From: an uncultured Dehalococcoidia bacterium
GTDB lineage: Bacteria; Chloroflexota; Dehalococcoidia; Lucifugimonadales; GCA-2712585
Assembly (NCBI GenBank): GCA_958295715.1
Contig: OY282371.1
Location: 1,249,183-1,313,182 of the forward strand
Reading direction: 5' to 3'
DNA length: 64,000 bases
Shown: positions 1 through 64,000 of the stretch, piece by piece
Position numbering within the stretch: the stretch's first letter is position 1
How the letters are laid out: each line of letters begins with the position of its first letter
Program-made: the position numbers and the translations under genes
Notes under the pieces: model-generated
What the model saw: the letters and a program-made list of their open reading frames with translations, nothing else
What the model was told of the DNA's origin: nothing
Database searches by the model: none

Positions 1-848
1 CAGCAGAGGGTGCACTTGGTGCAGGTCTCAAAGTTGACGACGGGGCGCATAGTCCGGGTGGAGAACTTCTTGAAGACGGAACTCCGCACGGGCTCAAACC
101 CGCCCTCGCCGCCTCGAAAGCCGCCTCCCGGCTCAATGCCGGGGATGACCAGGGCCTCCTCCATGACCTCCCAACCGGGCAGGTCAAAGCTGAAGGGTTC
201 GGCGGGGTTGCCCTCGCCGGGCTCCACGGGGGAGCGTCGCACCCGCTCAAAGGCGCGCTCGGCGGAGGTGACCTTCCTCTGGTCGCCCCACTGCTGGAGA
301 ATGGCCTCCTTGTAGGAGTCGAGGCCCACCATGTCGGGGCATATGCGCGCCAGGGCGCCGAGTATCCTAACGTCGGTGTGGTCATCCTTGTATACCCAGA
401 GACCCGAAAAGCTCTTGGAGCCTTTGAGTATGGCCAGGTCGTAGGGCTGGTCCTTGACGTGAATGTCCTCCTTCAACTGCTCCGGCTCCTGGTAGGAGGT
501 CACCAGGACGGCGCCATCGGGCTTGGTGAGGGCGTTGATGGGCTGGAGGCCGTACCAGGCCCACGACTCGACGCCCTTGCAGAGGGTGTCGTCCACCACG
601 ATGGAAACGTCCACCTCGGTGGGTTCGTACTGGGCCAGGTACTCCTCAAGCTCCACCGGGTCGCCAGCGACGACGGCGAAGTACTTGGCGGGGATGCCGT
701 TCCGTTCGGGGGAGTCGCCATACCGTCCGAAGGCGGTGCCGATCTTCCCTTCCAACCGGGACGCCAGAACGATGGAGCGGCAGATGTTGCGGGAGAGGCT
801 CTTTTGGAAGATGCCCCTGTAAACCACCTCTACGGCGTAAGTAGCCAA
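1..848 (-). CDS. 2-oxoacid:ferredoxin oxidoreductase, gamma-delta fused subunit (partial, 3' end cut)
   Basis: Part of the enzyme that oxidises pyruvate or a related 2-oxoacid to an acyl-CoA with electrons passed to ferredoxin (or runs in reverse). Residues 1 to about 185 read as the gamma (PorC-type) domain, beginning ATYAVEVVYRGIFQKS and containing VDVSIVVDDTLCKG. A linker of roughly 70 residues follows, then FETCTKCTLC, the first cysteines of a delta-type 4Fe-4S ferredoxin domain, where the window ends. The start is TTG at 846-848, six bases after AGGAGGT. No ATG fits. The alpha and beta subunits should lie further along the minus strand, outside the window. Which 2-oxoacid is used cannot be told from this subunit. 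Confidence 0.85.
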   Translation of the reverse strand, partial: MATYAVEVVYRGIFQKSLSRNICRSIVLASRLEGKIGTAFGRYGDSPERNGIPAKYFAVVAGDPVELEEYLAQYEPTEVDVSIVVDDTLCKGVESWAWYGLQPINALTKPDGAVLVTSYQEPEQLKEDIHVKDQPYDLAILKGSKSFSGLWVYKDDHTDVRILGALARICPDMVGLDSYKEAILQQWGDQRKVTSAERAFERVRRSPVEPGEGNPAEPFSFDLPGWEVMEEALVIPGIEPGGGFRGGEGGFEPVRSSVFKKFSTRTMRPVVNFETCTKCTLC

Positions 849-1023
849 CCTGTGACCTCCTGCTGATGTTCTGAAGGGGTCTTTGATGTGGGACTAGGGC
901 GGGGTTGCGCCCAAGGACGCGCCGCTACGGGCGATTGTAGGCGTTGGGGAAAAGGGTTGTCAATGAATTGGCCCCTGGATGCGCCTTACGATGAGTTGGT
1001 TGAGACGGATTGACCACGGGGCG

Positions 1024-1425
1024 TTAGGGAGGCGGTGGCGCAGAGGGAGAGGGATCTTGGGGTGGGGCGGCGGTCTTCTCCGGTTCGGCGTCGTCGCAGG
1101 CGTCCATTTCGTCCACCACCGGGACGGCCATCTGCGGGGTCCCGGTGCGGTGGGCCGCCCAGAGCATGGCGGTGGAGCCAAGGGGCGAGGACAGCAGAAT
1201 GAAGACAATGGTCAGCAGGGCCAGCAGGCTGAAGGTGACGGCGTGGGATGAGAAGTGGACCGCCGCGCCCACCAGTATCAGGGTAATTCCTCCGCTGGAG
1301 CCGAGGCCCGCGCCGTGCAGCCGGGTGTACACGTCGGGGAAACGCAGCAACCCCAAGGCGCCCAGCAGTGTCCAAGCCGCCCCCGCCAGCGCGAGAAGAG
1401 AGCCAACGACCTCCGTTATGTTCAC
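1024..1425 (-). CDS. mnhG: Mrp-type Na+/H+ antiporter subunit G
   Basis: Small membrane subunit of the multi-component Na+/H+ (or K+/H+) antiporter. There are three hydrophobic segments in the first 85 residues. The family motif around RFPDVYTRLHGAG and GSSGGITLILVGA is clear. The C-terminal 45 residues form a non-membrane tail rich in Pro, Ala and acidic residues, longer than in most MnhG proteins. It directly follows mnhF (the mnhF stop abuts this start), so the two are cotranscribed. No other antiporter subunits follow it; the next gene downstream is the oxidoreductase subunit. Confidence 0.88.
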   Translation of the reverse strand: MNITEVVGSLLALAGAAWTLLGALGLLRFPDVYTRLHGAGLGSSGGITLILVGAAVHFSSHAVTFSLLALLTIVFILLSSPLGSTAMLWAAHRTGTPQMAVPVVDEMDACDDAEPEKTAAPPQDPSPSAPPPP

Positions 1426-1689
1426 TTAGAAGGGCCTGCCTTTGACCAGATACTTGGATACCGCGATGGAGGATACGAGGCCCAGAACGGCGATAACGAG
1501 CACGGCCACGAACAGTTCCCGTGAGTAGCGTATGGACGCGATGGCGATTATTCCCAGAACTATCACGGAGGAGGTCTCGATGGCCAATAGCCGGTCTACG
1601 GACGAGGGGCCTCTGAGCAGCCTGAAGAAGGCTATGGCCAGGGCCGCCGCCAGAAGGCCCAGGGCTAGGTCGAGGGCGACGTCCACCAT
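1426..1689 (-). CDS. mnhF: Mrp-type Na+/H+ antiporter subunit F
   Basis: An 87-residue protein with three hydrophobic helices, the expected size for MnhF/MrpF. The recognisable stretch is FRLLRGPSSVDRLLAIE, the conserved GPs..DRllA region after the first helix. The start overlaps the end of mnhE by 25 bases in another frame, and its stop abuts the mnhG start, so E, F and G are translated as a coupled set. In the family this subunit is needed for antiport together with the large MnhA and MnhD-type subunits, which are not in this window. Confidence 0.9.
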   Translation of the reverse strand: MVDVALDLALGLLAAALAIAFFRLLRGPSSVDRLLAIETSSVIVLGIIAIASIRYSRELFVAVLVIAVLGLVSSIAVSKYLVKGRPF

Positions 1690-2177
1690 CGCAGCCGCCT
1701 TCCAAAGTGCAGTTCCAGGTGGTCCAGAAGCTCAGCGCGGGCCGCGTCGACGTCGGCCCCGTCGAGGACGTGGACGTAGAGGGAGCGCCGGTCCGTGGAG
1801 AAGTCAACGGATATGGTCCCGGGGGTGAGGGTGATTGAGTTCGCCAGTATCGTCTGCTCAAACTCCCCCATCTCTCCAAGGTGAATCCTGAGAAGGGCCG
1901 GCCGCACGGGGCGCCGGAAGGAGAGGAGCAGGAAGGCGACCCTCAGGTTGGAGCGGACTATGGCCCAAGCGTACAGGGTCATGCCTATGGCCGCGTCTAG
2001 CGGGTGGCGCCACCCCTTCCCACCGCCCGTGAATGTGCCGGCCAGCAGGGTCCTGCGCGTGAAGAGGAGCAGCAGAACGCCCATGAGGAGGCCGGCCAGG
2101 GCCGCGACCCATTGCAGGGAGCTGCCAAGGAAGACCCACAGGGCAACGGTTAGGGCTATGAAGATGAGGGCTCGCAC
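1665..2177 (-). CDS. mnhE: Mrp-type Na+/H+ antiporter subunit E
   Basis: A 170-residue protein with two strongly hydrophobic N-terminal segments, then a soluble part containing EQTILANSITLTPGTISVDF, the hallmark of MnhE/MrpE, and a C-terminal segment with YVHVLDGADVDAARAELLDHLE. The start is GTG at 2177, behind a weak AGGGG. It is the first gene of an E-F-G trio lying 109 bases downstream of the aminotransferase gene. Typical operons place E, F and G after A-D; here the large subunits are absent, so they are either encoded elsewhere or replaced by other ion-translocating subunits. Confidence 0.88.
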   Translation of the reverse strand: MRALIFIALTVALWVFLGSSLQWVAALAGLLMGVLLLLFTRRTLLAGTFTGGGKGWRHPLDAAIGMTLYAWAIVRSNLRVAFLLLSFRRPVRPALLRIHLGEMGEFEQTILANSITLTPGTISVDFSTDRRSLYVHVLDGADVDAARAELLDHLELHFGRRLRWWTSPST

Positions 2178-2286
2178 GGGACTGCCCCTATTATTGCCAT
2201 ATTCTCGCCCGTATGGGAATACCCTGTTGTTGGCGGGTCAGGCCGCGGGGGAAGGGCCGGGGCATCTACCGGGAACGCCGCCGGGG

Positions 2287-3546
2287 TCAGTCCACCACCT
2301 TGAGGAAGGCCGCCTTCAGCCTGGGGCCTATCTCGGCCAGGTGCCGCAGGGAGGCGTTGCTGAAGGCCAGGCGGACGTGGGTGTCGGGCGTGTTTTCTTT
2401 GTCGAGGAAGAAGGTGGTTCCCGGCGGGAATAGCAGTCCCTCCTCGGCGGCGGCGGCAGCGACCTCCTTGGAGGGCGCGCCGATGCACTCGAACCAGAAG
2501 AAGAAGCCGCCGCCGGGCTTGGTGAATCGGACGTAGGGCTGGCAGCCCTCGTGAAGGGATTCGCTGAGGGTGGCGCACTTTTCGGCGTATATGACGCGCA
2601 TCCGCTCTATGTGGGGATCCAGGCTGCCGGAGCGGATGAACTCCGCCAGGGTGTGAAGGATAAGAGGGCTGGTGCCCATGTCGAAGCGCACCCTGCCGAG
2701 GGCGTCAATGTGTTCCTTCGAGGCCTGCACCCAACCGACCCTCAGCCCCGTGGCGATGATCTTGCTGAAGGTTCCCAGCCTGAGGACGCCCGCGCCGCCG
2801 GCCATGGCGTATATGGAGCTAGGAGGCGGGGCGTCAAAGAAGAGCTCGGAGTAGGTGGAGTCCTCCACTATGAGAATCCGGTGGTTGGCGCATAGCTCAA
2901 TGAGGGCCAGGCGCCGCTCCTCGGAAAGGGTCGTCCCCGTGGGGTTCTGGAAGTCGGGGTTCAGGTACACGAACTTGACCCGCTTGCCTTCGGAGTTGGC
3001 CCGCTCTATGGCGGCCGCCACGCCGCTAATGGATAGGCCGTCGTCATCCACGGCCACCTCAATCAACTCGGCCATGTGGCCCCGGATGGCGCGGGTGGTT
3101 CCGGAGTAGGCGGGGCCTTCCGTAATCACCACGTCGCCGTGGGTAAGGAAGGCGCGGCAGATGTTGTCAAGGCACCCGGAGCCGCCGTTGTGCAGGATGA
3201 AGTTGTCCTGGTCCAGGGCCAGGCCGTCCATGGCGCTCTGGCGTTCGGCGAGGATGGCGCGCAGGTCTTCAAAGCCCAGGACGCCGCCGTAGCGGAGGGC
3301 CACGTCCGGGGCGCGGCTGAGGACGCGTTCAAGGGCCTCCTGTATCTCCCGCGCGGGGAGGGAGCCAGCGTCGGGGATGCCCCCGGCGGCGATGATGGGG
3401 TCGGGATGGGGGGTGGGAAGCATCCAGCCGGCCCCGGCGTCGGTGGGTGATCCGGCGCCAACGGTGAGGGCGGACTCGGAGAGGTAGTCACGGATATCGG
3501 TTTGGCTCCAAATATCGGCGGGGGCCTTCTTTGGCGGTGAACTCAT
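2287..3546 (-). CDS. PLP-dependent aminotransferase, class I/II (2-aminoadipate/MocR-like fold)
   Basis: A fold-type I aminotransferase of 419 residues. Visible landmarks in order are the GGIPDAGSLP region near residue 55, LRYGGVLGFEDLR, FVYLNPDFQNPTG (cofactor and substrate-binding asparagine), VEDSTYSELFF (PLP-ring aspartate) and LGTFSKIIATGLRVGW, whose lysine should bind PLP. The sequence resembles the aminotransferase domain of LysN (2-aminoadipate) and MocR-like proteins, but there is no DNA-binding domain. The start ATG at 3546 has GGGAGA upstream. It could act on 2-aminoadipate, aromatic or branched-chain amino acids; the neighbours do not decide this. Confidence 0.88.
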   Translation of the reverse strand: MSSPPKKAPADIWSQTDIRDYLSESALTVGAGSPTDAGAGWMLPTPHPDPIIAAGGIPDAGSLPAREIQEALERVLSRAPDVALRYGGVLGFEDLRAILAERQSAMDGLALDQDNFILHNGGSGCLDNICRAFLTHGDVVITEGPAYSGTTRAIRGHMAELIEVAVDDDGLSISGVAAAIERANSEGKRVKFVYLNPDFQNPTGTTLSEERRLALIELCANHRILIVEDSTYSELFFDAPPPSSIYAMAGGAGVLRLGTFSKIIATGLRVGWVQASKEHIDALGRVRFDMGTSPLILHTLAEFIRSGSLDPHIERMRVIYAEKCATLSESLHEGCQPYVRFTKPGGGFFFWFECIGAPSKEVAAAAAEEGLLFPPGTTFFLDKENTPDTHVRLAFSNASLRHLAEIGPRLKAAFLKVVD

Positions 3547-3615
3547 TTAGGGTCTCCCTTCGCTTCAGGGCTTGGTGTTCCGACGCTGAGGGGGCGGGCG
3601 CTGAGGTGTGACGTT

Positions 3616-4671
3616 TTAGCTTTCCCTGTTGACCGTGGCGGCCCGCTCCATGAAGACGGATGGGTTATCCAGCCACTCCTTGTAGCCTATGGCGCGGTTG
3701 TTCGTTAGACGGTTGACGTTCTCGTCAATGCAGGAAGCAAGCTCGGCGTCACCCGCGGCGAGGGTGAAGCCGCCAAGCTCTACGGCGTCGTCGAGGGCGG
3801 TAACGGCGAAGTCGACGCCGTAGTCGCGGACGGCGGCGCGGGTGGCGTCCAGGTTGCCGATTTCGCCCCTGGCGACGGCGTCTATGTCTCCGTCGGCAAG
3901 GGCTTGTAGGAGCTCGTTCTCGCCCGCCTCGCTGCCGAGATACACTATCTGCGGCATGGAGTCCGACGGCGGGTGCAGCAGCGAGCGCCCGGCAAGGTTG
4001 GCTGACTCGCCGGCGGAGGTGATGAAGAAGTCCGCGCTGCCGTCGGCGACGACCTCTCCTTGGGGCGTCTCCACCCGCGCGCCGGCGGCCAGGACGCCTT
4101 GGGAATCCGCAAGGCCGACGATTTGCAGGACGCGGGCCTCGCCGGTCGTCCCGGCCAGGGCGCCAACCCGCACGCTGGAGGTGAGGCTGTCGTAGGAGGC
4201 CAGACGCTGGGCGTCCCCGGCGCGCACGAGGAGGGACTGCCGGAAGCCCACGTGTCCCGAAGTGAACCGGACGGCCTCATTGCCTGATGCGTCCCGCGTC
4301 CGGGAGTCGAGGATGGTGATGCCGCCACCAACAACGTCGTACCTGCCGGTGGAGGGCAGCAGCCAGATTCCGTCCCAAGCCTCAATGGGGGAGCGGCTGA
4401 AGGCGAGGTTGGGGCCTTCCAGGGACTCGAGGGCGGTCAGGAGGTCGGCTTCGTAGCCGCGGTGGGAGTTGAAGTCCGGGGAGGCGGGGTCTTCGCTGAG
4501 GCTGTAGCTGAGGGGTTCAAAGAAGGCGTAGAACCCGTAGTTCAGGGCCCGGTCTTCATCTACGCAGGCCGGCAGGGAGGACGCATCGGCGGAGCACGCC
4601 ACCAGGGGGAGCAGCGACAGCAGGGCCGCGCCAAGAATGGCGAGAGGGCGTCGCGAGGGGCTGCGCGTCAT
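3616..4671 (-). CDS. Amino-acid-type ABC transporter substrate-binding lipoprotein (family 3)
   Basis: A secreted solute-binding lipoprotein of about 351 residues. The start ATG at 4671 follows GGAGGA with seven-base spacing, and a longer open frame upstream lacks coding character. The N-terminus has a hydrophobic run ending in LVAC, so Cys26 should be lipidated. The mature part shows the family-3 pattern: FEPLSYSLS near the start, GYEADLLTALESLEG, and STGRYDVVGGGITI in place of the usual tGrfD...ggi. No permease or ATPase gene is adjacent, so it is an orphan binding protein here. A cyclohexadienyl-dehydratase-like role is possible but not supported by any residue I can point to. Confidence 0.75.
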   Translation of the reverse strand: MTRSPSRRPLAILGAALLSLLPLVACSADASSLPACVDEDRALNYGFYAFFEPLSYSLSEDPASPDFNSHRGYEADLLTALESLEGPNLAFSRSPIEAWDGIWLLPSTGRYDVVGGGITILDSRTRDASGNEAVRFTSGHVGFRQSLLVRAGDAQRLASYDSLTSSVRVGALAGTTGEARVLQIVGLADSQGVLAAGARVETPQGEVVADGSADFFITSAGESANLAGRSLLHPPSDSMPQIVYLGSEAGENELLQALADGDIDAVARGEIGNLDATRAAVRDYGVDFAVTALDDAVELGGFTLAAGDAELASCIDENVNRLTNNRAIGYKEWLDNPSVFMERAATVNRES

Positions 4672-4725
4672 CGTGATTCCTCCAAGGCAGACCTGAAAGG
4701 CGGCGGCCTTGCGTAAAGTCGGCTT

Positions 4726-4754
4726 AGTATAATGCAGGATGCGTAGAGGGGCAA
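4726..4754 (-). promoter_or_regulatory. Sigma-70-type promoter for the solute-binding lipoprotein gene
   Basis: On the minus strand, TTGCCC (4749-4754), 17 bases, then TATACT (4726-4731), about 55 bases before the ATG at 4671. It is divergent from an identically built promoter at 4796-4824. Confidence 0.65.
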
Positions 4755-4795
4755 CCGCGCCCCGCTCCAGCGACGCGGCCAGTCCCAACGCCGTG

Positions 4796-4824
4796 TTGCC
4801 CAACGCCGCCGGCCTCATTATACT
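4796..4824 (+). promoter_or_regulatory. Sigma-70-type promoter for the LON-domain gene
   Basis: TTGCCC (4796-4801), 17 bases, TATACT (4819-4824), ending 38 bases before the GTG start at 4863. The hexamers and spacing are the same as in the divergent promoter at 4726-4754, and the -35 boxes are about 40 bases apart. Confidence 0.65.
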
Positions 4825-4862
4825 AGCCGTCAAGACCCAAGGAATCGGAGCCGTGAGCCAAG

Positions 4863-5498
4863 GTGAACCTGGAAGAACTGCCGCTCTTTCCCTTAAACGT
4901 AATCCTCTTTCCGGGGGGGCGCCTGCCCCTGCGCGTCTTTGAGGAGCGCTACAAGCTGATGATTGGGGAGAGCCTGCAAAACAACTCGCCCTTCGGCGTG
5001 GTCCTCATTAAGGAGGGGCTTGAGGTGGGAGGCCCGGCTTCACCCCACCAGGTGGGGGCCACCGCCCGCATCACAAAGGCGGAGCGCGGCATTCAGGGGC
5101 GTTACAGGATTGAGACGGTGGGGGAAAGGCGGTTCAGCATCCGGGAGATAGTCCGCGAGACCCCCTACTTGGTGGGCAGGGTGGAGTACCTGGAGGACGA
5201 GGTGGAGGAGGATATGGGCGACCTGCCGGGCAGGGTTGGCGCAGTCTTGAGCGAGTACTGGCGGACACTAGAGGCCATAAAGGGCGGATGGGCCCAGTCC
5301 ATAGACACGCCGGAAGACCCCCTGGCCCTCTCCTACGCCGCGGCCCGGTCCGTGGCCTACCCGCCGATGGTGGGCCAGTACCTGTTGCAGATGTCCTCGG
5401 TGAGGGAGCGGCTGGAGCGGACGCTGCCCCTCCTTGAGGAGCGGCTGGCCATGGCGAGGCGCGAGTTGGAGAAGCGCCGGAAGCCCCGCATCAACTGA
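4863..5498 (+). CDS. LON N-terminal (substrate-binding) domain protein
   Basis: A 211-residue protein made only of the LON N-terminal domain, without the ATPase and protease parts. It opens with LPLFPLNVILFPGGRLPLRV and continues with FEERYKLMI, the standard beginning of this family; GRYRIETVGERRFSI follows near residue 75. The C-terminal third is helical and charged. Stand-alone LON-N proteins are common in bacteria and their role is unclear; substrate or adaptor binding is presumed by analogy with Lon. The start is GTG. Its stop overlaps the stop of the convergent gene at 5491 by eight bases. Confidence 0.85.
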   Translation: MNLEELPLFPLNVILFPGGRLPLRVFEERYKLMIGESLQNNSPFGVVLIKEGLEVGGPASPHQVGATARITKAERGIQGRYRIETVGERRFSIREIVRETPYLVGRVEYLEDEVEEDMGDLPGRVGAVLSEYWRTLEAIKGGWAQSIDTPEDPLALSYAAARSVAYPPMVGQYLLQMSSVRERLERTLPLLEERLAMARRELEKRRKPRIN

Positions 5499-6426
5499 CC
5501 CTAAAGATCGGGCCGTATATCCGCGCCGCGCCGCCGGGAGGCGCCAGGCCGCAGACCCTTTCGGGATGCAGCATCTCAGCCATCAGTTCCAGGCCGTCGA
5601 TGAGCCTGGGACCCGGGCGGCTGAAGTAGGCCCCGCCATCCACCGCGAAGAGCCGGTGACCGGCCGCCGCCGGCAGTGAGTCCCAACCGTCCCTCTCCAT
5701 GAGGAGGCGCGCCTCGGCGATGCCTCGTCGAACGTCAAAGCCGCAGGGCATGGCCACGACCACCTCCGGCTGAGCCTCAACAATCCTGGGCCATTCCACC
5801 TTGAAGGACGGCTGGCCCCTTTCCGCCAGGCAGTCGGAGCCGCCGGCCAGTTCCACCATCTCAGGCATCCAGTGGCCCGCCGCCATCAGTGGGTCCAGCC
5901 ACTCCAGGCAGGCGACCCTGGGCCTGGTCTCGGCAGACGCGGCCAAGGCGGCCACCGAGTCCCGGCGCCGCTTCAGGGAGTCAACCAGGGTTTGCGCCTT
6001 CTCCACCGCGCCGGCGGCCTCTCCCACCCTGAGCACGTCGCTGAACAGGTCATCCAGCGAGTGGGGGTCAAGGGAGAGCGCCCGCGGCTTGACGGGCAGG
6101 CTATCGATGGCCTCGGCCGCCTGATGTAAGGGCACAGCGCACACGTCGCAGAGGCCCTGGGTTAGGACCAGGTCGGGCCGCGCGTCCCGCAGGGCCTCCG
6201 GGTCGATGGCGTGGATGGGCGCGCCGTCTCTGACGCGTTCCGCAACGGCGGCGTCAATCTCACCGCTCGTCCTTCCCTCCGGCTCAACCAGGCTGCGGGC
6301 CACCACGGGCTTCTGCCTGACCCTTGGGGGGAAGTCGCAGCCGTGGCTGACCCCGTAGAGGCTGTCCTCCAGACCCAGGCCGTAGACTATCTCCGTGGCG
6401 CTGGGAAGGAGGGAAACTATACGCAT
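5491..6426 (-). CDS. Cobalamin-binding-protein-like (BtuF family), no signal peptide
   Basis: A 311-residue protein of the periplasmic-binding-protein fold used for corrinoids and iron complexes. The start is ATG at 6426 behind AGGGGGA, giving MRIVSLLPSATEIVYGLGL and then YGVSHGCDFPP, the signature of the cobalamin-binding group. EWLDPLMAAGHWMPEM lies in the middle and AMPCGFD further on. There is no hydrophobic leader or lipobox: the first residues already belong to the first beta strand, so the protein is probably cytosolic. No BtuC/BtuD-type genes are nearby. Corrinoid binding is inferred from family resemblance only. Confidence 0.75.
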   Translation of the reverse strand: MRIVSLLPSATEIVYGLGLEDSLYGVSHGCDFPPRVRQKPVVARSLVEPEGRTSGEIDAAVAERVRDGAPIHAIDPEALRDARPDLVLTQGLCDVCAVPLHQAAEAIDSLPVKPRALSLDPHSLDDLFSDVLRVGEAAGAVEKAQTLVDSLKRRRDSVAALAASAETRPRVACLEWLDPLMAAGHWMPEMVELAGGSDCLAERGQPSFKVEWPRIVEAQPEVVVAMPCGFDVRRGIAEARLLMERDGWDSLPAAAGHRLFAVDGGAYFSRPGPRLIDGLELMAEMLHPERVCGLAPPGGAARIYGPIFRVS

Positions 6427-6527
6427 GAACTTTCCCCCTTGCGACGCGTGCCCCCTTGCGACGCGTGGATGAAGGCACAACGTAGCACAGTGGGGGCAGG
6501 GCTTCAAGGGTGGAACGGCTCAAGGCG

Positions 6528-6556
6528 TTGCTGGAGTCGCAAACCTAACCTATAAT
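6528..6556 (+). promoter_or_regulatory. Promoter for the coaX-coaBC-valS cluster
   Basis: TTGCTG (6528-6533), 17 bases, and a perfect TATAAT (6551-6556), 18 bases before the coaX ATG. The untranslated leader is therefore very short and holds only the GGGAAGGGA ribosome-binding region. Confidence 0.65.
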
Positions 6557-6574
6557 CGCACGGGAAGGGACGCC

Positions 6575-7351
6575 ATGCTTTTAGCCATCGACATAGGGAA
6601 CACCAACATAAGTTTGGGCGTTTTCGATGGCCAGCAGCTGACCTGCACGGTGCGCCTATCCACCAACGCGCGGCGGCTGGCCGACGAATACGGGGAGAGC
6701 GCCATCAACATCATGGCCCTCAAGGGCGTGTCGGCGGCGAGCATAGACGGGGCCTGCCTTTGCAGCGTGGCGCCGCCCCTGACCTCCACCTTCGAAGAGG
6801 TGTGCCGGGAGTACTTTAACGTGGCGCCCCTCACCGTGAACGCCGGCGTAAAGACGGGGGTTCGCATACTGTACGACAACCCCCGCGACGTGGGGGCCGA
6901 CCGGGTGGCCGACGCCGTGGCCGCCTATCGCCTGTACGGCGGGCCGACCATAGTGGTGGACTTCGGCACGGGCACCGTGTTCGACGCCATTTCCTCGGAG
7001 GGCGACTACCTCGGCGGGGCCATCGCGCCGGGCATTGAGGTGGCGGCTGAGGCCCTGCACCAAGCCACGTCCCAGCTTCGCCGCGCGCCCACGGCCTTCC
7101 CCAAGCAGGCCATCGGGCGCAGCACCGTTGAAAGCCTTCAATCGGGCATTTTTCTGGGATACGTCAGCCTGGTGGAGGGGATGGCGCGTCGCTTCAAGGA
7201 GGAGCTTGGCGGCGATGCCAAGGTGATTGCCACCGGCGGGCTGTCGCGGGTCATCGCCGGGGGAACCCGCGTGTTCGACGCGGCCAATCCCGACCTGACA
7301 CTAATCGGCCTGAGGATGATTTACGAAATGAACCGGGAGCAGAGGGATTAG
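6575..7351 (+). CDS. coaX: Type III pantothenate kinase
   Basis: Phosphorylates pantothenate in the first step of CoA synthesis. The protein is 258 residues, as expected. It starts MLLAIDIGNTNISLGVFDG, the phosphate-binding loop of the ASKHA fold. Further landmarks are NPRDVGADRVADAVAA, VVDFGTGTVFDAI (second phosphate-binding segment; the usual T-T is G-T here) and GGAIAPGIEVAAEALHQATSQL. The ribosome-binding site GGGAAGGGA precedes the ATG. It is followed without a gap by coaBC, so two CoA-pathway enzymes are made from one message. Confidence 0.95.
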   Translation: MLLAIDIGNTNISLGVFDGQQLTCTVRLSTNARRLADEYGESAINIMALKGVSAASIDGACLCSVAPPLTSTFEEVCREYFNVAPLTVNAGVKTGVRILYDNPRDVGADRVADAVAAYRLYGGPTIVVDFGTGTVFDAISSEGDYLGGAIAPGIEVAAEALHQATSQLRRAPTAFPKQAIGRSTVESLQSGIFLGYVSLVEGMARRFKEELGGDAKVIATGGLSRVIAGGTRVFDAANPDLTLIGLRMIYEMNREQRD

Positions 7352-8566
7352 GTGAGGATACCGGTCTTGGATGGGCGGCGGGTTGTCCTTGGCGTGACGG
7401 GCAGCATCGCCTGCTACAAGGCCCTGGACTTGGCCAGCAAGCTGACCCAGGCCGGCGCCCTGGTGGACGTGGCCATGACCGGCGGGGCCGCCCGGTTCGT
7501 CACCCCCCTGGCCTTTAGAAGCATAACCCACCGCCCGGTGGTCTTAGACCTCTTTGACGTCCAGTCCGAGTTCAGCGTGGAGCACGTGGCGCTAGCCGAG
7601 GGAGCCGATATCATGCTGGTGGCCCCGGCCACCGCCAACACCATCGCCAAGATGGCCCTGGGGCTGGCCGACAGCCCCGTGACCACGACCTTCTTGGCGA
7701 CCAAGGCCCCGACGCTGATTGCCCCCGCTATGGACGGCTACATGTACGATAACCCGGCCGTCCAAGAGAACCTGAAGCGGCTGGAGGGCCGGGGCGTTCG
7801 CATCGTTGGGCCTGATGCCGGATACCTGGCGTCCGGCAAGCGGGGCCGGGGCCGCATGGCGGAGACCCCTGAGTTGATGGGCCACGCGAGGGCCATCCTC
7901 GGAAGAAACGGCGACCTGGCCGGGAGGTCTATCGTGGTAAGCGCGGGCGGCTCTCAGGAGCCCATAGACCCGGCCCGCGTCATCACCAACCGCTCATCGG
8001 GGAGGATGGGCCACGCCCTCGCTGAGGCGGCCAGGGACCGGGGCGCACGAACCGTCTTGGTCACCGCCGCAGAGGGACTCCCCAACCCCCCGGCGGTGAA
8101 GGTGGCGCGGGCGCGGACCGCATTGGAGATGGCGCGGGAGGTCCACGCCTCGGCGGCCGGCGCCGATGCCCTCATCATGGCCGCCGCCGTGTCCGACTAC
8201 CGCCCGCAACGTCCCAGCGACCAGAAGCTGAAGAAGGACGCCGGCTCCATGACCCTGGAGTTGACCCGCAATCCGGACATCCTCAGCGACGTTCAGGGTT
8301 CCATCATCAAGGTGGGGTTCGCCGCCGAGAGCCAGGACCTGGTTGAGAACGCCCGCAAGAAGATGACTGACAAGGGTCTTGACCTCATAGTGGCCAACGA
8401 CATCACCCGCGCCGGCAGCGGGTTCGGCGCCGGTTCCAACAAGGCCCTCATCCTGAGCGGGAACGGCCAGGTTGACGACCTGCCGCTGATGTCCAAGGAG
8501 GCACTCGCCCATCATATACTAGACAGGGTGAGAGACCTGATGGCCGCCGGGAATTCTCCCCCCTGA
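7352..8566 (+). CDS. coaBC: Phosphopantothenoylcysteine decarboxylase / phosphopantothenate-cysteine ligase
   Basis: Bifunctional CoA enzyme of 404 residues with a GTG start directly after the coaX stop. The N-terminal flavin-dependent CoaC domain shows GVTGSIACYKALDL, the catalytic His78 in VEHVALAEGAD, and APATANTIAKMALGLADS. The C-terminal CoaB ligase domain begins near residue 190 with SAGGSQEPIDPARVITNRSS and contains MAAAVSDYRP and NPDIL. Two residues that matter in E. coli Dfp look changed: the PxMN motif reads PAMD (Asp128) and the LACG loop reads LASG (Ser161, where E. coli has Cys158). I cannot judge from this window whether these are common in the lineage. Confidence 0.94.
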   Translation: MRIPVLDGRRVVLGVTGSIACYKALDLASKLTQAGALVDVAMTGGAARFVTPLAFRSITHRPVVLDLFDVQSEFSVEHVALAEGADIMLVAPATANTIAKMALGLADSPVTTTFLATKAPTLIAPAMDGYMYDNPAVQENLKRLEGRGVRIVGPDAGYLASGKRGRGRMAETPELMGHARAILGRNGDLAGRSIVVSAGGSQEPIDPARVITNRSSGRMGHALAEAARDRGARTVLVTAAEGLPNPPAVKVARARTALEMAREVHASAAGADALIMAAAVSDYRPQRPSDQKLKKDAGSMTLELTRNPDILSDVQGSIIKVGFAAESQDLVENARKKMTDKGLDLIVANDITRAGSGFGAGSNKALILSGNGQVDDLPLMSKEALAHHILDRVRDLMAAGNSPP

Positions 8567-8651
8567 AAGGCCCCCCTGAAAAGCCCCATCGAATGCGAGG
8601 TCGCGCGGGAATGGCTTGGCCTGATTCCAACAGAGACCCGACAAACTCCAC

Positions 8652-11345
8652 ATGAGAGAAGAACAGCCCATGAGATTAGCGACTCCCAGGGAGATGCCCC
8701 ACGCCTATAACCCCTCAGAGGTGGAGGGGGACATTTACAAGTTCTGGATGGACAAGGGGTACTTCACTCCCTCAGTAGACCCGTCCAAGAAGCCCTTCGT
8801 GGTCATTATGCCGCCGCCCAACGTCACCGGCGACCTTCATCTGGGCCATGCCCTGACCTTCTTCATGGAGGACATTCTGGTGAGGTGGCATCGTATGCTG
8901 GGGGAAGCGGCCCTGTGGCTGCCCGGCAAAGACCACGCCGGCATAGCGACTCAGGTGGTGGTGGAGCGGCAGCTTGCCAAGGAGGGCGTCACCCGGCAGG
9001 AGTTGGGCAGAGAGCGGTTCTTGGAGAGGATGTGGCAGTGGGTGCGGCAGTACGGCAGCGCCATTGACGAGCAGTTGAAGCGCATGGGCGCGTCCTGCGA
9101 CTGGTCGCGCCTGCGGTTCACCCTCGACCCGGGGCCGAGCAGGGCCGTCCGCACCACCTTCGTCAACCTGCACGACAAGGGCCTCATCTACCGGGGCGAG
9201 CGGATTATCAACTGGTGCGTTCGCTGTCACACCGCCCTGTCGGACCTGGAGGTTGAGTACCAGGAGGCCCAGGGCGCCCTCTATTATGTCAAGTACCCCA
9301 TCGCCGGCGAAGACGGCTTCATAACCGTGGCCACCACGCGCCCGGAGACGATGTTGGGAGACACCGGCGTGGCCGTTCATCCTCAAGACCCGCGATACAA
9401 GGATTTGGTGGGAAGGGAGGCCGTTCTGCCCTTCATCGAGCGCAGGCTCCCCATCGTGGGGGATGACGCCATCGACCCGGAGTTCGGCACCGGCGCCCTT
9501 AAGGTGACCCCCGGCCACGACGCGGTGGACTTCGAGATAGGCCAACGCCACGGGCTGCCCATAGTGGCCGCCATCGGCAATGACGGCCTCCTGACGGACG
9601 AGGCGGGGCCTTTTGAGGGACAGGACAGGGACGAGGCCCGGGAGTCGGTGGCAAAGGCCCTCGACGGCCTGGGACTTCTGGAGAGAACCGAGGCCCATCC
9701 CCATTCGGTGGGGCGATGCCAGCGCTGCGCCACGGTGGTTGAGCCTCTGGTCAGCAAGCAGTGGTTCGTAAAGATTCAACCCCTGGCCCTTCCCGCCATT
9801 GAGGCCGTGGAGTCCGGCAAGGTGCGGATTGTGCCGGAGCGGTACGCCCGCGTGTACGCCAACTGGATGGAGAACATCCGCGACTGGTGCATAAGCCGCC
9901 AGTTGTGGTGGGGGCACCGCATCCCGGTGTGGTACTGCGACGGCTGCGACCACGTTACGGTGGCGGTGGAAGACCCCAGCCGGTGCCGGGGCTGCGGTTC
10001 CACCAATATACTCCAGGACTCTGACGTGCTGGACACCTGGTTCAGTTCGGCCCTGTGGACCCATTCCACCCTGGGTTGGCCCGACGACTCCGAGGAGCTG
10101 GACTACTTCTACCCCACCAGCGTAATGGAAACGGGCTACGACATCCTCTTTTTCTGGGTGGCCCGCATGATAATGATGGGCATTGAGAACACGGGAGAGC
10201 CGCCCTTCAACGCCGTTTTCCTTCACGGCATGGTGCGCGACGCCCACGGGCTGAAGATGAGCAAGACCAAGGGCAACGTGCTTGACCCCCTGGACCTGAT
10301 AGACAGCTACGGCTCCGACGCCCTCCGCTTCGCCCTGACCACCGGCGCCGCGCCGGGCAACGACCTGCGTTTGAGCGAGGAGAAGCTGGAGTCCAGCCGC
10401 AACTTCGCCAATAAGCTGTGGAACGCATCCCGCTTTGTGCTCCGCGCCGTGGAGACCGGTTCCGACGCCGCGGGCTGGCGCGACCTGCCCGACCTCAGTC
10501 ACCGGGAGGACCGGTGGATAGTCAGCAGGCTGAATCACACGGCCCGCCGCGTCAACCATCACCTGGAGAGGTTCGAGGTTGGCGAGGCCCAGAGGGAGCT
10601 TTACGACTTCCTATGGAACGAGTTCTGCGACTGGCACATCGAGTTGGCCAAGGTTCGGCTAAGGGAGGGCGGCGACCCCTCTCCACTGCCGGCCCTGGCT
10701 CACGTCTTGGAGAAGACCCTGCGCCTGCTTCACCCCTTCATGCCCTTTGTCACCGAGGAGATTTGGCGCAGGCTGACGGAACGGCTGCCCGCCGAGGGCG
10801 ACCTGACCGGGTCGGTTATGATAGCCGCCTACCCCCAGGAGGACCCGGCAAGGACCGACCCTGAAGCCGAGGGCGAGATGGCTCAGTTGACGGCCGTGGT
10901 CAGGTCCATTCGGAACGTGCGGGCCCAGCTGCGCATAGACGCCAACAGGAAGCTGCAAGCCATTTTGGACGCCAAGGGCCACGATTACCTTGTGGGAGAG
11001 GAGCGGGAGGCCGTGAAGGCCCTGGCAAAGCTGGACTCCCTTGTGGCGGCGCCGGATACGGCGACCAGCGGCGGGAAGGATGGCGTGGTGACCGTCGTGG
11101 CCGGCCAGGTCATCGTTGGCCTTCCCCTCGGCGCGGTGGTGGACCTGGCCGCCGAGCGGGGCCGGCTGAAGGGGGAGTTGGCGGAGACGCGCAAGCGCCT
11201 CGCCCGGGTGGAGGCCCTGCTCTCCAACGCCGGCTTCACGTCCAAGGCCCCCCAAGAGGTGGTGGAACGCGAGAAGGAGCGGGCCGCCGGGCTGCGGGGC
11301 CGCGCCGAGCGGCTTGAGGAGGCCCTGTCGCAGCTGCCTGAGTGA
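8652..11345 (+). CDS. valS: Valyl-tRNA synthetase
   Basis: Charges tRNA-Val. The protein is 897 residues, normal for the family. The class I motifs are PPPNVTGDLHLGHAL (HIGH) near residue 55 and LKMSKTKGN (KMSKS) near 535. The editing domain lies between them and includes ATTRPETMLGDT. The C-terminal 65 residues form the tRNA-binding coiled coil beginning DLAAERGRLKGELAETRKRL. The ATG at 8652 has little upstream ribosome-binding signal; the ATG at 8670 follows AGAGAAGAA and may be the true start. The 85-base gap after coaBC is too short for a T-box leader. It is probably read from the coaX promoter. Confidence 0.96.
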   Translation: MREEQPMRLATPREMPHAYNPSEVEGDIYKFWMDKGYFTPSVDPSKKPFVVIMPPPNVTGDLHLGHALTFFMEDILVRWHRMLGEAALWLPGKDHAGIATQVVVERQLAKEGVTRQELGRERFLERMWQWVRQYGSAIDEQLKRMGASCDWSRLRFTLDPGPSRAVRTTFVNLHDKGLIYRGERIINWCVRCHTALSDLEVEYQEAQGALYYVKYPIAGEDGFITVATTRPETMLGDTGVAVHPQDPRYKDLVGREAVLPFIERRLPIVGDDAIDPEFGTGALKVTPGHDAVDFEIGQRHGLPIVAAIGNDGLLTDEAGPFEGQDRDEARESVAKALDGLGLLERTEAHPHSVGRCQRCATVVEPLVSKQWFVKIQPLALPAIEAVESGKVRIVPERYARVYANWMENIRDWCISRQLWWGHRIPVWYCDGCDHVTVAVEDPSRCRGCGSTNILQDSDVLDTWFSSALWTHSTLGWPDDSEELDYFYPTSVMETGYDILFFWVARMIMMGIENTGEPPFNAVFLHGMVRDAHGLKMSKTKGNVLDPLDLIDSYGSDALRFALTTGAAPGNDLRLSEEKLESSRNFANKLWNASRFVLRAVETGSDAAGWRDLPDLSHREDRWIVSRLNHTARRVNHHLERFEVGEAQRELYDFLWNEFCDWHIELAKVRLREGGDPSPLPALAHVLEKTLRLLHPFMPFVTEEIWRRLTERLPAEGDLTGSVMIAAYPQEDPARTDPEAEGEMAQLTAVVRSIRNVRAQLRIDANRKLQAILDAKGHDYLVGEEREAVKALAKLDSLVAAPDTATSGGKDGVVTVVAGQVIVGLPLGAVVDLAAERGRLKGELAETRKRLARVEALLSNAGFTSKAPQEVVEREKERAAGLRGRAERLEEALSQLPE

Positions 11346-12039
11346 CGGCTGGTGTCCCCGCCCTCATTTCCGTCATTCCCGCGCAGGCGGGAAGGGCGCG
11401 TGCGACCACTTATGTTTTGAAGAGCGCTGGTTCTGCGCGTTAGGTGTCCGTCATCCGCCGCCGGGTTACCCTCGTTCCAACGCGCGCCTCCCCCTGTTCC
11501 GTCATTCCCGCACCCCACATCCGTCATTCCCGCGCAGGCGGGAATCCATCCCCTTCTTGCGGCCAAGTAACCGATAACCGACTCGGTTGTAACAGCGCGG
11601 CCCGTCTCCCTCCCGTCACTCCCGCTTTTCCCTCCCGTCATTCCCGCGCAGGCGGGAATCCAGGAACCCTACACAGCAGAACCAAAGCCCCAAACTCCGG
11701 CGTCACCATTAGGCGCTCTCCTAACGTGGGGCTGACTGTAACGGTTCTGCCCCTTACGGACGGGAGGAGCGTCACTGCGCCGCGCCGGTTGCCGAGGCGT
11801 AACAGAGGGGAGAAGATGGATTCCCGCCTGCGCGGGAATGACGGATAGGAGGGGGACTGGCGGAGCGGGGATGGCGGCGGGCCGTGGCGCGGTTGCCGTG
11901 GCGCAACGCCGGCGGGAAGGGATGGATTCCCGCCTTCGCGGGAATGACGGAAGGGAAAAGCGGGGATGGCGTTATGGGTGGCAGAGGCGGGGCGGGAGTA
12001 GCGCGATGGGCGGCGCAGAGCCCGGTTATGTAAACAAAC
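11346..12039. repeat. Repeat island A: palindromic repeats and a decayed MITE-like element
   Basis: This 694-bp gap between the convergent ends of valS and the next minus-strand gene holds no convincing gene. It contains five copies of the TTCCCGC-gcag-GCGGGAA palindrome with its CGTCA and ATCC flanks, at about 11371-11392, 11519-11546, 11635-11663, 11814-11844 and 11928-11951. The last two are in inverted orientation. A terminator-like module (palindrome, then TTATGTTTTGAAGAGCGCTGG) follows the first copy at 11391-11430. The segment 11521-11842 is bounded by copies facing each other, both continuing into ATCCATC, like an old diverged version of the element at 21418-21647. Confidence 0.8.
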
Positions 12040-12756
12040 CTACAGGGGGTTGGCGCTGCCGCGCACCCGTTGCAGCCATTCGAGGCCTTTGCGGGTGTCG
12101 CTGGCCACCCGGGCCGGGTCCCAGTACCGGAGCCTGAACTTGAAGAGCCAGTAAGTGAACTCCTTAACCTGTGTCAGGGTGAGTCCGGCCCGCTTGGGGT
12201 AGCCCATCTCCTTTCGGAACCGGGCCATCAAATCGAGTTGGTCCGCGTCGTAAATGCGCCGGAAGGCCGCCTCGCTCATGTCCTCCACGTCGACGCGGCC
12301 GCTGGCCCGCATCTCCTTGCGCGCCTCCTCCTCCACCGCCAGGTGCAGGGCGCCCTCCACCACCACGCCGTACCAGAAGTTGAGGATGCCCCGGTACTTG
12401 TTGTAGCCAAGGTGGGCCTTCACGCTATCAACGCTGACGTGGGCAGGCATCCGCCCGTCAAACAGCAGGTCTTCCATCTCCTGAGCGGGAACGCTGCCAT
12501 CCAGGATGGGGTGCATCCGCTCGACCAGAAGCAGCCAGTCGAAGGCCTCCCCCTGGATGACGTACCTGTAGACGCGGCCGTTCCTGCGTTCTTCCGGCGC
12601 GGTCCACATGCTCATGGTTTCCAACAGCACGTCACACCAGGGCCGCCCCGCCGCCACGCCCTCCGCCAGGTGACGCAGGGCCTCGGCCTCCCTTGACGCG
12701 GGGACTTCGTGGGAAGGGTCCACGACGGTTACGGGGGCGTAGGGTTCGGCGGTCAT
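12040..12756 (-). CDS. Conserved-looking protein of unknown function
   Basis: A 238-residue soluble protein that I do not recognise. It is rich in aromatic residues (for example FRLRYWDP, NFWYGVVVEG, EAFDWLLLVERM), probably mostly helical, and has no signal peptide or membrane segment. Its start codon overlaps the stop of the preceding HhH gene as ATGA, so it is translationally coupled to it and lies at the end of the prs-secA-HhH gene row. Codon use is like its neighbours. No catalytic motif is evident. Confidence 0.7.
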   Translation of the reverse strand: MTAEPYAPVTVVDPSHEVPASREAEALRHLAEGVAAGRPWCDVLLETMSMWTAPEERRNGRVYRYVIQGEAFDWLLLVERMHPILDGSVPAQEMEDLLFDGRMPAHVSVDSVKAHLGYNKYRGILNFWYGVVVEGALHLAVEEEARKEMRASGRVDVEDMSEAAFRRIYDADQLDLMARFRKEMGYPKRAGLTLTQVKEFTYWLFKFRLRYWDPARVASDTRKGLEWLQRVRGSANPL

Positions 12757-13079
12757 TGGGGAACCTTGGCGTTGGACTCAACGGTTTCGTCGCTGGGGAT
12801 GGGGGAAACTTCACCTTTCAAGCGTTCGTAGGCGGCCACCCGTCCGGTGGTCACGAACTCGTGGATCTTCCTGCTGATGGCGTCTCCGACACCGGGTATC
12901 TTCTTCAAGTCCTCCCCGCGGCGCGCCATAGGCGCCAAGGGTTGGGGATGCTGGGCGATGACGGCGGCGGCTCTGCGATAGGCCCTTATCTTGAAGATAA
13001 CGTCGCCCTTGGCCTCAAGAAGGGCGGCCATGCGGTCGAAGAGGTCGGCGATTTCCTGGTTGGAAGGTCCGGCGGTCAT
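12753..13079 (-). CDS. Stand-alone PolX-like N-terminal / helix-hairpin-helix domain protein
   Basis: A 108-residue protein resembling the 8-kDa N-terminal domain of family X DNA polymerases. NQEIADLFDRMAALLEAKGD and then FKIRAYRRAAAVI match the usual first two helices, and LKKIPGVGDAISRKIHEFV is a helix-hairpin-helix DNA-binding motif near residues 58-76. The polymerase palm and PHP domains that normally follow are absent, and a 30-residue charged tail ends the protein. It lies 11 bases after secA and is ATGA-coupled to the next gene. DNA or nucleic-acid binding is likely; any dRP-lyase activity is unproven. Confidence 0.75.
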   Translation of the reverse strand: MTAGPSNQEIADLFDRMAALLEAKGDVIFKIRAYRRAAAVIAQHPQPLAPMARRGEDLKKIPGVGDAISRKIHEFVTTGRVAAYERLKGEVSPIPSDETVESNAKVPQ

Positions 13080-13090
13080 GTCTGAGGGAA

Positions 13091-15742
13091 TCAGCCCGCG
13101 CCGTGACAGCGCTTGTACTTCTTGCCGCTGCCGCAGTGGCAGGGATGGTTGCGGCCCAGCTTCTTGACGCCCACGGCCACGGCCTCACTCCTCCCGATGG
13201 TTGCCATGGGGCTGGCCTTAGGCGACGCCCCGGCGCGGCCGTTGCCGCCGGAATTGATAGAGCCGGCCGCCGGGGTCAGGGTCATACGGTAAATGCTGTG
13301 GACAACGTCGTGGCGCATCCTATCCAAAAGCTCCTGGTACATGCGGCGGCCCTCGGTCTGATAGGCCACCAAGGGGTTGCGCTGGCCGTAGGCCTGGAGG
13401 TTCACGCCCTGCCGCAGCTTCTCTATGGCGGTCAAGTGGTCCACCCAGTGAATGTCCAGGGAGCGGAGCATTATCAGCCGTTCCAGGGTGCGCGTCTCCT
13501 CCGAGCCCATCTCCCCTTCCCTCTGGTCGTACACCTCACCGGCGTGCTCTGAAAGGGCCTCCTGTATCTCCTGCCTGCTGAGGCCGGACAGGGCCTCCGG
13601 GCTGCTGAAGTCCGGCGGGGGAGTGGGGAAAATTGTTTGCAGGTTGTCTACGAGGCCGGCATAGTCCCACTCTTCGGCGTCTATGCCGGCGAGATGCTCC
13701 GTTACGAGCCTGTCGATCTCCTCCCTGACCATCCGGAGGGAACCGTCGCGAAGGTCGGCGCCTATAAGTATCTTCTTGCGTTCGTCGTAGATGTTCGTTC
13801 TCTGCTGGTTGAGGACGTCGTCGAACTCCAGCAGATGCTTGCGAGTCTCAAAGTGGTATCCCTCAACGCGGCTTTGGGCGCCGCTTAGGATTTTCGTTAT
13901 CATGCCGCTTTCCAGGGGGGCGTCCTTGTCCAAGCCCGCCCAGCCGGAGACCTTGTCCATCACGTTCTTGGCCCGCTCGCCGCCAAAGCGCTTGATGACC
14001 TCGTCTTCCATGGAGGCGTAGAAGCGCGTCTCGCCGGGGTCGCCCTGCCGCCCCGAACGACCCCGCAGCTGGTTGTCGATGCGGCGGGCCTCGTGATGCT
14101 CGGTGCCGATTACGACGAGGCCGCCCTTGCTTACCACGGCGTCGTGGTCCTGCCGCCACTGCTCCAGGCTAATGTCCAGGCTGTCGGGGTTGCCGCCAAG
14201 AACGATGTCGGTGCCGCGGCCGGCCATGTTAGTGGCCACGGTGACGGCCCCGGGGCGGCCGGCCTCCGCAACCACGTTGGCCTCCCGCTCGTGCTGCTTG
14301 GCGTTGAGGGTCTGATGAGGAACGCCACGCTTCTTCAGCAGGCCGCTTAGCTTCTCGGAGTTCTCAATGGAGGTGGTGCCCACCAGGACGGGCCTGTTCG
14401 CCGTGTGCATCTCCTCAATGTCCTTGGCCACGGCCTTCCACTTGGCCGACTCCGACTGGTAGATAAGGTCGGCGCGGTCCTCCCTAATTAGGGGGGCGTT
14501 GGTGGGTATCACCACCACGTCCAACCGGTATATCTTCAGAAACTCCTCGGCCTCGGTGAGGGCGGTGCCGGTCATGCCGGCCAGCTTCCCGTACATCCTG
14601 AAGTAGTTTTGAAGCGTGATGGTGGCGTAGGTGGTGGTCTCCCGCTGGACCCTGATGCCCTCCTTGGCCTCGATGGCCTGGTGCAGGCCGTCGGACCACC
14701 GGCGGCCCGGCTGGAGGCGTCCGGTGAACTCGTCGACTATCACCACCTCGCCATCCCGCACCACGTACTCCTTATCCCGCTTGTAGAGGACGTGGGCCTT
14801 AAGGGCGTTCTCGACGTACTGGACCAGGTGGAGGTTCTCAGGCCCGTAGAGGTTGCTAACCTTGAGCCAACCCTCTATGCGGGACATGCCCCCTTCCGTT
14901 AGAGAGATGGTCCGGCTCCTCTCGTCTATCATGCGGTAGTCCTCTTCGGGTTTGAGCCTGGGGGCCAGCTTGGCCATGGTGTAGTAGAGCTGCACCGGCT
15001 CTTGGGCGGGGCCGCTGATGATGAGGGGTGTCCTCGCCTCGTCAATGAGGATGTTGTCGACCTCGTCGACGATGGCGTAGTGAAGGTCGCGCTGGCTCTG
15101 AAGCTCCAGGGTCAGGGCCATGTTGTCGCGAAGGTAGTCAAAGCCGTACTCGTTGTTGGTGCCGTAGGTTATGTCGGCGCGGTACGCCTCCCGCCGGCTG
15201 ATGGGACGGAGACGCTGGTAGCTGGGGTCGCCATCCTGGGCGGTGGGGTCGTAGAGGTAGGCGGAGTCGTGCTGTAGGCAGCCGACTGAGAGTCCCAACT
15301 TGTGGAAGATAGGCCCCATCCAAACGGGGTCGCGGCGGGCCAGGTAGTCGTTGACGGTGACCACGTGCACGCCCTTGCCGGAGAGGGCGTTGAGGTAGCT
15401 TGGGAGGGTGGCTACCAGGGTCTTGCCCTCGCCCGTCTTCATCTCGGCGATGGCGCCCCGGTGAAGAACGACGCCGCCTATAAGCTGGACGTCGAAGTGG
15501 CGCTGGCCGAGGGTGCGCTTAGACGCCTCCCGCACGGCGGCGAAGGCCTCGGGCAGGATGTCGTCCTCCTCTTCTCGGCCGGCCAGCCGGAGGCGAAACT
15601 CGTCGGTCTTGGCCCGCAGTTCCGCGTCGGTGAGTTCCTCGAACTCCCCCTCGAGGTCGTTTATCCGCTCTACGTGACGCTTGTGCTTCTTTCTGACGCG
15701 CTCCTGGGGGGTTCCTACGATTTTGTCGAAGAGTTTGACCAT
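13091..15742 (-). CDS. secA: Preprotein translocase ATPase SecA
   Basis: Drives protein export through SecYEG. The protein is 883 residues. Walker A is seen in AEMKTGEGKTLVATLPSYL (about residue 100) and Walker B in VDEVDNILIDEARTPLIISG. VTVATNMAGRGTDIVLGGNP and RGRSGRQGDPGETRFYASME belong to the second motor domain. The C-terminus carries an intact zinc-binding SEC-C motif, HPCHCGSGKKYKRCHG. The start ATG at 15742 has AGGAAA upstream and lies six bases from the prs stop, so it is read with prs. The Ser of the usual DEVDSILIDEA is Asn here, a conservative change. Confidence 0.97.
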   Translation of the reverse strand: MVKLFDKIVGTPQERVRKKHKRHVERINDLEGEFEELTDAELRAKTDEFRLRLAGREEEDDILPEAFAAVREASKRTLGQRHFDVQLIGGVVLHRGAIAEMKTGEGKTLVATLPSYLNALSGKGVHVVTVNDYLARRDPVWMGPIFHKLGLSVGCLQHDSAYLYDPTAQDGDPSYQRLRPISRREAYRADITYGTNNEYGFDYLRDNMALTLELQSQRDLHYAIVDEVDNILIDEARTPLIISGPAQEPVQLYYTMAKLAPRLKPEEDYRMIDERSRTISLTEGGMSRIEGWLKVSNLYGPENLHLVQYVENALKAHVLYKRDKEYVVRDGEVVIVDEFTGRLQPGRRWSDGLHQAIEAKEGIRVQRETTTYATITLQNYFRMYGKLAGMTGTALTEAEEFLKIYRLDVVVIPTNAPLIREDRADLIYQSESAKWKAVAKDIEEMHTANRPVLVGTTSIENSEKLSGLLKKRGVPHQTLNAKQHEREANVVAEAGRPGAVTVATNMAGRGTDIVLGGNPDSLDISLEQWRQDHDAVVSKGGLVVIGTEHHEARRIDNQLRGRSGRQGDPGETRFYASMEDEVIKRFGGERAKNVMDKVSGWAGLDKDAPLESGMITKILSGAQSRVEGYHFETRKHLLEFDDVLNQQRTNIYDERKKILIGADLRDGSLRMVREEIDRLVTEHLAGIDAEEWDYAGLVDNLQTIFPTPPPDFSSPEALSGLSRQEIQEALSEHAGEVYDQREGEMGSEETRTLERLIMLRSLDIHWVDHLTAIEKLRQGVNLQAYGQRNPLVAYQTEGRRMYQELLDRMRHDVVHSIYRMTLTPAAGSINSGGNGRAGASPKASPMATIGRSEAVAVGVKKLGRNHPCHCGSGKKYKRCHGAG

Positions 15743-15748
15743 GATTTC

Positions 15749-16699
15749 CTACTTAAATAGCTCTCCCACGGAGAGGCCGTTATGGATGCGGTTTATGGCC
15801 TCGCCCAGAAGGGGGGCCACGGAAAGGGTGGTGATTTTGCCGTCTAGGGCCTTGCTGCGGAGGGGCACCGTGTCGGTGGCCACCAGTTCCCTCAAGGGGC
15901 TGGCGACTATCTTCTCGGCGGCGGAACCGGAGAGGAGGGCGTGGGTCACGCAGGCGTAGACCTCCCGCGCGCCCCGCTCCTTGAGGGCCTTGACGGAGGC
16001 CACGGTGGAGCCGCCGGTGTCTATCTCGTCGTCAAAGGTGAGCACGGTCTTGTCCTCCACCTCTCCGATGACGTTGAGGCTCTCGGCTTCGGAGTTGTTT
16101 CCCTCCCGCCGCTTCTCCACGATGGCCAGGGGAACGCCCAACCGCTCGGCCACGTCCCTGGCCCGCTTGCTGATGCCAACGTCCACGGCGGCCACGACCA
16201 GGTCCTCGAGGGCCTTGTCGCGGAAGTATCTGAGCAGGATGGGCATGGCCGTAAGCTCGTCCACGGGTATGTTGAAGAAGCCCTGAATCTGGCCGGCGTG
16301 GAGGTCCACGGTGAGGAGCCTGTCGGCGCCGGCGGCGGTCAGCAGGTCGGCCACCAGCCGCGCGGTGATGGGAACCCGGGGCTGGTCCTTCTTGTCGGTG
16401 CGCGAGTAGCCGTAGTAGGGCGCGACAGCGGTCACCCGGCCCGCCGAGGCCCTCTTGGCCGCGTCTATCATTATGAGCAGCTCCACCAGGTTGTCGTTAA
16501 CGGGGGCGCAGATGGGTTGGATGATGAAAACGTCCCGCTCGCGGATGTTGTCCATTATGCGGACAAAGGTGTTGTCGTTGGGAAACTTAAAGACCTCCGC
16601 GTGTCCCAAGGAGATTCCCAGGTAGGAGCAGACCCTGCCGGCCAGTTCGCGATGGGCATTCCCCGAAAACACGCAAAGCTCGTTGCTCAAGGAGCGCAT
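15749..16699 (-). CDS. prs: Ribose-phosphate pyrophosphokinase
   Basis: Makes PRPP from ribose 5-phosphate and ATP for nucleotide, His and Trp synthesis. I place the start at ATG 16699, behind a G-rich GGGGGG, giving MRSLSNELCVFSGNAHRELA, which aligns with usual Prs N-termini. An in-frame ATG at 16729 would add ten residues. Landmarks are RDVFIIQPICAPVND, VAPYYGYSRTDKKDQPR (flexible loop), LTVDLHAGQIQGFFNIPVD and VLTFDDEIDTGGS (PRPP loop; usually vDDmidTggT). It is first in a row with secA and two small genes, behind an extended -10 promoter. Confidence 0.95.
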   Translation of the reverse strand: MRSLSNELCVFSGNAHRELAGRVCSYLGISLGHAEVFKFPNDNTFVRIMDNIRERDVFIIQPICAPVNDNLVELLIMIDAAKRASAGRVTAVAPYYGYSRTDKKDQPRVPITARLVADLLTAAGADRLLTVDLHAGQIQGFFNIPVDELTAMPILLRYFRDKALEDLVVAAVDVGISKRARDVAERLGVPLAIVEKRREGNNSEAESLNVIGEVEDKTVLTFDDEIDTGGSTVASVKALKERGAREVYACVTHALLSGSAAEKIVASPLRELVATDTVPLRSKALDGKITTLSVAPLLGEAINRIHNGLSVGELFK

Positions 16700-16787
16700 T
16701 GTTCCCCCCCGAAAGGTGATGTTTGACATTGCCCTCGCCTTTGGTCACCTCAGAGTGAGAGGCCGCCGGGGCCGTCCCTCCAAAGCG

Positions 16788-16796
16788 ATTATAGCA
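16788..16796 (-). promoter_or_regulatory. Extended -10 promoter upstream of prs
   Basis: On the minus strand TGC-TATAAT (16796 down to 16788), a perfect -10 with the TGn extension. A T-rich -35-like stretch (TTTTTG) sits 17 bases upstream. The leader to the chosen prs start is about 80 bases. Confidence 0.55.
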
Positions 16797-16873
16797 TAGC
16801 CCATCACGGTCAAAAAGTTGCCGGCGGGCTGGATGGCGGAAAGGAGCCATATCTAGAAAGGGGCCTTGCTTTT

Positions 16874-16882
16874 TGCTATACT
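16874..16882 (+). promoter_or_regulatory. Extended -10 promoter upstream of purA
   Basis: TGC-TATACT on the plus strand, about 46 bases before the purA ATG. No good -35 box is seen, which fits an extended -10 promoter. It is divergent from the prs promoter 80 bases away. Confidence 0.55.
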
Positions 16883-16928
16883 GCCCTGGGCCTCGATCGG
16901 GGCCAAATTCTTGTGCAGAGGAGGGCCC

Positions 16929-18215
16929 ATGGGGGCCTACGCCTTGATTGGCGCCCAGTGGGGGGATGAGGGGAAGGGCAAGCTCGTTGACTACCTCGCC
17001 TCTCAAGCCCAGTGGGTGGCCAGGTACGCCGGGGGCAATAACGCCGGCCATACGGTTATAAACGAAAACGGGTCCTTTTCCCTGCACCTCGTGCCCTCCG
17101 GCGTTTTCCAGCCGGGGGTCACCTGCGTAATCGGCAACGGCGTGGCGGTGAACCCCGACGTGCTTTTGGAGGAGATATCGGGCCTCAAGGCGCGAGGGGT
17201 GGACACCAGCCGGATAGTCCTCAGCGACCGCGCCCATCTCATTATGCCCTATCACGTCTCCCTCGACGCCCTCGAGGAGGCGGAACGGGGCGACGCGGCC
17301 CTCGGCACCACCGGCAAGGGTGTGGGCCCCGCCTACGTGGACAAGGCCGCCCGGATGGGGATTAGGGCCGGGGACCTGGCCGACTTGGAGGCGGGCCTGC
17401 TGCCAAGGCTCAAGAGCGTTGTTGAGTTGAAGAACCGGACGCTTACCAAGCTGTACGGCGCTCCCCCCCTGCCTCTTGAGGAGGTGTTGGACCGGTGCGC
17501 CCACTGGCGGCAGGAGCTTAAGGGGCTGATACGGCCTGCCGACGTCCTGCTGCGAAAGGCCCTCGAACGCGGGGAGACCATCCTTATGGAGGGCGCTCAA
17601 GGGACGCTTCTGGACCTGGACCACGGCGCCTACCCCTACGTCACCTCATCATCGGCCTCGGCGGGCGGGGCGGCGGCGGGGTTGGGGATACCGCCCCGGT
17701 CTATTCAGGGCGTTATCGGCGTGTTCAAGGCCTACTCCACCCGGGTGGGCAGCGGCCCCATGCCCACGGAGATGACCGACGAGACCTCCGATATGCTGCG
17801 GGAACTGGCGTGGGAGTACGGCGTCACCACCGGCCGGGCCAGGCGCATCGGGTGGTTCGACGCCGTGGCCGGCCGGTACAGCCACCGCATCAACGGGTTC
17901 ACCTCCCTGGCCCTGACCCGGCTTGACGTTTTGGACGGCTTCTCGTCGGTGAAGATTTGCGTGGGATACCGGGTGGATGGCGAGCCGTTGGACCATTTCC
18001 CAAGCAACGCGGGAGTGCTGGAGCGGTGCGAGCCGGTCTACGAGGAGATGCCGGGGTGGAACAGTCCCACCGCCGGGGCCACGGAGTTGGCCCAGCTGCC
18101 CACGGAGGCGGTGGCGTACGTGAGGCGGCTGGAGGAGTTGATAGGCTGCTCCTTTCACCTCATATCCACGGGGCCGCACCGCAACGAGACCGTCTTGCTG
18201 GAGCGCATGATTTAA
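16929..18215 (+). CDS. purA: Adenylosuccinate synthetase
   Basis: Joins IMP and aspartate using GTP, the first committed step to AMP. The ATG at 16929 follows GAGGAGGG, giving a 428-residue protein of normal size that begins MGAYALIGAQWGDEGKGK, the GTP-binding loop. GGNNAGHTVI, TTGKGVGPAY, EGAQGTLLDLDHGAYPYVTSS and TTGRARRIGWFDAVAG follow as in other PurA proteins. An upstream in-frame extension to 16866 overlaps the promoter and is not coding. It is monocistronic and convergent with dapA, with a repeat hairpin between them. Confidence 0.96.
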   Translation: MGAYALIGAQWGDEGKGKLVDYLASQAQWVARYAGGNNAGHTVINENGSFSLHLVPSGVFQPGVTCVIGNGVAVNPDVLLEEISGLKARGVDTSRIVLSDRAHLIMPYHVSLDALEEAERGDAALGTTGKGVGPAYVDKAARMGIRAGDLADLEAGLLPRLKSVVELKNRTLTKLYGAPPLPLEEVLDRCAHWRQELKGLIRPADVLLRKALERGETILMEGAQGTLLDLDHGAYPYVTSSSASAGGAAAGLGIPPRSIQGVIGVFKAYSTRVGSGPMPTEMTDETSDMLRELAWEYGVTTGRARRIGWFDAVAGRYSHRINGFTSLALTRLDVLDGFSSVKICVGYRVDGEPLDHFPSNAGVLERCEPVYEEMPGWNSPTAGATELAQLPTEAVAYVRRLEELIGCSFHLISTGPHRNETVLLERMI

Positions 18216-18277
18216 GGAGCAACGCGCACCCGCCGCGCCGTCGACGCCGCAACGCACCCGCTACCCCCCTCCGTCCG

Positions 18278-18333
18278 CCACTCCCGCTCCCCTTTCCGTC
18301 ATTCCCGTGCAGGCGGGAAGGGCGGGAGCGGGT
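18278..18333. repeat. Repeat hairpin between convergent purA and dapA
   Basis: One copy of the repeat core (TTCCCG-tgcagg-CGGGAA at about 18302-18319), nested in a longer imperfect inverted repeat whose outer arms read CACTCCCGCTCCCC and GGGCGGGAGCGGGTG. Between two convergent genes it could stop transcription from both sides. Confidence 0.65.
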
Positions 18334-18338
18334 GTCGC

Positions 18339-19232
18339 TCAGAGGGGCAGGTCTACGGGGTAGATCTCCAACAGCCTGTCCACCTGGGCCGCCATCCGCT
18401 CGTCGGCGGGGATGAGGGGAAGCCGGGGCCGGCCCACGCTGAATCCCACCTTGTTCATGGCGTACTTCATGGGAATGGGGTTGGAGGCGATGCCCGTCAT
18501 GCCGTTGCAGGCGGGCAGGAGCCGCCGGTGCTCCGCCGCCGCCTCTTGGGTCTTGCCCTCAAGGGTCAGGTCTATGATCCTTCGCATCTGCTTCCCGAAG
18601 AGATTGGAGACCACGCAGATGACCCCGTAGCCGCCCAAGCACATGAGGGGGAAGGTGTCGCCGTCGTTGCCGCTCCAGATGCGGAACCCGTCGGCGGCCC
18701 CGTCGATGACGTTGGCCATGAGGTCGAAGTCCTCAGTGGCGTCCTTCACCCCCACGATGTTGTCAACCTGACTGGCCCTGATGGTGGTCTCAAGGGACAT
18801 CTTAACCCCGGTGCGGCCGGGGATGTTGTACAGGATGCAGGGCAGGTGGGTGGACGCGGCAACGGCCTTGAAGTGCCGGTAGATGCCCTCCTGGGGCGGC
18901 TTGTTGTAGTAGGGCACGGTTAGAAGCAGCCCGTCGACGCCAACCTCCTCGGCCTCCCTGCTCATCATAATGCTTTCGCTGGTGGAGTAGTTGCCGGTGT
19001 TGGCCACCACGGCGCCGCGCTCGCCCACCGCGCCCTTGACCTCGCCCCACAGGCGCAGCTTCTCCTCATGGCTGAGGGTTGGGCCTTCGCCGGTGGTGGC
19101 GCCGACCACCACGCCATCACTGCCGGAGTCCAGCAGTTTGTTGGCCAAGGTCTTGGTCTGGTCCCAGTCCACCTCGCCGTTCTCCTTCATGGGCGTGATC
19201 ATCGCCGTTAGCAGTCGTCCAAGCTCTGCCAT
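18339..19232 (-). CDS. dapA: 4-hydroxy-tetrahydrodipicolinate synthase
   Basis: Condenses pyruvate with aspartate semialdehyde in the lysine/diaminopimelate pathway. The protein is 297 residues. GATTGEGPTLSHEEKL is the pyruvate-binding region, VPYYNKPPQEG holds the catalytic tyrosine, ILYNIPGRTGV follows, and the Schiff-base lysine is in IVGVKDAT near residue 165. A strong AGGAGGT lies eight bases before the ATG. It is the last gene of dapB-asd-dapA, read from the dapB side. Confidence 0.95.
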   Translation of the reverse strand: MAELGRLLTAMITPMKENGEVDWDQTKTLANKLLDSGSDGVVVGATTGEGPTLSHEEKLRLWGEVKGAVGERGAVVANTGNYSTSESIMMSREAEEVGVDGLLLTVPYYNKPPQEGIYRHFKAVAASTHLPCILYNIPGRTGVKMSLETTIRASQVDNIVGVKDATEDFDLMANVIDGAADGFRIWSGNDGDTFPLMCLGGYGVICVVSNLFGKQMRRIIDLTLEGKTQEAAAEHRRLLPACNGMTGIASNPIPMKYAMNKVGFSVGRPRLPLIPADERMAAQVDRLLEIYPVDLPL

Positions 19233-19302
19233 GAGAGACCTCCTAAACGTCCGGGGTGAATGGGCAAGGGGCGGCCATCAAGTCGCTGGACATAGGCGGC
19301 CG

Positions 19303-20340
19303 CTACAGGTCAGCCGAGGCGCTGAGGGTTGGAACCCGCAGGCAGTCCCTGCTCACCACCTCTTCCGCAATCTGAAGGGCGTTAAGGGCCGCGCCCTTCC
19401 TCAGGTTATCGGCCACTATCCACAGGGCCAGCCCGTTACGGGTGGACGGGTCGCGGCGGACGCGTCCCACGTAAACGTCATCAGAGCCGGCCACGTCCAA
19501 GGGCATGGGGTAGGAATCACGGGTCACGGTGACGCCCGGCATCTCGTCAAGGAGGCGCAGGGCCTCTTGAGGCTCCATGGGGTTCTCAAATTCCAGATGG
19601 ACGGCCTCGCTGTGGGAGACGCTTACCGGAACCCTAACGCAGGTGGCGGAGACGCCAATCGCCTCGTCATGAAGTATCTTCCGAGTCTCATTCATCATCT
19701 TCTCCTCCTCTCCCGTGTAGCCGCCGGGGAGGAGGTCATCAATGTGGGGGAAGAGGTTATAGGCGAGTTGGTGGGGCATGGCCTGAACGGGAACTGGCCG
19801 GCCCTGCGCGAGGGCGCGGGTCTGCTCGTTCAGCTCGCTGACGGCGGAGGCCCCGGCTCCGGAGGCCGACTGGTAGGTGTCTACGACGACCCGCTTGATT
19901 GGATTGGCCCGGTGCAGGGGATAGAGGACGATGGCCAGTTGAATCGTCGAGCAGTTGGGGGTTGCGATGACGCCGCGGTGGTCTTCAACGTCCCGGCCGT
20001 TGACTTCGGGAATGACCAGGGGAACGCCGGGGTCCATCCGGTAGGCCGAGCTCTTGTCGATGACCAAGGCCCCGCTGTTCACGGCGGCGGGCGCTAAGCG
20101 GCGGCTGACGTCGGAGCCTGCGGAGATGAACGCGATGTCCACGCCTTCGAAGGAGTCCGGCGTCGCTTCCTGCACCACCAACTCCTGACCCAATGCCGAG
20201 GTGATGGTTCCCGCCGAGCGGCCGGAGGCCAGCAGCCGGAGGTGGTTGATGGGCAAGGGGCGTTCCTCCAGTATGTTAAGCAGCGTCCGGCCAACGACGC
20301 CCGTGGCTCCCACCACCGCTATGTTGAGGTCTGTACGCAC
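19303..20340 (-). CDS. asd: Aspartate-semialdehyde dehydrogenase
   Basis: Reduces aspartyl phosphate to aspartate semialdehyde. The protein is 345 residues. The NADP-binding start is NIAVVGATGVVGRTLLNIL. The active-site cysteine is in IATPNCSTIQLAIVLYPL near residue 133. SASGAGASAVSELNEQT and CVRVPVSVSHSEAVHLEFE, carrying the catalytic histidine, follow. The start is GTG with a weak ribosome-binding site nine bases after the dapB stop, so it is probably coupled. It lies between dapB and dapA, so three successive steps of lysine synthesis are in one operon. Confidence 0.95.
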   Translation of the reverse strand: MRTDLNIAVVGATGVVGRTLLNILEERPLPINHLRLLASGRSAGTITSALGQELVVQEATPDSFEGVDIAFISAGSDVSRRLAPAAVNSGALVIDKSSAYRMDPGVPLVIPEVNGRDVEDHRGVIATPNCSTIQLAIVLYPLHRANPIKRVVVDTYQSASGAGASAVSELNEQTRALAQGRPVPVQAMPHQLAYNLFPHIDDLLPGGYTGEEEKMMNETRKILHDEAIGVSATCVRVPVSVSHSEAVHLEFENPMEPQEALRLLDEMPGVTVTRDSYPMPLDVAGSDDVYVGRVRRDPSTRNGLALWIVADNLRKGAALNALQIAEEVVSRDCLRVPTLSASADL

Positions 20341-20349
20341 CGTAACCCG

Positions 20350-21141
20350 CTACACCCCCAAGATTTTGTCCAAGCCTAGCACAAGACCCTTTATGTTAAC
20401 AACTTGGCGCAGGGCGTGGAGGACGCCGGGCATGTAGCAGTCGCGGCTCAGGGTGTCGTGGCTAAGGGTGAGGGTCTGGCCCGGCGCCCCGAAGATGACG
20501 TCGTGATGGGCGCTGCGGCCGGGCTGGCGTATGCTGTGGACGCCAACGCCCTTGTGCCGCCCGCCGGCGGTCCCGGCCAGCGTCTCCCTCTCGGGGTCCC
20601 GGTGGGTGAAGCTCTTGCCGTCGGAAACTGCCCTGGCCAGGGCCAAGGCGGTCCCGGAGGGGGCGTCTATCTTCTGCTCGTGATGCGCCTCGATTATGTC
20701 AACGTAGTCGAAGAAGGGCGCCGCCTTCTTGGCCAGGCTCATCAGGATGACCGCGCCCAAGGCGAAGTTCGGGGCGACGACGACCCCGACGCCTCCTTCC
20801 AGGGCGGCACTGTCCAGGAGCTCCAAGCCCTTCTCGCTCAACCCGGATGTCCCCGTGACGAAGGGTATGGAGGCCTTCAGGGTCTGGAGGCCGGCCTTAA
20901 CGCACGCCTCCGCGTTGGAAAAGTCCACCACCGCGCCGGGGTGGGCGGAGGACAGGAGGCCGGCTATATCTGAGGCGAGGGGAACGGAGCCGGAGCCGTC
21001 GGGGAGGGCAAGGGTGGGATGGGCGGGGTTCCGGCAGACGCCGCCCACCGGAGCCATGTCCGGGGCGGCGCACAGGGCCTTAATGACCTCTTGACCCATG
21101 CGGCCGGTGACGCCGTGGACCAGCGTTCTCATAGCTGCCAT
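20350..21141 (-). CDS. dapB: 4-hydroxy-tetrahydrodipicolinate reductase
   Basis: NAD(P)H-dependent reductase after DapA. The protein is 263 residues. The Rossmann start is MRTLVHGVTGRMGQEVIKAL, the nucleotide-site loop FVTGTSGLSEKG, and the catalytic HHEQKIDAPSGTALALA near residue 150. GVGVHSIRQPGRSAHHDVIFG is the tetramerisation and substrate region. The ATG at 21141 has GGAGAG four bases upstream; the Met at residue 4 is an alternative start. It heads the lysine operon behind a recognisable promoter. Confidence 0.94.
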   Translation of the reverse strand: MAAMRTLVHGVTGRMGQEVIKALCAAPDMAPVGGVCRNPAHPTLALPDGSGSVPLASDIAGLLSSAHPGAVVDFSNAEACVKAGLQTLKASIPFVTGTSGLSEKGLELLDSAALEGGVGVVVAPNFALGAVILMSLAKKAAPFFDYVDIIEAHHEQKIDAPSGTALALARAVSDGKSFTHRDPERETLAGTAGGRHKGVGVHSIRQPGRSAHHDVIFGAPGQTLTLSHDTLSRDCYMPGVLHALRQVVNIKGLVLGLDKILGV

Positions 21142-21169
21142 GGAACTCTCCGGGTAAGACTTTCAGCCT

Positions 21170-21198
21170 AGTGTATCCGAGACGGGCGGTTTAGTCAC
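21170..21198 (-). promoter_or_regulatory. Promoter for dapB-asd-dapA
   Basis: On the minus strand GTGACT (21193-21198), 17 bases, TACACT (21170-21175), about 28 bases before the dapB ATG. It is a moderate match to the sigma-70 consensus. No lysine riboswitch fits in the short leader. Confidence 0.5.
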
Positions 21199-21273
21199 CT
21201 AAGGGGCGGCCTTCCCCAGGATCTTTTTGACGCCGTGGCAGGCGCGCCCCCATCCGCCATTCCCGCTCCGTTT

Positions 21274-21334
21274 CCGTCATTCCCGCGCAGGCGGGAAGGG
21301 CGCGCGCGCCCACTTTTGTTTTGAAGAGCGCTGG
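21274..21334. repeat. Palindromic repeat plus terminator-like module (copy b)
   Basis: A repeat core (TTCCCGCgcagGCGGGAA) runs straight into GGGCGCGCGCGCCC, a perfect 14-base palindrome, then ACTTTTGTTTTGAAGAGCG. The same arrangement recurs at about 11375-11430, 30855-30905, 38158-38215 and 38304-38360. On the plus strand it resembles an intrinsic terminator. Confidence 0.7.
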
Positions 21335-21417
21335 CGGCTCCATATGGGCGCTCCACAACCCCTCCTGACGCCATTTCCACCGCCTTCCCCCTCCCGCCGT
21401 TCCCGTCCGCCCGCTTA

Positions 21418-21647
21418 TCCGTCATTCCCGCGTAGGCGGGAATCCATCTTCTCTCCTCTATCACTCCAAAGTAACCGCGCGCCAGCACGAATCGCCGGTA
21501 AGAGCCGGTCAGTTAACGCCAGACCTCCTGAAGGTTCCCCTCTCGGCGGGGGGCGTCACAGACGCCCCTACGGGTGGCAATGGGGTTTTGAGGCGTTGGT
21601 TTTCGGATGGAGAGGGGATGGATTCCCGCCTGCGCGGGAATGACGGA
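21418..21647. mobile_element. MITE-like element, copy 1 (230 bp, terminal inverted repeats)
   Basis: The ends are near-perfect inverted repeats of about 30 bases: the left end starts TCCGTCATTCCCGCG and runs to GGAATCCATC, and the right end is its reverse complement with one mismatch. The interior of about 170 bases has no open frame of note. It includes a stretch reading AAGTAACCGCGCGCCAGCAC and a C-rich stem near GACGCCCCTACGGG. No transposase is nearby, so any movement would need one from elsewhere. A close duplicate follows at 21677-21889. Confidence 0.65.
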
Positions 21648-21676
21648 AAGGGGGTGCGGGAATGACGGAGGGGGGA

Positions 21677-21889
21677 CAGCGGGAATCCATCTTCTCTCCT
21701 CTATCACTCCAGAGTAACCGCGCGCCAGCACGAATCGCGGGTAAGAGCCGGTCGGTTAACGCCAGACCTCCTGAAGGTTCCCCCTCTCGGCGGGGGCGCC
21801 ACAGACGCCCCTACGGGCGGCAATGGGGTTTTGAGGGTTGGTTTTCGGATGGAGAGGGGATGGATTCCCGCCTGCGCGGGAATGACGGA
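21677..21889. mobile_element. MITE-like element, copy 2 (left end damaged)
   Basis: Repeats the interior and right end of the element at 21418-21647 with only about a dozen differences over some 210 bases. The left terminal repeat has lost its outer half and begins at about GCGGGAATCCATC. The two copies are head-to-tail, separated by about 30 bases. Confidence 0.65.
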
Positions 21890-22001
21890 AAGGTAGGCGG
21901 GAATTCGAGAGGGGCGGCGAGGGCGCCGGGTGGGGGGCGGCCTGACGATGGGGGTAGCGGCGCGGGGCGCCGGGTGGAGCGGCTGCCTGAAGGGTAGAAG
22001 C

Positions 22002-22031
22002 CACTCCCCCTCCTGGCCGGGAGGGGGAGTG
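22002..22031 (-). terminator. Strong hairpin downstream of pnp
   Basis: A 12-base-pair perfect stem (CACTCCCCCTCC / GGAGGGGGAGTG) with a six-base loop, 58 bases after the pnp stop on the minus strand. The tract after it (GCTTCTACCCTT) is only mildly T-rich, so it may act as a 3'-end stabiliser as much as an intrinsic terminator. Confidence 0.55.
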
Positions 22032-22088
22032 CGATTTAGCAGTTAAGCTGGTGGGCCTCAGACGCCGGGAGCGGGGCGCCGGGCCGCG

Positions 22089-24317
22089 CTACCGTCCGGG
22101 GGGAGGGCGGTTTCCGAAGCCTCCTCCCCTGGGGCCGGGGCGGTCGCGCCGGGGGCGGTTGTCGCGCGGCGGGCCTTGGGACCTCGGCGGCCGGTTGGAG
22201 AAGGGGCGTCCCCCTCCCCTGGGGCCTGAGCCTGGGCCCGGCCGCGGGGGGGCCTCCCCCTCGCCAAAAATGGCCCGTCGCGACAGGTTGATGCGACCCA
22301 TGGAGTCGATCTCCTGAATCATGACGGTTATCTCCTGGTCCATGGTGACGCCGTTGTCCGCCGAGGCCATCTCCTGAGTGCGGAGGAGCCCGTCCTTGCC
22401 GGGGACCAGTTGGACGAAAGCTCCAAAGTTGGTCAAGCGGACGACCTTGCCGGTGAAGATGTCCCCAACCTCCAGTTCCCTGGTCATGTTCTCGATGCGC
22501 CGGCGCGCCTTCAGAATGCTGTCGTCAGAGGTGGCGCCTATCATGACGACGCCCTTGTCGTCGATATCCACCGAGGCCCCCGACTCCTCTATGATGGCGC
22601 GTATGTTGCGGCCCCCCGGCCCAATTACGGCGCCAATCTTCTCAACGGGTATGATTATTCGCACCATCTTGGGCGCGTACTGGCTGAGTTCCTTCCTGGG
22701 CGTCTGGATGGCCTCGGCCATCTTGTCGAGGATGTGGAGGCGGCCTTCCCGCGCCTGTTCCAGGGCCTTCTTGAGTATCTCCTGGGTGAGGCCCTGAATC
22801 TTTATGTCCATCTGAAGGGCGTTTATGCCCTTGGCGGTGCCCGCCACCTTGAAATCCATGTCGCCCAAGGCGTCCTCAACGCCCTGAATGTCCGACAGCA
22901 CGGCATAGCGGCCGTCGGCTCCCATTATCAGGCCCATGGCCACGCCGGCGACGGGGCCTTTGACGGGAACGCCGGCGTCCATCAGGGCCAGGGCGCTTCC
23001 GCACACGCTGGCCATAGAGGTGCTGCCGTTGGAGCTCAGGACCTCGGAAACTATCCTTATGGCGTAGGGGAACTCCTCCTCTGTGGGGATGATGGACTCG
23101 ATGGCGCGCTCAGCCAGGGCGCCGTGTCCGATTTCGCGGCGTCCGGTGAACATGCGGCCCGTCTCGCCGACGGAGAAGGGGGGAAAGTTGTAGTGGTGCA
23201 TGAACCGCTTGGTTTCCTGAGGGCTGAGGGTGTCGAGGGTCTGCCTCATCCCCATGGTGGCTAGGGTGGCTATGCTCAAGACCTGGGTCTGCCCTCTGGT
23301 GAAGAGGCCGGAGCCGTGGGTCCTGGGCAGCGCCCCCACCTCGGCGGTGATGGGGCGTATCTCCGCAGAGCCGCGGCCGTCGGGCCTTACGCCCTGCTCA
23401 AGGATACGGTCCCGGACCGCCGTCTTCAGGAGGGACTGGAACACGCTGGACACCAGCTTGGGCTCGAACTCCTCCCCCAACGCCTCCAAGACCTCCGCGC
23501 TGAGGCGGCGCGTGGCCTCCTCGCGCTCCACCTTGTCGTCGCCCCGCGCCAGGGTCTGGGTGAGGCGTCCTCCGAGGATGGCTTCCACCCGCTCCTTAAC
23601 CGTTTCGGTGTCGGCCAGGGACGGGGGGGCCATCTTGGTCTTGCCGACGGCCCGGACCATCTCCTCAATCATCTCGATGATGCCGTCGTTGACCTTCTGG
23701 GCGCGGTCGAGGGCCTCCAGAACCACGGACTCGGACACCTCGTTGGCTCCCGCCTCCACCATGCTAATAGACCCCTTGACGCCGGCGACGGCGACGCTGA
23801 GTTGGCTCTCGTCCATCTGGGCGAAGGTGGGGTTCACCACGTACTCCCCATCCTTAAAGGTCACGCGGGTGGCCCCGACGGGGCCGCTGAAGGGGATGTC
23901 GGATATGGATACCGCCGCCGAGGCCCCTATGATGCCGAGAATGTCGGGGGTGGTCTCGCGGTCGGCGGACATCACGGTTATGACTATCTGTATCTCGTTG
24001 TGAAGCCCCTTGGGGAACAGGGGCCTCATGGGCCTGTCCACCAGCCGGGCCGAGAGGATGGCCTCGGAGCCGGGGCGCCCCTCTCTCCTGAAGAAGCTGC
24101 CGGGTATCTTCCCCACGGCGTAGAGCTTCTCTTCGAACTCCACCGTGAGGGGGAGGAAGTCGATGTCGGGCCGGGGTCGGGATGACATGGTGGCCGTGAC
24201 GAGGGCCACGGTGTCGCCGCAGGTCACCTTGACGGCTCCGTTGGCTTGGGAGGCGAGCTTACCGGTTTCCAGGATGAGCTTCCGGTCGCCTATCTGTCTC
24301 TCTATGGTGTATTCCAT
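22089..24317 (-). CDS. pnp: Polyribonucleotide nucleotidyltransferase
   Basis: Phosphorolytic 3'-5' exoribonuclease of the RNA degradation machinery. The protein is 742 residues. The first RNase PH domain contains RREGRPGSEAILSARLVDRPMRPLF. The second has MHHYNFPPFSVGETG and SNGSTSMASVCGSALALMDAG. A KH domain (IGAVIGPGGRNIRAIIEESG) lies near residue 570 and an S1 domain (GDIFTGKVVRLTNFGAFVQL) near 640. The last 50 residues are an Arg/Gly/Pro-rich tail with several RGGG and RPPR repeats, longer than the E. coli tail and likely disordered and RNA-binding. It lies 66 bases after rpsO. Confidence 0.97.
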   Translation of the reverse strand: MEYTIERQIGDRKLILETGKLASQANGAVKVTCGDTVALVTATMSSRPRPDIDFLPLTVEFEEKLYAVGKIPGSFFRREGRPGSEAILSARLVDRPMRPLFPKGLHNEIQIVITVMSADRETTPDILGIIGASAAVSISDIPFSGPVGATRVTFKDGEYVVNPTFAQMDESQLSVAVAGVKGSISMVEAGANEVSESVVLEALDRAQKVNDGIIEMIEEMVRAVGKTKMAPPSLADTETVKERVEAILGGRLTQTLARGDDKVEREEATRRLSAEVLEALGEEFEPKLVSSVFQSLLKTAVRDRILEQGVRPDGRGSAEIRPITAEVGALPRTHGSGLFTRGQTQVLSIATLATMGMRQTLDTLSPQETKRFMHHYNFPPFSVGETGRMFTGRREIGHGALAERAIESIIPTEEEFPYAIRIVSEVLSSNGSTSMASVCGSALALMDAGVPVKGPVAGVAMGLIMGADGRYAVLSDIQGVEDALGDMDFKVAGTAKGINALQMDIKIQGLTQEILKKALEQAREGRLHILDKMAEAIQTPRKELSQYAPKMVRIIIPVEKIGAVIGPGGRNIRAIIEESGASVDIDDKGVVMIGATSDDSILKARRRIENMTRELEVGDIFTGKVVRLTNFGAFVQLVPGKDGLLRTQEMASADNGVTMDQEITVMIQEIDSMGRINLSRRAIFGEGEAPPRPGPGSGPRGGGRPFSNRPPRSQGPPRDNRPRRDRPGPRGGGFGNRPPPGR

Positions 24318-24349
24318 TGCAAAAATCGCAGTCTTTCTAAGGATAAAGA

Positions 24350-24385
24350 GAGGGGAAAAGAAAAAGAGCGCCCGGTGGGGGCGCT
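24350..24385 (-). terminator. Intrinsic terminator between rpsO and pnp
   Basis: Minus strand: AGCGCCC, a CCACC loop, GGGCGCT, then CTTTTTCTTTTC. The stem overlaps the rpsO stop codon. An attenuating terminator between rpsO and pnp is also known from E. coli; here it would set the S15 to PNPase ratio. Confidence 0.8.
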
Positions 24386-24647
24386 ATCTTCTGAGGCCGA
24401 GTCTTCCGATGAGTTCCCTGTACCGGGCCACGTTCTTTTGGGTTAAGTAGTTAAGCAACCTTCTGCGGCGTCCGACCATTCGCAGAAGCCCCACCCTGGT
24501 ATGCGTGTCCTTGCGGTGGACCTTCAGGTGGTCCGTAAGCTCCTTTATCCTGCCTGTCAGGATAGCAACCTGGACCTCAACCGAACCCGTGTCGCCCTTG
24601 CCCTGGGCGTATTCCCCAATAATGGCTGCCTTGGCGTCCCTATTCAC
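24384..24647 (-). CDS. rpsO: 30S ribosomal protein S15
   Basis: An 87-residue primary 16S rRNA-binding protein. [25 protein letters not shown], shortened here to its first part [15 protein letters not shown], with [18 protein letters not shown], is the S15 signature. The start is GTG at 24647 with GAGAAAGAG upstream. Gene order rpsO-pnp is the common bacterial arrangement. Confidence 0.97.
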
Positions 24648-24686
24648 TAACTCTTTCTCATTCCCTCTTTACTCTTTTCGGGGGTG

Positions 24687-24715
24687 ATTATAACATAGCG
24701 TCCCAATGTTGGAAA
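24687..24715 (-). promoter_or_regulatory. Promoter for rpsO-pnp
   Basis: Minus strand TTTCCA (24710-24715), 17 bases, perfect TATAAT (24687-24692) preceded by TGT, an extended -10. It is about 40 bases upstream of the GTG start. Confidence 0.65.
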
Positions 24716-24803
24716 TAGCCCGCCCGCAGGCGCCCCGGGATAGGCATTTCACGGTTCTATGGGGCCTAACCGGGTCGGAACTATCTTGGACTGAGGAACG
24801 CCG

Positions 24804-25652
24804 CTGCCGCATCTCTACGTAGTAGCCACGCCCATCGGAAACCTGGAAGACGTCACCCTGCGGGCCCTCCGCGTTCTCCGGGAAGCCTCCCTCATAGCCT
24901 GCGAAGACACCCGCACCACGAGAAAGCTGTTGGCGCGCCACGGCATCAAGAACCGCTTGATGAGCTTTCACGAGCACAACTATAAGCGGCAGCTGCCCAA
25001 AGTCCTCAGGGCCTTGGAGGATGGAGACGTGGCCCTGGTGAGCGAGGCCGGGGTTCCCACCGTGTCGGACCCCGGTCGGCAGCTGGTGCGCAAGGCCCTG
25101 GAGTCCGGGGCGTCGGTCACGGCGGCCCCGGGGCCGTCGGCGGTCCTGGCCGCGCTGTCGGTGTCCGGGATGCCCGCCGGCAGCTTCATCTTCATGGGGT
25201 TCCCGCCGCGGCGCCGGGTGGAGAGGCGGCGGCTTCTGGCGTCCCGGGCCGCGTTTCCCGAAACGGCGGTTATCTTTGAGGCCCCCCACAGGCTGCGGGA
25301 CACCCTGGAGGACCTCCTTGAGGCGTGGGGCGACCGGAGGGTGACCGTTTGCCGCGAGTTGACCAAGCGGTTTGAAGAGGTCTTTTCCGCCACCGTCTCG
25401 GAGGCCCTGGCCCACTTCTCGAAGCCACGGGGCGAGTTTACGCTGGTGGTGGAGGGTGGAACCGCCGCCGCCGAGGTCTGGGACCGCCAGCGGGCCAGGG
25501 ACAGGCTGGCTGAACTGAAGCGTCAGGGGATGAGGGCGCGGGAGGCGGTGTCGCAGACTGTTAAGGAGTCGGGGCTGCCGCGCAGCCAGGTGTACCGCGA
25601 GTGGCTGGCCCTGGCCAATGGGGAGCCGTCTACGGAGCAAGGCTTTTTCTAA
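24804..25652 (+). CDS. rsmI: 16S rRNA (cytidine-1402 2'-O)-methyltransferase, apparent CTG start
   Basis: Methylates C1402 in the decoding centre of 16S rRNA. The SAM-dependent tetrapyrrole-methylase fold begins LYVVATPIGNLEDVTLRAL, then ACEDTRTTRKLLARHG, SEAGVPTVSDPGRQLV and AAPGPSAVLAALSVSG. These essential first motifs lie upstream of the first ATG in frame (24930), so translation must start earlier. In-frame TGA at 24792-24794 limits the choice, and between it and the motif there is no ATG, GTG or TTG. CTG at 24804 sits six bases after GAGGA and is the best start, giving 282 residues. It is divergent from rpsO. Confidence 0.85.
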   Translation: MPHLYVVATPIGNLEDVTLRALRVLREASLIACEDTRTTRKLLARHGIKNRLMSFHEHNYKRQLPKVLRALEDGDVALVSEAGVPTVSDPGRQLVRKALESGASVTAAPGPSAVLAALSVSGMPAGSFIFMGFPPRRRVERRRLLASRAAFPETAVIFEAPHRLRDTLEDLLEAWGDRRVTVCRELTKRFEEVFSATVSEALAHFSKPRGEFTLVVEGGTAAAEVWDRQRARDRLAELKRQGMRAREAVSQTVKESGLPRSQVYREWLALANGEPSTEQGFF

Positions 25653-25768
25653 CATTGGCCGGGGTGTGCTACACTCTATGCCCTTGGGCTATGCCCTTGA
25701 GCCGCCGGGCTGAGGCTTAACGGCGAGTCCATCGCGGGGGATGTTCGTGAATCGAGGTCTGAAATAGC

Positions 25769-27442
25769 GTGACGGAGCGGATCTTTGTGGCCGTGGCTTG
25801 GCCCTACGCCAACGGGTCGTTGCACTTGGGGCAGTTGGCGGGCTGCTACCTTCCCGCCGATATCTTCGCCCGCTACCACCGGATGCGGGGCAACGAGGTG
25901 CTGATGGTGTCGGGCAGCGACCAGCACGGCACCCCGGTGACCCTGCGAGCCGAGCGGGAGGGCGTGACGCCTCAGGAGGTGGTGGGCCGGTTCCACGCCG
26001 AGTTCCTGGACTGTTGGGAGCGTATCGGCGTCAGCTTCGACCTGTTCACGACCACGGGCACCCGGAACCACCGGGAGGTGGTCCAGGGGCTTTTCCTCAA
26101 CCTTCTAAATAAGGGCCACATCTATAAGGACTCCATGCTCCTGCCCTACTCGGCGGAGTCCGACCGGTTCCTGCCGGACCGGTACGTTGAAGGCACCTGC
26201 CCCCACTGCGGCGACGGGGGGGCGCGGGGCGACCAGTGCGAAAGCTGCGGCAGGACCCTGAACCCCACGGACTTGATAAACCCTCGAAGCGCCATCGGCG
26301 GGTCCAGCCTGGAGTTCAGGGAGTCGGAGCACTTCTTTTTGAGGCTGACGGCCTTTCAGAAGGGGCTGTTGGAGTGGGTGAGCCGCCAGGACCACTGGCG
26401 CCCCAACGTTTTGAATTTTACCCGCCGGTATCTGGAGGACGGGCTTAAGGACAGGGCCATAACCCGCGACATCCTCTGGGGCGTGCCCATCCCCCTGGAG
26501 GGGTACGAGAGCAAGCGCGTGTACGTGTGGTTCGAGGCGGTGACCGGCTATCTGTCGGCGGCCAAGGAGTGGGCCCAACGCCGGGGCGACCCCCAGGCCT
26601 GGGAACCGTTCTTCACGGACCCCGGCGCCAAGGCGTACTACTTCATCGGCAAGGACAACATACCCTTCCACACCATCATCTGGCCCGCCATGCTCGCCGG
26701 CGCCGGCTCCCTGATTCCCCCCTACGACGTCCCGGCCAACGAGTTTCTGAACATGGAAGACGCCAAGATATCCACCAGCCGCAACTGGGCCGTCTGGCTG
26801 CCGGACTACCTGGACAGGTTTGACCCTGACCCGCTGCGCTACGTTCTGTCGGCCACCATGCCTGAGACCAGCGACTCCAACTTCACGTGGCACGACTTCG
26901 TGCGCCGCAACAACCAGGAACTCGTGGCCACTTATGGAAACCTGGCCCACCGGGTGTTGACCATGACCCATCGCAGCTTTCAGGGCCGGTTCCCAGAGCC
27001 GGGGGAGTTGGACGACGCCGACCGGGAGTTGATGGCGAGGCTGCCCAAGGCCCTGGATGAGGCGGGCGGGCATTTGAGCAGATGCCGCTTTAGACAGGCG
27101 TTGACCACCGCCATGGGCCTCGCCCAGGCCGCCAACCGGTACATAGACGCCAAGGCCCCTTGGCAGACCCGCAAAACTGACCTCGGTCGCACCGGCTCCA
27201 CCCTGTGGGTGTGCCTGAACGCCCTTTCCTGCCTGCGAACCGTCACCCATCCCTTCCTGCCCTTCAGTTCCCAGCGGCTGCACGAAATGCTCGGCTTTGA
27301 GGGCCGTGTGGAGGATGGAGGATGGCGTCTCCACAAGATAGCCGCCGGCCAGAGCTTCCCCCAGCCAACTCCCCTGTTCACCAAGCTGGATGAGTCAGTG
27401 GCTGAAGCGGAGCAGGAACGGCTGCGGGCAGAGGCGGCCTAG
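25769..27442 (+). CDS. metG: Methionyl-tRNA synthetase
   Basis: Charges initiator and elongator tRNA-Met. The protein is 557 residues with a GTG start. WPYANGSLHLGQLAGCYLP contains the HIGH box but reads HLGQ: the last His is Gln22. SGSDQHGTPVTLRAE follows. The zinc knuckle CPHC...CESC is near residues 130-150. NMEDAKISTSRNWAVW carries the KMSKS-equivalent as KISTS. TWHDFVRRNNQELVATYGNL and the anticodon-binding helices complete it; there is no C-terminal tRNA-binding domain. An extended -10-like TGC-TACACT lies about 95 bases upstream. It is followed nine bases later by the prenyl synthase gene. Confidence 0.95.
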   Translation: MTERIFVAVAWPYANGSLHLGQLAGCYLPADIFARYHRMRGNEVLMVSGSDQHGTPVTLRAEREGVTPQEVVGRFHAEFLDCWERIGVSFDLFTTTGTRNHREVVQGLFLNLLNKGHIYKDSMLLPYSAESDRFLPDRYVEGTCPHCGDGGARGDQCESCGRTLNPTDLINPRSAIGGSSLEFRESEHFFLRLTAFQKGLLEWVSRQDHWRPNVLNFTRRYLEDGLKDRAITRDILWGVPIPLEGYESKRVYVWFEAVTGYLSAAKEWAQRRGDPQAWEPFFTDPGAKAYYFIGKDNIPFHTIIWPAMLAGAGSLIPPYDVPANEFLNMEDAKISTSRNWAVWLPDYLDRFDPDPLRYVLSATMPETSDSNFTWHDFVRRNNQELVATYGNLAHRVLTMTHRSFQGRFPEPGELDDADRELMARLPKALDEAGGHLSRCRFRQALTTAMGLAQAANRYIDAKAPWQTRKTDLGRTGSTLWVCLNALSCLRTVTHPFLPFSSQRLHEMLGFEGRVEDGGWRLHKIAAGQSFPQPTPLFTKLDESVAEAEQERLRAEAA

Positions 27443-27450
27443 GGAACGCC

Positions 27451-28434
27451 ATGATTCAAGGCCTGGACGACAAGACGAAGGAGATTTACCTGCCCGTTAG
27501 GGAGGAGCTTGGCCTGGTGGGGGCCAACCTGAAGGGACTCAGCAGGCGCCGGGACGAGCACCTAGCCCCCCTCTTGGCGTATCTGTTCGAACGGGGCGGC
27601 AAGGGGATACGGCCGGCGGTGACCCTCCTCGCCGCCAGGGCCTATTCAAAGGAGTCTGCAACGGCGGTCATCATGGCCACCGCGGTGGAACTCCTGCACA
27701 TCGCCACCCTCATCCACGACGACACGGTGGACAACTCGGATACCCGGCGCGGCAAGGACACGGTGAGCAGCCATTGGGACCAGAACGTGGCCATCCTCCT
27801 GGGGGACTACGTTTTCGCCGCCTCCGCGACCTTCGTGTGCGACACGGAGAACATACGGGTAATCCGGCGTTTCTCAGAGACCATCATGGACCTTTCCAGC
27901 GGCCAGCTGCTTGAGTATTTCAACAGCTACAACACCGGGCAGAGCCGCAAGGTGTATGAGGAGCGCATCTACCGGAAGACCGCCTCGTTGTTTCAGACGG
28001 CCGCCGAGTCGGGGGCCATTCTGGGCGGGGCGCCGGAGGACGCGGTGGAGGCCCTGACATCCTATGGCCGCAACATTGGGATGGCCTTCCAGATTGTGGA
28101 CGACATCCTGGACATTGACGGCGACGTGGATGAGGTGGGCAAGCCCTTGGGGAACGACCTGCTCCAGGGTGTCCTGACCCTTCCCACCATCAAGCTCATG
28201 GAACAGCGCCCCGAGGACAACTCCATACGGGACATCTTCGCCCGCAAGAAGGAGAAGGCGCATCTGAAGCGGAGCTTGGACTTGATCCAGGAGTCAACCA
28301 TCATTGAGGAGTGCTACGCGGAGGCGGAGGGGTACTGCGCCAGGGCCTTGGAGGACATCGACGCGCTGCCCAAGGGTCCGGCCAAGCGGTCGCTTCAGGT
28401 CCTAGCCTCCTACGTTACGGAGAGACGGCGCTGA
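27451..28434 (+). CDS. Long-chain polyprenyl diphosphate synthase
   Basis: Extends FPP or GGPP by isopentenyl units to make a quinone side chain or a similar polyprenyl chain. The protein is 327 residues. RGGKGIRPAVTLLAARAY is the substrate-binding entry. The first Asp-rich motif HDDTVDNSDTRRG is near residue 90 and the second, FQIVDDILDIDGD, near 215. Residues in front of the first motif (LLHIATLIHDD) have small side chains, as expected for long-chain synthases. Chain length cannot be fixed by eye. It is in an operon with metG. Confidence 0.9.
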   Translation: MIQGLDDKTKEIYLPVREELGLVGANLKGLSRRRDEHLAPLLAYLFERGGKGIRPAVTLLAARAYSKESATAVIMATAVELLHIATLIHDDTVDNSDTRRGKDTVSSHWDQNVAILLGDYVFAASATFVCDTENIRVIRRFSETIMDLSSGQLLEYFNSYNTGQSRKVYEERIYRKTASLFQTAAESGAILGGAPEDAVEALTSYGRNIGMAFQIVDDILDIDGDVDEVGKPLGNDLLQGVLTLPTIKLMEQRPEDNSIRDIFARKKEKAHLKRSLDLIQESTIIEECYAEAEGYCARALEDIDALPKGPAKRSLQVLASYVTERRR

Positions 28435-28443
28435 GGCGCGCGT

Positions 28444-30003
28444 TCAGGCCTCCCACACGACCCTTCCTCCCGCAATAGTCATCACTACCCTAACGTTCTT
28501 GATGTCGTGGGGTTCCACCCGCGTGGGGTCGCGGTCGAGGAGAACCAGGTCTGCCAGGGCGCCGGCCTTAATCGTCCCCAAGGGCTCCTCCATGAAGCCC
28601 GCATAGGCGGGGCCTGTAGTCCAGGCGCGCAAGGCCTCCCAAACGCTCACCGCCTGGTGGAGACCCAACGGCCTGCCATCAGCCGTCCGGCGGTTGACGG
28701 CGGCGTGGACGTCCAGGAGGGGATGGGCCGGCGCGACGGGGGCGTCGGAGCCAGCCGCCCACGGGATGCCGGCCGCCGGCAGGGAGGCCAGGGGGTAGAG
28801 GTGGGGAAGAAGGGACGCATCCACCCGCTCAAGGTACTTGGCGCCGTTGTGGTAGACGAACCCCGGCTGCGTGACCACCAGAGCCCCGCTCTCCTTCACC
28901 GCCCGCAGGACTTGGGGAAGCCCCTCGGAGCAGTGCTCAACCCGGTGACGCGGGTCGGGGCGATGGTAGAGCCGCCGCGCCCGCGAGATGGCCTGAGCAA
29001 CGGCGGTTATCGCCTCCGACTCCACGGCGTGAAAGGCCATCTGCACGCCTCGCCGGTGGAGGTCTAGGGCCAACTCCTCCAGTTCCTCAGGAGAGGGGCG
29101 CAGGGAGCCGGTGGTGAGGGTGACCATTATCTTGGCCGCGCCCAGCCGCAGGCCGCCCGTGGGCGGGGTGGGCCACCGGCGGGGGGAGCCGGGGCCGCGG
29201 CTCTCCGGCGACGTCATCATGGTCACCCTTGGGGTGAGCCGCCCGCTCTCCTTCAGGTCTCGAAAGGTCTGCCACTGCTCAGGCCCGTTGTTCGCCCCGG
29301 CGTCCTGAATGGAGGTCACGCCCCTGGACAGGAGCAGCTTGCCGGCGCGGGCGACGCCTTCCATGAACTCATCCCGCCTCCGGTAGGGGGCCATGAGGGA
29401 GCGGACGTGGGCGGACATCTCAAGGAACAGCCCGGTGGGGTGGCCCGTCTCGGCTTCACGGACTATCACCCCACTGGGCGGGTCCACCGTGTCCCGATTG
29501 ATTCCCAAAAGGCCCATGGCCCGGCTGTTGAGAACCAGAGCGTGTCCGGCGCGGCGCGCCAGCCGCACAGGATGGCAGGGCGCGGCCTCGTCCAGGTCCC
29601 GGCGGTCGGGGGGCCTCCCCTCAGCCAGCAGGGACTCATCGTAGCCAAAGGCCCTTATCCATCGGCCCGGCGGGGTCTCGCGGGCCTGCTTGCCGATTAG
29701 CTCCTTGATTCCGGCTATGGAGGCGGCCTTTTCAGGCCCGCAGTCCAGGTCAAGGAGCCGGGAGGCCATGGCCGGGAGGTGGCAATGGGCGTCGTGGAAG
29801 CCGGGCGTTAGGGTCATGCCCTGGCAGTCCACCACCCTGGCGCGGCTATCCAGGAAGGGGGCTAACTCGCCCTTGTCACGGCCAAGGGCCAAGACGCGCC
29901 CGCTTCCGACGGCCACCGCGGATGCCGTTGGCCGCCGCGGCTCCATAGTATCCATAGTAAGGATATTCGCGTTCAGCAGGGCCAAGTCAGCCTTGGGGGA
30001 CAT
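28444..30003 (-). CDS. YtcJ-like metal-dependent amidohydrolase
   Basis: A 519-residue amidohydrolase of the YtcJ/exoenzyme-regulatory AepA type. The metal-binding HxH is in TPGFHDAHCHLPAMASRL. RHRVEHCSEG gives the later metal-binding His. GIPWAAGSDAPVAPAHPLLD carries the conserved Asp. VWEALRAWTTGPAYAGF and GTIKAGALADLVLLDRDP form the usual C-terminal signature. The start at ATG 30003 (MSPKADLALLNANILTMD) fits the family; GTG at 30024 would add seven residues. The substrate is unknown: members hydrolyse diverse amides and N-formyl compounds. It is convergent with the prenyl synthase gene. Confidence 0.85.
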   Translation of the reverse strand: MSPKADLALLNANILTMDTMEPRRPTASAVAVGSGRVLALGRDKGELAPFLDSRARVVDCQGMTLTPGFHDAHCHLPAMASRLLDLDCGPEKAASIAGIKELIGKQARETPPGRWIRAFGYDESLLAEGRPPDRRDLDEAAPCHPVRLARRAGHALVLNSRAMGLLGINRDTVDPPSGVIVREAETGHPTGLFLEMSAHVRSLMAPYRRRDEFMEGVARAGKLLLSRGVTSIQDAGANNGPEQWQTFRDLKESGRLTPRVTMMTSPESRGPGSPRRWPTPPTGGLRLGAAKIMVTLTTGSLRPSPEELEELALDLHRRGVQMAFHAVESEAITAVAQAISRARRLYHRPDPRHRVEHCSEGLPQVLRAVKESGALVVTQPGFVYHNGAKYLERVDASLLPHLYPLASLPAAGIPWAAGSDAPVAPAHPLLDVHAAVNRRTADGRPLGLHQAVSVWEALRAWTTGPAYAGFMEEPLGTIKAGALADLVLLDRDPTRVEPHDIKNVRVVMTIAGGRVVWEA

Positions 30004-30024
30004 CCTGTTACCCGCCTTCCTCAC

Positions 30025-30432
30025 CTGTCATTCCCGTTCCCCCTTTCCGGCATTCCCGATTCTATAGCGCCGAGGCAACCGGACATCACGCCACGCCTTC
30101 CCTCTCCCGTCATTCCTGCGCAGGCGGGAATCCATCTTCTCCGATTCTCCTCTGACGCTATCATACTCTTTTGACAGAACGCCGGATTGGGGCGGCAGGT
30201 TGGGCCGGGGGCGTGAGAGCGACACATTGGCGGTCTTGCTGTGGGGCCTTCCTGGATTCCCGCCTTCGCGGGAATGACGGGAAGGAGGAGGCGGGAATGA
30301 CGAGGGGAGAGGCGGGGATGGAAGGAGGGGAGGAGCGGGGCGGCGGCGGCGTGGCAGACACGGTTATGTAAAGGTCCAGCCAGGGGAGGGGGGTTCCGGG
30401 AGGGCCTCACGTTGCGCGAAGGTTTCCATCCG
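30025..30432. repeat. Repeat island D with a TIR-bounded element
   Basis: A 408-bp gap without a gene. At 30108-30133 a repeat core (with T in place of one C) runs into ATCCATCTTCTC, as at the left end of the MITE-like element. At 30253-30280 an inverted copy closes a segment of about 175 bp. The segment just before the closing copy (TTGCTGTGGGGCCTTCCTGGA) resembles the end of the module at 30901-30922. The rest is G-rich spacer up to the next gene. Confidence 0.65.
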
Positions 30433-30741
30433 CTAGGTCTGGGAGCCGGTTTCTATGAAGACCTTGACGGCGTGCCACACGAACATCTCCGGCGTTAGGC
30501 TGAGTTCGCGCGACATCTGCTTCACCTGGTAGGCCAGGGGGCCGGTGATGGAGAAGGTGACGCTTTTCTCATCCTCCGCCCACAGGAGGAGATTGCGGAG
30601 GGTGTCCGGAGTCCACCGCGCCAGGACTTCGCTGTCGGGGGCGTCCTTGGCGCGGCGGCGTATGGTTACCAGGCCGTCTTCGCGCTCGGCCCAATAGATA
30701 TGCCGGTCCGTGGTCTCAATGGCGAAGGCGTCTTGGGCCAT
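30433..30741 (-). CDS. Small protein of unknown function
   Basis: A 102-residue soluble protein. The N-terminal half looks like a small beta domain (DRHIYWAEREDGLVTIRRR) and the C-terminal half like two helices (AYQVKQMSRELSLTPEMFVW, then HAVKVFIETG), vaguely like a ribbon-helix-helix dimer but without a convincing basic strand. A GGAGGG stretch lies a few bases before the ATG at 30741. It stands alone between two repeat islands, so it is likely transcribed by itself. No function is assigned. Confidence 0.6.
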   Translation of the reverse strand: MAQDAFAIETTDRHIYWAEREDGLVTIRRRAKDAPDSEVLARWTPDTLRNLLLWAEDEKSVTFSITGPLAYQVKQMSRELSLTPEMFVWHAVKVFIETGSQT

Positions 30742-31178
30742 CAGCGGACCCTCCTTTCTTGTGAGACTTCTGCAATGCTCTGGAAAGCGGCCGGCGCCTC
30801 AGGTTTACGGCAAGTCACCGGCAGTCTCTACCTCGCGGGGGATGGATTCCCGCCGGCACGGGAAGGGCGCGCGCGCCCATTTTTGTTTTGGGGAGCGCTG
30901 GTTTTGCGTTGTGGCTTTCCTGGATTCCCGCCTGCGCGGGAATGACGAAGGTGTGGGCGCGGGAAGGGCGAGAGGGGGAGGCGGGAAGGGCGGGGTGGGA
31001 CGCAGGGATGGAAGGGGGAGTGTTGGAATGCCGGGGCCGGGGCCTCTGCTTTCCCCGGAAGGAGGAGGGAATGGATTCCCGCCTGCGCGGGAATGACGGA
31101 AAGGGGGAGGCGGGAAGGGCGGGGTGGGGCGCAGGGATGGAAGGAGGAGCCGCGGGGAGGTGGGGCGCGGGCCGGCTC
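30742..31178. repeat. Repeat island E: composite repeat 30841-30947 and a further copy at 31071-31100
   Basis: A 437-bp gap without a gene. The unit at 30841-30947 is the most complete: an altered repeat core, GGGCGCGCGCGCCC, ATTTTTGTTTTGGGGAGCGCTGG, about 20 bases, then an inverted repeat core ending GGGAATGACG. A single inverted core follows at 31071-31100. The remainder is G-rich repeated text (GGCGGGAAGGGCGGGGTGGG occurs twice, about 120 bases apart, near 30979 and 31109). Confidence 0.7.
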
Positions 31179-32051
31179 TCAAAGCTGGGCCGCGTCGCGC
31201 TGCTCGTCGGCGTGGTAGGAACTGCGCACCAGAGGCCCCGAGGCCACGTGCTTGAATCCCAACGCCTCGCCGATGAGCCGCAGGGCCTCGAACTCCCGGG
31301 GCGTGTAGAACTTGGCGACGGGCACGTGCTTGAGGGAGGGGCGCAGGTACTGGCCGATGGTCAGCAGGTCGCACTCCACCGAGCGGAGGTCCGTCATGGT
31401 GTCCACAACCTCGCTCCACTTCTCGCCCATGCCGACGATGATTCCCGACTTGGTGGGCGTTGAGGGGTAGATGGTCTTGGACGTGCGCAGCAGGTCAAGG
31501 GAACGCTGGTAGTCACCGCGGGGCCGCACGCTGGGGAAGACCCTCCTGGTCGACTCTATGTTGTGGTTCAAAACGTCGGGACCGGCGTCCAGCACGCGCC
31601 GGAGGCCCGCGGTCGACCCGTTGAAATCGGGGATAAGGACCTCCACCCGGCAGCCCGGGGCCTCCTGGCGTATGCGGCTTATGCACCTGGCAAAGATGAA
31701 GGCCCCGCCGTCGGCCAAGTCGTCCCGGTTCACGGAGGTTATGACGCAGTACTTCAAGCCCATGCGCTTAACCGCCTTGGCGAGGCGTTCCGGCTCCCTG
31801 ACGTCGATGCCCAGGGGCCGGCCGGTGGTCACGGCGCAGTAGTGGCACCGCCGGGTGCACACGTCGCCCAGGACCATAAAGGTGGCGCTGCGGCGCTCCC
31901 AGCAGTCGCCAATGTTGGGGCAGTGGGCCTCCTCACACACGGTGTGAAGCTCCGAACTCCGCATCAGCCGCTTCAGGTCGCGGTAGTTCGGCCCGCCGGG
32001 CATGGGGACCTTGAACCAGTCGGGCAGTCTGGGACGGGCGCCGGCGGTCAC
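31179..32051 (-). CDS. lipA: Lipoyl synthase
   Basis: Radical-SAM enzyme that inserts two sulfurs into octanoylated lipoyl domains. I start it at GTG 32051, which overlaps the gmk stop as GTGA and follows GGAG; this gives 290 residues. The auxiliary cluster is in VCEEAHCPNIGDCW, the radical-SAM cluster in CTRRCHYCAVTTGRP, and the C-terminal ligand serine in VRSSYHADEQ. KYCVITSVNRDDLADGGA and NHNIES follow the family. No lipB is nearby. It is translationally coupled to gmk. Confidence 0.95.
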   Translation of the reverse strand: MTAGARPRLPDWFKVPMPGGPNYRDLKRLMRSSELHTVCEEAHCPNIGDCWERRSATFMVLGDVCTRRCHYCAVTTGRPLGIDVREPERLAKAVKRMGLKYCVITSVNRDDLADGGAFIFARCISRIRQEAPGCRVEVLIPDFNGSTAGLRRVLDAGPDVLNHNIESTRRVFPSVRPRGDYQRSLDLLRTSKTIYPSTPTKSGIIVGMGEKWSEVVDTMTDLRSVECDLLTIGQYLRPSLKHVPVAKFYTPREFEALRLIGEALGFKHVASGPLVRSSYHADEQRDAAQL

Positions 32052-32677
32052 TGCAACTCCACGCGGCGCGGGGGGATGCGGCACTTCTCCGCGGTGATTA
32101 TGGAGTCGATGCAGAAGGCGGCAAGGTCCAACCGCTGGTTCTGGTTGACGACCTTATATTCGAAGTCGCCCAAGGCCTCCATCTCCATCTTGGCGGCGTC
32201 GATGCGGAGCTTCAGGGTCTGGAGGGACTCGCTGCGGCGCAGGCGCAATCTCCTCTCCAACTCCTCCACCGAGGGAGGAGCCAGGAAAATCATAAGGGCG
32301 TCGGGAACCAGGCTCCGAACGGTGGCGGCGCCCTGAATGTCCAACTTCATCAGCACGTCCTTCCCCTTGGAGAGGGCGTCCTTGACCTGCTGTTTGGGGA
32401 CACCGTACCAGTTGCCGTAAACCTCGGCGCACTCCAAGAACTGCTGGCCCTGGCGCATGTGCTCAAACTCGGCCTGGTCCAAGAACAGGTAGTCGATGCC
32501 GTTGCGCTCGTCCCGCCGCCGCGGGCGGGTGGTGGCCGTGACAACAAAATGCCACGCCCTATCGAAGTTTCGCATGTGTTGGAAGACGGCGTCCTTCCCC
32601 ACTCCCGACGGCCCCGACACGACCACCAGGGCCGGCTCTCCGAACCTGTCCGAGGAAAGGGACCTGTGCTCCTGCAA
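32048..32677 (-). CDS. gmk: Guanylate kinase
   Basis: Phosphorylates GMP to GDP. The start is TTG at 32677 behind GAGGGGG with six-base spacing, 11 bases after the aroA stop, giving 209 residues. An earlier in-frame TTG at 32722 would overlap aroA. The P-loop is SGPSGVGKDAVFQHM, then TATTRPRRRDERNGIDYLFL (GMP-binding) and GNWYGVPKQQV. KLDIQGAATVRSLVPDALMI is the nucleotide-site strand. The C-terminal 30 residues are typical. Confidence 0.93.
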   Translation of the reverse strand: MQEHRSLSSDRFGEPALVVVSGPSGVGKDAVFQHMRNFDRAWHFVVTATTRPRRRDERNGIDYLFLDQAEFEHMRQGQQFLECAEVYGNWYGVPKQQVKDALSKGKDVLMKLDIQGAATVRSLVPDALMIFLAPPSVEELERRLRLRRSESLQTLKLRIDAAKMEMEALGDFEYKVVNQNQRLDLAAFCIDSIITAEKCRIPPRRVELQ

Positions 32678-32688
32678 AGTCTGCCCCC

Positions 32689-33978
32689 TCAGTTGTCGCG
32701 TAGGGTATCCAGGCGCTCCCAAAACTGGGGGTAGGACACCGACGCCGCCTGTGAGCCGTCGAGGATGGTCTCCCCGCCGGCCAGCATTCCCGCCACCGCC
32801 AAGGCCATAGCCAGCCTGTGGTCGCCGTGGCTCCGCACCGTCCCGCCCTTCAGTTCGCCGCTCCCATGAATAACCATACCATCCGGACGCTCCTCAACGA
32901 AAGCTCCCAGGCGCGAAAGTTCCGCGAGGGTGGCGCTTATGCGGTCGGACTCCTTGACGCGCAGTTCCTGGGCGTCGCGTATGGTTGTCGACCCCTTGGC
33001 GAGGCAGGCCGCGACAGCCAAGACCGGTATCTCGTCGAGAACCCGCGGGATGGTCTCCCCGCCGATGTCGACGGCCCTCAGGGGGCTGGACTCGGCCACC
33101 AGGTCGGCCCTCGGCTCCCCGCCCACCATAGACCGCCCCTCAACGCTGATGTTCGCGCCCATGTCTTTAAGAACGTCCAGGATGCCGGTCCTGCCCGGGT
33201 TCATGCCCACGTTGCGCAGGCGGACGCGGGCGTTGGGGTGGCACACCGCCGCCACCAGCCAAAAGGCGGCTGAGCTAATGTCGCCGGGTATGTTTATGTC
33301 AACTGCCTGGAGGGACCCCGGCTTCACGGTGAGGGCAAGACCATCCTGCTTGATGGTCCCTCCCATGGCCTCAACCATGCGCTCGGTGTGGTCTCTGGAG
33401 GACGCGGGCTGGCGTATAACCGTGTCCCCGGTGGCTTGGAGGGCGGCAAGAATTATGCTGGACTTCACCTGGGCGCTGGCCACGGGGAGGGTGTGCTCAA
33501 TCCCCCTGAGGGAACCGCCCCTGATGACCAGAGGGGCCAGGCTGTCGCCGGCGCGTCCCATCACGCAGGCCCCCATCGCCTTCAACGGGCCGACCACCCT
33601 GGCCATGGGCCTCGAACGCAGGGACGCGTCACCGGTGAGCACGGAAAGGAAGGGCTGGCCGGCCAGGAGGCCCGCCAGGAGCCGGGTTGTGGAGCCGCTG
33701 TTGCCGGCGTTTAGAATGCCGCCGCTTTCCCGGAGGGACCAGTTCCTACCGTGAACCGCCACCCGGTCGGAGCCGTCTAGTGGAACTATCTTCACGCCGA
33801 GGCCCTTGAGAATCCTGCGGGTCGCCGCCACGTCGGCCCCGGAGGGGAGGCCGCAAAGCTCGGCGGAGCCGCGGGCCACGGCGTTCAGGATGAGGGCCCG
33901 GTGGGATATGGACTTGTCGCCCGGCAGAGAGAGGACGCCTTCTATCCGCTTAGGCCGCTTTATCCTCCGCCTCGCCAT
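32689..33978 (-). CDS. aroA: 3-phosphoshikimate 1-carboxyvinyltransferase (EPSP synthase)
   Basis: Shikimate-pathway enzyme joining PEP to shikimate 3-phosphate. The protein is 429 residues. LPGDKSISHRALIL has the PEP/S3P lysine at residue 22. NAGNSGSTTRLLAGLLAG is near 90, QVKSSIILAAL near 170, and AVAACLAKGSTTIRDAQELRVKESDRI near 340. The glyphosate-loop sequence NAGNSGSTTR differs from the class I NAGTAMR pattern, so it is closer to class II enzymes. It follows tyrA by 18 bases and is followed by gmk and lipA. Confidence 0.96.
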   Translation of the reverse strand: MARRRIKRPKRIEGVLSLPGDKSISHRALILNAVARGSAELCGLPSGADVAATRRILKGLGVKIVPLDGSDRVAVHGRNWSLRESGGILNAGNSGSTTRLLAGLLAGQPFLSVLTGDASLRSRPMARVVGPLKAMGACVMGRAGDSLAPLVIRGGSLRGIEHTLPVASAQVKSSIILAALQATGDTVIRQPASSRDHTERMVEAMGGTIKQDGLALTVKPGSLQAVDINIPGDISSAAFWLVAAVCHPNARVRLRNVGMNPGRTGILDVLKDMGANISVEGRSMVGGEPRADLVAESSPLRAVDIGGETIPRVLDEIPVLAVAACLAKGSTTIRDAQELRVKESDRISATLAELSRLGAFVEERPDGMVIHGSGELKGGTVRSHGDHRLAMALAVAGMLAGGETILDGSQAASVSYPQFWERLDTLRDN

Positions 33979-33996
33979 ATTACAAGCCCAGGGCCG

Positions 33997-35001
33997 CTAC
34001 TTCTTGCGACCCTTGTCGTCCTTCTTGCCGTCGCCAAACAGCCCCTCGGCGGCGCGGCTGCCAAACATCAACTCGGCGGTCGTGCGGGCAAAGGTCGGCG
34101 TCTGCGGGCGCTCGTAGTCGGCCCTGGCCCACGGGGTAGTAACGCCGGCCAGCCACCTTTCCCTCTCCGCAAAGGCCTTTTCAAAGAGGTCGTAAAGCTC
34201 CTGGCTGGGGGACTCCTTCTGAACCATGCCCTTAATGCGCTCCAGTTCAGCGACAAGCTCGTTTATCCAGTGGACGACTCCCGCCTTGTTGGTCAAGCAC
34301 ACGTCCCGGTGCATGATTGAGTCCCCGGAGGCCAGCCGCGAGACGTCGCGGAAACCGGATGAGGCCAGATGGCTGATGTCTCCCCACTGGGGACTCTTGG
34401 AGGTGGCGCCGATGAGGGCCGTCGACATGATAAAGGGAAGGTGGCTGACCGCCGCCACAAAGCTGTCGTGCTCGTCGGCGTCGATGAAGTAGGGCCTGGC
34501 CCCGATGGCCGACGCCAGGTCCACGATCTGCTGCACGCCTTCGGTGCTGGCGCCGGGCCGCGGCACAATGCAGTAGGGCCGGTCCTTGAACATCTCCGGG
34601 TCGGCGTTGTCCGGCCCCGGGGTCTCCCGCCCGGCCAGGGGGTGGCCGCCTACGAAGTCCACCTTTTCAGGGAGGAACTCCTTGGCCCAGTTCAAGACGC
34701 CCCGCTTAGTCCCGCCCGTGTCGGTGACCACGACCCCCTCCGTCAGCCGGGGGCCGATGACCTCCATCACCTCTCGGATGGCCATGACCGGCGTACAGAT
34801 GAAGACTATGTTGGAGTCGGAGACGGCCTCGGCCAGGTTCCCTTCCACCCTGTCCAAGGCGCCCATCTTCTTTGCCCTGTTGGAGCGGTATCTCTCCAGG
34901 TCCACGCCCACAATCTGGACGTTCTTGAGCTTGATCTTCTTCATGGCCAGGCCCAAAGAGGTCCCGATTAGGCCGGTCCCAATGATTGCTATCTTGTCCA
35001 T
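33997..35001 (-). CDS. tyrA: Prephenate dehydrogenase
   Basis: NAD-dependent conversion of prephenate to 4-hydroxyphenylpyruvate for tyrosine. The protein is 334 residues. The Rossmann start is IAIIGTGLIGTSLGLAMKK. VVTDTGGTKRGVLNWA and FVGGHPLAGRETPGPDNAD carry the catalytic His and substrate arginine. VAAVSHLPFIMSTALIG is the next helix. No ACT or chorismate-mutase domain is attached; the last 35 residues are a charged tail ending DKKDDKGRKK. It is followed by aroA, so two aromatic-pathway enzymes are cotranscribed. Confidence 0.94.
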   Translation of the reverse strand: MDKIAIIGTGLIGTSLGLAMKKIKLKNVQIVGVDLERYRSNRAKKMGALDRVEGNLAEAVSDSNIVFICTPVMAIREVMEVIGPRLTEGVVVTDTGGTKRGVLNWAKEFLPEKVDFVGGHPLAGRETPGPDNADPEMFKDRPYCIVPRPGASTEGVQQIVDLASAIGARPYFIDADEHDSFVAAVSHLPFIMSTALIGATSKSPQWGDISHLASSGFRDVSRLASGDSIMHRDVCLTNKAGVVHWINELVAELERIKGMVQKESPSQELYDLFEKAFAERERWLAGVTTPWARADYERPQTPTFARTTAELMFGSRAAEGLFGDGKKDDKGRKK

Positions 35002-35089
35002 CTGGCGCCTCCTGCGACCTCTTTTGTGGCTGACGACGCCGCGCCCCGCAGGGCCGCCGGGTCAGCTTGGTTTGTGGGCTGTGCCGGCG

Positions 35090-35869
35090 CTAAAGCCGGT
35101 ATTCGTCGTCATCCTCATCGGAATACGGGGTTGAGCCGCCGACGCGCCCCGACAGGGCCGAGCCCCCGCGTTCCGACCTGGCCTTGCGCTGCCTGGGCAA
35201 GTCGAGCAGGCTTTCCTTAATGGCTTTGAGGGCCTTTTCAGGAGAACGGCCGGCGTCAACGGCCACGGCGTCAACGCCCATGTCCCTAAGCCCCGCCAAC
35301 TCACTGGGCGACACGGTGGCGGGCGCCCCCACTATAAGATACTTGTCGAACATAGACCGCGCCGCGCCGACGGTTATCAGGTCCTGAAGGGTGAGGGAGG
35401 AACCGCCGGGGCACAGGGACAGGAACACGGCGTCCACCGGCAGGTCTTCAATGGCCCGCAGGAACCCGTCGCCGGCTCCGGCGGGGAGTGACAGCAGGAA
35501 GGCGGGCTTGTCCTCCTTGACGGCTTCAACGGTGACATTCTCAGGACTGGCCACGAGGAAGTCGCAGCCCTTTTCCGTCAGGGCCTTGACCCTCTCCACG
35601 TCCATCTCCCCGGCGGCCTTCACGCCCCAGGGCACGGGACCCAGGGCTTGAACGATATCCGCCAGCTTGCCGTCGAGATTCGTTCCTTCCAGGAGGGCGC
35701 CGTCAGCCTCTATGCGCGCCAGCCTTGCGGCGCCCCGCTTGTGGTTTTGGGATATAAGCCCAATGAGGGCCATGGCCGGGGTCTTGGGAGTCCGGGCGGC
35801 GGCGCCGAACCCCATGGGGGCCGGCGATCCCCGGCTTAACTTTTCCAGCCTGGACAGGAGTTTGCTCAT
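35090..35869 (-). CDS. Unknown protein with TIM-barrel-like pattern and acidic tail
   Basis: A 259-residue protein. The start is ATG 35869 behind GGAAGGTGG. Alternating strand-helix segments are visible: PAMALIGLIS, ADGALLEGT, VPWGVKAAG, GCDFLVAS, PAFLLSLPAG, VDAVFLSL, DKYLIVGAPA and MGVDAVAVDAG, spaced as in a (beta/alpha)8 barrel. I cannot place it in a named family. The last 40 residues are charged and probably disordered, ending in a run of Asp and Glu. It lies 88 bases upstream of tyrA on the same strand, so it may head the aromatic operon. Confidence 0.65.
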   Translation of the reverse strand: MSKLLSRLEKLSRGSPAPMGFGAAARTPKTPAMALIGLISQNHKRGAARLARIEADGALLEGTNLDGKLADIVQALGPVPWGVKAAGEMDVERVKALTEKGCDFLVASPENVTVEAVKEDKPAFLLSLPAGAGDGFLRAIEDLPVDAVFLSLCPGGSSLTLQDLITVGAARSMFDKYLIVGAPATVSPSELAGLRDMGVDAVAVDAGRSPEKALKAIKESLLDLPRQRKARSERGGSALSGRVGGSTPYSDEDDDEYRL

Positions 35870-35933
35870 CCACCTTCCCCCAACTGAGATTGGCGCGGCC
35901 GCGGCCTTGGGTTGAGCCACGGGGCCAAGGGTT

Positions 35934-35963
35934 ATTTTGCCGTTGTGTGGCGCGCCGTGTCAA
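35934..35963 (-). promoter_or_regulatory. Possible promoter for the gene row starting at 35869
   Basis: Minus strand TTGACA (35958-35963), 18 bases, CAAAAT (35934-35939). The -35 is perfect and the -10 poor. It lies about 65 bases upstream of the ATG at 35869. Confidence 0.4.
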
Positions 35964-36037
35964 TTGGGCGCCCTCGTTCCCGTCGCGAAAGCCCCAGTCA
36001 CGGCCCCCAAGGGTTACGAAACCCATAACAATTCTTT

Positions 36038-36109
36038 TAACGATACGCTCTTGACAAGGCATTTAGTTTGATGTCTACTACCCTATCGTAGCGTTAACGA
36101 AATATCGTT
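36038..36109 (+). promoter_or_regulatory. Promoter with flanking operator-like repeats before the oligopeptide-binding protein gene
   Basis: TTGACA (36051-36056), 17 bases, TCTACT (36074-36079). ACGATA/TATCGT hexamers occur at 36040-36045, 36084-36089 and 36103-36108, with a CGTTAACG palindrome at 36092-36099 and an AACGAaataTCGTT inverted repeat at 36096-36109. They bracket the promoter and cover the expected transcription start, as a repressor site would. The leader to the ATG is about 95 bases and unusually A+T-rich for this window. Confidence 0.55.
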
Positions 36110-36178
36110 GCAAAAACAGTAAATCCGTTATAAAGTCGGGTTCATCGAATCATCATTAGAGCATATGGAGGTGGTCCA

Positions 36179-38005
36179 ATGGCTATACCCTTACGGTTGA
36201 GGAAGTGGAGGACTTGCGCGCTCTTGGCGGTGTCGGCCCTCGCCCTCTTCATACTGGCCTGCGGCGGCGATGACGCGACCGCGACCCCTGCCCCGGCGAC
36301 CCAGGCCCCCAGGGCCACCGCGACGCCAACCCCCATGGCTCCGACCCAGGCGACGCAGACGGAGCCGGTTCCCGTTTCCCCCAGGCTCATTCTCGCCGTG
36401 CCGACGCCTTCCCAAGAGATAGGCATCAGCCACCGGGGAAGCAACCTCACCGCTTCCTTCCTGACCATGTACGACCACCTAATCGCTTCCGACCCCCAGA
36501 CCGCCGAGTACGGCCCCCAGCTGGCCACCGAGTGGACAACGTCCGCCGACGGCAAGACCTGGACTTGGACGCTTAGGGAGAACATCCCCTTCTATGGAAG
36601 GGATGGCCAGCCTTCCCCATACACCCTCACTGCCAAGGACGTGGCCCACAGCTGGTCACTGGTCACGGGGGACGAGTCGCAGAACGCCCTTAACCCCGGG
36701 AACTGGACTGCCTGGATAGGCCCCGCCGAATCCCATCAGGTTATCAGCGATTACGTAATCGCCCAGAACATGCCCACCGTTAACCTCGACATGCTGACCT
36801 TCATGTCCGACGAGGTGGAGGGCGGCATATCCAGCCTTGACCACTGGAACGCCATCGGCGGCGAGGACGCCTACAACGACGACCCCATCGGCAACGGTCC
36901 CTTCTACCTGCTGGAACGAAACGCCGGGGTGAACTTCCTCTTTGCCAGGGTTGAAAACCACTACAGGAAGACCCCTGAATTCCACGAACTTGAGATGAAG
37001 CTGATAAACGAGGCTTCCACCCGTCTGGCCTCCCTCCTTACGGGAGAGGCTCATCTGGCGGTCATACCCCGTGACGTGCACAGCCAGGCCACCGCCCAGG
37101 GCATGAGGATTTACCGGGCGAGCATACCCGGCGGCCACTTCAACATGAGGCTGCCCTGGTACAAGCCGAATAACTACGTGGACCCGGAGACGGGGGAGAA
37201 GGTCTACTCCGCCGGCCCCGAGGGGCCGACCAAGGGCTACGACCCCAACGACCCCCTCCGCAACACCCTGGTGCGTCAGGCCCTTCTACAGGCCATCAAC
37301 CGGGACGAGATAAACGACGTTTTCTTCCAGGGACGGGCCATCCCCAATCCCCAAGACTACTTCCCGCCCTGGTCGGACATCTTCAAGGACGAGTGGGCGC
37401 CCTTCCCCGGCCCCGACGGCAAGACGGGTAGGGAGGGCGGTTGGGACCACCCCTACGACCCTGAACACGCAAAGGAACTGCTGGCGCAGGCGGGGCATCC
37501 CGGCGGCGGCTTCACCATGATAATCCACGTGCCCAACAACCACTCCCTGGTGCCAGAGATGCCGGACGTGGCGGAGGCCATCGGCGTGTACTGGAGTGAG
37601 ATAGGGGTCGACACCGAGTTCGTTTCGTTGACCAACACCGACGTTTTCGCCACCGCGTGGCGGCGGGAGAAGCCCAGCGCCGTTTACATGAACGTGTCGC
37701 CCAAGTCGGCCCACCCCTGCGTGGCCATGGTCTTCAACCGGTACGAGTCGGGCAGGGGGTTCTTCGACTACGACGAGGTGTCGGACTACAAGGACCGGTG
37801 CGACCAGATGGTGAATCCGGAGGAGCGCAGGCAGCTTACCCTGGAGTTTGGCGACTGGTGGTATGAGCGGATAGTCAACTTCCCCATTCTGTGGGTGTTC
37901 CAGGAAGGGGCCTACGACCCCGGCATCCTGGAAGGCTACAGCGTGAACCTGCTTCACCATGCCCCGGTGCGCTACCACGAGTTCACCAAGCCCATTTACA
38001 GATAG
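36179..38005 (+). CDS. Oligopeptide/dipeptide-type ABC transporter substrate-binding lipoprotein (family 5)
   Basis: A surface lipoprotein of 608 residues. The hydrophobic leader ends in FILACGGDD, with Cys28 to be lipidated. A low-complexity Thr/Pro/Ala linker of about 45 residues follows. The family-5 core shows NLTASFLTMYDHLIASDPQT, LATEWTTSADGKTWTWTLRE, YNDDPIGNGPFYL and FNMRLPWYKPNNY. GGAGGT lies seven bases before the ATG. No permease or ATPase gene is adjacent, and the gene has its own promoter and a strong terminator, so it is an orphan binding protein. The ligand is unknown. Confidence 0.88.
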   Translation: MAIPLRLRKWRTCALLAVSALALFILACGGDDATATPAPATQAPRATATPTPMAPTQATQTEPVPVSPRLILAVPTPSQEIGISHRGSNLTASFLTMYDHLIASDPQTAEYGPQLATEWTTSADGKTWTWTLRENIPFYGRDGQPSPYTLTAKDVAHSWSLVTGDESQNALNPGNWTAWIGPAESHQVISDYVIAQNMPTVNLDMLTFMSDEVEGGISSLDHWNAIGGEDAYNDDPIGNGPFYLLERNAGVNFLFARVENHYRKTPEFHELEMKLINEASTRLASLLTGEAHLAVIPRDVHSQATAQGMRIYRASIPGGHFNMRLPWYKPNNYVDPETGEKVYSAGPEGPTKGYDPNDPLRNTLVRQALLQAINRDEINDVFFQGRAIPNPQDYFPPWSDIFKDEWAPFPGPDGKTGREGGWDHPYDPEHAKELLAQAGHPGGGFTMIIHVPNNHSLVPEMPDVAEAIGVYWSEIGVDTEFVSLTNTDVFATAWRREKPSAVYMNVSPKSAHPCVAMVFNRYESGRGFFDYDEVSDYKDRCDQMVNPEERRQLTLEFGDWWYERIVNFPILWVFQEGAYDPGILEGYSVNLLHHAPVRYHEFTKPIYR

Positions 38006-38034
38006 CCCTTAGACCGAATCCATAGCTTCTCAAC

Positions 38035-38067
38035 AAGAAGGCCCCCCAAACATTGGGGGGCCTTCTT
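38035..38067 (+). terminator. Strong intrinsic terminator after the solute-binding protein gene
   Basis: A perfect 15-base-pair stem (38035-38049 with 38053-38067; left arm AAGAAGGCCCCCCAA) and a three-base loop, 29 bases after the stop codon. The A-rich and T-rich base of the stem could make it work in both directions. Confidence 0.85.
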
Positions 38068-38539
38068 CGTGTGGATGGGCCGGCTGCGTTTGCTTGCAGG
38101 GGCGTCCCCTGTGAGCGCCTTCCCCAATCCGTCATGACCGCGCCCTCCCCTGTCCGTCATTCCCCCGCAGGCGGGAAGGGCGCGTGCGCCCACTTTTGTT
38201 TTGAAGAGCGTTGGTTCTACGTTGAGGGCTTCCGAACTCCCGCCCCCCCCGTCCGGCATTCCCGCCTCTCCCCATCCATCACTCCCGCGCCCTCCCCTCC
38301 CGGCATTCCCCCGCAGGCGGGAAGGGCGCGTGCGCCCACTTTTGTTTTGAAGAGCGTTGGTTCTGCGTTGAGGGCTTTCGGATTCCCGCCCCCTGTCCGG
38401 CATTTCCTCCTCTCCCAAACCGTCATTCCTGCGCCCTCCCTTCCATCATTCCCGTGCAGGCGGGAATGACGGGAGGGAGGGGGAATGCTGAGAGGAGGGG
38501 CGGTCATGGCGGGAGGGGGCGGCGGGCGGGGGCGGCGGG
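38068..38539. repeat. Repeat island F: two tandem 146-bp units plus a partial third
   Basis: A gap of about 470 bp without a gene. A repeat core fused to the terminator-like module starts at 38158 and again at 38304. The first 75 bases of each unit are almost identical (GGGCGCGTGCGCCC, ACTTTTGTTTTGAAGAGCG, TTGGTTCT), and the C-rich remainders are similar. A third core at 38447-38470 lacks the module. The units lie between the convergent solute-binding protein gene and the unknown gene at 38540. Confidence 0.75.
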
Positions 38540-39133
38540 CTAGAGCTTTGGCGGGCCGCTTTGGTTCGCCGCCGACCTGTTGAGGGCCGCCACAACCCCG
38601 TCCGCGACCCCGGGCATCAGCTTCTCAAAGCTGGCCTTGGGTCTGGACTGCCAACGGTCCTTCTTGAAGACCGCCACCCCGCCGCTTACCGTCGCCTTGA
38701 GGTTGTACACGAGCCGCGGGGCATCGGGAGAGGTCCCGTGAACGGTCTTGTGAGACGCCATCGCGCCCACAAGCTCCACGGAAAGGAGGCCGCTTACCAT
38801 CTTCGGCCTCCAGGGAAGTCTCAGCCCGGTTTCGGTCTCGCGGACGGCCGTTAGCTTGGCTGACACCCTGCCTTCGGGCCTCGACCCGGCAGGAATAAGG
38901 GGCCTGAAGGGTCTGAATCCGCGGGAGCGCAGATACGCCGCAAGGTCCGCGATGGCCACCTCCATGGACGGGACGCGCCCGGCCCATGACCTCAGGGGCT
39001 TCAGTGAGGCCCCATCAAGCGACGAGTACTCCTCGGCGCCAACCTTAACGTGGCGGGGCATCGCCGGGGCGTGGGGGTCCCTGGGCGCCGCGCCAAGGGC
39101 CAACGGGTCCCTCGTTCGCCTATCGGGCGTCAC
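38540..39133 (-). CDS. Protein of unknown function
   Basis: A 197-residue basic protein with no signal peptide, membrane helix or motif I recognise. The middle (SMEVAIADLAAYLRSRGFRP, then VSAKLTAVRETETGLRLPW) looks like an alpha/beta domain. The GTG start at 39133 lies ten bases after GGAGGA. An ATG in another frame sits between them and opens a six-codon frame (MTRDAR, stop). A start at ATG 39061 would remove 24 residues of low-complexity sequence. The gene may be the last of the purF-purM-purH row, 76 bases away. Confidence 0.55.
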   Translation of the reverse strand: MTPDRRTRDPLALGAAPRDPHAPAMPRHVKVGAEEYSSLDGASLKPLRSWAGRVPSMEVAIADLAAYLRSRGFRPFRPLIPAGSRPEGRVSAKLTAVRETETGLRLPWRPKMVSGLLSVELVGAMASHKTVHGTSPDAPRLVYNLKATVSGGVAVFKKDRWQSRPKASFEKLMPGVADGVVAALNRSAANQSGPPKL

Positions 39134-39209
39134 GTGTCATAGCTCCTCCGGCCTTGTAGGGCGGCATCAACGCTGACAGGGGTTCCCTCGTTTCGCCGCG
39201 CCAAGGGGT

Positions 39210-40742
39210 CTAGTGCTTGAAATGCCGCCGCCCGGTAAGCGCCATGGCCATGTCGTGGCGGTTGGCGGCGTCAATGGATTCCTGGTCCCGCATGGAGCCG
39301 CCGGGCTGGGCAATGGCCGTGACCCCACCTCGAGCCGCCATCTCCACGCTGTCGGGGAAGGGAAAGAAGGCGTCGGAGGCCATGACGCTGCCCACGGCCC
39401 TATCCTTGGCGCCGCGCAGGGCCAGATGAACGCTGGTCACGCGGTTGGGCTGCCCGGCGCCCATTCCCACAATGGAAAGGCCCCTCGCCAGCAGTATGGC
39501 GTTGGACTTGACGTGCCTCACCGCCTTCCAAGCGAACTCCAAGTCAGCCATCTCCGACTCGCTGGGACCCCTGGCGGTGACCACCTTCCAGTTAGAGGGG
39601 TCATCCTCCGGAGCGTCGGCGGTCTGGACGAGGAGGCCGCCCGTGACGGGGCGCAGGTCAAGGCCGTCGTCACGACCGCCTTGGGAAGACATCCGGAGGA
39701 TGCGCAGGTTCCTGCGCCGCTTCAGGGCCGCCAACGCCTCGGCGGTGTAATCTGGGGCCACGACCACCTCGTAAAAGACGCCCTTCATGGCGATGACGGT
39801 ATCCACGTCCACGACAGCGTTGAAGCCCACTATGCCGCCGTAAGCGGACACCTTGTCGCCTTCGTAGGCGCGGGCGTAGGCCGAGGCCAACTCAGGGTGA
39901 CACGCGAGGCCGCAGGGGTTTGCGTGCTTGATTATGACAACTGCCGGCTGGTCAAAGTCCGTGACCACGCGCCAAGCGGCGTCGGCGTCCATCAAGTTGT
40001 TAAAGGACAACTCCTTGCCGTGAAGCAGGGCGGCGTCGGGCAGCCCGCCCACCGACTGGGCCCGCCGGTATAGGGCGCCCTTCTGGTGGGGGTTTTCGCC
40101 GTATCGCAGGTCGTAGACCTTATCGTAGGTCAGGGGGAGTTCCGCGGGGAGAATCGCCTCCTCCCTTTGAGAGAGGTATCCGGCCACGGCGGAGTCGTAC
40201 CGCGACACGTGGCGAAAGGCCTTGTGGGCCAGGTAACGCCGTTCATGGGGGGACAGGACGCCGTCGCTGAGCTTGCGCGCGACCCATTCATAGTCGCAGG
40301 GGTCGGAGACCACCGTGACAAAGGGGAAGTTCTTGGCCGCCGCCCGCAGGAGGCTGGGCCCGCCTATGTCGATGTTCTCCAAGGCGTCGTCAAGGGTGAC
40401 CCCGGCCCGTCCGACGGTCTCCACGAAGGGGTAGAGGTTGGACACCACCACGTCAATGGGGTCGATGGCCTGCTCCTCCAACTGGGCCATGTGCTCCGGC
40501 CTGTCGCGCCTTGCCAACAGGCCGCCGTGAATCCTGGGATGCAGGGTCTTGACCCGTCCATCCAGTATCTCCGGGAATCCCACCAGGTCCGACACCCGCT
40601 CCACGGGCAGCCCGGCCTCCTCCGACAGGAAGCGGTAGGTGCCGCCGGTGCTCACCAGCGAGACGCCCGCCCGGTGAAGGGCGCGGGCGAACCCGGCCAA
40701 GCCGGTCTTGTCGTAAACGCTTATCAGGGCCTTGGCGGGCAT
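39210..40742 (-). CDS. purH: Bifunctional AICAR transformylase / IMP cyclohydrolase
   Basis: Catalyses the last two steps to IMP. The protein is 510 residues. The N-terminal cyclohydrolase domain has [20 protein letters not shown] and [19 protein letters not shown]. The transformylase domain has [16 protein letters not shown] and the catalytic pair region [12 protein letters not shown], and ends with [32 protein letters not shown] and the Arg-His end. It follows purM by 19 bases, so purF-purM-purH form one operon. Confidence 0.97.
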
Positions 40743-40761
40743 GGCTCCGCGGGTCGCCGCG

Positions 40762-41811
40762 TTAGCCCGGCAGGGGCTGCATGATGACTTGGGCGTCGTC
40801 CCGCCGCTTCACCACCTCGCCCATTACGATGGCGTCGGGCAGGGAGCCTTGCAGGGATGGCCAAGCGTCGCTGCCGCATATGAGAACCATGCCGATGCCC
40901 ATGTTGAAGACCTGCCGCATCTCCCGGTCGTCAATGCCCCCGGCCCTCTGAATCATCCCAAAGATGGGCTGCGGCTCCCAGGCGTCCAGCCTTATGTGAG
41001 CCGCCAAGTCCCGGGGCAGCAGCCGGGGGATGTTGTTGGGAAGTCCGCCGCCGCTCACGTGGACCACGGCCTTGAGCTTGGAGTAGTGGGGAGCCAGTGA
41101 CTGGTAGTAGCACCGGTGGGGGGTGATAAGCTCCTCGCCCAGGGTGTGGCCCAGCTCTTGGTGGGACTGGTAGAGGACGGCGGGGTTCTCGTCCACGTTG
41201 AAGACCTTCCGCACCAGGGAGAAACCGTTGGTGTGAAGGCCGCTGGAGGGCAGACCCAGGAGCGCGTCGCCCTCCCTGACCGTCGTTCCGTCGATGATGG
41301 CCCCTTCCTCCACGGCGCCGATGACGGTTCCGGCCAGGTCGAAATCGCCGTCGCCGTAGAGACCCGGCATCTGAGCCGTCTCGCCGCCAACGAGGGCGCA
41401 GCCCACCTCCCGGCAGGCCCACACCATGCCGCGGAGGAGCGGCTCCACAATCTGGGGGTCCAGCTTCCCCATGGAGATATAGTCGAGGAACAGGAGAGGC
41501 TCGGCGCCGCAGGTGACCACGTCGTTAACGTTGAGGTTCACCAAGTCTATGCCCAGGGACTCGTAATGGCCGAGCAGGGCGGCCACCTTTAGCTTTGTGC
41601 CCACGCCATCGGTGCTGGCGGCCAGAACGGGGTTCTTGTAGTTTCGCAGGCGGTAGAGGCCGGCGAAGGCCCCAACGCCCTTGACCACCTCCGAGCCGTG
41701 GGTCATGGCGGCGAATGCGCCGATGCGCTCCTTGAGGGTTTCGATGGCCTGCAAGTCCACCCCGGCGGCGCCGTAGGCGCTATGCGACGCGCCGGTCTCA
41801 GGCCGGCTCAT
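40762..41811 (-). CDS. purM: Phosphoribosylformylglycinamidine cyclo-ligase
   Basis: Closes the imidazole ring to give AIR. The protein is 349 residues. YGAAGVDLQAIETLKERIGA is the usual start, and STDGVGTKLKVAALLGHYES is the nucleotide-binding loop. DLVNLNVNDVVTCGAEPLLFLDY and ALVGGETAQMPGLY carry conserved acidic residues. HVSGGGLPNNIPRLLP is the typical C-terminal motif. It overlaps the end of purF by 14 bases, so it is coupled to it. Confidence 0.97.
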   Translation of the reverse strand: MSRPETGASHSAYGAAGVDLQAIETLKERIGAFAAMTHGSEVVKGVGAFAGLYRLRNYKNPVLAASTDGVGTKLKVAALLGHYESLGIDLVNLNVNDVVTCGAEPLLFLDYISMGKLDPQIVEPLLRGMVWACREVGCALVGGETAQMPGLYGDGDFDLAGTVIGAVEEGAIIDGTTVREGDALLGLPSSGLHTNGFSLVRKVFNVDENPAVLYQSHQELGHTLGEELITPHRCYYQSLAPHYSKLKAVVHVSGGGLPNNIPRLLPRDLAAHIRLDAWEPQPIFGMIQRAGGIDDREMRQVFNMGIGMVLICGSDAWPSLQGSLPDAIVMGEVVKRRDDAQVIMQPLPG

Positions 41812-43243
41812 TGGAGCGCTCTAGGACCAGCTTGTCCATTTCCAACTGGACGGGGATGGGGTAGTCGCCGCTGAAGCAGGCGTGGCAGAAGCCGCGCCGC
41901 TTCCCTCCAACCACCTCCAACAGTCCCTCAACACTGAGGTAGCCTAAGGAGTCTACGCCGATGATGCGCGCTATCTGGTCGATGGTCTTGTTGGCGGCTA
42001 TCAGTTCCCGGCGGGTGGCCATGTCCACGCCAAAGTGGCAGGCCCACTGGATGGGGGGAGCGCAGACCCTCATGTGTATCTCGGCGGCCCCGGCCTGACG
42101 CAGCAGGCTGACGACCCGGGGCGTGGTGGTGCCGCGCACGATGCTGTCGTCCACCACCACGAGGCGCTTCCCGGCTATCACGTCGGGCAGGGGGTTGAAC
42201 TTCAACTGGACGTCCAGGTCCCTGAGGCGCTGGTCCGGCGCGATGAAGGTCCTGCCGACGTAGCGGTTCTTTATCAGCCCGTCGCTGTAGGGGATGCCGG
42301 ACTCGGCGGCGTATCCCATGGCGGCGGCGGTGGCGGAGTCCGGGATGCCGATGACCAGGTCTCCCTCGGCGGGCCGCTCCTGGGCCAACCGCGCGCCCAT
42401 GGCCCTGCGGGTGCCGTAGACCTGAACGTCATCCAACCGGGTGTCGGGCCGCGCGAAGTAGATGAGTTCAAAGACACAGAGGGCGCGCTTCTGAGTGCGG
42501 CCGGCCCACACGGAGGAATGGACGCCATCTCTATCTATAACCACGGTCTCAGCCGGTTCCAGTTCGCGCACGAACTCCGCGCCCACGTGGTCCAGGGCGC
42601 AGCTTTCGGAGGCGAGTATCCAGCCGCCGCCGTTGAGCTTCCCCAAGCAGAGGGGGCGCACTCCCAGGGGGTCCTTCATTCCTATAATGGAGTCTTTGGT
42701 CTGGGCCACGGCGGAGAAGGCCCCCTGAACGTTGCGCATACAGTGGGCCGTCCGCTCCTCCCAGGTGTCGCCGGGGGCGCTGGCCAGGAGGTAGGCCAAG
42801 GCCTCGGAGTCGGTGGAGGACGAGAAGCCGTATCCCCACTTGGACTCCAACTGCTTGCGCAGGTCGACGGCGTTTATGAGGTTGCCGTTGTGCCCCAGGG
42901 CGAGCTGGCCGTGAACGCCCGACACCAGGAAGGGCTGGGCGTTGGATATGTTGCTGGAGCCGGTGGTGGAGTAGCGGGTGTGGCCTATGGCCATGTCCCC
43001 AATGAGGGGCGTTAGGGACTCCTCGCGGAAGGCCTGGGTGACGAGGCCCATGTCGGTGTGGGTCCTTATGGACTCGCCATCGGAGGAAGCGATGCCGGCG
43101 CTCTCTTGGCCCCTGTGCTGAAGGGCGAAGAGGCCGAAGAAGACGACCCGCGCCGCGTGGTCGTCCGGGGAGTAGACGCCTACAACCCCGCACTCCTCCC
43201 GCGGACTGTCTGAGAAAGACCAGGGTAGAGGTTTACCAGCCAT
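41798..43243 (-). CDS. purF: Amidophosphoribosyltransferase
   Basis: First committed enzyme of purine synthesis, moving glutamine amide nitrogen to PRPP. The protein is 481 residues. EECGVVGVYSPDDHA places the nucleophile cysteine at residue 18, so a 17-residue propeptide must be removed, as in the Bacillus-type enzyme. ALQHRGQESAGI follows. The PRPP loop is LVVVDDSIVRGTTTPRVV. Late cysteines (GFCHACFSGDYP) may be part of a 4Fe-4S cluster, as in B. subtilis. GGGGTGAT precedes the ATG. Confidence 0.96.
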   Translation of the reverse strand: MAGKPLPWSFSDSPREECGVVGVYSPDDHAARVVFFGLFALQHRGQESAGIASSDGESIRTHTDMGLVTQAFREESLTPLIGDMAIGHTRYSTTGSSNISNAQPFLVSGVHGQLALGHNGNLINAVDLRKQLESKWGYGFSSSTDSEALAYLLASAPGDTWEERTAHCMRNVQGAFSAVAQTKDSIIGMKDPLGVRPLCLGKLNGGGWILASESCALDHVGAEFVRELEPAETVVIDRDGVHSSVWAGRTQKRALCVFELIYFARPDTRLDDVQVYGTRRAMGARLAQERPAEGDLVIGIPDSATAAAMGYAAESGIPYSDGLIKNRYVGRTFIAPDQRLRDLDVQLKFNPLPDVIAGKRLVVVDDSIVRGTTTPRVVSLLRQAGAAEIHMRVCAPPIQWACHFGVDMATRRELIAANKTIDQIARIIGVDSLGYLSVEGLLEVVGGKRRGFCHACFSGDYPIPVQLEMDKLVLERSNEPA

Positions 43244-43263
43244 ATCACCCCCACTTGCATCAT

Positions 43264-43291
43264 ATTAAATGCTGACGACCTGGACTGACAA
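43264..43291 (-). promoter_or_regulatory. Promoter for purF-purM-purH
   Basis: Minus strand TTGTCA (43286-43291), 16 bases, TTTAAT (43264-43269), with five of six matches in each box. It ends 20 bases before the purF ATG. No purine riboswitch fits in the short leader. Confidence 0.55.
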
Positions 43292-43337
43292 CCCGGCTAT
43301 AGGAACCGGGCGGTTCCCATACGCTGTTATGTTTATG

Positions 43338-43991
43338 TCAACTCCGCCGGGGGTTCACGGACACCCGGCGGCTCATGCCCCAACCGGAGCTTTCGGTGGT
43401 GACCGACGGGTTGTCGGCCAAGGCCAGATGAACTATCCGCCGTTCCCCCGGCGGCATGGGTTCAAGGGAAACGGACCTGCCGGTGGAGGCCACCCTGCCG
43501 GCCACCCGCCCCGCCAGTTCCTCCAAGGCCCTCTGCCGCCTCAGGCGGTACTCCTCCACGTCCAACAACACCCTTACGGACTCGCCGCCCCTGTCTTTGT
43601 TGACGATGACGTTAACGATGAATTGCAGGGACCGCAGGGTGTCGCCGCGGCGACCGATGAGCAGTCCCGCGTCCTCCCCCTCTATGTCGACCTGAGGGCC
43701 GCCGGATTCGGGGTCGTGGGCGTTGCGCAGGGTGCACACGGCTGAGGTTCCAAGAAGCTCTATTATCTTAGACACCACGCTCATGGCCCGGGGGCCGGCG
43801 TCCTCCCGGTCGGTTATCTTGCGCACCCTAACCCTTGCCGATTCGGAGCCTATGCCAAGGAAGCCGGTCTTGCCGCGGTTAAGTACCTCTACTTCGAGTT
43901 CTTCGCGAGCGGCGTCGAGTTCGTGCATTGCGACTTCGATGGCTTCGTCGACGGTCTTGGCCGTCACTACCTGTATCTTCGGGTCGTCCAT
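43338..43991 (-). CDS. jag: Jag/KhpB-like RNA-binding protein (Jag-N, KH, R3H)
   Basis: RNA-binding protein found beside yidC in many bacteria. The start at ATG 43991 behind AGGAG gives 217 residues. Jag-N covers residues 1-55 (TVDEAIEVAMHELDAA, VLNRGKTGFLGIGSE). A KH domain has IEGEDAGLLIGRRGDTLRSL, where the usual GxxG loop reads GRRG. The R3H domain has SLEPMPPGERRIVHLALAD, near the end. It overlaps the 3' end of yidC by 113 bases in another frame. It is the last gene of rpmH-rnpA-yidD-PQQ-yidC-jag. Confidence 0.92.
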   Translation of the reverse strand: MDDPKIQVVTAKTVDEAIEVAMHELDAAREELEVEVLNRGKTGFLGIGSESARVRVRKITDREDAGPRAMSVVSKIIELLGTSAVCTLRNAHDPESGGPQVDIEGEDAGLLIGRRGDTLRSLQFIVNVIVNKDRGGESVRVLLDVEEYRLRRQRALEELAGRVAGRVASTGRSVSLEPMPPGERRIVHLALADNPSVTTESSGWGMSRRVSVNPRRS

Positions 43992-44811
43992 CTTCTGACG
44001 TCTCCTCTTTCGGCTGGGATTCAACCACCGTGGACTCAACCACGGCGGGCGGCGCGGGCTTGTTCTTCCTGAAAAGCGGTTCCCAACCGGTAATGGGGTA
44101 CTGGGTAAACACGCCCACGATGTTGGAAATAACCCAGTAGAGGGCCAGGCCGCTGGGGAAGGTCATGCTGAACAGCCCAAGCATTACGGGCATCATCCAT
44201 AGCATCATGGACTGGGTTGACTGCTGCCGCGGGTCGGCGGAGGGGCTGGAGGTCATCTTCTGCTGCACCCAGGTCGAGCCGCCCACCAGCAGGGGCATTA
44301 CGATGTTCGTCGGGTCGGGCTCGGCCAGGTTCAGCCACAGGAAGCCGCTGTTCAGGGGCACGGCCTCGTGGACGTAGGGCACCCACGAGTACAGCTTGTC
44401 GGAGAGGGCCACCAGCCTGTCGGGGTTGGTGGGCAGCGTCTGCACCAGGGCTTGGAACAGGCCTATCCATATGGGGAACTGTATCACCAGGGGGCCGAGG
44501 CAGCCCAGGGGGTTCACGCCGGCCTCCCGGTACAGGCGCATGGTCTCTTGGGAGAGCTTCCGCGAGTCGTTCTTGTGCTTCTCTCGCAGGGCCTGAATCC
44601 GGGGCTGGAGGGAGGTCATGGCCCGCATCTGGCGCACCTGTCTGAGGGTTAGGGGCGTGGTGATGAAGCGCACGAAGATGGTGAAGGCGATGATGGATAG
44701 CCCCATGTTGCTGAACAGGACGGCGTAGAGGAACACGAGGCTGTTTATCATGGGCCGCAGGATGCCCTGGTCCCAGATGTCGGTTAGCAGGTTGGCGAAT
44801 ATGGGGTCCAT
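43879..44811 (-). CDS. yidC: Membrane protein insertase YidC/Oxa1
   Basis: Inserts membrane proteins with or after SecYEG. The protein is 310 residues, the short form without the large periplasmic domain. Hydrophobic segments start near residue 22; FTIFVRFITTPLTLRQVRQM has the groove arginine; ALREKHKNDSRKLSQETMRL is the cytosolic hairpin; GLFSMTFPSGLALYWVISN is near the end. There is no lipobox. The C-terminal tail is acidic, then strongly Arg-rich (DRRRSHRSRNARTRRRSRR), and its last 37 codons overlap jag out of frame. Confidence 0.94.
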   Translation of the reverse strand: MDPIFANLLTDIWDQGILRPMINSLVFLYAVLFSNMGLSIIAFTIFVRFITTPLTLRQVRQMRAMTSLQPRIQALREKHKNDSRKLSQETMRLYREAGVNPLGCLGPLVIQFPIWIGLFQALVQTLPTNPDRLVALSDKLYSWVPYVHEAVPLNSGFLWLNLAEPDPTNIVMPLLVGGSTWVQQKMTSSPSADPRQQSTQSMMLWMMPVMLGLFSMTFPSGLALYWVISNIVGVFTQYPITGWEPLFRKNKPAPPAVVESTVVESQPKEETSEDGRPEDTGSDGQDRRRSHRSRNARTRRRSRRTRSRGT

Positions 44812-44818
44812 CAGCCCG

Positions 44819-46060
44819 CTACTCCTTGGTGCGAACGGTCCACGAGATTCTCCACCTATCGACGTTCAAGGCCCTCACCACGCCATCCTTATCGCCAAAG
44901 TATACCCTGGCGGCCGTTCCCGTTCCCGCCGCGGTGAGGGGGCCTCTGACCTCCTCATCCATCTCAATGGGGATGTCGTCCACCGTTCCGTTGGCGGTGT
45001 CAAGGAGGGATATAACGCCGTTCTCGGTGGACACTATGAGGTGGTCGCCGCTCAAGGCGGGGGTGGAGCTTACGGCGTTCCCCACCTCCTGGGTCCAGTT
45101 AGGGGCGTCTTCACTGCGGCGGTCCAGGGGCAGGGCGTAGACCGTTCCATCCATGTCGACGGAGTAGACGGTCTCGCCGTCGGTCACGGACCCGGCCCAG
45201 AACCAGTTGTCACCCGTAAAGGTCCAGAGGGGCCCGGAGCCGGAGGCGGCGTCCAGCGCGTAGAGGGTCCGGTCGAAGGAGCCGAACACGACCATGCCGT
45301 TGGCCACCAGAGGGGTGGTCACCACGGCTCCCTCGGTCTTAAACCGCCAGAGTTCGGCGCCGTCGCTCAGGGACACGGCGTAGAGATGGTCGTCCATAGC
45401 GCCGAAATATACCACACCATTGTCAATGGCGGGGGTTGACCATATCCTGCGCTCCTTGTCGTTGCTCCTGGCCAAGCCTTCGGTGGCGAAGGTCCACAGG
45501 GTCTCCCCGGTGCCGGCGTCGAAGGCGTAGAGGTTTCCATCCTCCGACCCAATCAGCACCTTGCCGTCGGCCAAGGCCGGCCCGCCGATTATCCCGCCGC
45601 GGATGGTCTCCTCCCACTCGTTAACCTCAACCCGTTGGCTGGACCGGCGGTCCTTCCTCAAGGCAATGAGCTTCCCGCCTGCCGCCTCATCGTTGGTGAA
45701 GCTGCCCACGTATACGAAGTCGGGGCCGACGGCCGGGGGGCCGAACACGGAGCCCAACTCGTCGTCCTCAGGGGGATTGTATCGCCACAGGTAGCCCGCG
45801 TCTTCGTCCCGCTCAAGGGCCTGGGCGTCCAGGGCCACCACGTCGCCGTGGCGGGTGGCGGCGTAGACGACGCCTTCGCTTATGGTAACGGGGGTCCAGC
45901 CCTGGGCGGAGCCGATGATGTTGCCGCCGGTGCAGCCCGCCGCCACCAGAGCCAGCAGCGCGGCCACGGCCAGCAGACGCCACCGGCTGAGGAACCGCCG
46001 CGGGGCCGGGGCAAGCGGGCCTCTGTCGCTAGGGTTGTGAATGGCGGGCGGCGTAATCAA
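44819..46060 (-). CDS. PQQ-type beta-propeller lipoprotein (BamB-like fold)
   Basis: A secreted lipoprotein of 413 residues. The leader ends LVAAGC, so Cys43 should be lipidated. The mature part has seven or eight repeats of the type GETLWTFATEG, GAELWRFKTEG and GPLWTFTGDN, alternating with GVVYFGAMDDHLYAV and KVLIGSEDGNLYAF, a PQQ/WD-like propeller. Propellers of this type scaffold protein assembly (BamB) or bind ligands; nothing shows PQQ is bound. The TTG start follows the yidD stop directly. It sits between yidD and yidC, eight bases upstream of yidC. Confidence 0.85.
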   Translation of the reverse strand: MITPPAIHNPSDRGPLAPAPRRFLSRWRLLAVAALLALVAAGCTGGNIIGSAQGWTPVTISEGVVYAATRHGDVVALDAQALERDEDAGYLWRYNPPEDDELGSVFGPPAVGPDFVYVGSFTNDEAAGGKLIALRKDRRSSQRVEVNEWEETIRGGIIGGPALADGKVLIGSEDGNLYAFDAGTGETLWTFATEGLARSNDKERRIWSTPAIDNGVVYFGAMDDHLYAVSLSDGAELWRFKTEGAVVTTPLVANGMVVFGSFDRTLYALDAASGSGPLWTFTGDNWFWAGSVTDGETVYSVDMDGTVYALPLDRRSEDAPNWTQEVGNAVSSTPALSGDHLIVSTENGVISLLDTANGTVDDIPIEMDEEVRGPLTAAGTGTAARVYFGDKDGVVRALNVDRWRISWTVRTKE

Positions 46061-46273
46061 CTAGGGAACCGGGTCATAACCCTTTCCTCCCAGGGGGCGG
46101 CATCTGCTGAGCCGCTTGACGGACAGCCACCCGCCCCTGACGAGGCCGTGGCGGTCGATGGCGTCGTGGGAGTAGTTAGCGCAGGTGGGTTCGTATCTGC
46201 AACAGGTGGGCAGGAATGGAGACAGGGCCAGCCGGTAGAACCCTATGGCCGCCAGAACCGGGCGTTTCAGCAT
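46061..46273 (-). CDS. yidD: Membrane protein insertion efficiency factor YidD
   Basis: A 70-residue protein. FYRLALSPFLPTCCRYEPTC is the family signature (usually yr..iSp...p.CRf.PtCS.Y), and GGWLSVKRLSRCRPLGGKGYDPVP is the standard C-terminus, the last part reading GGKGYDPVP. It overlaps the end of rnpA by seven bases. The family assists YidC and is normally encoded between rnpA and yidC, as here. Confidence 0.94.
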   Translation of the reverse strand: MLKRPVLAAIGFYRLALSPFLPTCCRYEPTCANYSHDAIDRHGLVRGGWLSVKRLSRCRPLGGKGYDPVP

Positions 46274-46626
46274 TGGGTTGTCTCACCCCTTGGCGGAGGG
46301 TTCAGCAGCCTGCTCCTCCGCAGCAGATTGTGAGCGGCGTCCTGCAACCGGTGATAGTCGGAGCCCGCGCTCCTTCCGCGCGCGATGAACACCAGGTCCC
46401 AACCGGGCTTCACCGAGACGATTCTAAGGATCTCTCGCAATCTACGCCTGACCCTGTTCCTAACCACCGCGTTCCCCACGTGCCGGGAGGTCACTAGGCC
46501 GAAACGGGTCTCAGCGGTGTCATTCGGCAAAGCCTTCAGCACCAGAAAGCCGTTGACCCAAGCCCTTCTCTCCTTGCGTATCTGGGCAAACCGTCGACTG
46601 CTCCTTAGCCGTAGCTCTCGCCTCAT
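46267..46626 (-). CDS. rnpA: Ribonuclease P protein component
   Basis: Basic 119-residue cofactor of the RNase P ribozyme that trims tRNA 5' ends. LRSSRRFAQIRKERRAWVNG is the N-terminal region. The RNR motif is in GNAVVRNRVRRRLREILR. The start at ATG 46626 is 15 bases after the rpmH stop. The C-terminus overlaps yidD. Confidence 0.94.
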   Translation of the reverse strand: MRRELRLRSSRRFAQIRKERRAWVNGFLVLKALPNDTAETRFGLVTSRHVGNAVVRNRVRRRLREILRIVSVKPGWDLVFIARGRSAGSDYHRLQDAAHNLLRRSRLLNPPPRGETTQC

Positions 46627-46641
46627 ATAGTGAAGGCATGT

Positions 46642-46779
46642 TTAAACGGTCAAACGGTGGCGCCCTTTGAACCGGCGCCGCTTCAAAACGGCCTGTCCCC
46701 CTCTGGTGCGCATCCGTTGAAAGAACCCGTGCACGCGTTTCCGGCGGCGAACTTTTGGCTGATATGTGCGCTTAGGCAT
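46642..46779 (-). CDS. rpmH: 50S ribosomal protein L34
   Basis: A 45-residue protein beginning [20 protein letters not shown] and ending [10 protein letters not shown]. It is slightly divergent from the usual KRTyQPs..kR.r.hGF..Rm.t..Gr.vl..RR.kGR..L, but unmistakable. AGGAG lies 11 bases before the ATG. It is first in the conserved rpmH-rnpA-yidD-yidC-jag cluster behind a consensus promoter. Confidence 0.96.
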
Positions 46780-46805
46780 ATGGCTTCAGTCTCCTGTGTG
46801 AGAGG

Positions 46806-46835
46806 ATTATAATTTATTGGGAATTACAGTGTCAA
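46806..46835 (-). promoter_or_regulatory. Consensus promoter for the rpmH cluster
   Basis: Minus strand TTGACA (46830-46835), 18 bases, TATAAT (46806-46811): both hexamers are perfect, the strongest promoter in the window. It lies 27 bases upstream of the rpmH ATG. Confidence 0.85.
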
Positions 46836-46852
46836 TTTTGGGCGGTGAGGCA

Positions 46853-47590
46853 GTGAAAGCAAAAGCCGGCAAGATGCGGTTGGACTTGCTCTTGGTGGAC
46901 AGGGCCTTGGTTGAAAGCCGCGAGCTTGCCCAGTCTCTCATTATGGCGGGGAAGGTGACCGCCGACGGCCGCAAGGTCACCAAGCCGGGAACCTCTCTCC
47001 CGGTGGACGCCGCCCTGTCCCTCACGGAGCCGCCACCCTACGTCAGCCGCGGCGGGGTCAAGCTGGCCTACGCCTTGGAGCGGTTCGGCGTCGACCCGAA
47101 GGGGATGACGGCCTTGGACGTCGGGGCCTCCACCGGCGGCTTCACCGACTGCCTGTTGCAACGGGGGGCCAAGCGGGTTTACGCCCTGGACGTTGGCCGC
47201 GGCCAACTGGCCCACCGCCTGAGACAGGACCCTAGAGTTATTAGTATGGAAAGGGTCAACGCCCACCACCACTTCTCGCTGCCGGAGAGGGTGGATATCG
47301 TCACCATAGACGTATCGTTCATATCCGCGACCAAGGTAGCGCCCAACGCCCTACCCCACCTGACGGAGGCCGGGGTCGTCCTAGCCTTGGTGAAGCCGCA
47401 GTTTGAGGCCGGACCCGCGGAGGTGGGTCGCGGCGGCGTGGTGAAGGACACGCGGCTCCACGCCCGCATACTGGGCCGGGTGATCCTCTGGGTCGCGGAA
47501 TCGGGCCTCCGGCTCCGCGCGCTGGCCCCGTCTCCCATCCTTGGGGCCAAAGGGAACCGGGAGTTTTTCCTGATGCTGAGGCGTGGTTGA
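46853..47590 (+). CDS. tlyA: TlyA-family rRNA 2'-O-methyltransferase
   Basis: A predicted rRNA cytidine 2'-O-methyltransferase with an N-terminal S4 domain, of the TlyA family once annotated as hemolysin. GTG at 46853 follows GGTGAGG, giving 245 residues. The S4 domain is RLDLLLVDRALVESRELAQS. The methyltransferase domain has YVSRGGVKLAYALERFGVDP, ALDVGASTGGFTDCLLQRGA (SAM site) and VTIDVSFISATKVAPNALPH. ALVKPQFEAGPAEVGRGGVV is characteristic. The last codons overlap the next gene. Confidence 0.92.
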   Translation: MKAKAGKMRLDLLLVDRALVESRELAQSLIMAGKVTADGRKVTKPGTSLPVDAALSLTEPPPYVSRGGVKLAYALERFGVDPKGMTALDVGASTGGFTDCLLQRGAKRVYALDVGRGQLAHRLRQDPRVISMERVNAHHHFSLPERVDIVTIDVSFISATKVAPNALPHLTEAGVVLALVKPQFEAGPAEVGRGGVVKDTRLHARILGRVILWVAESGLRLRALAPSPILGAKGNREFFLMLRRG

Positions 47591-48491
47591 CGTGGATTCC
47601 GGCCTCGACTTCCTGGTCATCGGCCACGTGACCCTTGACCTTACGCCGGAGGGGGCCGTTCCCGGTGGGGCCGCCCTCTACGCATCGTTGACGGCGGCGC
47701 GACTGGGCAGGCGGGTTAGCCTGCTGACCTGCGGGGCGCCAATCCAGGCCCGCGAGTCCCTGGCCGCCTTGGAGCGGGTGGTGAACCTCCCGTCATCCGC
47801 GACCACCACCTTCGAGAACCGGTACGATGGCGGCGAGAGGACCCAGTTCGTTCACGCCGTGGCGCCGTCCATCGGGGTCGACGACCTCCCGCGAGGCTGG
47901 GAAGGCTTTCCCACGGTTCTCCTGGCCCCGGTCTTCAAGGACGTCGATGAATCCCTGGCGTCGCGCTTCCCCGGCGCGCTGCTGGGGGTCGCGGCCCAGG
48001 GATGGCTGCGGCGCGCCGGCCCCGGCAATCGCGCGCTGCCAAGGGAGTGGAACGACGCGGCGGTCTTGGGGCGCGCCCAGGTTGTCCTTCTGTCGGAGGC
48101 GGATATGCCGGGAGGGCCGGCGCATTCCAACTGGCACAAGGACGACGCCATCCTTATACTAACCCGAGGACATAGAGGCGCCCTGATGCGGAACAACGGC
48201 CGGTGGTTCCGAATTCCACCCTATCCTGTCCAAGAACTGGACCCCACGGGGGCTGGGGATGTTTTCGCCGCCGCCTATCTGGTACGATACGACGAAACGG
48301 GCGACGCATGCGCCGCCGGCCTCTTTGCCAGCTGCGCCGCAGCCCTGAAGGTGGAGGAGCCGGGGCTGGCGGGCATAGCCGGCAGAGAGCGGATAACGCG
48401 CCGGATGGAGCGGTCTCAAGGGCTGGCGGTGACCCCATGCCACGGGCCCGCAGGCTGGCGCAGGGAAGGTTTCCACGGATATACCGCGTAG
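47583..48491 (+). CDS. PfkB-family carbohydrate kinase
   Basis: A sugar or nucleoside kinase of the ribokinase fold, 302 residues. Only weak N-terminal motifs remain (VIGHVTLDLTPEGAVPGGAA, with the GG pair that clamps the sugar). The C-terminal signature is clear: QELDPTGAGDVFAAAYLVRY holds the catalytic Asp and anion hole. The start is GTG overlapping tlyA by eight bases; GTG 47592 is possible. It is in an operon with tlyA and ileS (stop eight bases before ileS). The substrate is unknown. Confidence 0.82.
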   Translation: MVDVDSGLDFLVIGHVTLDLTPEGAVPGGAALYASLTAARLGRRVSLLTCGAPIQARESLAALERVVNLPSSATTTFENRYDGGERTQFVHAVAPSIGVDDLPRGWEGFPTVLLAPVFKDVDESLASRFPGALLGVAAQGWLRRAGPGNRALPREWNDAAVLGRAQVVLLSEADMPGGPAHSNWHKDDAILILTRGHRGALMRNNGRWFRIPPYPVQELDPTGAGDVFAAAYLVRYDETGDACAAGLFASCAAALKVEEPGLAGIAGRERITRRMERSQGLAVTPCHGPAGWRREGFHGYTA

Positions 48492-48499
48492 GAGAAGCA

Positions 48500-51400
48500 A
48501 TGTTCAAAAAGGTCAACAGCCGGGTTAACTTCCCCCAGTTGGAGAAGGACGTCCTCCGGTACTGGGGCGAGATGGATATCGTTAACAAGAGCGAGCAGGG
48601 CGAAGACAGGCCCCTGTTCATGCTCTACGAAGGCCCCCCGACGGCCAACGGCAGCCCCGGCGTTCATCACGTGCTGGCCAGGGCCTTCAAAGACATCATC
48701 TGCCGCTACAAGACCATGAAGGGCTACCGGCCGCTGCGAAAGGGCGGCTGGGACACCCACGGCCTTCCCGTAGAGTTGGAGGTTGAGCGCGAACTGGGCC
48801 TCAAGTCGAAGCAGCAGATTGAGGAGTACGGGATTGAGCGGTTCAACGAGAAGTGCCGCGAGAGTGTCTTCAGGTACGTGAAGGAGTGGGAGGAGCTTAC
48901 GGCCCGCATAGGGTTCTGGGTGGATATGAAGGACCCTTACGTGACCCTGGATAACTCCTACATTGAGACGGGTTGGTGGATCCTCAAGCAGATGTGGGAC
49001 AAGGGGCTGATTTACAAGGGAATGAAGGGAACGCCCCACTGCCCCCGGTGCGTCAGTTCCCTAAGCTCTCACGAAGTCGCCCTGGGTTACGAGGAGAACG
49101 TGCCCGACCCATCCGTTTATGTCAAGTTTCCCCTGTCGGGCTTTGAAGCGACCGCCTCCGGCAACGCCTACGACAGGGTCATGGGACACGGGCTGCCCGT
49201 CTACCTCCTGGCGTGGACCACCACCCCCTGGACCCTTCCCGGCAACACGGCCTTGGCCGTGGACCCGGCGGCTGACTACAGCCTGGTTGAGGTGGACGGC
49301 CCCAACGGTAAAGAAGCGCTGGTTTTGGCCCAGGCCCTGGTGGACGAGGTGGTTAAAGGCCCCTGGAAGACCTTGGACACCCTGAAGGGCAGCGACCTAG
49401 TGGCCCTGACCTACGATAAGCTGTACGACCCGGGCGAGTTCGGCGTGGACGTCTACCAGTTCCGGCCGCCGGAAGGCTCCGGCGGGGGCGGAGCGATCCT
49501 GGAGGCCGTCGACGGCTTCACGCCCAGGGTTATCGACGGGGACTTCGTATCCCTGGATGAGGGCACGGGCATCGTCCACATCGCCCCCGCCTTTGGCGAC
49601 GAGGACCTGACGGCGGGACGCCACAGCAGTCTGGCCTTCGTTCAGCAGGTGGACCTCCAGGGCAACATCACCGGGTCCTTTCCCTTCGCCGGCAAGTTCG
49701 TCAAAGACGCCGACCAGGACATCATGGCCGACCTGAAGGGGCGCGGGCTGCTGTATCACCGGGGCGTCTACAAGCACACCTACCCCTTTTGCTGGCGGTG
49801 CAAGACCCCCGTCCTCTACTACGCCAAAGAGTCCTGGTACATCCACACCACCGCAATGAAAGAGCGGCTCATAGCCAACAACCGGGGCATCAACTGGCAT
49901 CCGGATTATATAAAGGAAGGGCGCTTTGGCGAGTGGCTCCGGAACGGGGTGGACTGGGCCATCTCCCGCGAGCGGTACTGGGGCACCCCGATACCGTTCT
50001 GGCAGTGCGAGTCATGCGGCGAGTATCACTGCGTTGGAACCATCGCCGAGCTCAAAGCGATGGCGGCCCCCGAATACCGGGAGCAGGTAGACGGTCTGGA
50101 CCTGCACCGTCCCCACGTGGATGAGGTGGTCCTGGAATGCCCCGGCTGCTCCGGCCCCATGAGGCGCATCCCCGAAGTGATGGACGCCTGGTTTGACTCC
50201 GGGGCCATGCCCGTGGCCCAGTGGAACGTGACTTCCCAAGAGGAGGTGGAGCGTCTGCGCAAGGACGGCCTCTTTCCCGCCGACTACATCTCCGAGGCCG
50301 TGGACCAGACCCGCGGCTGGTTCTACAGCCTGCTGGCCATTTCCACCCTAATCACCGGGGAGTCCAGCTACAAAAACGTTATCTGCCTGGGGCTGATACT
50401 GGATGAAAAAGGGCGCAAGATGAGCAAGTCCCTGGGCAACATCGTAGACCCGTGGGACGTTCTCAACGCTCAGGGGGCCGACGCCATACGCTGGTATCTC
50501 TTCACGGCCACGAGGCCGGGGGACTCGCGCCGGTTCTCGCAAAAGCTGGTCAACGAGGTGGTGCGGCGGTTCATGCTCACCCTGTGGAACGTCTACTCCT
50601 TCTTCGTCACCTACGCCGAGATAGACGGCTACGACCCCAACCGCGACAAGGCCCCCGACAAGCCCTCCTCGGAGCTTGACAGGTGGATCCTGTCGGAGGT
50701 CAACTGCCTCATCAGCCAGGTGGATGACTCCCTGGACGGCTACGACCCCACCACCGGGGGCAGGCGCATCCAGGAGTTCGTGGACCTGCTTTCCAACTGG
50801 TACGTCCGCCGGAGCCGCCGCCGCTTCTGGAAGAGCGAGAACGACCAGGACAAGCTGTCGGCCTATTCCACCCTCTACACCTGCCTGGTGACGCTGGCCA
50901 AGCTGATGGCCCCCTACACCCCCTTCATGGCTGAGGAGATGTATCAGAACCTGGCGCGCTCCGTGGACGACAAGGCCCCCGAGAGTGTGCACCTGGCCGC
51001 CTTTCCCGTCGCCGACGCGGACCTGGTGGACCAGCCGCTCATGGAGGCGACGCGTTTGGCCAAGCGCCTCTCCAGCCTGGGCAGGGACGCCCGGTCGCGA
51101 GCGGGAAAGAAGGTGCGTTTGCCCCTGCGACTGGCCTTGGTGCGGACGCGGGACGCCTCAGAGAGCGGCCATATCGAGAGCATCAAAGGGCAGCTGATGG
51201 AGGAGTTGAACATCAAGGAGATACGGCTCCTGACCCCGGACGACCCCTTCTACGCCGAGGCCATGAAGGCGGCGGGCGCGGCCCGGTCGGTGGCCGTCGG
51301 CGACTACCAGGCGGTCCTGGATAGCGGGTACATGGTCGCCATAGACACCAGCGTTACGCCTCAGTTGGCCCAAGAGGGGATGGCCAGGGAGCTTGTCCAC

Positions 51401-51628
51401 CGCATTCAGAACATGCGCCGCAGCGCGGGGTTCGAGGTGACGGACCGGATCCACTTCTACTACCAAGGCCCCGACGACCTTGAACGGGTTATAGCCGGCT
51501 ACGGCGACTACATACGGTTGGAGACTCTGTCGGAGGAGATTCGCCGGGGGCAGCCCGGAGAGGGCGGCCGCGTTGAGGCTCAGAAGATGGAGGGTATGGA
51601 CATCACCTTGGGGGTCAGCCGGGTTTAG
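48500..51628 (+). CDS. ileS: Isoleucyl-tRNA synthetase, type 2 (eukaryote-like)
   Basis: Charges tRNA-Ile. The protein is 1042 residues, starting at ATG 48500 behind TAGGAGAA; a longer open frame reaching back into the kinase gene is not used. LYEGPPTANGSPGVHHVL gives the HIGH box as GVHHV, as in eukaryote-like type 2 enzymes, which are often mupirocin-resistant. GWDTHGLPVELEVE follows, then the editing domain (WTTTPWTLPGNTALAV). The KMSKS box is GRKMSKSLGN near residue 640. The long C-terminal extension after the anticodon domain (residues 830 on) also fits type 2. Confidence 0.95.
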   Translation: MFKKVNSRVNFPQLEKDVLRYWGEMDIVNKSEQGEDRPLFMLYEGPPTANGSPGVHHVLARAFKDIICRYKTMKGYRPLRKGGWDTHGLPVELEVERELGLKSKQQIEEYGIERFNEKCRESVFRYVKEWEELTARIGFWVDMKDPYVTLDNSYIETGWWILKQMWDKGLIYKGMKGTPHCPRCVSSLSSHEVALGYEENVPDPSVYVKFPLSGFEATASGNAYDRVMGHGLPVYLLAWTTTPWTLPGNTALAVDPAADYSLVEVDGPNGKEALVLAQALVDEVVKGPWKTLDTLKGSDLVALTYDKLYDPGEFGVDVYQFRPPEGSGGGGAILEAVDGFTPRVIDGDFVSLDEGTGIVHIAPAFGDEDLTAGRHSSLAFVQQVDLQGNITGSFPFAGKFVKDADQDIMADLKGRGLLYHRGVYKHTYPFCWRCKTPVLYYAKESWYIHTTAMKERLIANNRGINWHPDYIKEGRFGEWLRNGVDWAISRERYWGTPIPFWQCESCGEYHCVGTIAELKAMAAPEYREQVDGLDLHRPHVDEVVLECPGCSGPMRRIPEVMDAWFDSGAMPVAQWNVTSQEEVERLRKDGLFPADYISEAVDQTRGWFYSLLAISTLITGESSYKNVICLGLILDEKGRKMSKSLGNIVDPWDVLNAQGADAIRWYLFTATRPGDSRRFSQKLVNEVVRRFMLTLWNVYSFFVTYAEIDGYDPNRDKAPDKPSSELDRWILSEVNCLISQVDDSLDGYDPTTGGRRIQEFVDLLSNWYVRRSRRRFWKSENDQDKLSAYSTLYTCLVTLAKLMAPYTPFMAEEMYQNLARSVDDKAPESVHLAAFPVADADLVDQPLMEATRLAKRLSSLGRDARSRAGKKVRLPLRLALVRTRDASESGHIESIKGQLMEELNIKEIRLLTPDDPFYAEAMKAAGAARSVAVGDYQAVLDSGYMVAIDTSVTPQLAQEGMARELVHRIQNMRRSAGFEVTDRIHFYYQGPDDLERVIAGYGDYIRLETLSEEIRRGQPGEGGRVEAQKMEGMDITLGVSRV

Positions 51629-52356
51629 GCGGTTCTTAGGGACGCGATGGCCTCGCTCTGTATCGCCAAGAGGGACTGAACGCCCCGCTGGGCCAAAGAC
51701 AACGCCTCATCCACCAAGGCGCGGCTGAAGGGCGGGCCCTCGGCGGAGGCCTGTATCTCTGCCAGGTCGCCGCCGCCGGTCATAGCGATGTTGAAGTCCG
51801 CCTGGGCCCTGAAGTCCTCCTCGTAGCACAGGTCCAGCAGAAGGCCGCCGTCAACCAGGCCGACGCTGACGGCGGCGATGGCGCTGTTCAAGGGAATCCG
51901 GGCCAGGGCGCCCTGCCGCGTGAGGTTATGAAGGGCCTGGTACAAGGCCACGTAGGCGCCGGTGATGGCGGCCGTCCGGGTGCCGCCGTCGGCCTGGAGA
52001 ACGTCGCAGTCGATGCGGACCATCCTCTCGCCCAAACCCCTGAGGTCCGTCGCCGAACGGAGGACGCGTCCGATGAGCCGCTGTATCTCCTGGTGCCTGC
52101 CCTTGACGGCGTGAGTGGCGGACTCCCTGGCCGTGCGGGTGAGGGTTGAGCGCGGCAGCATGGAGTACTCGGCGGTTACCCAGCCCTTGCCCTGGCCCCT
52201 CATCCAAGGCCGCACCCGCTCCTCAACGCTGGCGGCGCAGATGACCCTGGTCTGGCCCATCTCAATGAGGGCCGACCCCTCCGCGAAGGACTGATACCCT
52301 GGAATTATCCTGGTGGCGCGTATCTCGTCGGCGCGCCGTCCGTCTATTCTCTTCAC
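51625..52356 (-). CDS. rph: Ribonuclease PH
   Basis: Phosphorolytic exoribonuclease trimming tRNA 3' ends. The protein is 243 residues. RIDGRRADEIRATRI is the usual start, followed by GWVTAEYSMLPRSTLTR, IDCDVLQADGGTRTAAITGA and DLCYEEDFRAQADFNIAMTG. The start is GTG 52356. Its stop overlaps the ileS stop region by four bases (convergent). The start region is duplicated, with the good ribosome-binding site serving the upstream copy; see the leader feature at 52344-52379. Confidence 0.95.
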   Translation of the reverse strand: MKRIDGRRADEIRATRIIPGYQSFAEGSALIEMGQTRVICAASVEERVRPWMRGQGKGWVTAEYSMLPRSTLTRTARESATHAVKGRHQEIQRLIGRVLRSATDLRGLGERMVRIDCDVLQADGGTRTAAITGAYVALYQALHNLTRQGALARIPLNSAIAAVSVGLVDGGLLLDLCYEEDFRAQADFNIAMTGGGDLAEIQASAEGPPFSRALVDEALSLAQRGVQSLLAIQSEAIASLRTA

Positions 52357-52386
52357 CGGGCTATTCTCTTCACGGGAGCCTCCTGA
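52344..52386 (-). promoter_or_regulatory. Duplicated start region and six-codon leader frame of rph
   Basis: Minus strand: AGGAGG, five bases, GTGAAGAGAATAG, CCCG, then GTGAAGAGAATAG again. The first GTG (52373) opens MKRIAR and a stop whose TGA overlaps the second GTG (52356), the rph start, as GTGA. The strong ribosome-binding site is placed for the first GTG, so rph would be made mainly by re-initiation. Confidence 0.7.
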
Positions 52387-52518
52387 CGGCCATTCTACCA
52401 GCTTAGGCCACTAAAGGATAATCAGGGGCTAAGAAGCGCGGCGCGGGCGCGCGATGGCCCGGACGCGCGCCGCCATATCATCATCGAAGGAAAACTAGGG
52501 CTGAGGGGCCTGGCGGGG

Positions 52519-54957
52519 CTAACGCTCGGTCTTTGCCCACAGGGAGCGTCCGTCCGTAATCAACTCCACGGTCCCGTGGCGCGCGGCGCTGTAAAGGCCC
52601 TCCCCGCCCACCGCCTCCTCCAACCGCTCCACCACCTCCACGTGGGGGTGCCCGTACCGGTTGTCCGCCCCCGCCTGAATCACGGCCACCACCGGACCGA
52701 CGGCCTCCAGAAAGTCCGGGGTGGTGGAGCTTCTGCTGCCATGATGGGGGACTTTCAGGACCGTGGCCGCCAAGTCATCGCGCTCCCGCGTCAAGGCTAT
52801 CTCGGCCTCCTCCTCAATATCCCCGGTCAGGAGGAAGCTGACCTCGCCGTAAGCCAGTCTCAAGACCACGCTCAGATTATTCGTCCCGCCATCAATGGCG
52901 GCGTCTCCAGCAATGCCGGGGGGAGGATGCAACGCCTCCAAGGCCACCGCTTCTCCAAGACCTATGGTATGACCGCCGCGGAGGAACCGCGGCTCCAAGG
53001 ACTCCCCAGCCAAGGCTTCCCGCCACTCTCGATAGAGGGCTGAGTTTTCGGAAACGCCTTCCGCAACGGCGCCTACCCTGTGCCGCTTGACAACCTCAAT
53101 CAGCCCCCTCAGGTGGTCCTCATCGGGATGGGTCGCCACTACCAGGTGCAGGGTCCTGTTCCAGAAGGGCAGATGGTGGTCTAGGGCGCGAGCCACGGTC
53201 AATGGGTTGGGGCCGCCGTCCACGAGAATGCGCCGGTTCTGGGGAGTCACGATGAAGACGCTGTCCCCCTGGCCGACGTCAAGAAAGAGAACGTGAAGCC
53301 TTCCATCGTGGCCGCCAAGGGAGTGGCCCCACGCCACGGCCGCAAAGAGGGATAGGGCCAAGGCGGGAGTCAGCAGCCTGGGGTTGGCCGCCCTAAACCC
53401 TTGTCCAATCCATCCCATCCGTCCCGGCCCTATCCCGCCGGCGACCGTTCCGAAGGAGCGAGGGGCGAGAATGAGCAGGCCCAGTCCTCCATAGTAGAGC
53501 CACACCAGCAGGCCGCTGAATCCGGGGATGACGAAGACGCTGCCGGGAACCAGGGCGAAGAGTTGGACCACCGCCTTGAGGTAGGAGATGGGAACCCAGG
53601 CCATCCACCCAAAAACCTCCCCCGCTGACGGGTGGATAAAGGCGGCGGCGGCGGTGAGCAGAGCCGTCGCGAGGATGAAGGGCAGCGCCGGCAGGGCCAA
53701 AACCGTCGCGGGGATGCCAAGAGTGGGTATCTGCTGGAAGTTGAAGGCCACCAGAGGGAGGGTCGCGATAGTGGCCGCGGCGGACACCACGACGGCCAGG
53801 GCCGCCCACCGCGCCAGACGCCTAAGAGGGCCATCGTCGCCCTCGGCGCCGCCAAGGCGTTTAAGCGTCCAGTCGTTCAGGGGCGGCGCCAGAACCGCGA
53901 TGCCGGCCACGGCGGTGAAGCTGAGTTGGAAGGACACGCTTTTCAGCATGGATGGCGCGATGCCGGCCATTATCGCCGCCGCCAAGGCCAGGGCGGGGAG
54001 AACGCTGCGGGGGCGTCCGACGGCTACGGCGGCCAGATACACGGAGCCCATAACGGCGGCGCGGAGCACGGAGGGCGAAAGGCCGCTCAACAGGGCGTAG
54101 CCCCATATCAGAAGCAGAGGAACCGCCAGATATCGCTGCCCTTTGCGCCCCAGCAACATCGCCGCCGCGCCCATGCTCAAGACAAGCAGGACTCCCACGT
54201 GCAGCCCCGAAATGGCCAGGAGGTGGGACGCGCCCGTGTTCCTGAAGTCGTCCTTGAGGTCCGCGGGCAGGCTGCTGCGTTCCCCAAGCAGAAGGGCTTG
54301 GGCCAAGGCCGCCTGCGGCTCGGCGAGGGACTCGGAGAGGGCGCGGCTCATCTTGAAGCGCAGGTCGTATACCCGGGCCAGGGCCGGGTTCCCCTCGCCT
54401 TGCCCCACCAGTTCAACCTTGGGATAGGCCATGACGAGGTGAATCCCCCGGTTGGCCAGGTAGTCGCGGTAGTCAAAGCCCTCGAAAACCGGCGGCCTGC
54501 TGAGGTCTCCCTCCAAGATGAGCCGGTCGCCGTAGCGAAAGCGGGGTCCGGCCCTGTTCAACGCCAGGACATCGCCCGGCCTGGCCGAGACCATGGCCCG
54601 CGCCGGGGCATCGCCCCAACCCTGGTCCGGGTCTATTGACTCTATGCGTATGACGAACTGGGTAAAGGCCCCACGGTTCTCCGGGTAGCTTTCCACTACC
54701 CCCTCCACCCGCGCCGTCTCCCCGCCATAAGCCGGAACGACGGCGGGCGGGACGTCGGAAGCCCCGGACCGCAGCAGGGCCAGAAGGAACGCCATGGCCA
54801 ACAGGGCCGGGGCCAGGGGCCTTTTCTGGTAGAGACGAAGGAGTGCGAGAGCGGCGAGGGCCGCCAAGAGGGGGAGCAGCAGCCAGAAGGATGGCGCGAT
54901 AAGGGACCCCAACAGCAGCCCGCCAACCCAGGAGGCCGCCAAGTAGAGAAGCCTCAT
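52519..54957 (-). CDS. comEC: ComEC/Rec2 DNA-uptake channel protein
   Basis: Predicted channel for single-stranded DNA import during transformation, 812 residues. The N-terminus has several membrane helices, followed by an OB-like DUF4131 part (residues 70-190). The competence domain has GASHLLAISGLHVGVLLVLS and SPSVLRAAVMGSVYL. The C-terminal metallo-beta-lactamase-like domain (from about 560) has FLDVGQGDSVFIVTP, VVATHPDEDHLRGLIEV and LKVPHHGSRSSTTPDFL, with its metal ligands present, so it is probably an active nuclease. It is three bases downstream of comEA. Confidence 0.94.
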   Translation of the reverse strand: MRLLYLAASWVGGLLLGSLIAPSFWLLLPLLAALAALALLRLYQKRPLAPALLAMAFLLALLRSGASDVPPAVVPAYGGETARVEGVVESYPENRGAFTQFVIRIESIDPDQGWGDAPARAMVSARPGDVLALNRAGPRFRYGDRLILEGDLSRPPVFEGFDYRDYLANRGIHLVMAYPKVELVGQGEGNPALARVYDLRFKMSRALSESLAEPQAALAQALLLGERSSLPADLKDDFRNTGASHLLAISGLHVGVLLVLSMGAAAMLLGRKGQRYLAVPLLLIWGYALLSGLSPSVLRAAVMGSVYLAAVAVGRPRSVLPALALAAAIMAGIAPSMLKSVSFQLSFTAVAGIAVLAPPLNDWTLKRLGGAEGDDGPLRRLARWAALAVVVSAAATIATLPLVAFNFQQIPTLGIPATVLALPALPFILATALLTAAAAFIHPSAGEVFGWMAWVPISYLKAVVQLFALVPGSVFVIPGFSGLLVWLYYGGLGLLILAPRSFGTVAGGIGPGRMGWIGQGFRAANPRLLTPALALSLFAAVAWGHSLGGHDGRLHVLFLDVGQGDSVFIVTPQNRRILVDGGPNPLTVARALDHHLPFWNRTLHLVVATHPDEDHLRGLIEVVKRHRVGAVAEGVSENSALYREWREALAGESLEPRFLRGGHTIGLGEAVALEALHPPPGIAGDAAIDGGTNNLSVVLRLAYGEVSFLLTGDIEEEAEIALTRERDDLAATVLKVPHHGSRSSTTPDFLEAVGPVVAVIQAGADNRYGHPHVEVVERLEEAVGGEGLYSAARHGTVELITDGRSLWAKTER

Positions 54958-54959
54958 TG

Positions 54960-55535
54960 CTATGGGTGGATAACGCGAATCAGGCCGCGGATCTCCCTGT
55001 AAGTGCCGAGGCCGATGCCGTCAACGTCTAGGATGTCCTCAATAGCGCTGAAGGGGCCGTGGGCCTCCCGGTGCGCGACTATGGCCGACGCCCTAACCGC
55101 TCCGATGCCCGGCAAGGCTGTCAGGTCGTCTGCGGAGGCGCTGTTTATGTCAATTAGGCCGTCTTCAGGGCTGCTTGGGGCGTCGGCATTGGGGGAAGGG
55201 GTCTCGCCGAGGCTCTGGAGGTGGTAGCTCTGTTCGTCCCGCAGGCGGGCCGCCAGGTTAATGACTGAAACGTCGGCGTCGGGGAGGAGTCCGCCCGCGG
55301 CGTTCACCACGTCCTCCAACCTGTCGTTCTCCTCAAAGACGTAAACGCCGGGGAACCGGACCGCGCCGCTCACGTGCACTTTGCTCTCAAGGGGCGGGGT
55401 GGGTGTGGGGAGGGTTATCTCAACGCCGGGCGTGGAGTCCTGTTTCAGCAGCAACGCGAGGGCGCCGGACACGGCTGCAATGGTGGCGAGGGCCAAGAAT
55501 GCGTTTAGTAGGGTCTTGTAGTCTAAATTACCCAA
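54960..55535 (-). CDS. comEA: ComEA-like DNA receptor
   Basis: Membrane-anchored DNA-binding protein, 191 residues with a TTG start. One N-terminal membrane helix (residues 8-29) is followed by a short Pro/Thr linker, then an SLBB domain (VHVSGAVRFPGVYVF, LEDVVNAAGG), a Pro/Ser-rich spacer, and two helix-hairpin-helix motifs (INSASADDLTALPGIGAVRA and FSAIEDILDVDGIGLGTYRE). This is the usual domain order for ComEA. It is followed immediately by comEC, making a DNA-uptake operon. Confidence 0.92.
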   Translation of the reverse strand: MGNLDYKTLLNAFLALATIAAVSGALALLLKQDSTPGVEITLPTPTPPLESKVHVSGAVRFPGVYVFEENDRLEDVVNAAGGLLPDADVSVINLAARLRDEQSYHLQSLGETPSPNADAPSSPEDGLIDINSASADDLTALPGIGAVRASAIVAHREAHGPFSAIEDILDVDGIGLGTYREIRGLIRVIHP

Positions 55536-55616
55536 TCATAAGCCGCGAATACGAATGAAGGCTCCAAGGCTGGATGGGATGCCCCATCTTGCCTTAAACT
55601 TGGCCACGCTATCTAC

Positions 55617-55844
55617 CTATCCTATAAGCCTTTGAAGGAGTATCGCCACGCTTGACGCGCTGAAAACGGACCCCACCAGAATCCCCACCATCCACTTAAT
55701 CAAACGGCCTTCCATCTGGTAAATGGTGGCTTTCAGTTCAGCCAGGTCCTCCTTGGTGGCGTAATGTTGGAGCAAGCGAGTCAAGCGAACTTCCAACTCC
55801 GCCAAGTCGGTCTTGGTAATGTGTCGCTCACCCACCGCAGCCAT
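55617..55844 (-). CDS. Small coiled-coil protein with C-terminal membrane helix
   Basis: A 75-residue protein starting at ATG 55844 behind AGGTGG. Residues 8-50 are charged heptad-like helix (KTDLAELEVRLTRLLQHYAT, KEDLAELKATIYQMEGRLIK), and residues 51-75 are one hydrophobic helix. It resembles the widespread DUF1640/coiled-coil-TM small proteins. It lies 81 bases upstream of comEA on the same strand, but cotranscription is uncertain. No function is assigned. Confidence 0.7.
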   Translation of the reverse strand: MAAVGERHITKTDLAELEVRLTRLLQHYATKEDLAELKATIYQMEGRLIKWMVGILVGSVFSASSVAILLQRLIG

Positions 55845-55919
55845 GATTCCCACCTCTCTCTTATCGGTTGCTTATAGATTGATGCTAGCCAGTCGTGCAG
55901 CGACTGTCAAGAAGCCATG

Positions 55920-55948
55920 TTGAGATATCTTGCCAGCGTCATTATAAT
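55920..55948 (+). promoter_or_regulatory. Promoter for ilvE
   Basis: TTGAGA (55920-55925), 17 bases, TATAAT (55943-55948): five of six and six of six matches. The expected start is about 27 bases before the TTG start codon at 55983. Confidence 0.75.
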
Positions 55949-55982
55949 CTAACGAAATCTTGAAGGATTCGGTGAATTAACG

Positions 55983-56921
55983 TTGAGTCCTAAATCATAC
56001 GCCTTCTTACACGGTGAGTTTGTTCCACTAGAGGAAGCTAAGGTCGGCATAGATACCCACGCCCTACACTACGGCACCGGCGTTTTCGAGGGAATCCGTG
56101 GCAACTGGAACAAGGACAAGGAGACACTCTACGTCTTCCGCCTCCGAGAGCACTATGAGCGGATGGCCCAGGGATGCCGGATGCTTATGCTCGACATCCC
56201 CTACTCCACCGATGACCTGTGCGACATTACCGTGGAGTTGATAGCCCGATGCGGCTACAAGGAGGACATCTACATCCGGCCTCTGGCCTACAAGAGCGCC
56301 CGGCACGTGGCCAACCTGAAGCTGAATGAGTTGGCGAGCGACTTCTGCCTAATGACCATCCCCTTCGGCAACTACCTCGACACCGACGCCCTCCGGTGCT
56401 GCACGTCCACGTGGCGACGGCCCGACGACCGGTCTATTCCCCCGCGGTTCAAGTTCACCGGGGTTTACATCAACAGCATACTGGCCAAGACCGAGGCGGC
56501 CCTGGCGGGCTTTGACGAGGCCATCCTGTTGAACAGCGACGACAACGTGTCGGAGGGCGCCGGGGAGAATCTATTCATGGTGGTTAACGGCAAGCTCTAC
56601 ACGCCGCCTTTGGGGGATAGCGTGCTGCCGGGAATAACCCGGAGCGCCGTAATGGAGTTGGCCAGGGAGGAGTTCGGGCTTGAGGTGGCGGAAGCCCACA
56701 TTAGCCGCACGGAGTTGTACACCGCCGACGAGTGTTTCCTCACGGGAACGGCGGCTCACCTGACCCCAATGGTGGAGTTGGACAACCGGAAGATAGCCGA
56801 CGGGAAGATAGGCCCCATATCGAAGGCCCTGCGGGAGATGTACTTCAAGGTGGCCGTGGGAAACAACCCCAAGTATTTGCACTGGTGCACCCCGGTAACG
56901 TCCGAACCCGACAGCGCGTGA
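55983..56921 (+). CDS. ilvE: Branched-chain amino acid aminotransferase
   Basis: Final transamination for Ile, Leu and Val, 312 residues, fold type IV. THALHYGTGVFEGIRGNW is the N-terminal signature. IYIRPLAYKSARHV follows. The PLP lysine is expected in PRFKFTGVYINSILAKTEA, where family members read gaKaggnY. DEAILLNSDDNVSEGAGENLF is the PLP phosphate region, given here as DNVSEGAGENLF. TGTAAHLTPMVELDNRKI is near the end. TTG start. It is monocistronic behind a good promoter, 64 bases before plsY. Confidence 0.93.
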   Translation: MSPKSYAFLHGEFVPLEEAKVGIDTHALHYGTGVFEGIRGNWNKDKETLYVFRLREHYERMAQGCRMLMLDIPYSTDDLCDITVELIARCGYKEDIYIRPLAYKSARHVANLKLNELASDFCLMTIPFGNYLDTDALRCCTSTWRRPDDRSIPPRFKFTGVYINSILAKTEAALAGFDEAILLNSDDNVSEGAGENLFMVVNGKLYTPPLGDSVLPGITRSAVMELAREEFGLEVAEAHISRTELYTADECFLTGTAAHLTPMVELDNRKIADGKIGPISKALREMYFKVAVGNNPKYLHWCTPVTSEPDSA

Positions 56922-56985
56922 TGACCCAAGCAGACGGCCTCTCTAAGTTCCGGCCAATCCCTTGACCTAGGGAGTTGAGAAAGAG

Positions 56986-57588
56986 TTGGCTTTGGAAAGC
57001 ATAGGCTGGATAAGCCTTATAGCAGTGGCCTACCTGATAGGCTCGCTGCCCACGGCCTACCTCTTGACCAAGCGCCTGGCGAACGCCGACATTCGCGAGT
57101 TGGGGGACAGCAACGCCGGGGCCGCCAACGTCTACCGCAATCTGGGGGCCAGGCACGGCTTAGCCGTCGGCGCGGTGGACATTGCCAAGGGGACCTTGGC
57201 CGTGCTGCTGGCAAAGGCGTTTATAGGCGGCCAAGCCATCGAGATGACGGCCGGCCTCGCCGCCGTGGTGGGTCACAACTGGCCCTTTTACCTCCAGTTC
57301 AGGGGCGGGCGCGGCGCGGCCACCGCCTTGGGCGCGCTGATGGCCTTCATCCCCTTGGCCGGCGTCTCCGTGGGCATTGCGGCCCTGGCGATTCTGATAC
57401 TCTCCAAAAGGGTTATGATGGCCTTGACCTTCGCCTTCGTGTCCATTCCGGCGGTGGCGTGGTTCAACGGAGGAGACCTCGCGACCCTCGGCTACGCCGT
57501 CTTTCTCCCAACGGTGGTGGGCGTCAGCCACTACGTCAGCGTAAGGCAAGGCCAAGACCCCGTCGCCGAAATGCCCGAGAGGAGATGA
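56986..57588 (+). CDS. plsY: Acyl-phosphate:glycerol-3-phosphate acyltransferase
   Basis: Makes lysophosphatidic acid from acyl phosphate. A 200-residue membrane protein with about five helices. VAYLIGSLPTAYLLTKRL, LGDSNAGAANVYRNLG and VVGHNWPFYLQFRGGRGAAT are the three conserved loop motifs. The start is TTG with GAGAAAGAG upstream. Its stop abuts the next membrane-protein gene. PlsX is not in the window. Confidence 0.93.
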   Translation: MALESIGWISLIAVAYLIGSLPTAYLLTKRLANADIRELGDSNAGAANVYRNLGARHGLAVGAVDIAKGTLAVLLAKAFIGGQAIEMTAGLAAVVGHNWPFYLQFRGGRGAATALGALMAFIPLAGVSVGIAALAILILSKRVMMALTFAFVSIPAVAWFNGGDLATLGYAVFLPTVVGVSHYVSVRQGQDPVAEMPERR

Positions 57589-57996
57589 ATGCCCTTCTTC
57601 CTTGACTATATGATCCTCATCTTCCTGGCCTCCGTGGGCGTAATACAGTTGGCCGCTTTGAAGAACGGTCTCAAGGGAATCTATCTGGTCCGGCCCTCAG
57701 TCCTGAACCTTGCCCTCGCCCTGGCCCTCACCTGCGGCTCCTTTATCTGGTTCTTCACGTCGGAACCCCGGAACCTGCCCGACGACACCCTTGGCTTAGA
57801 CGGCAACCGTCAGGCCGGCTTCTATCTTATAGGCAGCGTTGGGGCGGTGGTCTTCACCCTGCTCGTAACCTCCCTTCTCCACCGCGTCTATAACGGGAAG
57901 GCCCTGCCCTCCAACGAGGCTGGGCTAGACGCCCTCCGGTCTTCCGGATACGCCACGGCGTTGAAGGGCGCCTTCATTAGGCTATGGAAGCGCTGA
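57589..57996 (+). CDS. Small membrane protein of unknown function
   Basis: A 135-residue protein with three hydrophobic segments (about residues 5-22, 39-57 and 80-98) and short charged loops; the C-terminal 35 residues are soluble and basic. I recognise no family. It starts directly after the plsY stop and overlaps the PAP2-like gene by 13 bases, so the three are one translational unit concerned with the membrane. Confidence 0.75.
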   Translation: MPFFLDYMILIFLASVGVIQLAALKNGLKGIYLVRPSVLNLALALALTCGSFIWFFTSEPRNLPDDTLGLDGNRQAGFYLIGSVGAVVFTLLVTSLLHRVYNGKALPSNEAGLDALRSSGYATALKGAFIRLWKR

Positions 57997-58574
57997 AACA
58001 AGCCGACTCCAACATCGTCATCTGGCTCAACCAGTGGGTCGGTGAATACCGGGTTTTGGACCAGGTGGTTGAGGTGGTGGTAAGCGACTACTTCACCCCC
58101 GTGACCTTGGCCCTGAGCCTGCTGTGGCTGTGGTTCGCCACCAGGGACCCGGGGAAGCGCATGACCACTCAGCGGGCCGTGATTACGGCCATCGCCTCCT
58201 TGGCCATAGCCAACCTGGTGGTGCTGATGATGAACGACTTCTACTTTCGCCCGCGCCCCTTCACGGAGATGCAGCTTAACCTGCTGTTCTACCGCCCCAC
58301 CGACTCCTCATTTCCGGCCAACCCGGCGGCCCTCTCCTTCGCCATCGCCTTCAGCATCCTACAGACCCGCCGTGGCGCCGGGGCCATCCTGCTGGGCATT
58401 GCGGCTATCTGGAGCCTTTCCCGGGTCTACGCCGGCGTTTTCTATCTTTCCGACGTGGCGGCGGGCGCGGCCATAGGGGTGACAACGGTCCTGTGCATGA
58501 ACTTCCTCCTCCGCTGGCTGGACCCGGTGCCGACGGCGGTTCTTCGCGTAGGGAAGGCCCTGCATCTGGCGTAA
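57984..58574 (+). CDS. PAP2-fold membrane protein lacking catalytic histidines
   Basis: A 196-residue protein with about five membrane helices arranged like bacterial PAP2/undecaprenyl-diphosphate phosphatases. The three PAP2 motifs can be aligned but are altered. Motif 1 (KxxxxxxRP) reads N84-DFYFRP-R91-P92, with Asn for Lys. Motif 2 (usually PSGH) reads FPANPAALSFA, with Pro114 in place of the catalytic His. Motif 3 (SRxxxxxHxxxD) reads SRVYAGVFYLSD, with Phe153 for the nucleophile His, while Ser146, Arg147 and Asp157 remain. A phosphatase reaction by the usual mechanism looks impossible. It is coupled to plsY and a small membrane protein. Confidence 0.8.
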   Translation: MEALKQADSNIVIWLNQWVGEYRVLDQVVEVVVSDYFTPVTLALSLLWLWFATRDPGKRMTTQRAVITAIASLAIANLVVLMMNDFYFRPRPFTEMQLNLLFYRPTDSSFPANPAALSFAIAFSILQTRRGAGAILLGIAAIWSLSRVYAGVFYLSDVAAGAAIGVTTVLCMNFLLRWLDPVPTAVLRVGKALHLA

Positions 58575-58633
58575 GTCAACCCCTTCGGGTTATTATAAGC
58601 CCATATCAAGCCATTGAACGGGGAGGATGGGCG

Positions 58634-60553
58634 ATGGTCCAACTTCAGGAGCTTTTCGATAAGGTACGCCAGGAATCCGAGTCCCTGGCCTGGCAGGGTT
58701 CCTTCAAAGACTACGTGGCCATGGTCATTGAGAACCCCAAACTGTCCCGCCTCTCTCACGTGCGGATACACGACATGCTCCAGTGGGCGGGAATTGAAAG
58801 CAGGGGTGGCGTCGAAAGCTTCAAGCTCTTCGACGGGCTGTTCGGTTCCCAAAAGACCGTTCAGCGGCTATCGCAGATATTCCACGCCGCTTCCCGCATA
58901 CCGGAGGAGCGGCGGCGCATCCTGCTTCTCATGGGGCCGCCGGGCAGCGGCAAGTCCACCCTGGTTAACCTCCTGAAGCGGGGCCTTGAGCGCTACTCCG
59001 GCTCCGACGAAGGCGCCCTGTACGCCATCGCCGGCTGCCCCATGCAGGAGGAACCGCTGCACCTGGTGCCCAAGGGCCACAGGGCCCAGTTCCTCGAGAC
59101 CTACGGGTTGGAGATTGAGGGAGACCTCTGTCCCCGGTGCCGGTACAACCTCAAGAACGTCTACAAGGGGGACATCTCCCAGGTGAAGGTCAAACGGGTT
59201 GTGCTGGGCGAGTCGGACGGCGTGGGGATGGGTTCCTTCGTGGCCACCAGCCCCGAGGGGCAGAACATCGAGCGGCTGATTGGGGGGATAGACGTGGACC
59301 GCCTGGCGGAGGACAGGTTGGAGGGCGCCGGCAGGGGTCTCCGGATGGACGGGGAGTTGCAGGCCGCCAATCGCGGGGTTATGGAGTTCATCCAAATCTT
59401 CCGCTCCGACGACAAGTTCCTCACCGTTGTGCTTGGCGTGACCCAAGAGCAGATAATCAAGCTGGGCAGCTTCGGCTCCGTTTACGCCGATGAGACGATA
59501 ATCGCCCACAGCAACGAGGCGGAGTACAACAACTTCGCGGCCAACAAGGAGTCGGAGGCCCTGCTCGACCGCCTCATCATGTTGAAGGTCCCGTACACGC
59601 TGCAACGGTCCGAGGAGATAAAGATCTACCGCAAGCTGTTGGCCGACGGGCGCGGCTACGGCGTCCACCTGTCGCCGCTCACCCTTCCCGTGGTCGCCTC
59701 CATGTCCGTGATGTCGCGCTTGGAGGACGGCAGGAGCGGCTCAGGCGTGAGGGGGTCCCTGAAGGAGCGGATGGACGTTTACGACGGCCGGGTGGCGTCC
59801 CACTTCTCCAACAGCGACGACGCGCCCCTCCAGGATGAGAACTCCCGCGAGGGGATGTTCGGCCTCTCCCCCCGGTTTGTCATCAACCGCCTGGCCGACG
59901 CCGTGTCCCACGAGACGGAATGCCTCGGCCCACTGGAGGCCCTCGAGGCCCTGGTCGAGGGGCTGGTGGAGCGGGCCGGCCTGACAAAGGACGACTGGGA
60001 GCGGCTCCCCAGCCTGCTGCCGGAGGTCATCAAGAGCTACAAGGAGATGGCCGTCCGGCAGGTGCAGCAGGCCGCCACGGAACGGTTCGAGGAGTTGGCC
60101 CAGGGGCAGTTTCTGTCCTACATCGGGGGCGTCAAGGCCCACTTAATGAGCCAAACGGAGACCTCCAAGTCGAGCCCGCGCCACGACGACCAGGTCCTGC
60201 GTCGCCTTGAGGGGGCCATCAACATCCACGACTCCAAGCGCGAGTCCTTCCGGAGAGACGTGCTGAACCTGTACGAGACGCTGAGCGAGAGCGGCCATAA
60301 TCCCACCTACAGGGACTTCCCCCTGCTGAACGCCGCGATAGACCAGATGCTTCTCCTGCGGGTCAGGGAGTTGGCCTACATTCTGAGGCCCAAGCGGGAC
60401 CGGTTAGAGCAACAGGAGTCGATCCTGAAGCAACTGGTCACCAACTACGGCTACTGCGACAAGTGCGCCAAAGACTTGCTTCACTTTGCCGGGCAGACCG
60501 CCCGTGACCGGGACGTGGTGACGGTGAAGAACGGCCGGCTGGCGCGCAAGTAG
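58634..60553 (+). CDS. prkA: PrkA-type serine protein kinase / AAA protein
   Basis: A 639-residue protein starting at ATG 58634 behind GGGGAGGA. The AAA-like N-terminal domain has the P-loop LLLMGPPGSGKSTLVNLL near residue 100. A cysteine pair DLCPRCRYNL (near 175) and a later YCDKCAKDLLHFAG suggest metal binding. NRGVMEFIQIFRSDDKFLT and FNNFAANKESEALLDRL-like text (here EYNNFAANKESEALLDRLI) match PrkA. The C-terminal PrkA domain starts near 400. Usual partners YeaH and SpoVR are not adjacent. Roles elsewhere include stress, sporulation and stationary-phase signalling; the substrate here is unknown. Confidence 0.92.
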   Translation: MVQLQELFDKVRQESESLAWQGSFKDYVAMVIENPKLSRLSHVRIHDMLQWAGIESRGGVESFKLFDGLFGSQKTVQRLSQIFHAASRIPEERRRILLLMGPPGSGKSTLVNLLKRGLERYSGSDEGALYAIAGCPMQEEPLHLVPKGHRAQFLETYGLEIEGDLCPRCRYNLKNVYKGDISQVKVKRVVLGESDGVGMGSFVATSPEGQNIERLIGGIDVDRLAEDRLEGAGRGLRMDGELQAANRGVMEFIQIFRSDDKFLTVVLGVTQEQIIKLGSFGSVYADETIIAHSNEAEYNNFAANKESEALLDRLIMLKVPYTLQRSEEIKIYRKLLADGRGYGVHLSPLTLPVVASMSVMSRLEDGRSGSGVRGSLKERMDVYDGRVASHFSNSDDAPLQDENSREGMFGLSPRFVINRLADAVSHETECLGPLEALEALVEGLVERAGLTKDDWERLPSLLPEVIKSYKEMAVRQVQQAATERFEELAQGQFLSYIGGVKAHLMSQTETSKSSPRHDDQVLRRLEGAINIHDSKRESFRRDVLNLYETLSESGHNPTYRDFPLLNAAIDQMLLLRVRELAYILRPKRDRLEQQESILKQLVTNYGYCDKCAKDLLHFAGQTARDRDVVTVKNGRLARK

Positions 60554-60569
60554 ACGCCGGGGATAGGGC

Positions 60570-62303
60570 CTATCGCCCCACCGCGTAGGAGTCGGACCTG
60601 GGGTCGGCGCCGCCGATGAGGGTTCCCAACTCCTGGTCGACCATGACGCCGCACAGGCCGGAGGCCCGGTATCCCCAGTCCGGAAGCCACTCAACCTTGT
60701 GGCCCCGGTTCTCCATCTCCCTTCCCACGTCCGCGCCAAAGCGTCGCTCCAACTGGACCCGGCCCGGCGTATAGCTGTGGGGCCAAAAGGAGTCCGGGTG
60801 GCTCCAACTGCCGACCCTCGGCTCCTCCACCGCCTGTTGCGGGTCCAGGCCGAACTCCACCATGTTCAGGAACATCTGGACCATGGCCTGGACCTGCATG
60901 TCACCGCCCGGGGTGCCGAAGGGCATGAACAGGCGGCCGTTTTTGAAGGCCATGGCCGGGTTCGGCGTTAGGCGCGGCCGCTTCCCCGGCTCCAGGCGGG
61001 AGGGGTGCCCCGGCTCCAACCAGGTCTGGGTGCCGCGGGACGAGATTATCATCCCGAGGCCGGGCACCATGGGCGTCGCGCCGAAGCTGTCGCTGGGGGT
61101 GGCGGAGAAGGCGTTGCCCCACCGGTCGACCACGCAAGCGTAGCTGGTGTCCGGCTCCGAGGGGCCGGGGTTGGCGGCAGGAGTCGCCACCGGCGCCGGC
61201 GTCTTCCTTCCACCCTGATAGGGCCAAGGGTTGCCCATGGGCGGCATCTCCGGCCAGGCCCTCGCCATGTCGATGGCGGCCCGGCGCTCCGACGCGTAGC
61301 CCTTGGAGAGAAGGCCCTCAATGGGAACGTCCACAAAGTCGGGGTCTCCGTAGAAGTAGTGCCTGTCGGAGTAGGCCAACTTCATGGCCTCCAAGAGCAG
61401 GTGCGTGTAGTCCGGGGAGTTCAGGCCCATGGCCTTGAGGTCGTGGCCCTCCATTATGTTAAGCACGCTAATCAGGTTGGGGCCTTGACACCAGGGGCCG
61501 CAGGTGAAGAGGGTGTAGTCGCCGTAGGAACCCTTTTCGGGCTTCTCCACGGTCACGGCGAAGTTGGCGAAGTCCTCCATGGTGAGAAAGCCGCCCTGCT
61601 CCTGGCAGTAGGAGACCATCTTCTCGGCGATATCGCCCTTGTAGAAGAAGTCCCTGGCCGCGCGGATGCCCCCCTCGCGGCCGCCGTTTACGCTGCCCCG
61701 CTCCACGTCAACCATCTGCCGGAAGACGCCGGCCAGGTCCTTCTGCACGAAGGGCTGGGCCGGCCTTATCGGATAACCGTTGGGGGCGAATATCTGGGCG
61801 TCGTAGGGCCACCGGTCAAGAACGCCCTCCCGGTGCGCGGCCTGGCTCAGCTTTGGCGAGACGGGAAACCCCTCCGCGGCCAGCCGCAGGGCGGGGCCGA
61901 CAACCTGCTCAAAGGTCATGGAGCCGTACCGCTCCAAGGCCGTCAGCCAGGCGTCGCAGGCGGCGGGCGTCACGCAGCGAGGCATCCCCAAGGGTATCTC
62001 GCCGTAGGTCTCTTGGAAGTGGTCGGCGCTGGCCGACGCGGGCCACCGCCCCAGGCCGCTGATGGACACCACCTCGTCGCTCTCGGCAACGTAGATCAGG
62101 ATGGGGGCCACCCCGGCGAAGCTGGTGTAGTGGGGCTGGGTGACGTTGATGGCTATGCCGGCGGCGACGCCCGCGTCCACGGCGTTGCCCCCCTCCTCAA
62201 GGATGGCGTAACCCGCCAAGGAGGCGAAGTAGTTGCCGGAGGATACAACGTGGCTCAATCCCATGGCCGGCGGTCGATAGGAACTCATTCCGTTGGGTGG
62301 CAA
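60570..62303 (-). CDS. Gamma-glutamyltransferase-family (Ntn hydrolase) protein
   Basis: A 577-residue proenzyme-like protein. TTG at 62303 sits six bases after AGGAGG; ATG 62288 is an alternative. ILEEGGNAVDAGVAAGIAIN is the conserved N-terminal region. PDTSYACVVDRWGNAFSATP contains the expected cleavage and nucleophile threonine near residue 380, where classic enzymes read TTHxSVVD; the His is changed. MVPGLGMIISSRGTQTW and MPFGTPGGDMQVQAMVQMFL follow. There is no signal peptide, so it may be cytosolic and act on a substrate other than glutathione. Confidence 0.88.
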   Translation of the reverse strand: MPPNGMSSYRPPAMGLSHVVSSGNYFASLAGYAILEEGGNAVDAGVAAGIAINVTQPHYTSFAGVAPILIYVAESDEVVSISGLGRWPASASADHFQETYGEIPLGMPRCVTPAACDAWLTALERYGSMTFEQVVGPALRLAAEGFPVSPKLSQAAHREGVLDRWPYDAQIFAPNGYPIRPAQPFVQKDLAGVFRQMVDVERGSVNGGREGGIRAARDFFYKGDIAEKMVSYCQEQGGFLTMEDFANFAVTVEKPEKGSYGDYTLFTCGPWCQGPNLISVLNIMEGHDLKAMGLNSPDYTHLLLEAMKLAYSDRHYFYGDPDFVDVPIEGLLSKGYASERRAAIDMARAWPEMPPMGNPWPYQGGRKTPAPVATPAANPGPSEPDTSYACVVDRWGNAFSATPSDSFGATPMVPGLGMIISSRGTQTWLEPGHPSRLEPGKRPRLTPNPAMAFKNGRLFMPFGTPGGDMQVQAMVQMFLNMVEFGLDPQQAVEEPRVGSWSHPDSFWPHSYTPGRVQLERRFGADVGREMENRGHKVEWLPDWGYRASGLCGVMVDQELGTLIGGADPRSDSYAVGR

Positions 62304-62433
62304 GGCGCGCCTCCTACAGATGGAATAGGGTCAGAATAGATTCACAAGGGCGGCCTGTCAACAAGCCGGCGCGTTACGCTCGCGGGCCGGCCCTTTTACG
62401 GACGGCCTCCCGGACACGGATAACACGGCGCGC

Positions 62434-63255
62434 CTACGCCTGCGGGCCGGCCTCAAGGAGGGAGATAAACGCCTCCAAGAACCGCCGCGCCTCTTCAACG
62501 TCTCGCAGGGAGTGGGTGGCCATGGTCGTCCGGGGCGTGGCGCCGGTCACCAGGATACCCGCCCCCCGGCCCTTCATCTCCCGGAAGGCGTCCTCATCGG
62601 TGAGGTCATCGCCTATGTAAAGGGCCAGGGCGTTGGAGGGAGCCAGGCCCAGGGACTCAAGTATCCACAGGGCCGCCTTGCCCTTGTCCCACTCCACGCG
62701 CGGGCGTATATCCAGAATCATCTTGCCGCGGGTCTTGCGCAGGGTTGGGTAGCCGGCGAGAACCCTATCCACCGCCTCCTCCACCCAGGCCACCCTGTCA
62801 GGGGCCACCTGGCGGTAGTGGGCCGTGGCCCCGTAGACGGTGTGCTCCACCAGGGCGCCGGCTATCCCGCTCACCTCTTGGGAGAGCTTGGCGAAAAAGC
62901 CATCGATGATTTCTCGGAACTCCCCGCCCACGTCCTTTCTCAGACCCGGGCTGCCGGGGCCGGCGATGTCCAGCCCGTGGCTGCCGGCGTAGATGACGCG
63001 GTCCAGTCCCATAAACCCCTCCACGACCCTCCTGGCCCTGCCGCTTATAACCGCCACGACGCACAGGCGGGACAGGCGGTCAACGGCGTCCCGCATCGCC
63101 TCAGAGAGCACGGCCAACTCCGGCTTGGCCACGATGGGCGTTAGGGTGCCGTCGTAGTCGAGGAAGACCGCGGCCCGTTTGCCCTCAAGCCTGCGCCGGA
63201 ACTCCGGCAGCCGGTCGAGGGCCGATGGGAGGGAGGCAGACGAGCGTTGGCTCAT
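62434..63255 (-). CDS. otsB: Trehalose-6-phosphate phosphatase
   Basis: HAD-superfamily phosphatase of 273 residues. FLDYDGTLTPIVAKPE holds the nucleophile and acid Asp pair near residue 33. AVISGRARRVVEGFMGL, YAGSHGLDIAGPGS and RPRVEWDKGKAALWILE (catalytic lysine region) follow. LYIGDDLTDEDAFREMKGRG is the last HAD motif. No trehalose-phosphate synthase gene is in the window. It lies between two minus-strand genes, 79 bases from the amidohydrolase. Confidence 0.92.
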   Translation of the reverse strand: MSQRSSASLPSALDRLPEFRRRLEGKRAAVFLDYDGTLTPIVAKPELAVLSEAMRDAVDRLSRLCVVAVISGRARRVVEGFMGLDRVIYAGSHGLDIAGPGSPGLRKDVGGEFREIIDGFFAKLSQEVSGIAGALVEHTVYGATAHYRQVAPDRVAWVEEAVDRVLAGYPTLRKTRGKMILDIRPRVEWDKGKAALWILESLGLAPSNALALYIGDDLTDEDAFREMKGRGAGILVTGATPRTTMATHSLRDVEEARRFLEAFISLLEAGPQA

Positions 63256-63334
63256 CCTCTCAACTCCCCGGGGCCTCTAGGGAGCGGAGCCATGGAAAGG
63301 CAGGCCCCCAAGGAATCGCCGCCCGGATGGAGGG

Positions 63335-64000
63335 CTACTCCGACGCGGCGGGAGGCGTCCAACCCCAGGGGTGGAGCGGCTCGCCGGGATGAATGACCCG
63401 GCCGCTCTTGATAGTTAGGGCCGGGACCAGGGCCTGGGTCCCCACGCGACTGACGCCCTTGGCGTCGGCCAGCAGCCACCGCCCCTCCCGCAGTTCCAGA
63501 ACCGAAACGTCGGCTTCACGGCCCACGGCCAGGCTGCCCGCGCTGTCCTGAACGCCGAGAAAGGCGGCGGGGGCCGTCGTGGTCATGCGGACCACCTCTT
63601 CCAAGGAAAACCCCAGGGCCAAGAAGTAGCTCGCGTACTCCAACAGGCCACGTTCAGATAGCTTCCTCATCCCATCCCCCGCGTGAATCTCAATGTCGGT
63701 GGCGATGGTGTCGGGCTTGAGGCCCTGAGCCAGGGCCGCGTCGGCCCGCTCCCAGCCGAAGTTGAAGTCGCCGTAGGAGGTGTCGATAAACACGCCCCGT
63801 TCCTGGGCGGCGACCAGCCCCGGCAGCAGCCTATCCTTTTCATCCAAGGCCGCGCCGGTTAGCGGGCTGAAGACGTGGGTCACGGCGTCGCCGGGCTCCA
63901 GCATGGCGAGGGCCTGGGTCGTGACGTCGGAAGGGGTGGGCGTCTGGCCTCGGGGCCCGATGTCGCCGATGTGCATCATAAGCCGGACGCCGGCCTCCGT
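63335..64000 (-). CDS. Amidohydrolase/deacetylase-family metallohydrolase (partial, 5' end cut)
   Basis: The C-terminal 221 residues of a dihydroorotase-like amidohydrolase; the frame is open through the window edge. MMHIGDIGPRGQTPTPSD carries a metal-binding His. EPGDAVTHVFSPLTGAALDE and ATDIEIHAGDGMR fit the later His and Asp ligands. PAAFLGVQDSAGSLAVGREAD is the typical C-terminal stretch before the small beta domain. The family includes enzymes acting on N-acetyl or N-carbamoyl compounds; the substrate here is unknown. Confidence 0.82.
   Translation of the reverse strand, partial: TEAGVRLMMHIGDIGPRGQTPTPSDVTTQALAMLEPGDAVTHVFSPLTGAALDEKDRLLPGLVAAQERGVFIDTSYGDFNFGWERADAALAQGLKPDTIATDIEIHAGDGMRKLSERGLLEYASYFLALGFSLEEVVRMTTTAPAAFLGVQDSAGSLAVGREADVSVLELREGRWLLADAKGVSRVGTQALVPALTIKSGRVIHPGEPLHPWGWTPPAASE

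Follow-up and report, generated by a model that had tools for sequence, protein, structure and literature searches.

In Escherichia coli PgpB, the K97A mutant is fully active, the H163A mutant keeps 27% of activity on C55-PP and 0.09% on PGP, the S161A and D211A mutants are nearly inactive, and the nucleophile mutant H207A is inactive and strongly stabilized by phosphate (PMC7413402). According to its entry title, 8bm3 is the solved structure of PgpB H207A with a farnesyl ligand. The LpxE of Aquifex aeolicus carries an Asp for the motif-2 His and is active on three substrates (PMC6581854), and E. coli YbjG, also active, has Gly at the motif-1 Lys position. Dead PAP2 proteins are already known from vertebrates (PLPPR). 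Within the Dehalococcoidia, bcrC is reported to be widespread (PMC10284905), and SAR202 isolates do not encode peptidoglycan synthesis (PMC10444878).

Here we analyzed a PAP2 gene in a stretch of 64,000 nucleotides (the window) from an uncultured Dehalococcoidia bacterium (assembly GCA_958295715.1, contig OY282371.1, positions 1,249,183 to 1,313,182). What is new is a large bacterial clade in which the active site has been lost repeatedly and which has a near-obligate new membrane partner.

Results

The window PAP2 gene lacks the nucleophile and is under purifying selection

The gene lies at 57984 to 58574 on the plus strand, starts with ATG, and encodes 196 amino acids. Its product matched Pfam PAP2 (PF01569) at 46.7 bits, above the cut-off of 27.2, and the nearest NCBIfam model, PRK11837 (undecaprenyl-diphosphate phosphatase), at 54 bits, below the cut-off of 229. 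It was the only PAP2 match in a profile search of the window's genome. We modeled the fold with AlphaFold2, as the original prediction had proposed, and obtained a six-helix PAP2 fold (pLDDT, 96.4) that matched the PAP2 enzymes 5jki and 6ebu.

Alignment placed the motif residues where the original prediction had put them. Motif 1 (58233 to 58259, plus strand) runs from N84, at the Lys position, to R91-P92. Motif 2 (58311 to 58325, plus strand) reads FPANP (positions 110 to 114), with P114 for the His of the superfamily's PSGH/PSDH; the Ser of this motif is also gone (A112), and N113 occupies the Gly position. Motif 3 (58419 to 58454, plus strand) runs from S146-R147 to D157 and has F153 for the nucleophile His.

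Both P114 and F153 are shared with two relatives of the same genus (L003 and L004), so a sequencing error is unlikely. The dN/dS ratio (Nei-Gojobori) was about 0.18 and 0.33 for the window gene against two close relatives, with synonymous sites near saturation, and about 0.04 to 0.17 in six other nucleophile-less pairs, giving an overall range of about 0.04 to 0.33; a seventh pair had a saturated dS. Because selection is purifying, the gene is not decaying, and we rejected both decay and sequencing error. The window protein thus combines nucleophile loss with purifying selection, as expected of a PLPPR-like pseudophosphatase.

One His is lost throughout the clade and the other repeatedly

The window PAP2 gene had a match in 73 of the 98 genomes of a sample made up of its own genome and relatives of that genome. 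The tree set comprised 180 sequences after near-identical ones were dropped; 162 formed one clade (SH-aLRT 99 in a quick tree with no mixture model), and 18 BcrC/YbjG-like proteins formed its sister group. One sequence (L202, 138 bits, below the line applied to the others) was assigned to the clade before the tree was built, by its residues and partner, and the tree agrees. Of 393 genomes sampled from the class, 102 had a clade member, as did a few other Chloroflexota; named relatives of the window protein are nearly all Dehalococcoidia, including the SAR202 cluster, and no relatives were found in the viral contigs searched.

The motif-2 His (His114) was present in 0/162 clade members versus 18/18 sister proteins. 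Relatives with the same gene and both His residues, which the original prediction had named as the sign of recent decay or sequence error, were looked for among all 162 and not found; with the purifying selection, this upholds its view of a repurposed gene. The nucleophile His153, which all 18 sister proteins have, was kept in 94 of the 162 clade members and replaced in 68 by Phe, Ser, Tyr, Cys, and others, with a minimum of 14 changes of state at this position across the tree. Clade-typical residues are Y103 (161/162), N113 (154/162), and N84 (147/162), and D107 is nearly invariant, like Y103 and N113. All of S112, R91, R147, H153, and D157 were kept in 68 of the 162 members, and 65 of the 68 nucleophile-less members retained R91, R147, and D157 together. 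The most eroded sites seen (L231, L232, and L242) have His at R91, Lys at R147, and Tyr at 153, with the partner gene present.

The three substitutions that the original prediction had read jointly as lost catalysis carry different weight. N84 is widely conserved; at the other two positions conservation is partial, with P114 in 63/162 and the nucleophile lost in 68/162. As a sign of inactivity N84 fails: YbjG has Gly there and only 1 of the 18 sister proteins has Lys, so the motif-1 Lys is no mark of activity in this subfamily, and, PgpB K97A being active, we rejected its loss as evidence. Neither does P114 indicate inactivity by itself, the motif-2 His being dispensable in Aquifex LpxE and, on C55-PP, in PgpB H163A; by analogy with these enzymes, loss of this His alone is compatible with activity. 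By the same kind of analogy, the missing nucleophile (F153) should be the decisive inactivating change, unlike N84 or P114 alone. We also considered a link between P114 and His153 loss. In raw counts, 56 of 63 P114 members lacked His153 versus 12 of 99 others, but after correction for kinship the association was not significant (median P value = 0.125).

A small membrane protein accompanies the clade

The gene at 57589 to 57996 (plus strand) encodes a 135-amino-acid, 3-TM protein of an unnamed family, and its last 13 nt (57984 to 57996) are shared with the start of the PAP2 gene. The two genes were paired in 156 of 161 clade loci (154 adjacent, 2 fused). The remaining five comprise two contig edges and three loci outside the adjacency rule: in L041 the partner lies about 190 bp upstream of PAP2, L119 begins near a contig end, and in L227 the partner seems truly absent. 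Beside sister PAP2 genes the partner was found at 0 of 18 loci (17 absent, 1 contig edge). It was detected in 29 of 400 sampled Chloroflexota genomes, and the five partner genomes outside the class all had a pseudo-PAP2 nearby (5/5).

A Pfam search with the partner returned no family. Its model (pLDDT, 93.6) consists of three long helices followed by a short C-terminal part, and a PDB search with the model returned no chain at E below 1; no solved relative came up, nor any homology to known flippases. The most striking conserved stretch in alignments of its homologs is a polar loop from R61 to Q75 (57769 to 57813, plus strand; R-N-x-x-D-x-x-x-G-L-D-x-N-x-Q). Judged from charges only, the loop is predicted to face outward, which would place it extracytoplasmically, on the same side as the PAP2 site.

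Some loci depart from this arrangement. In L034 and L060, partner and pseudo-PAP2 are natural fusions in one long open frame. In two MAG contigs, L125 (Woykebacteria) and L162 (unclassified), the partner in the pair is cut to about 90 amino acids; their presence may reflect transfer or misbinning. Six partner frames (L137, L153, L195, L233, L243, and L244) gave two profile matches, which may reflect either a duplication or the splitting of one match by an insertion.

plsY is an intermittent neighbor

The original prediction had drawn an operon of plsY, the small 3-helix protein, and the pseudo-PAP2 gene, with PlsY as a possible partner. The small protein proved near-obligate, and plsY did not. 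The plsY paralog of the window (glycerol-3-phosphate acyltransferase; 56986 to 57588, plus strand; PF02660, 133.7 bits) is one of three in the genome, and just 22 of 157 clade loci have plsY upstream, scattered over the tree with at least 10 changes; on these grounds we rejected plsY coupling as a defining feature. The usual PlsY motif is GGKG, and this paralog reads GGRG. A class IV aminotransferase gene of the branched-chain type (55983 to 56921, plus strand; PF01063, 171.8 bits) is a more frequent upstream neighbor (124/157 loci). Elsewhere around the pair, a PrkA-type kinase gene follows downstream (58634 to 60550), in an order shared by just a few related loci (L003, L004, and L007), and a 78-amino-acid open reading frame on the minus strand (55617 to 55853) has one membrane stretch predicted by eye and weak Pfam matches only.

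Most host genomes probably lack peptidoglycan

FtsW/RodA was missing from 97 of the 98 genomes in the relatives sample. Across the class it was absent from 100 of 102 clade-bearing genomes versus 125 of 291 others; among genomes that encode sister proteins, 17 of 18 had it. Since it is absent from most hosts of the clade, these probably have no peptidoglycan. Seven genomes carry both the pair and FtsW/RodA, which weakens the idea that the pair arose through wall loss. The window's genome encodes one UppS and one BacA-type UppP and therefore has a carrier lipid as well as another enzyme to act on it; it gave no match to PF00953 (MraY/WecA type). Some of the bcrC genes reported for peptidoglycan-less Dehalococcoidia (PMC10284905) may belong to the pseudo-PAP2 family.

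Discussion

The reading that we favor, and to which we give an even chance, is that the window protein is a catalytically dead PAP2 protein, derived from a BcrC/YbjG-type phosphatase, that binds lipid (pyro)phosphate with its small 3-TM partner. Strong selection and the near-constant small-protein neighbor make a joint lipid-phosphate-binding complex, rather than an enzyme, probable. By analogy with known enzymes, a protein with A112, P114, and F153 should not hydrolyze lipids and may bind lipid phosphate; specifically, comparison of F153 with PgpB H207A leads us to expect no C55-PP phosphatase activity. The pocket is probably still phosphate binding, because R91, R147, and D157 are retained. 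The analysis establishes the fold, the ancestry, the lost residues, the purifying selection, the pairing of the genes, and the two natural fusions; the lack of catalysis, a physical complex, and lipid binding are inferred.

Such a protein could have arisen in two steps. The first, when the clade arose, would have been the loss of the motif-2 His, with Y103, N113, and mostly N84 gained along with the near-obligate partner; later, repeatedly and also in the window lineage, the nucleophile His would have been replaced, by Phe in the window protein. The remaining pocket would probably bind lipid phosphate or pyrophosphate without hydrolysis, most likely that of a polyprenyl carrier. More speculatively, PAP2 and partner may hold, sense, or hand over the carrier lipid in cells mostly without peptidoglycan. 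A broader idea is that the two proteins are subunits of an unrecognized membrane complex for handling or moving the polyprenyl-phosphate carrier, built from a former phosphatase and kept mainly by peptidoglycan-less bacteria; we regard it as tentative and rather unlikely.

This reading would not extend to every member. A dead pocket cannot be ascribed to the clade as a whole, because 94 of 162 members keep His153, and these may act on pyrophosphate lipids; by analogy, the 68 that keep S112, R91, R147, H153, and D157 could still do so. Phosphate binding is not universal either, because three members have also lost R91 and R147, nor is the role limited to cells without a wall, because seven pair-bearing genomes have FtsW/RodA.

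The intact residue sets in those 68 members suggest a different account, in which His153 members are C55-PP phosphatases without the general acid, activity has died in some lineages, and the window protein is on its way out. The dispensable motif-2 His of PgpB on C55-PP (H163A, 27%; PMC7413402) and the Asp of active Aquifex LpxE (PMC6581854) agree with it, as do seven genomes that encode a His153 member but no other UppP candidate. Lack of another UppP, however, was not significantly more common in His153 genomes (7/37 versus 4/34; Fisher test, P value = 0.52), leaving the idea that His153 members stand in for a missing UppP unsupported, and purifying selection in nucleophile-less lineages argues against ongoing loss of the gene. 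We consider this account unlikely.

There are two further alternatives. A lipid-groove fold with a dead site and a membrane partner, as modeled here, would suit a scramblase or flippase moving polyprenyl phosphate or phospholipid across the membrane through the old substrate groove, and C55-P flippases exist in other families (PMC9876793 and PMC12893004); the partner, however, shows no detected homology to known flippases, and we think this quite improbable. Alternatively, the partner could supply catalytic residues (for example, D65, D71, or R61 of its loop) to a redesigned phosphatase or phosphotransferase site split between two subunits. The partner does arise together with the loss of the motif-2 His, the conserved loop of the partner is polar, and Y103, N113, and D107 of PAP2 hardly vary across the clade, but the nucleophile has been variously replaced in 68 of 162 members while the partner and the other residues persist. 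Replacements so varied are easier to reconcile with a relaxed chemical constraint than with a new mechanism, and a two-subunit enzyme seems to us very doubtful.

The clade, which runs from nucleophile-retaining to nucleophile-less members, is a natural series for asking how an enzyme turns into a binding protein. Experiments are possible, since the cultivated SAR202 strain Lucifugimonas marina JH1073 (L128) has the P114/F153 form.

By profile, the nearest characterized relatives are the BcrC/YbjG phosphatases (PRK11837), which have the same fold and D-x-S-F-P before motif 2 and, like the window protein, no motif-1 Lys; unlike them, the window protein has neither catalytic His, has a near-obligate partner gene, and scores far under the PRK11837 cut-off. 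A PAP2-like fold with a small membrane subunit is also seen in the Aur1-Kei1 inositol phosphorylceramide synthase (9ivc), which the window PAP2 model matched; the window partner's model matched no PDB chain at E below 1. Aur1-Kei1 is an active transferase, unlike the expected state of the window protein. Vertebrate PLPPR/PRG proteins are PAP2 relatives with substituted catalytic residues and undetectable LPA phosphatase activity (PMC9520309), but they are neuronal, no conserved small partner of such a kind is described for them, and the likeness drawn here is one of residues. A. aeolicus LpxE (6ebu) was the second-best fold match and the best PDB sequence match to the window PAP2 protein, and the motif-2 His is replaced in both, but in LpxE the replacement is Asp, the nucleophile is kept, and the enzyme is active (PMC6581854).
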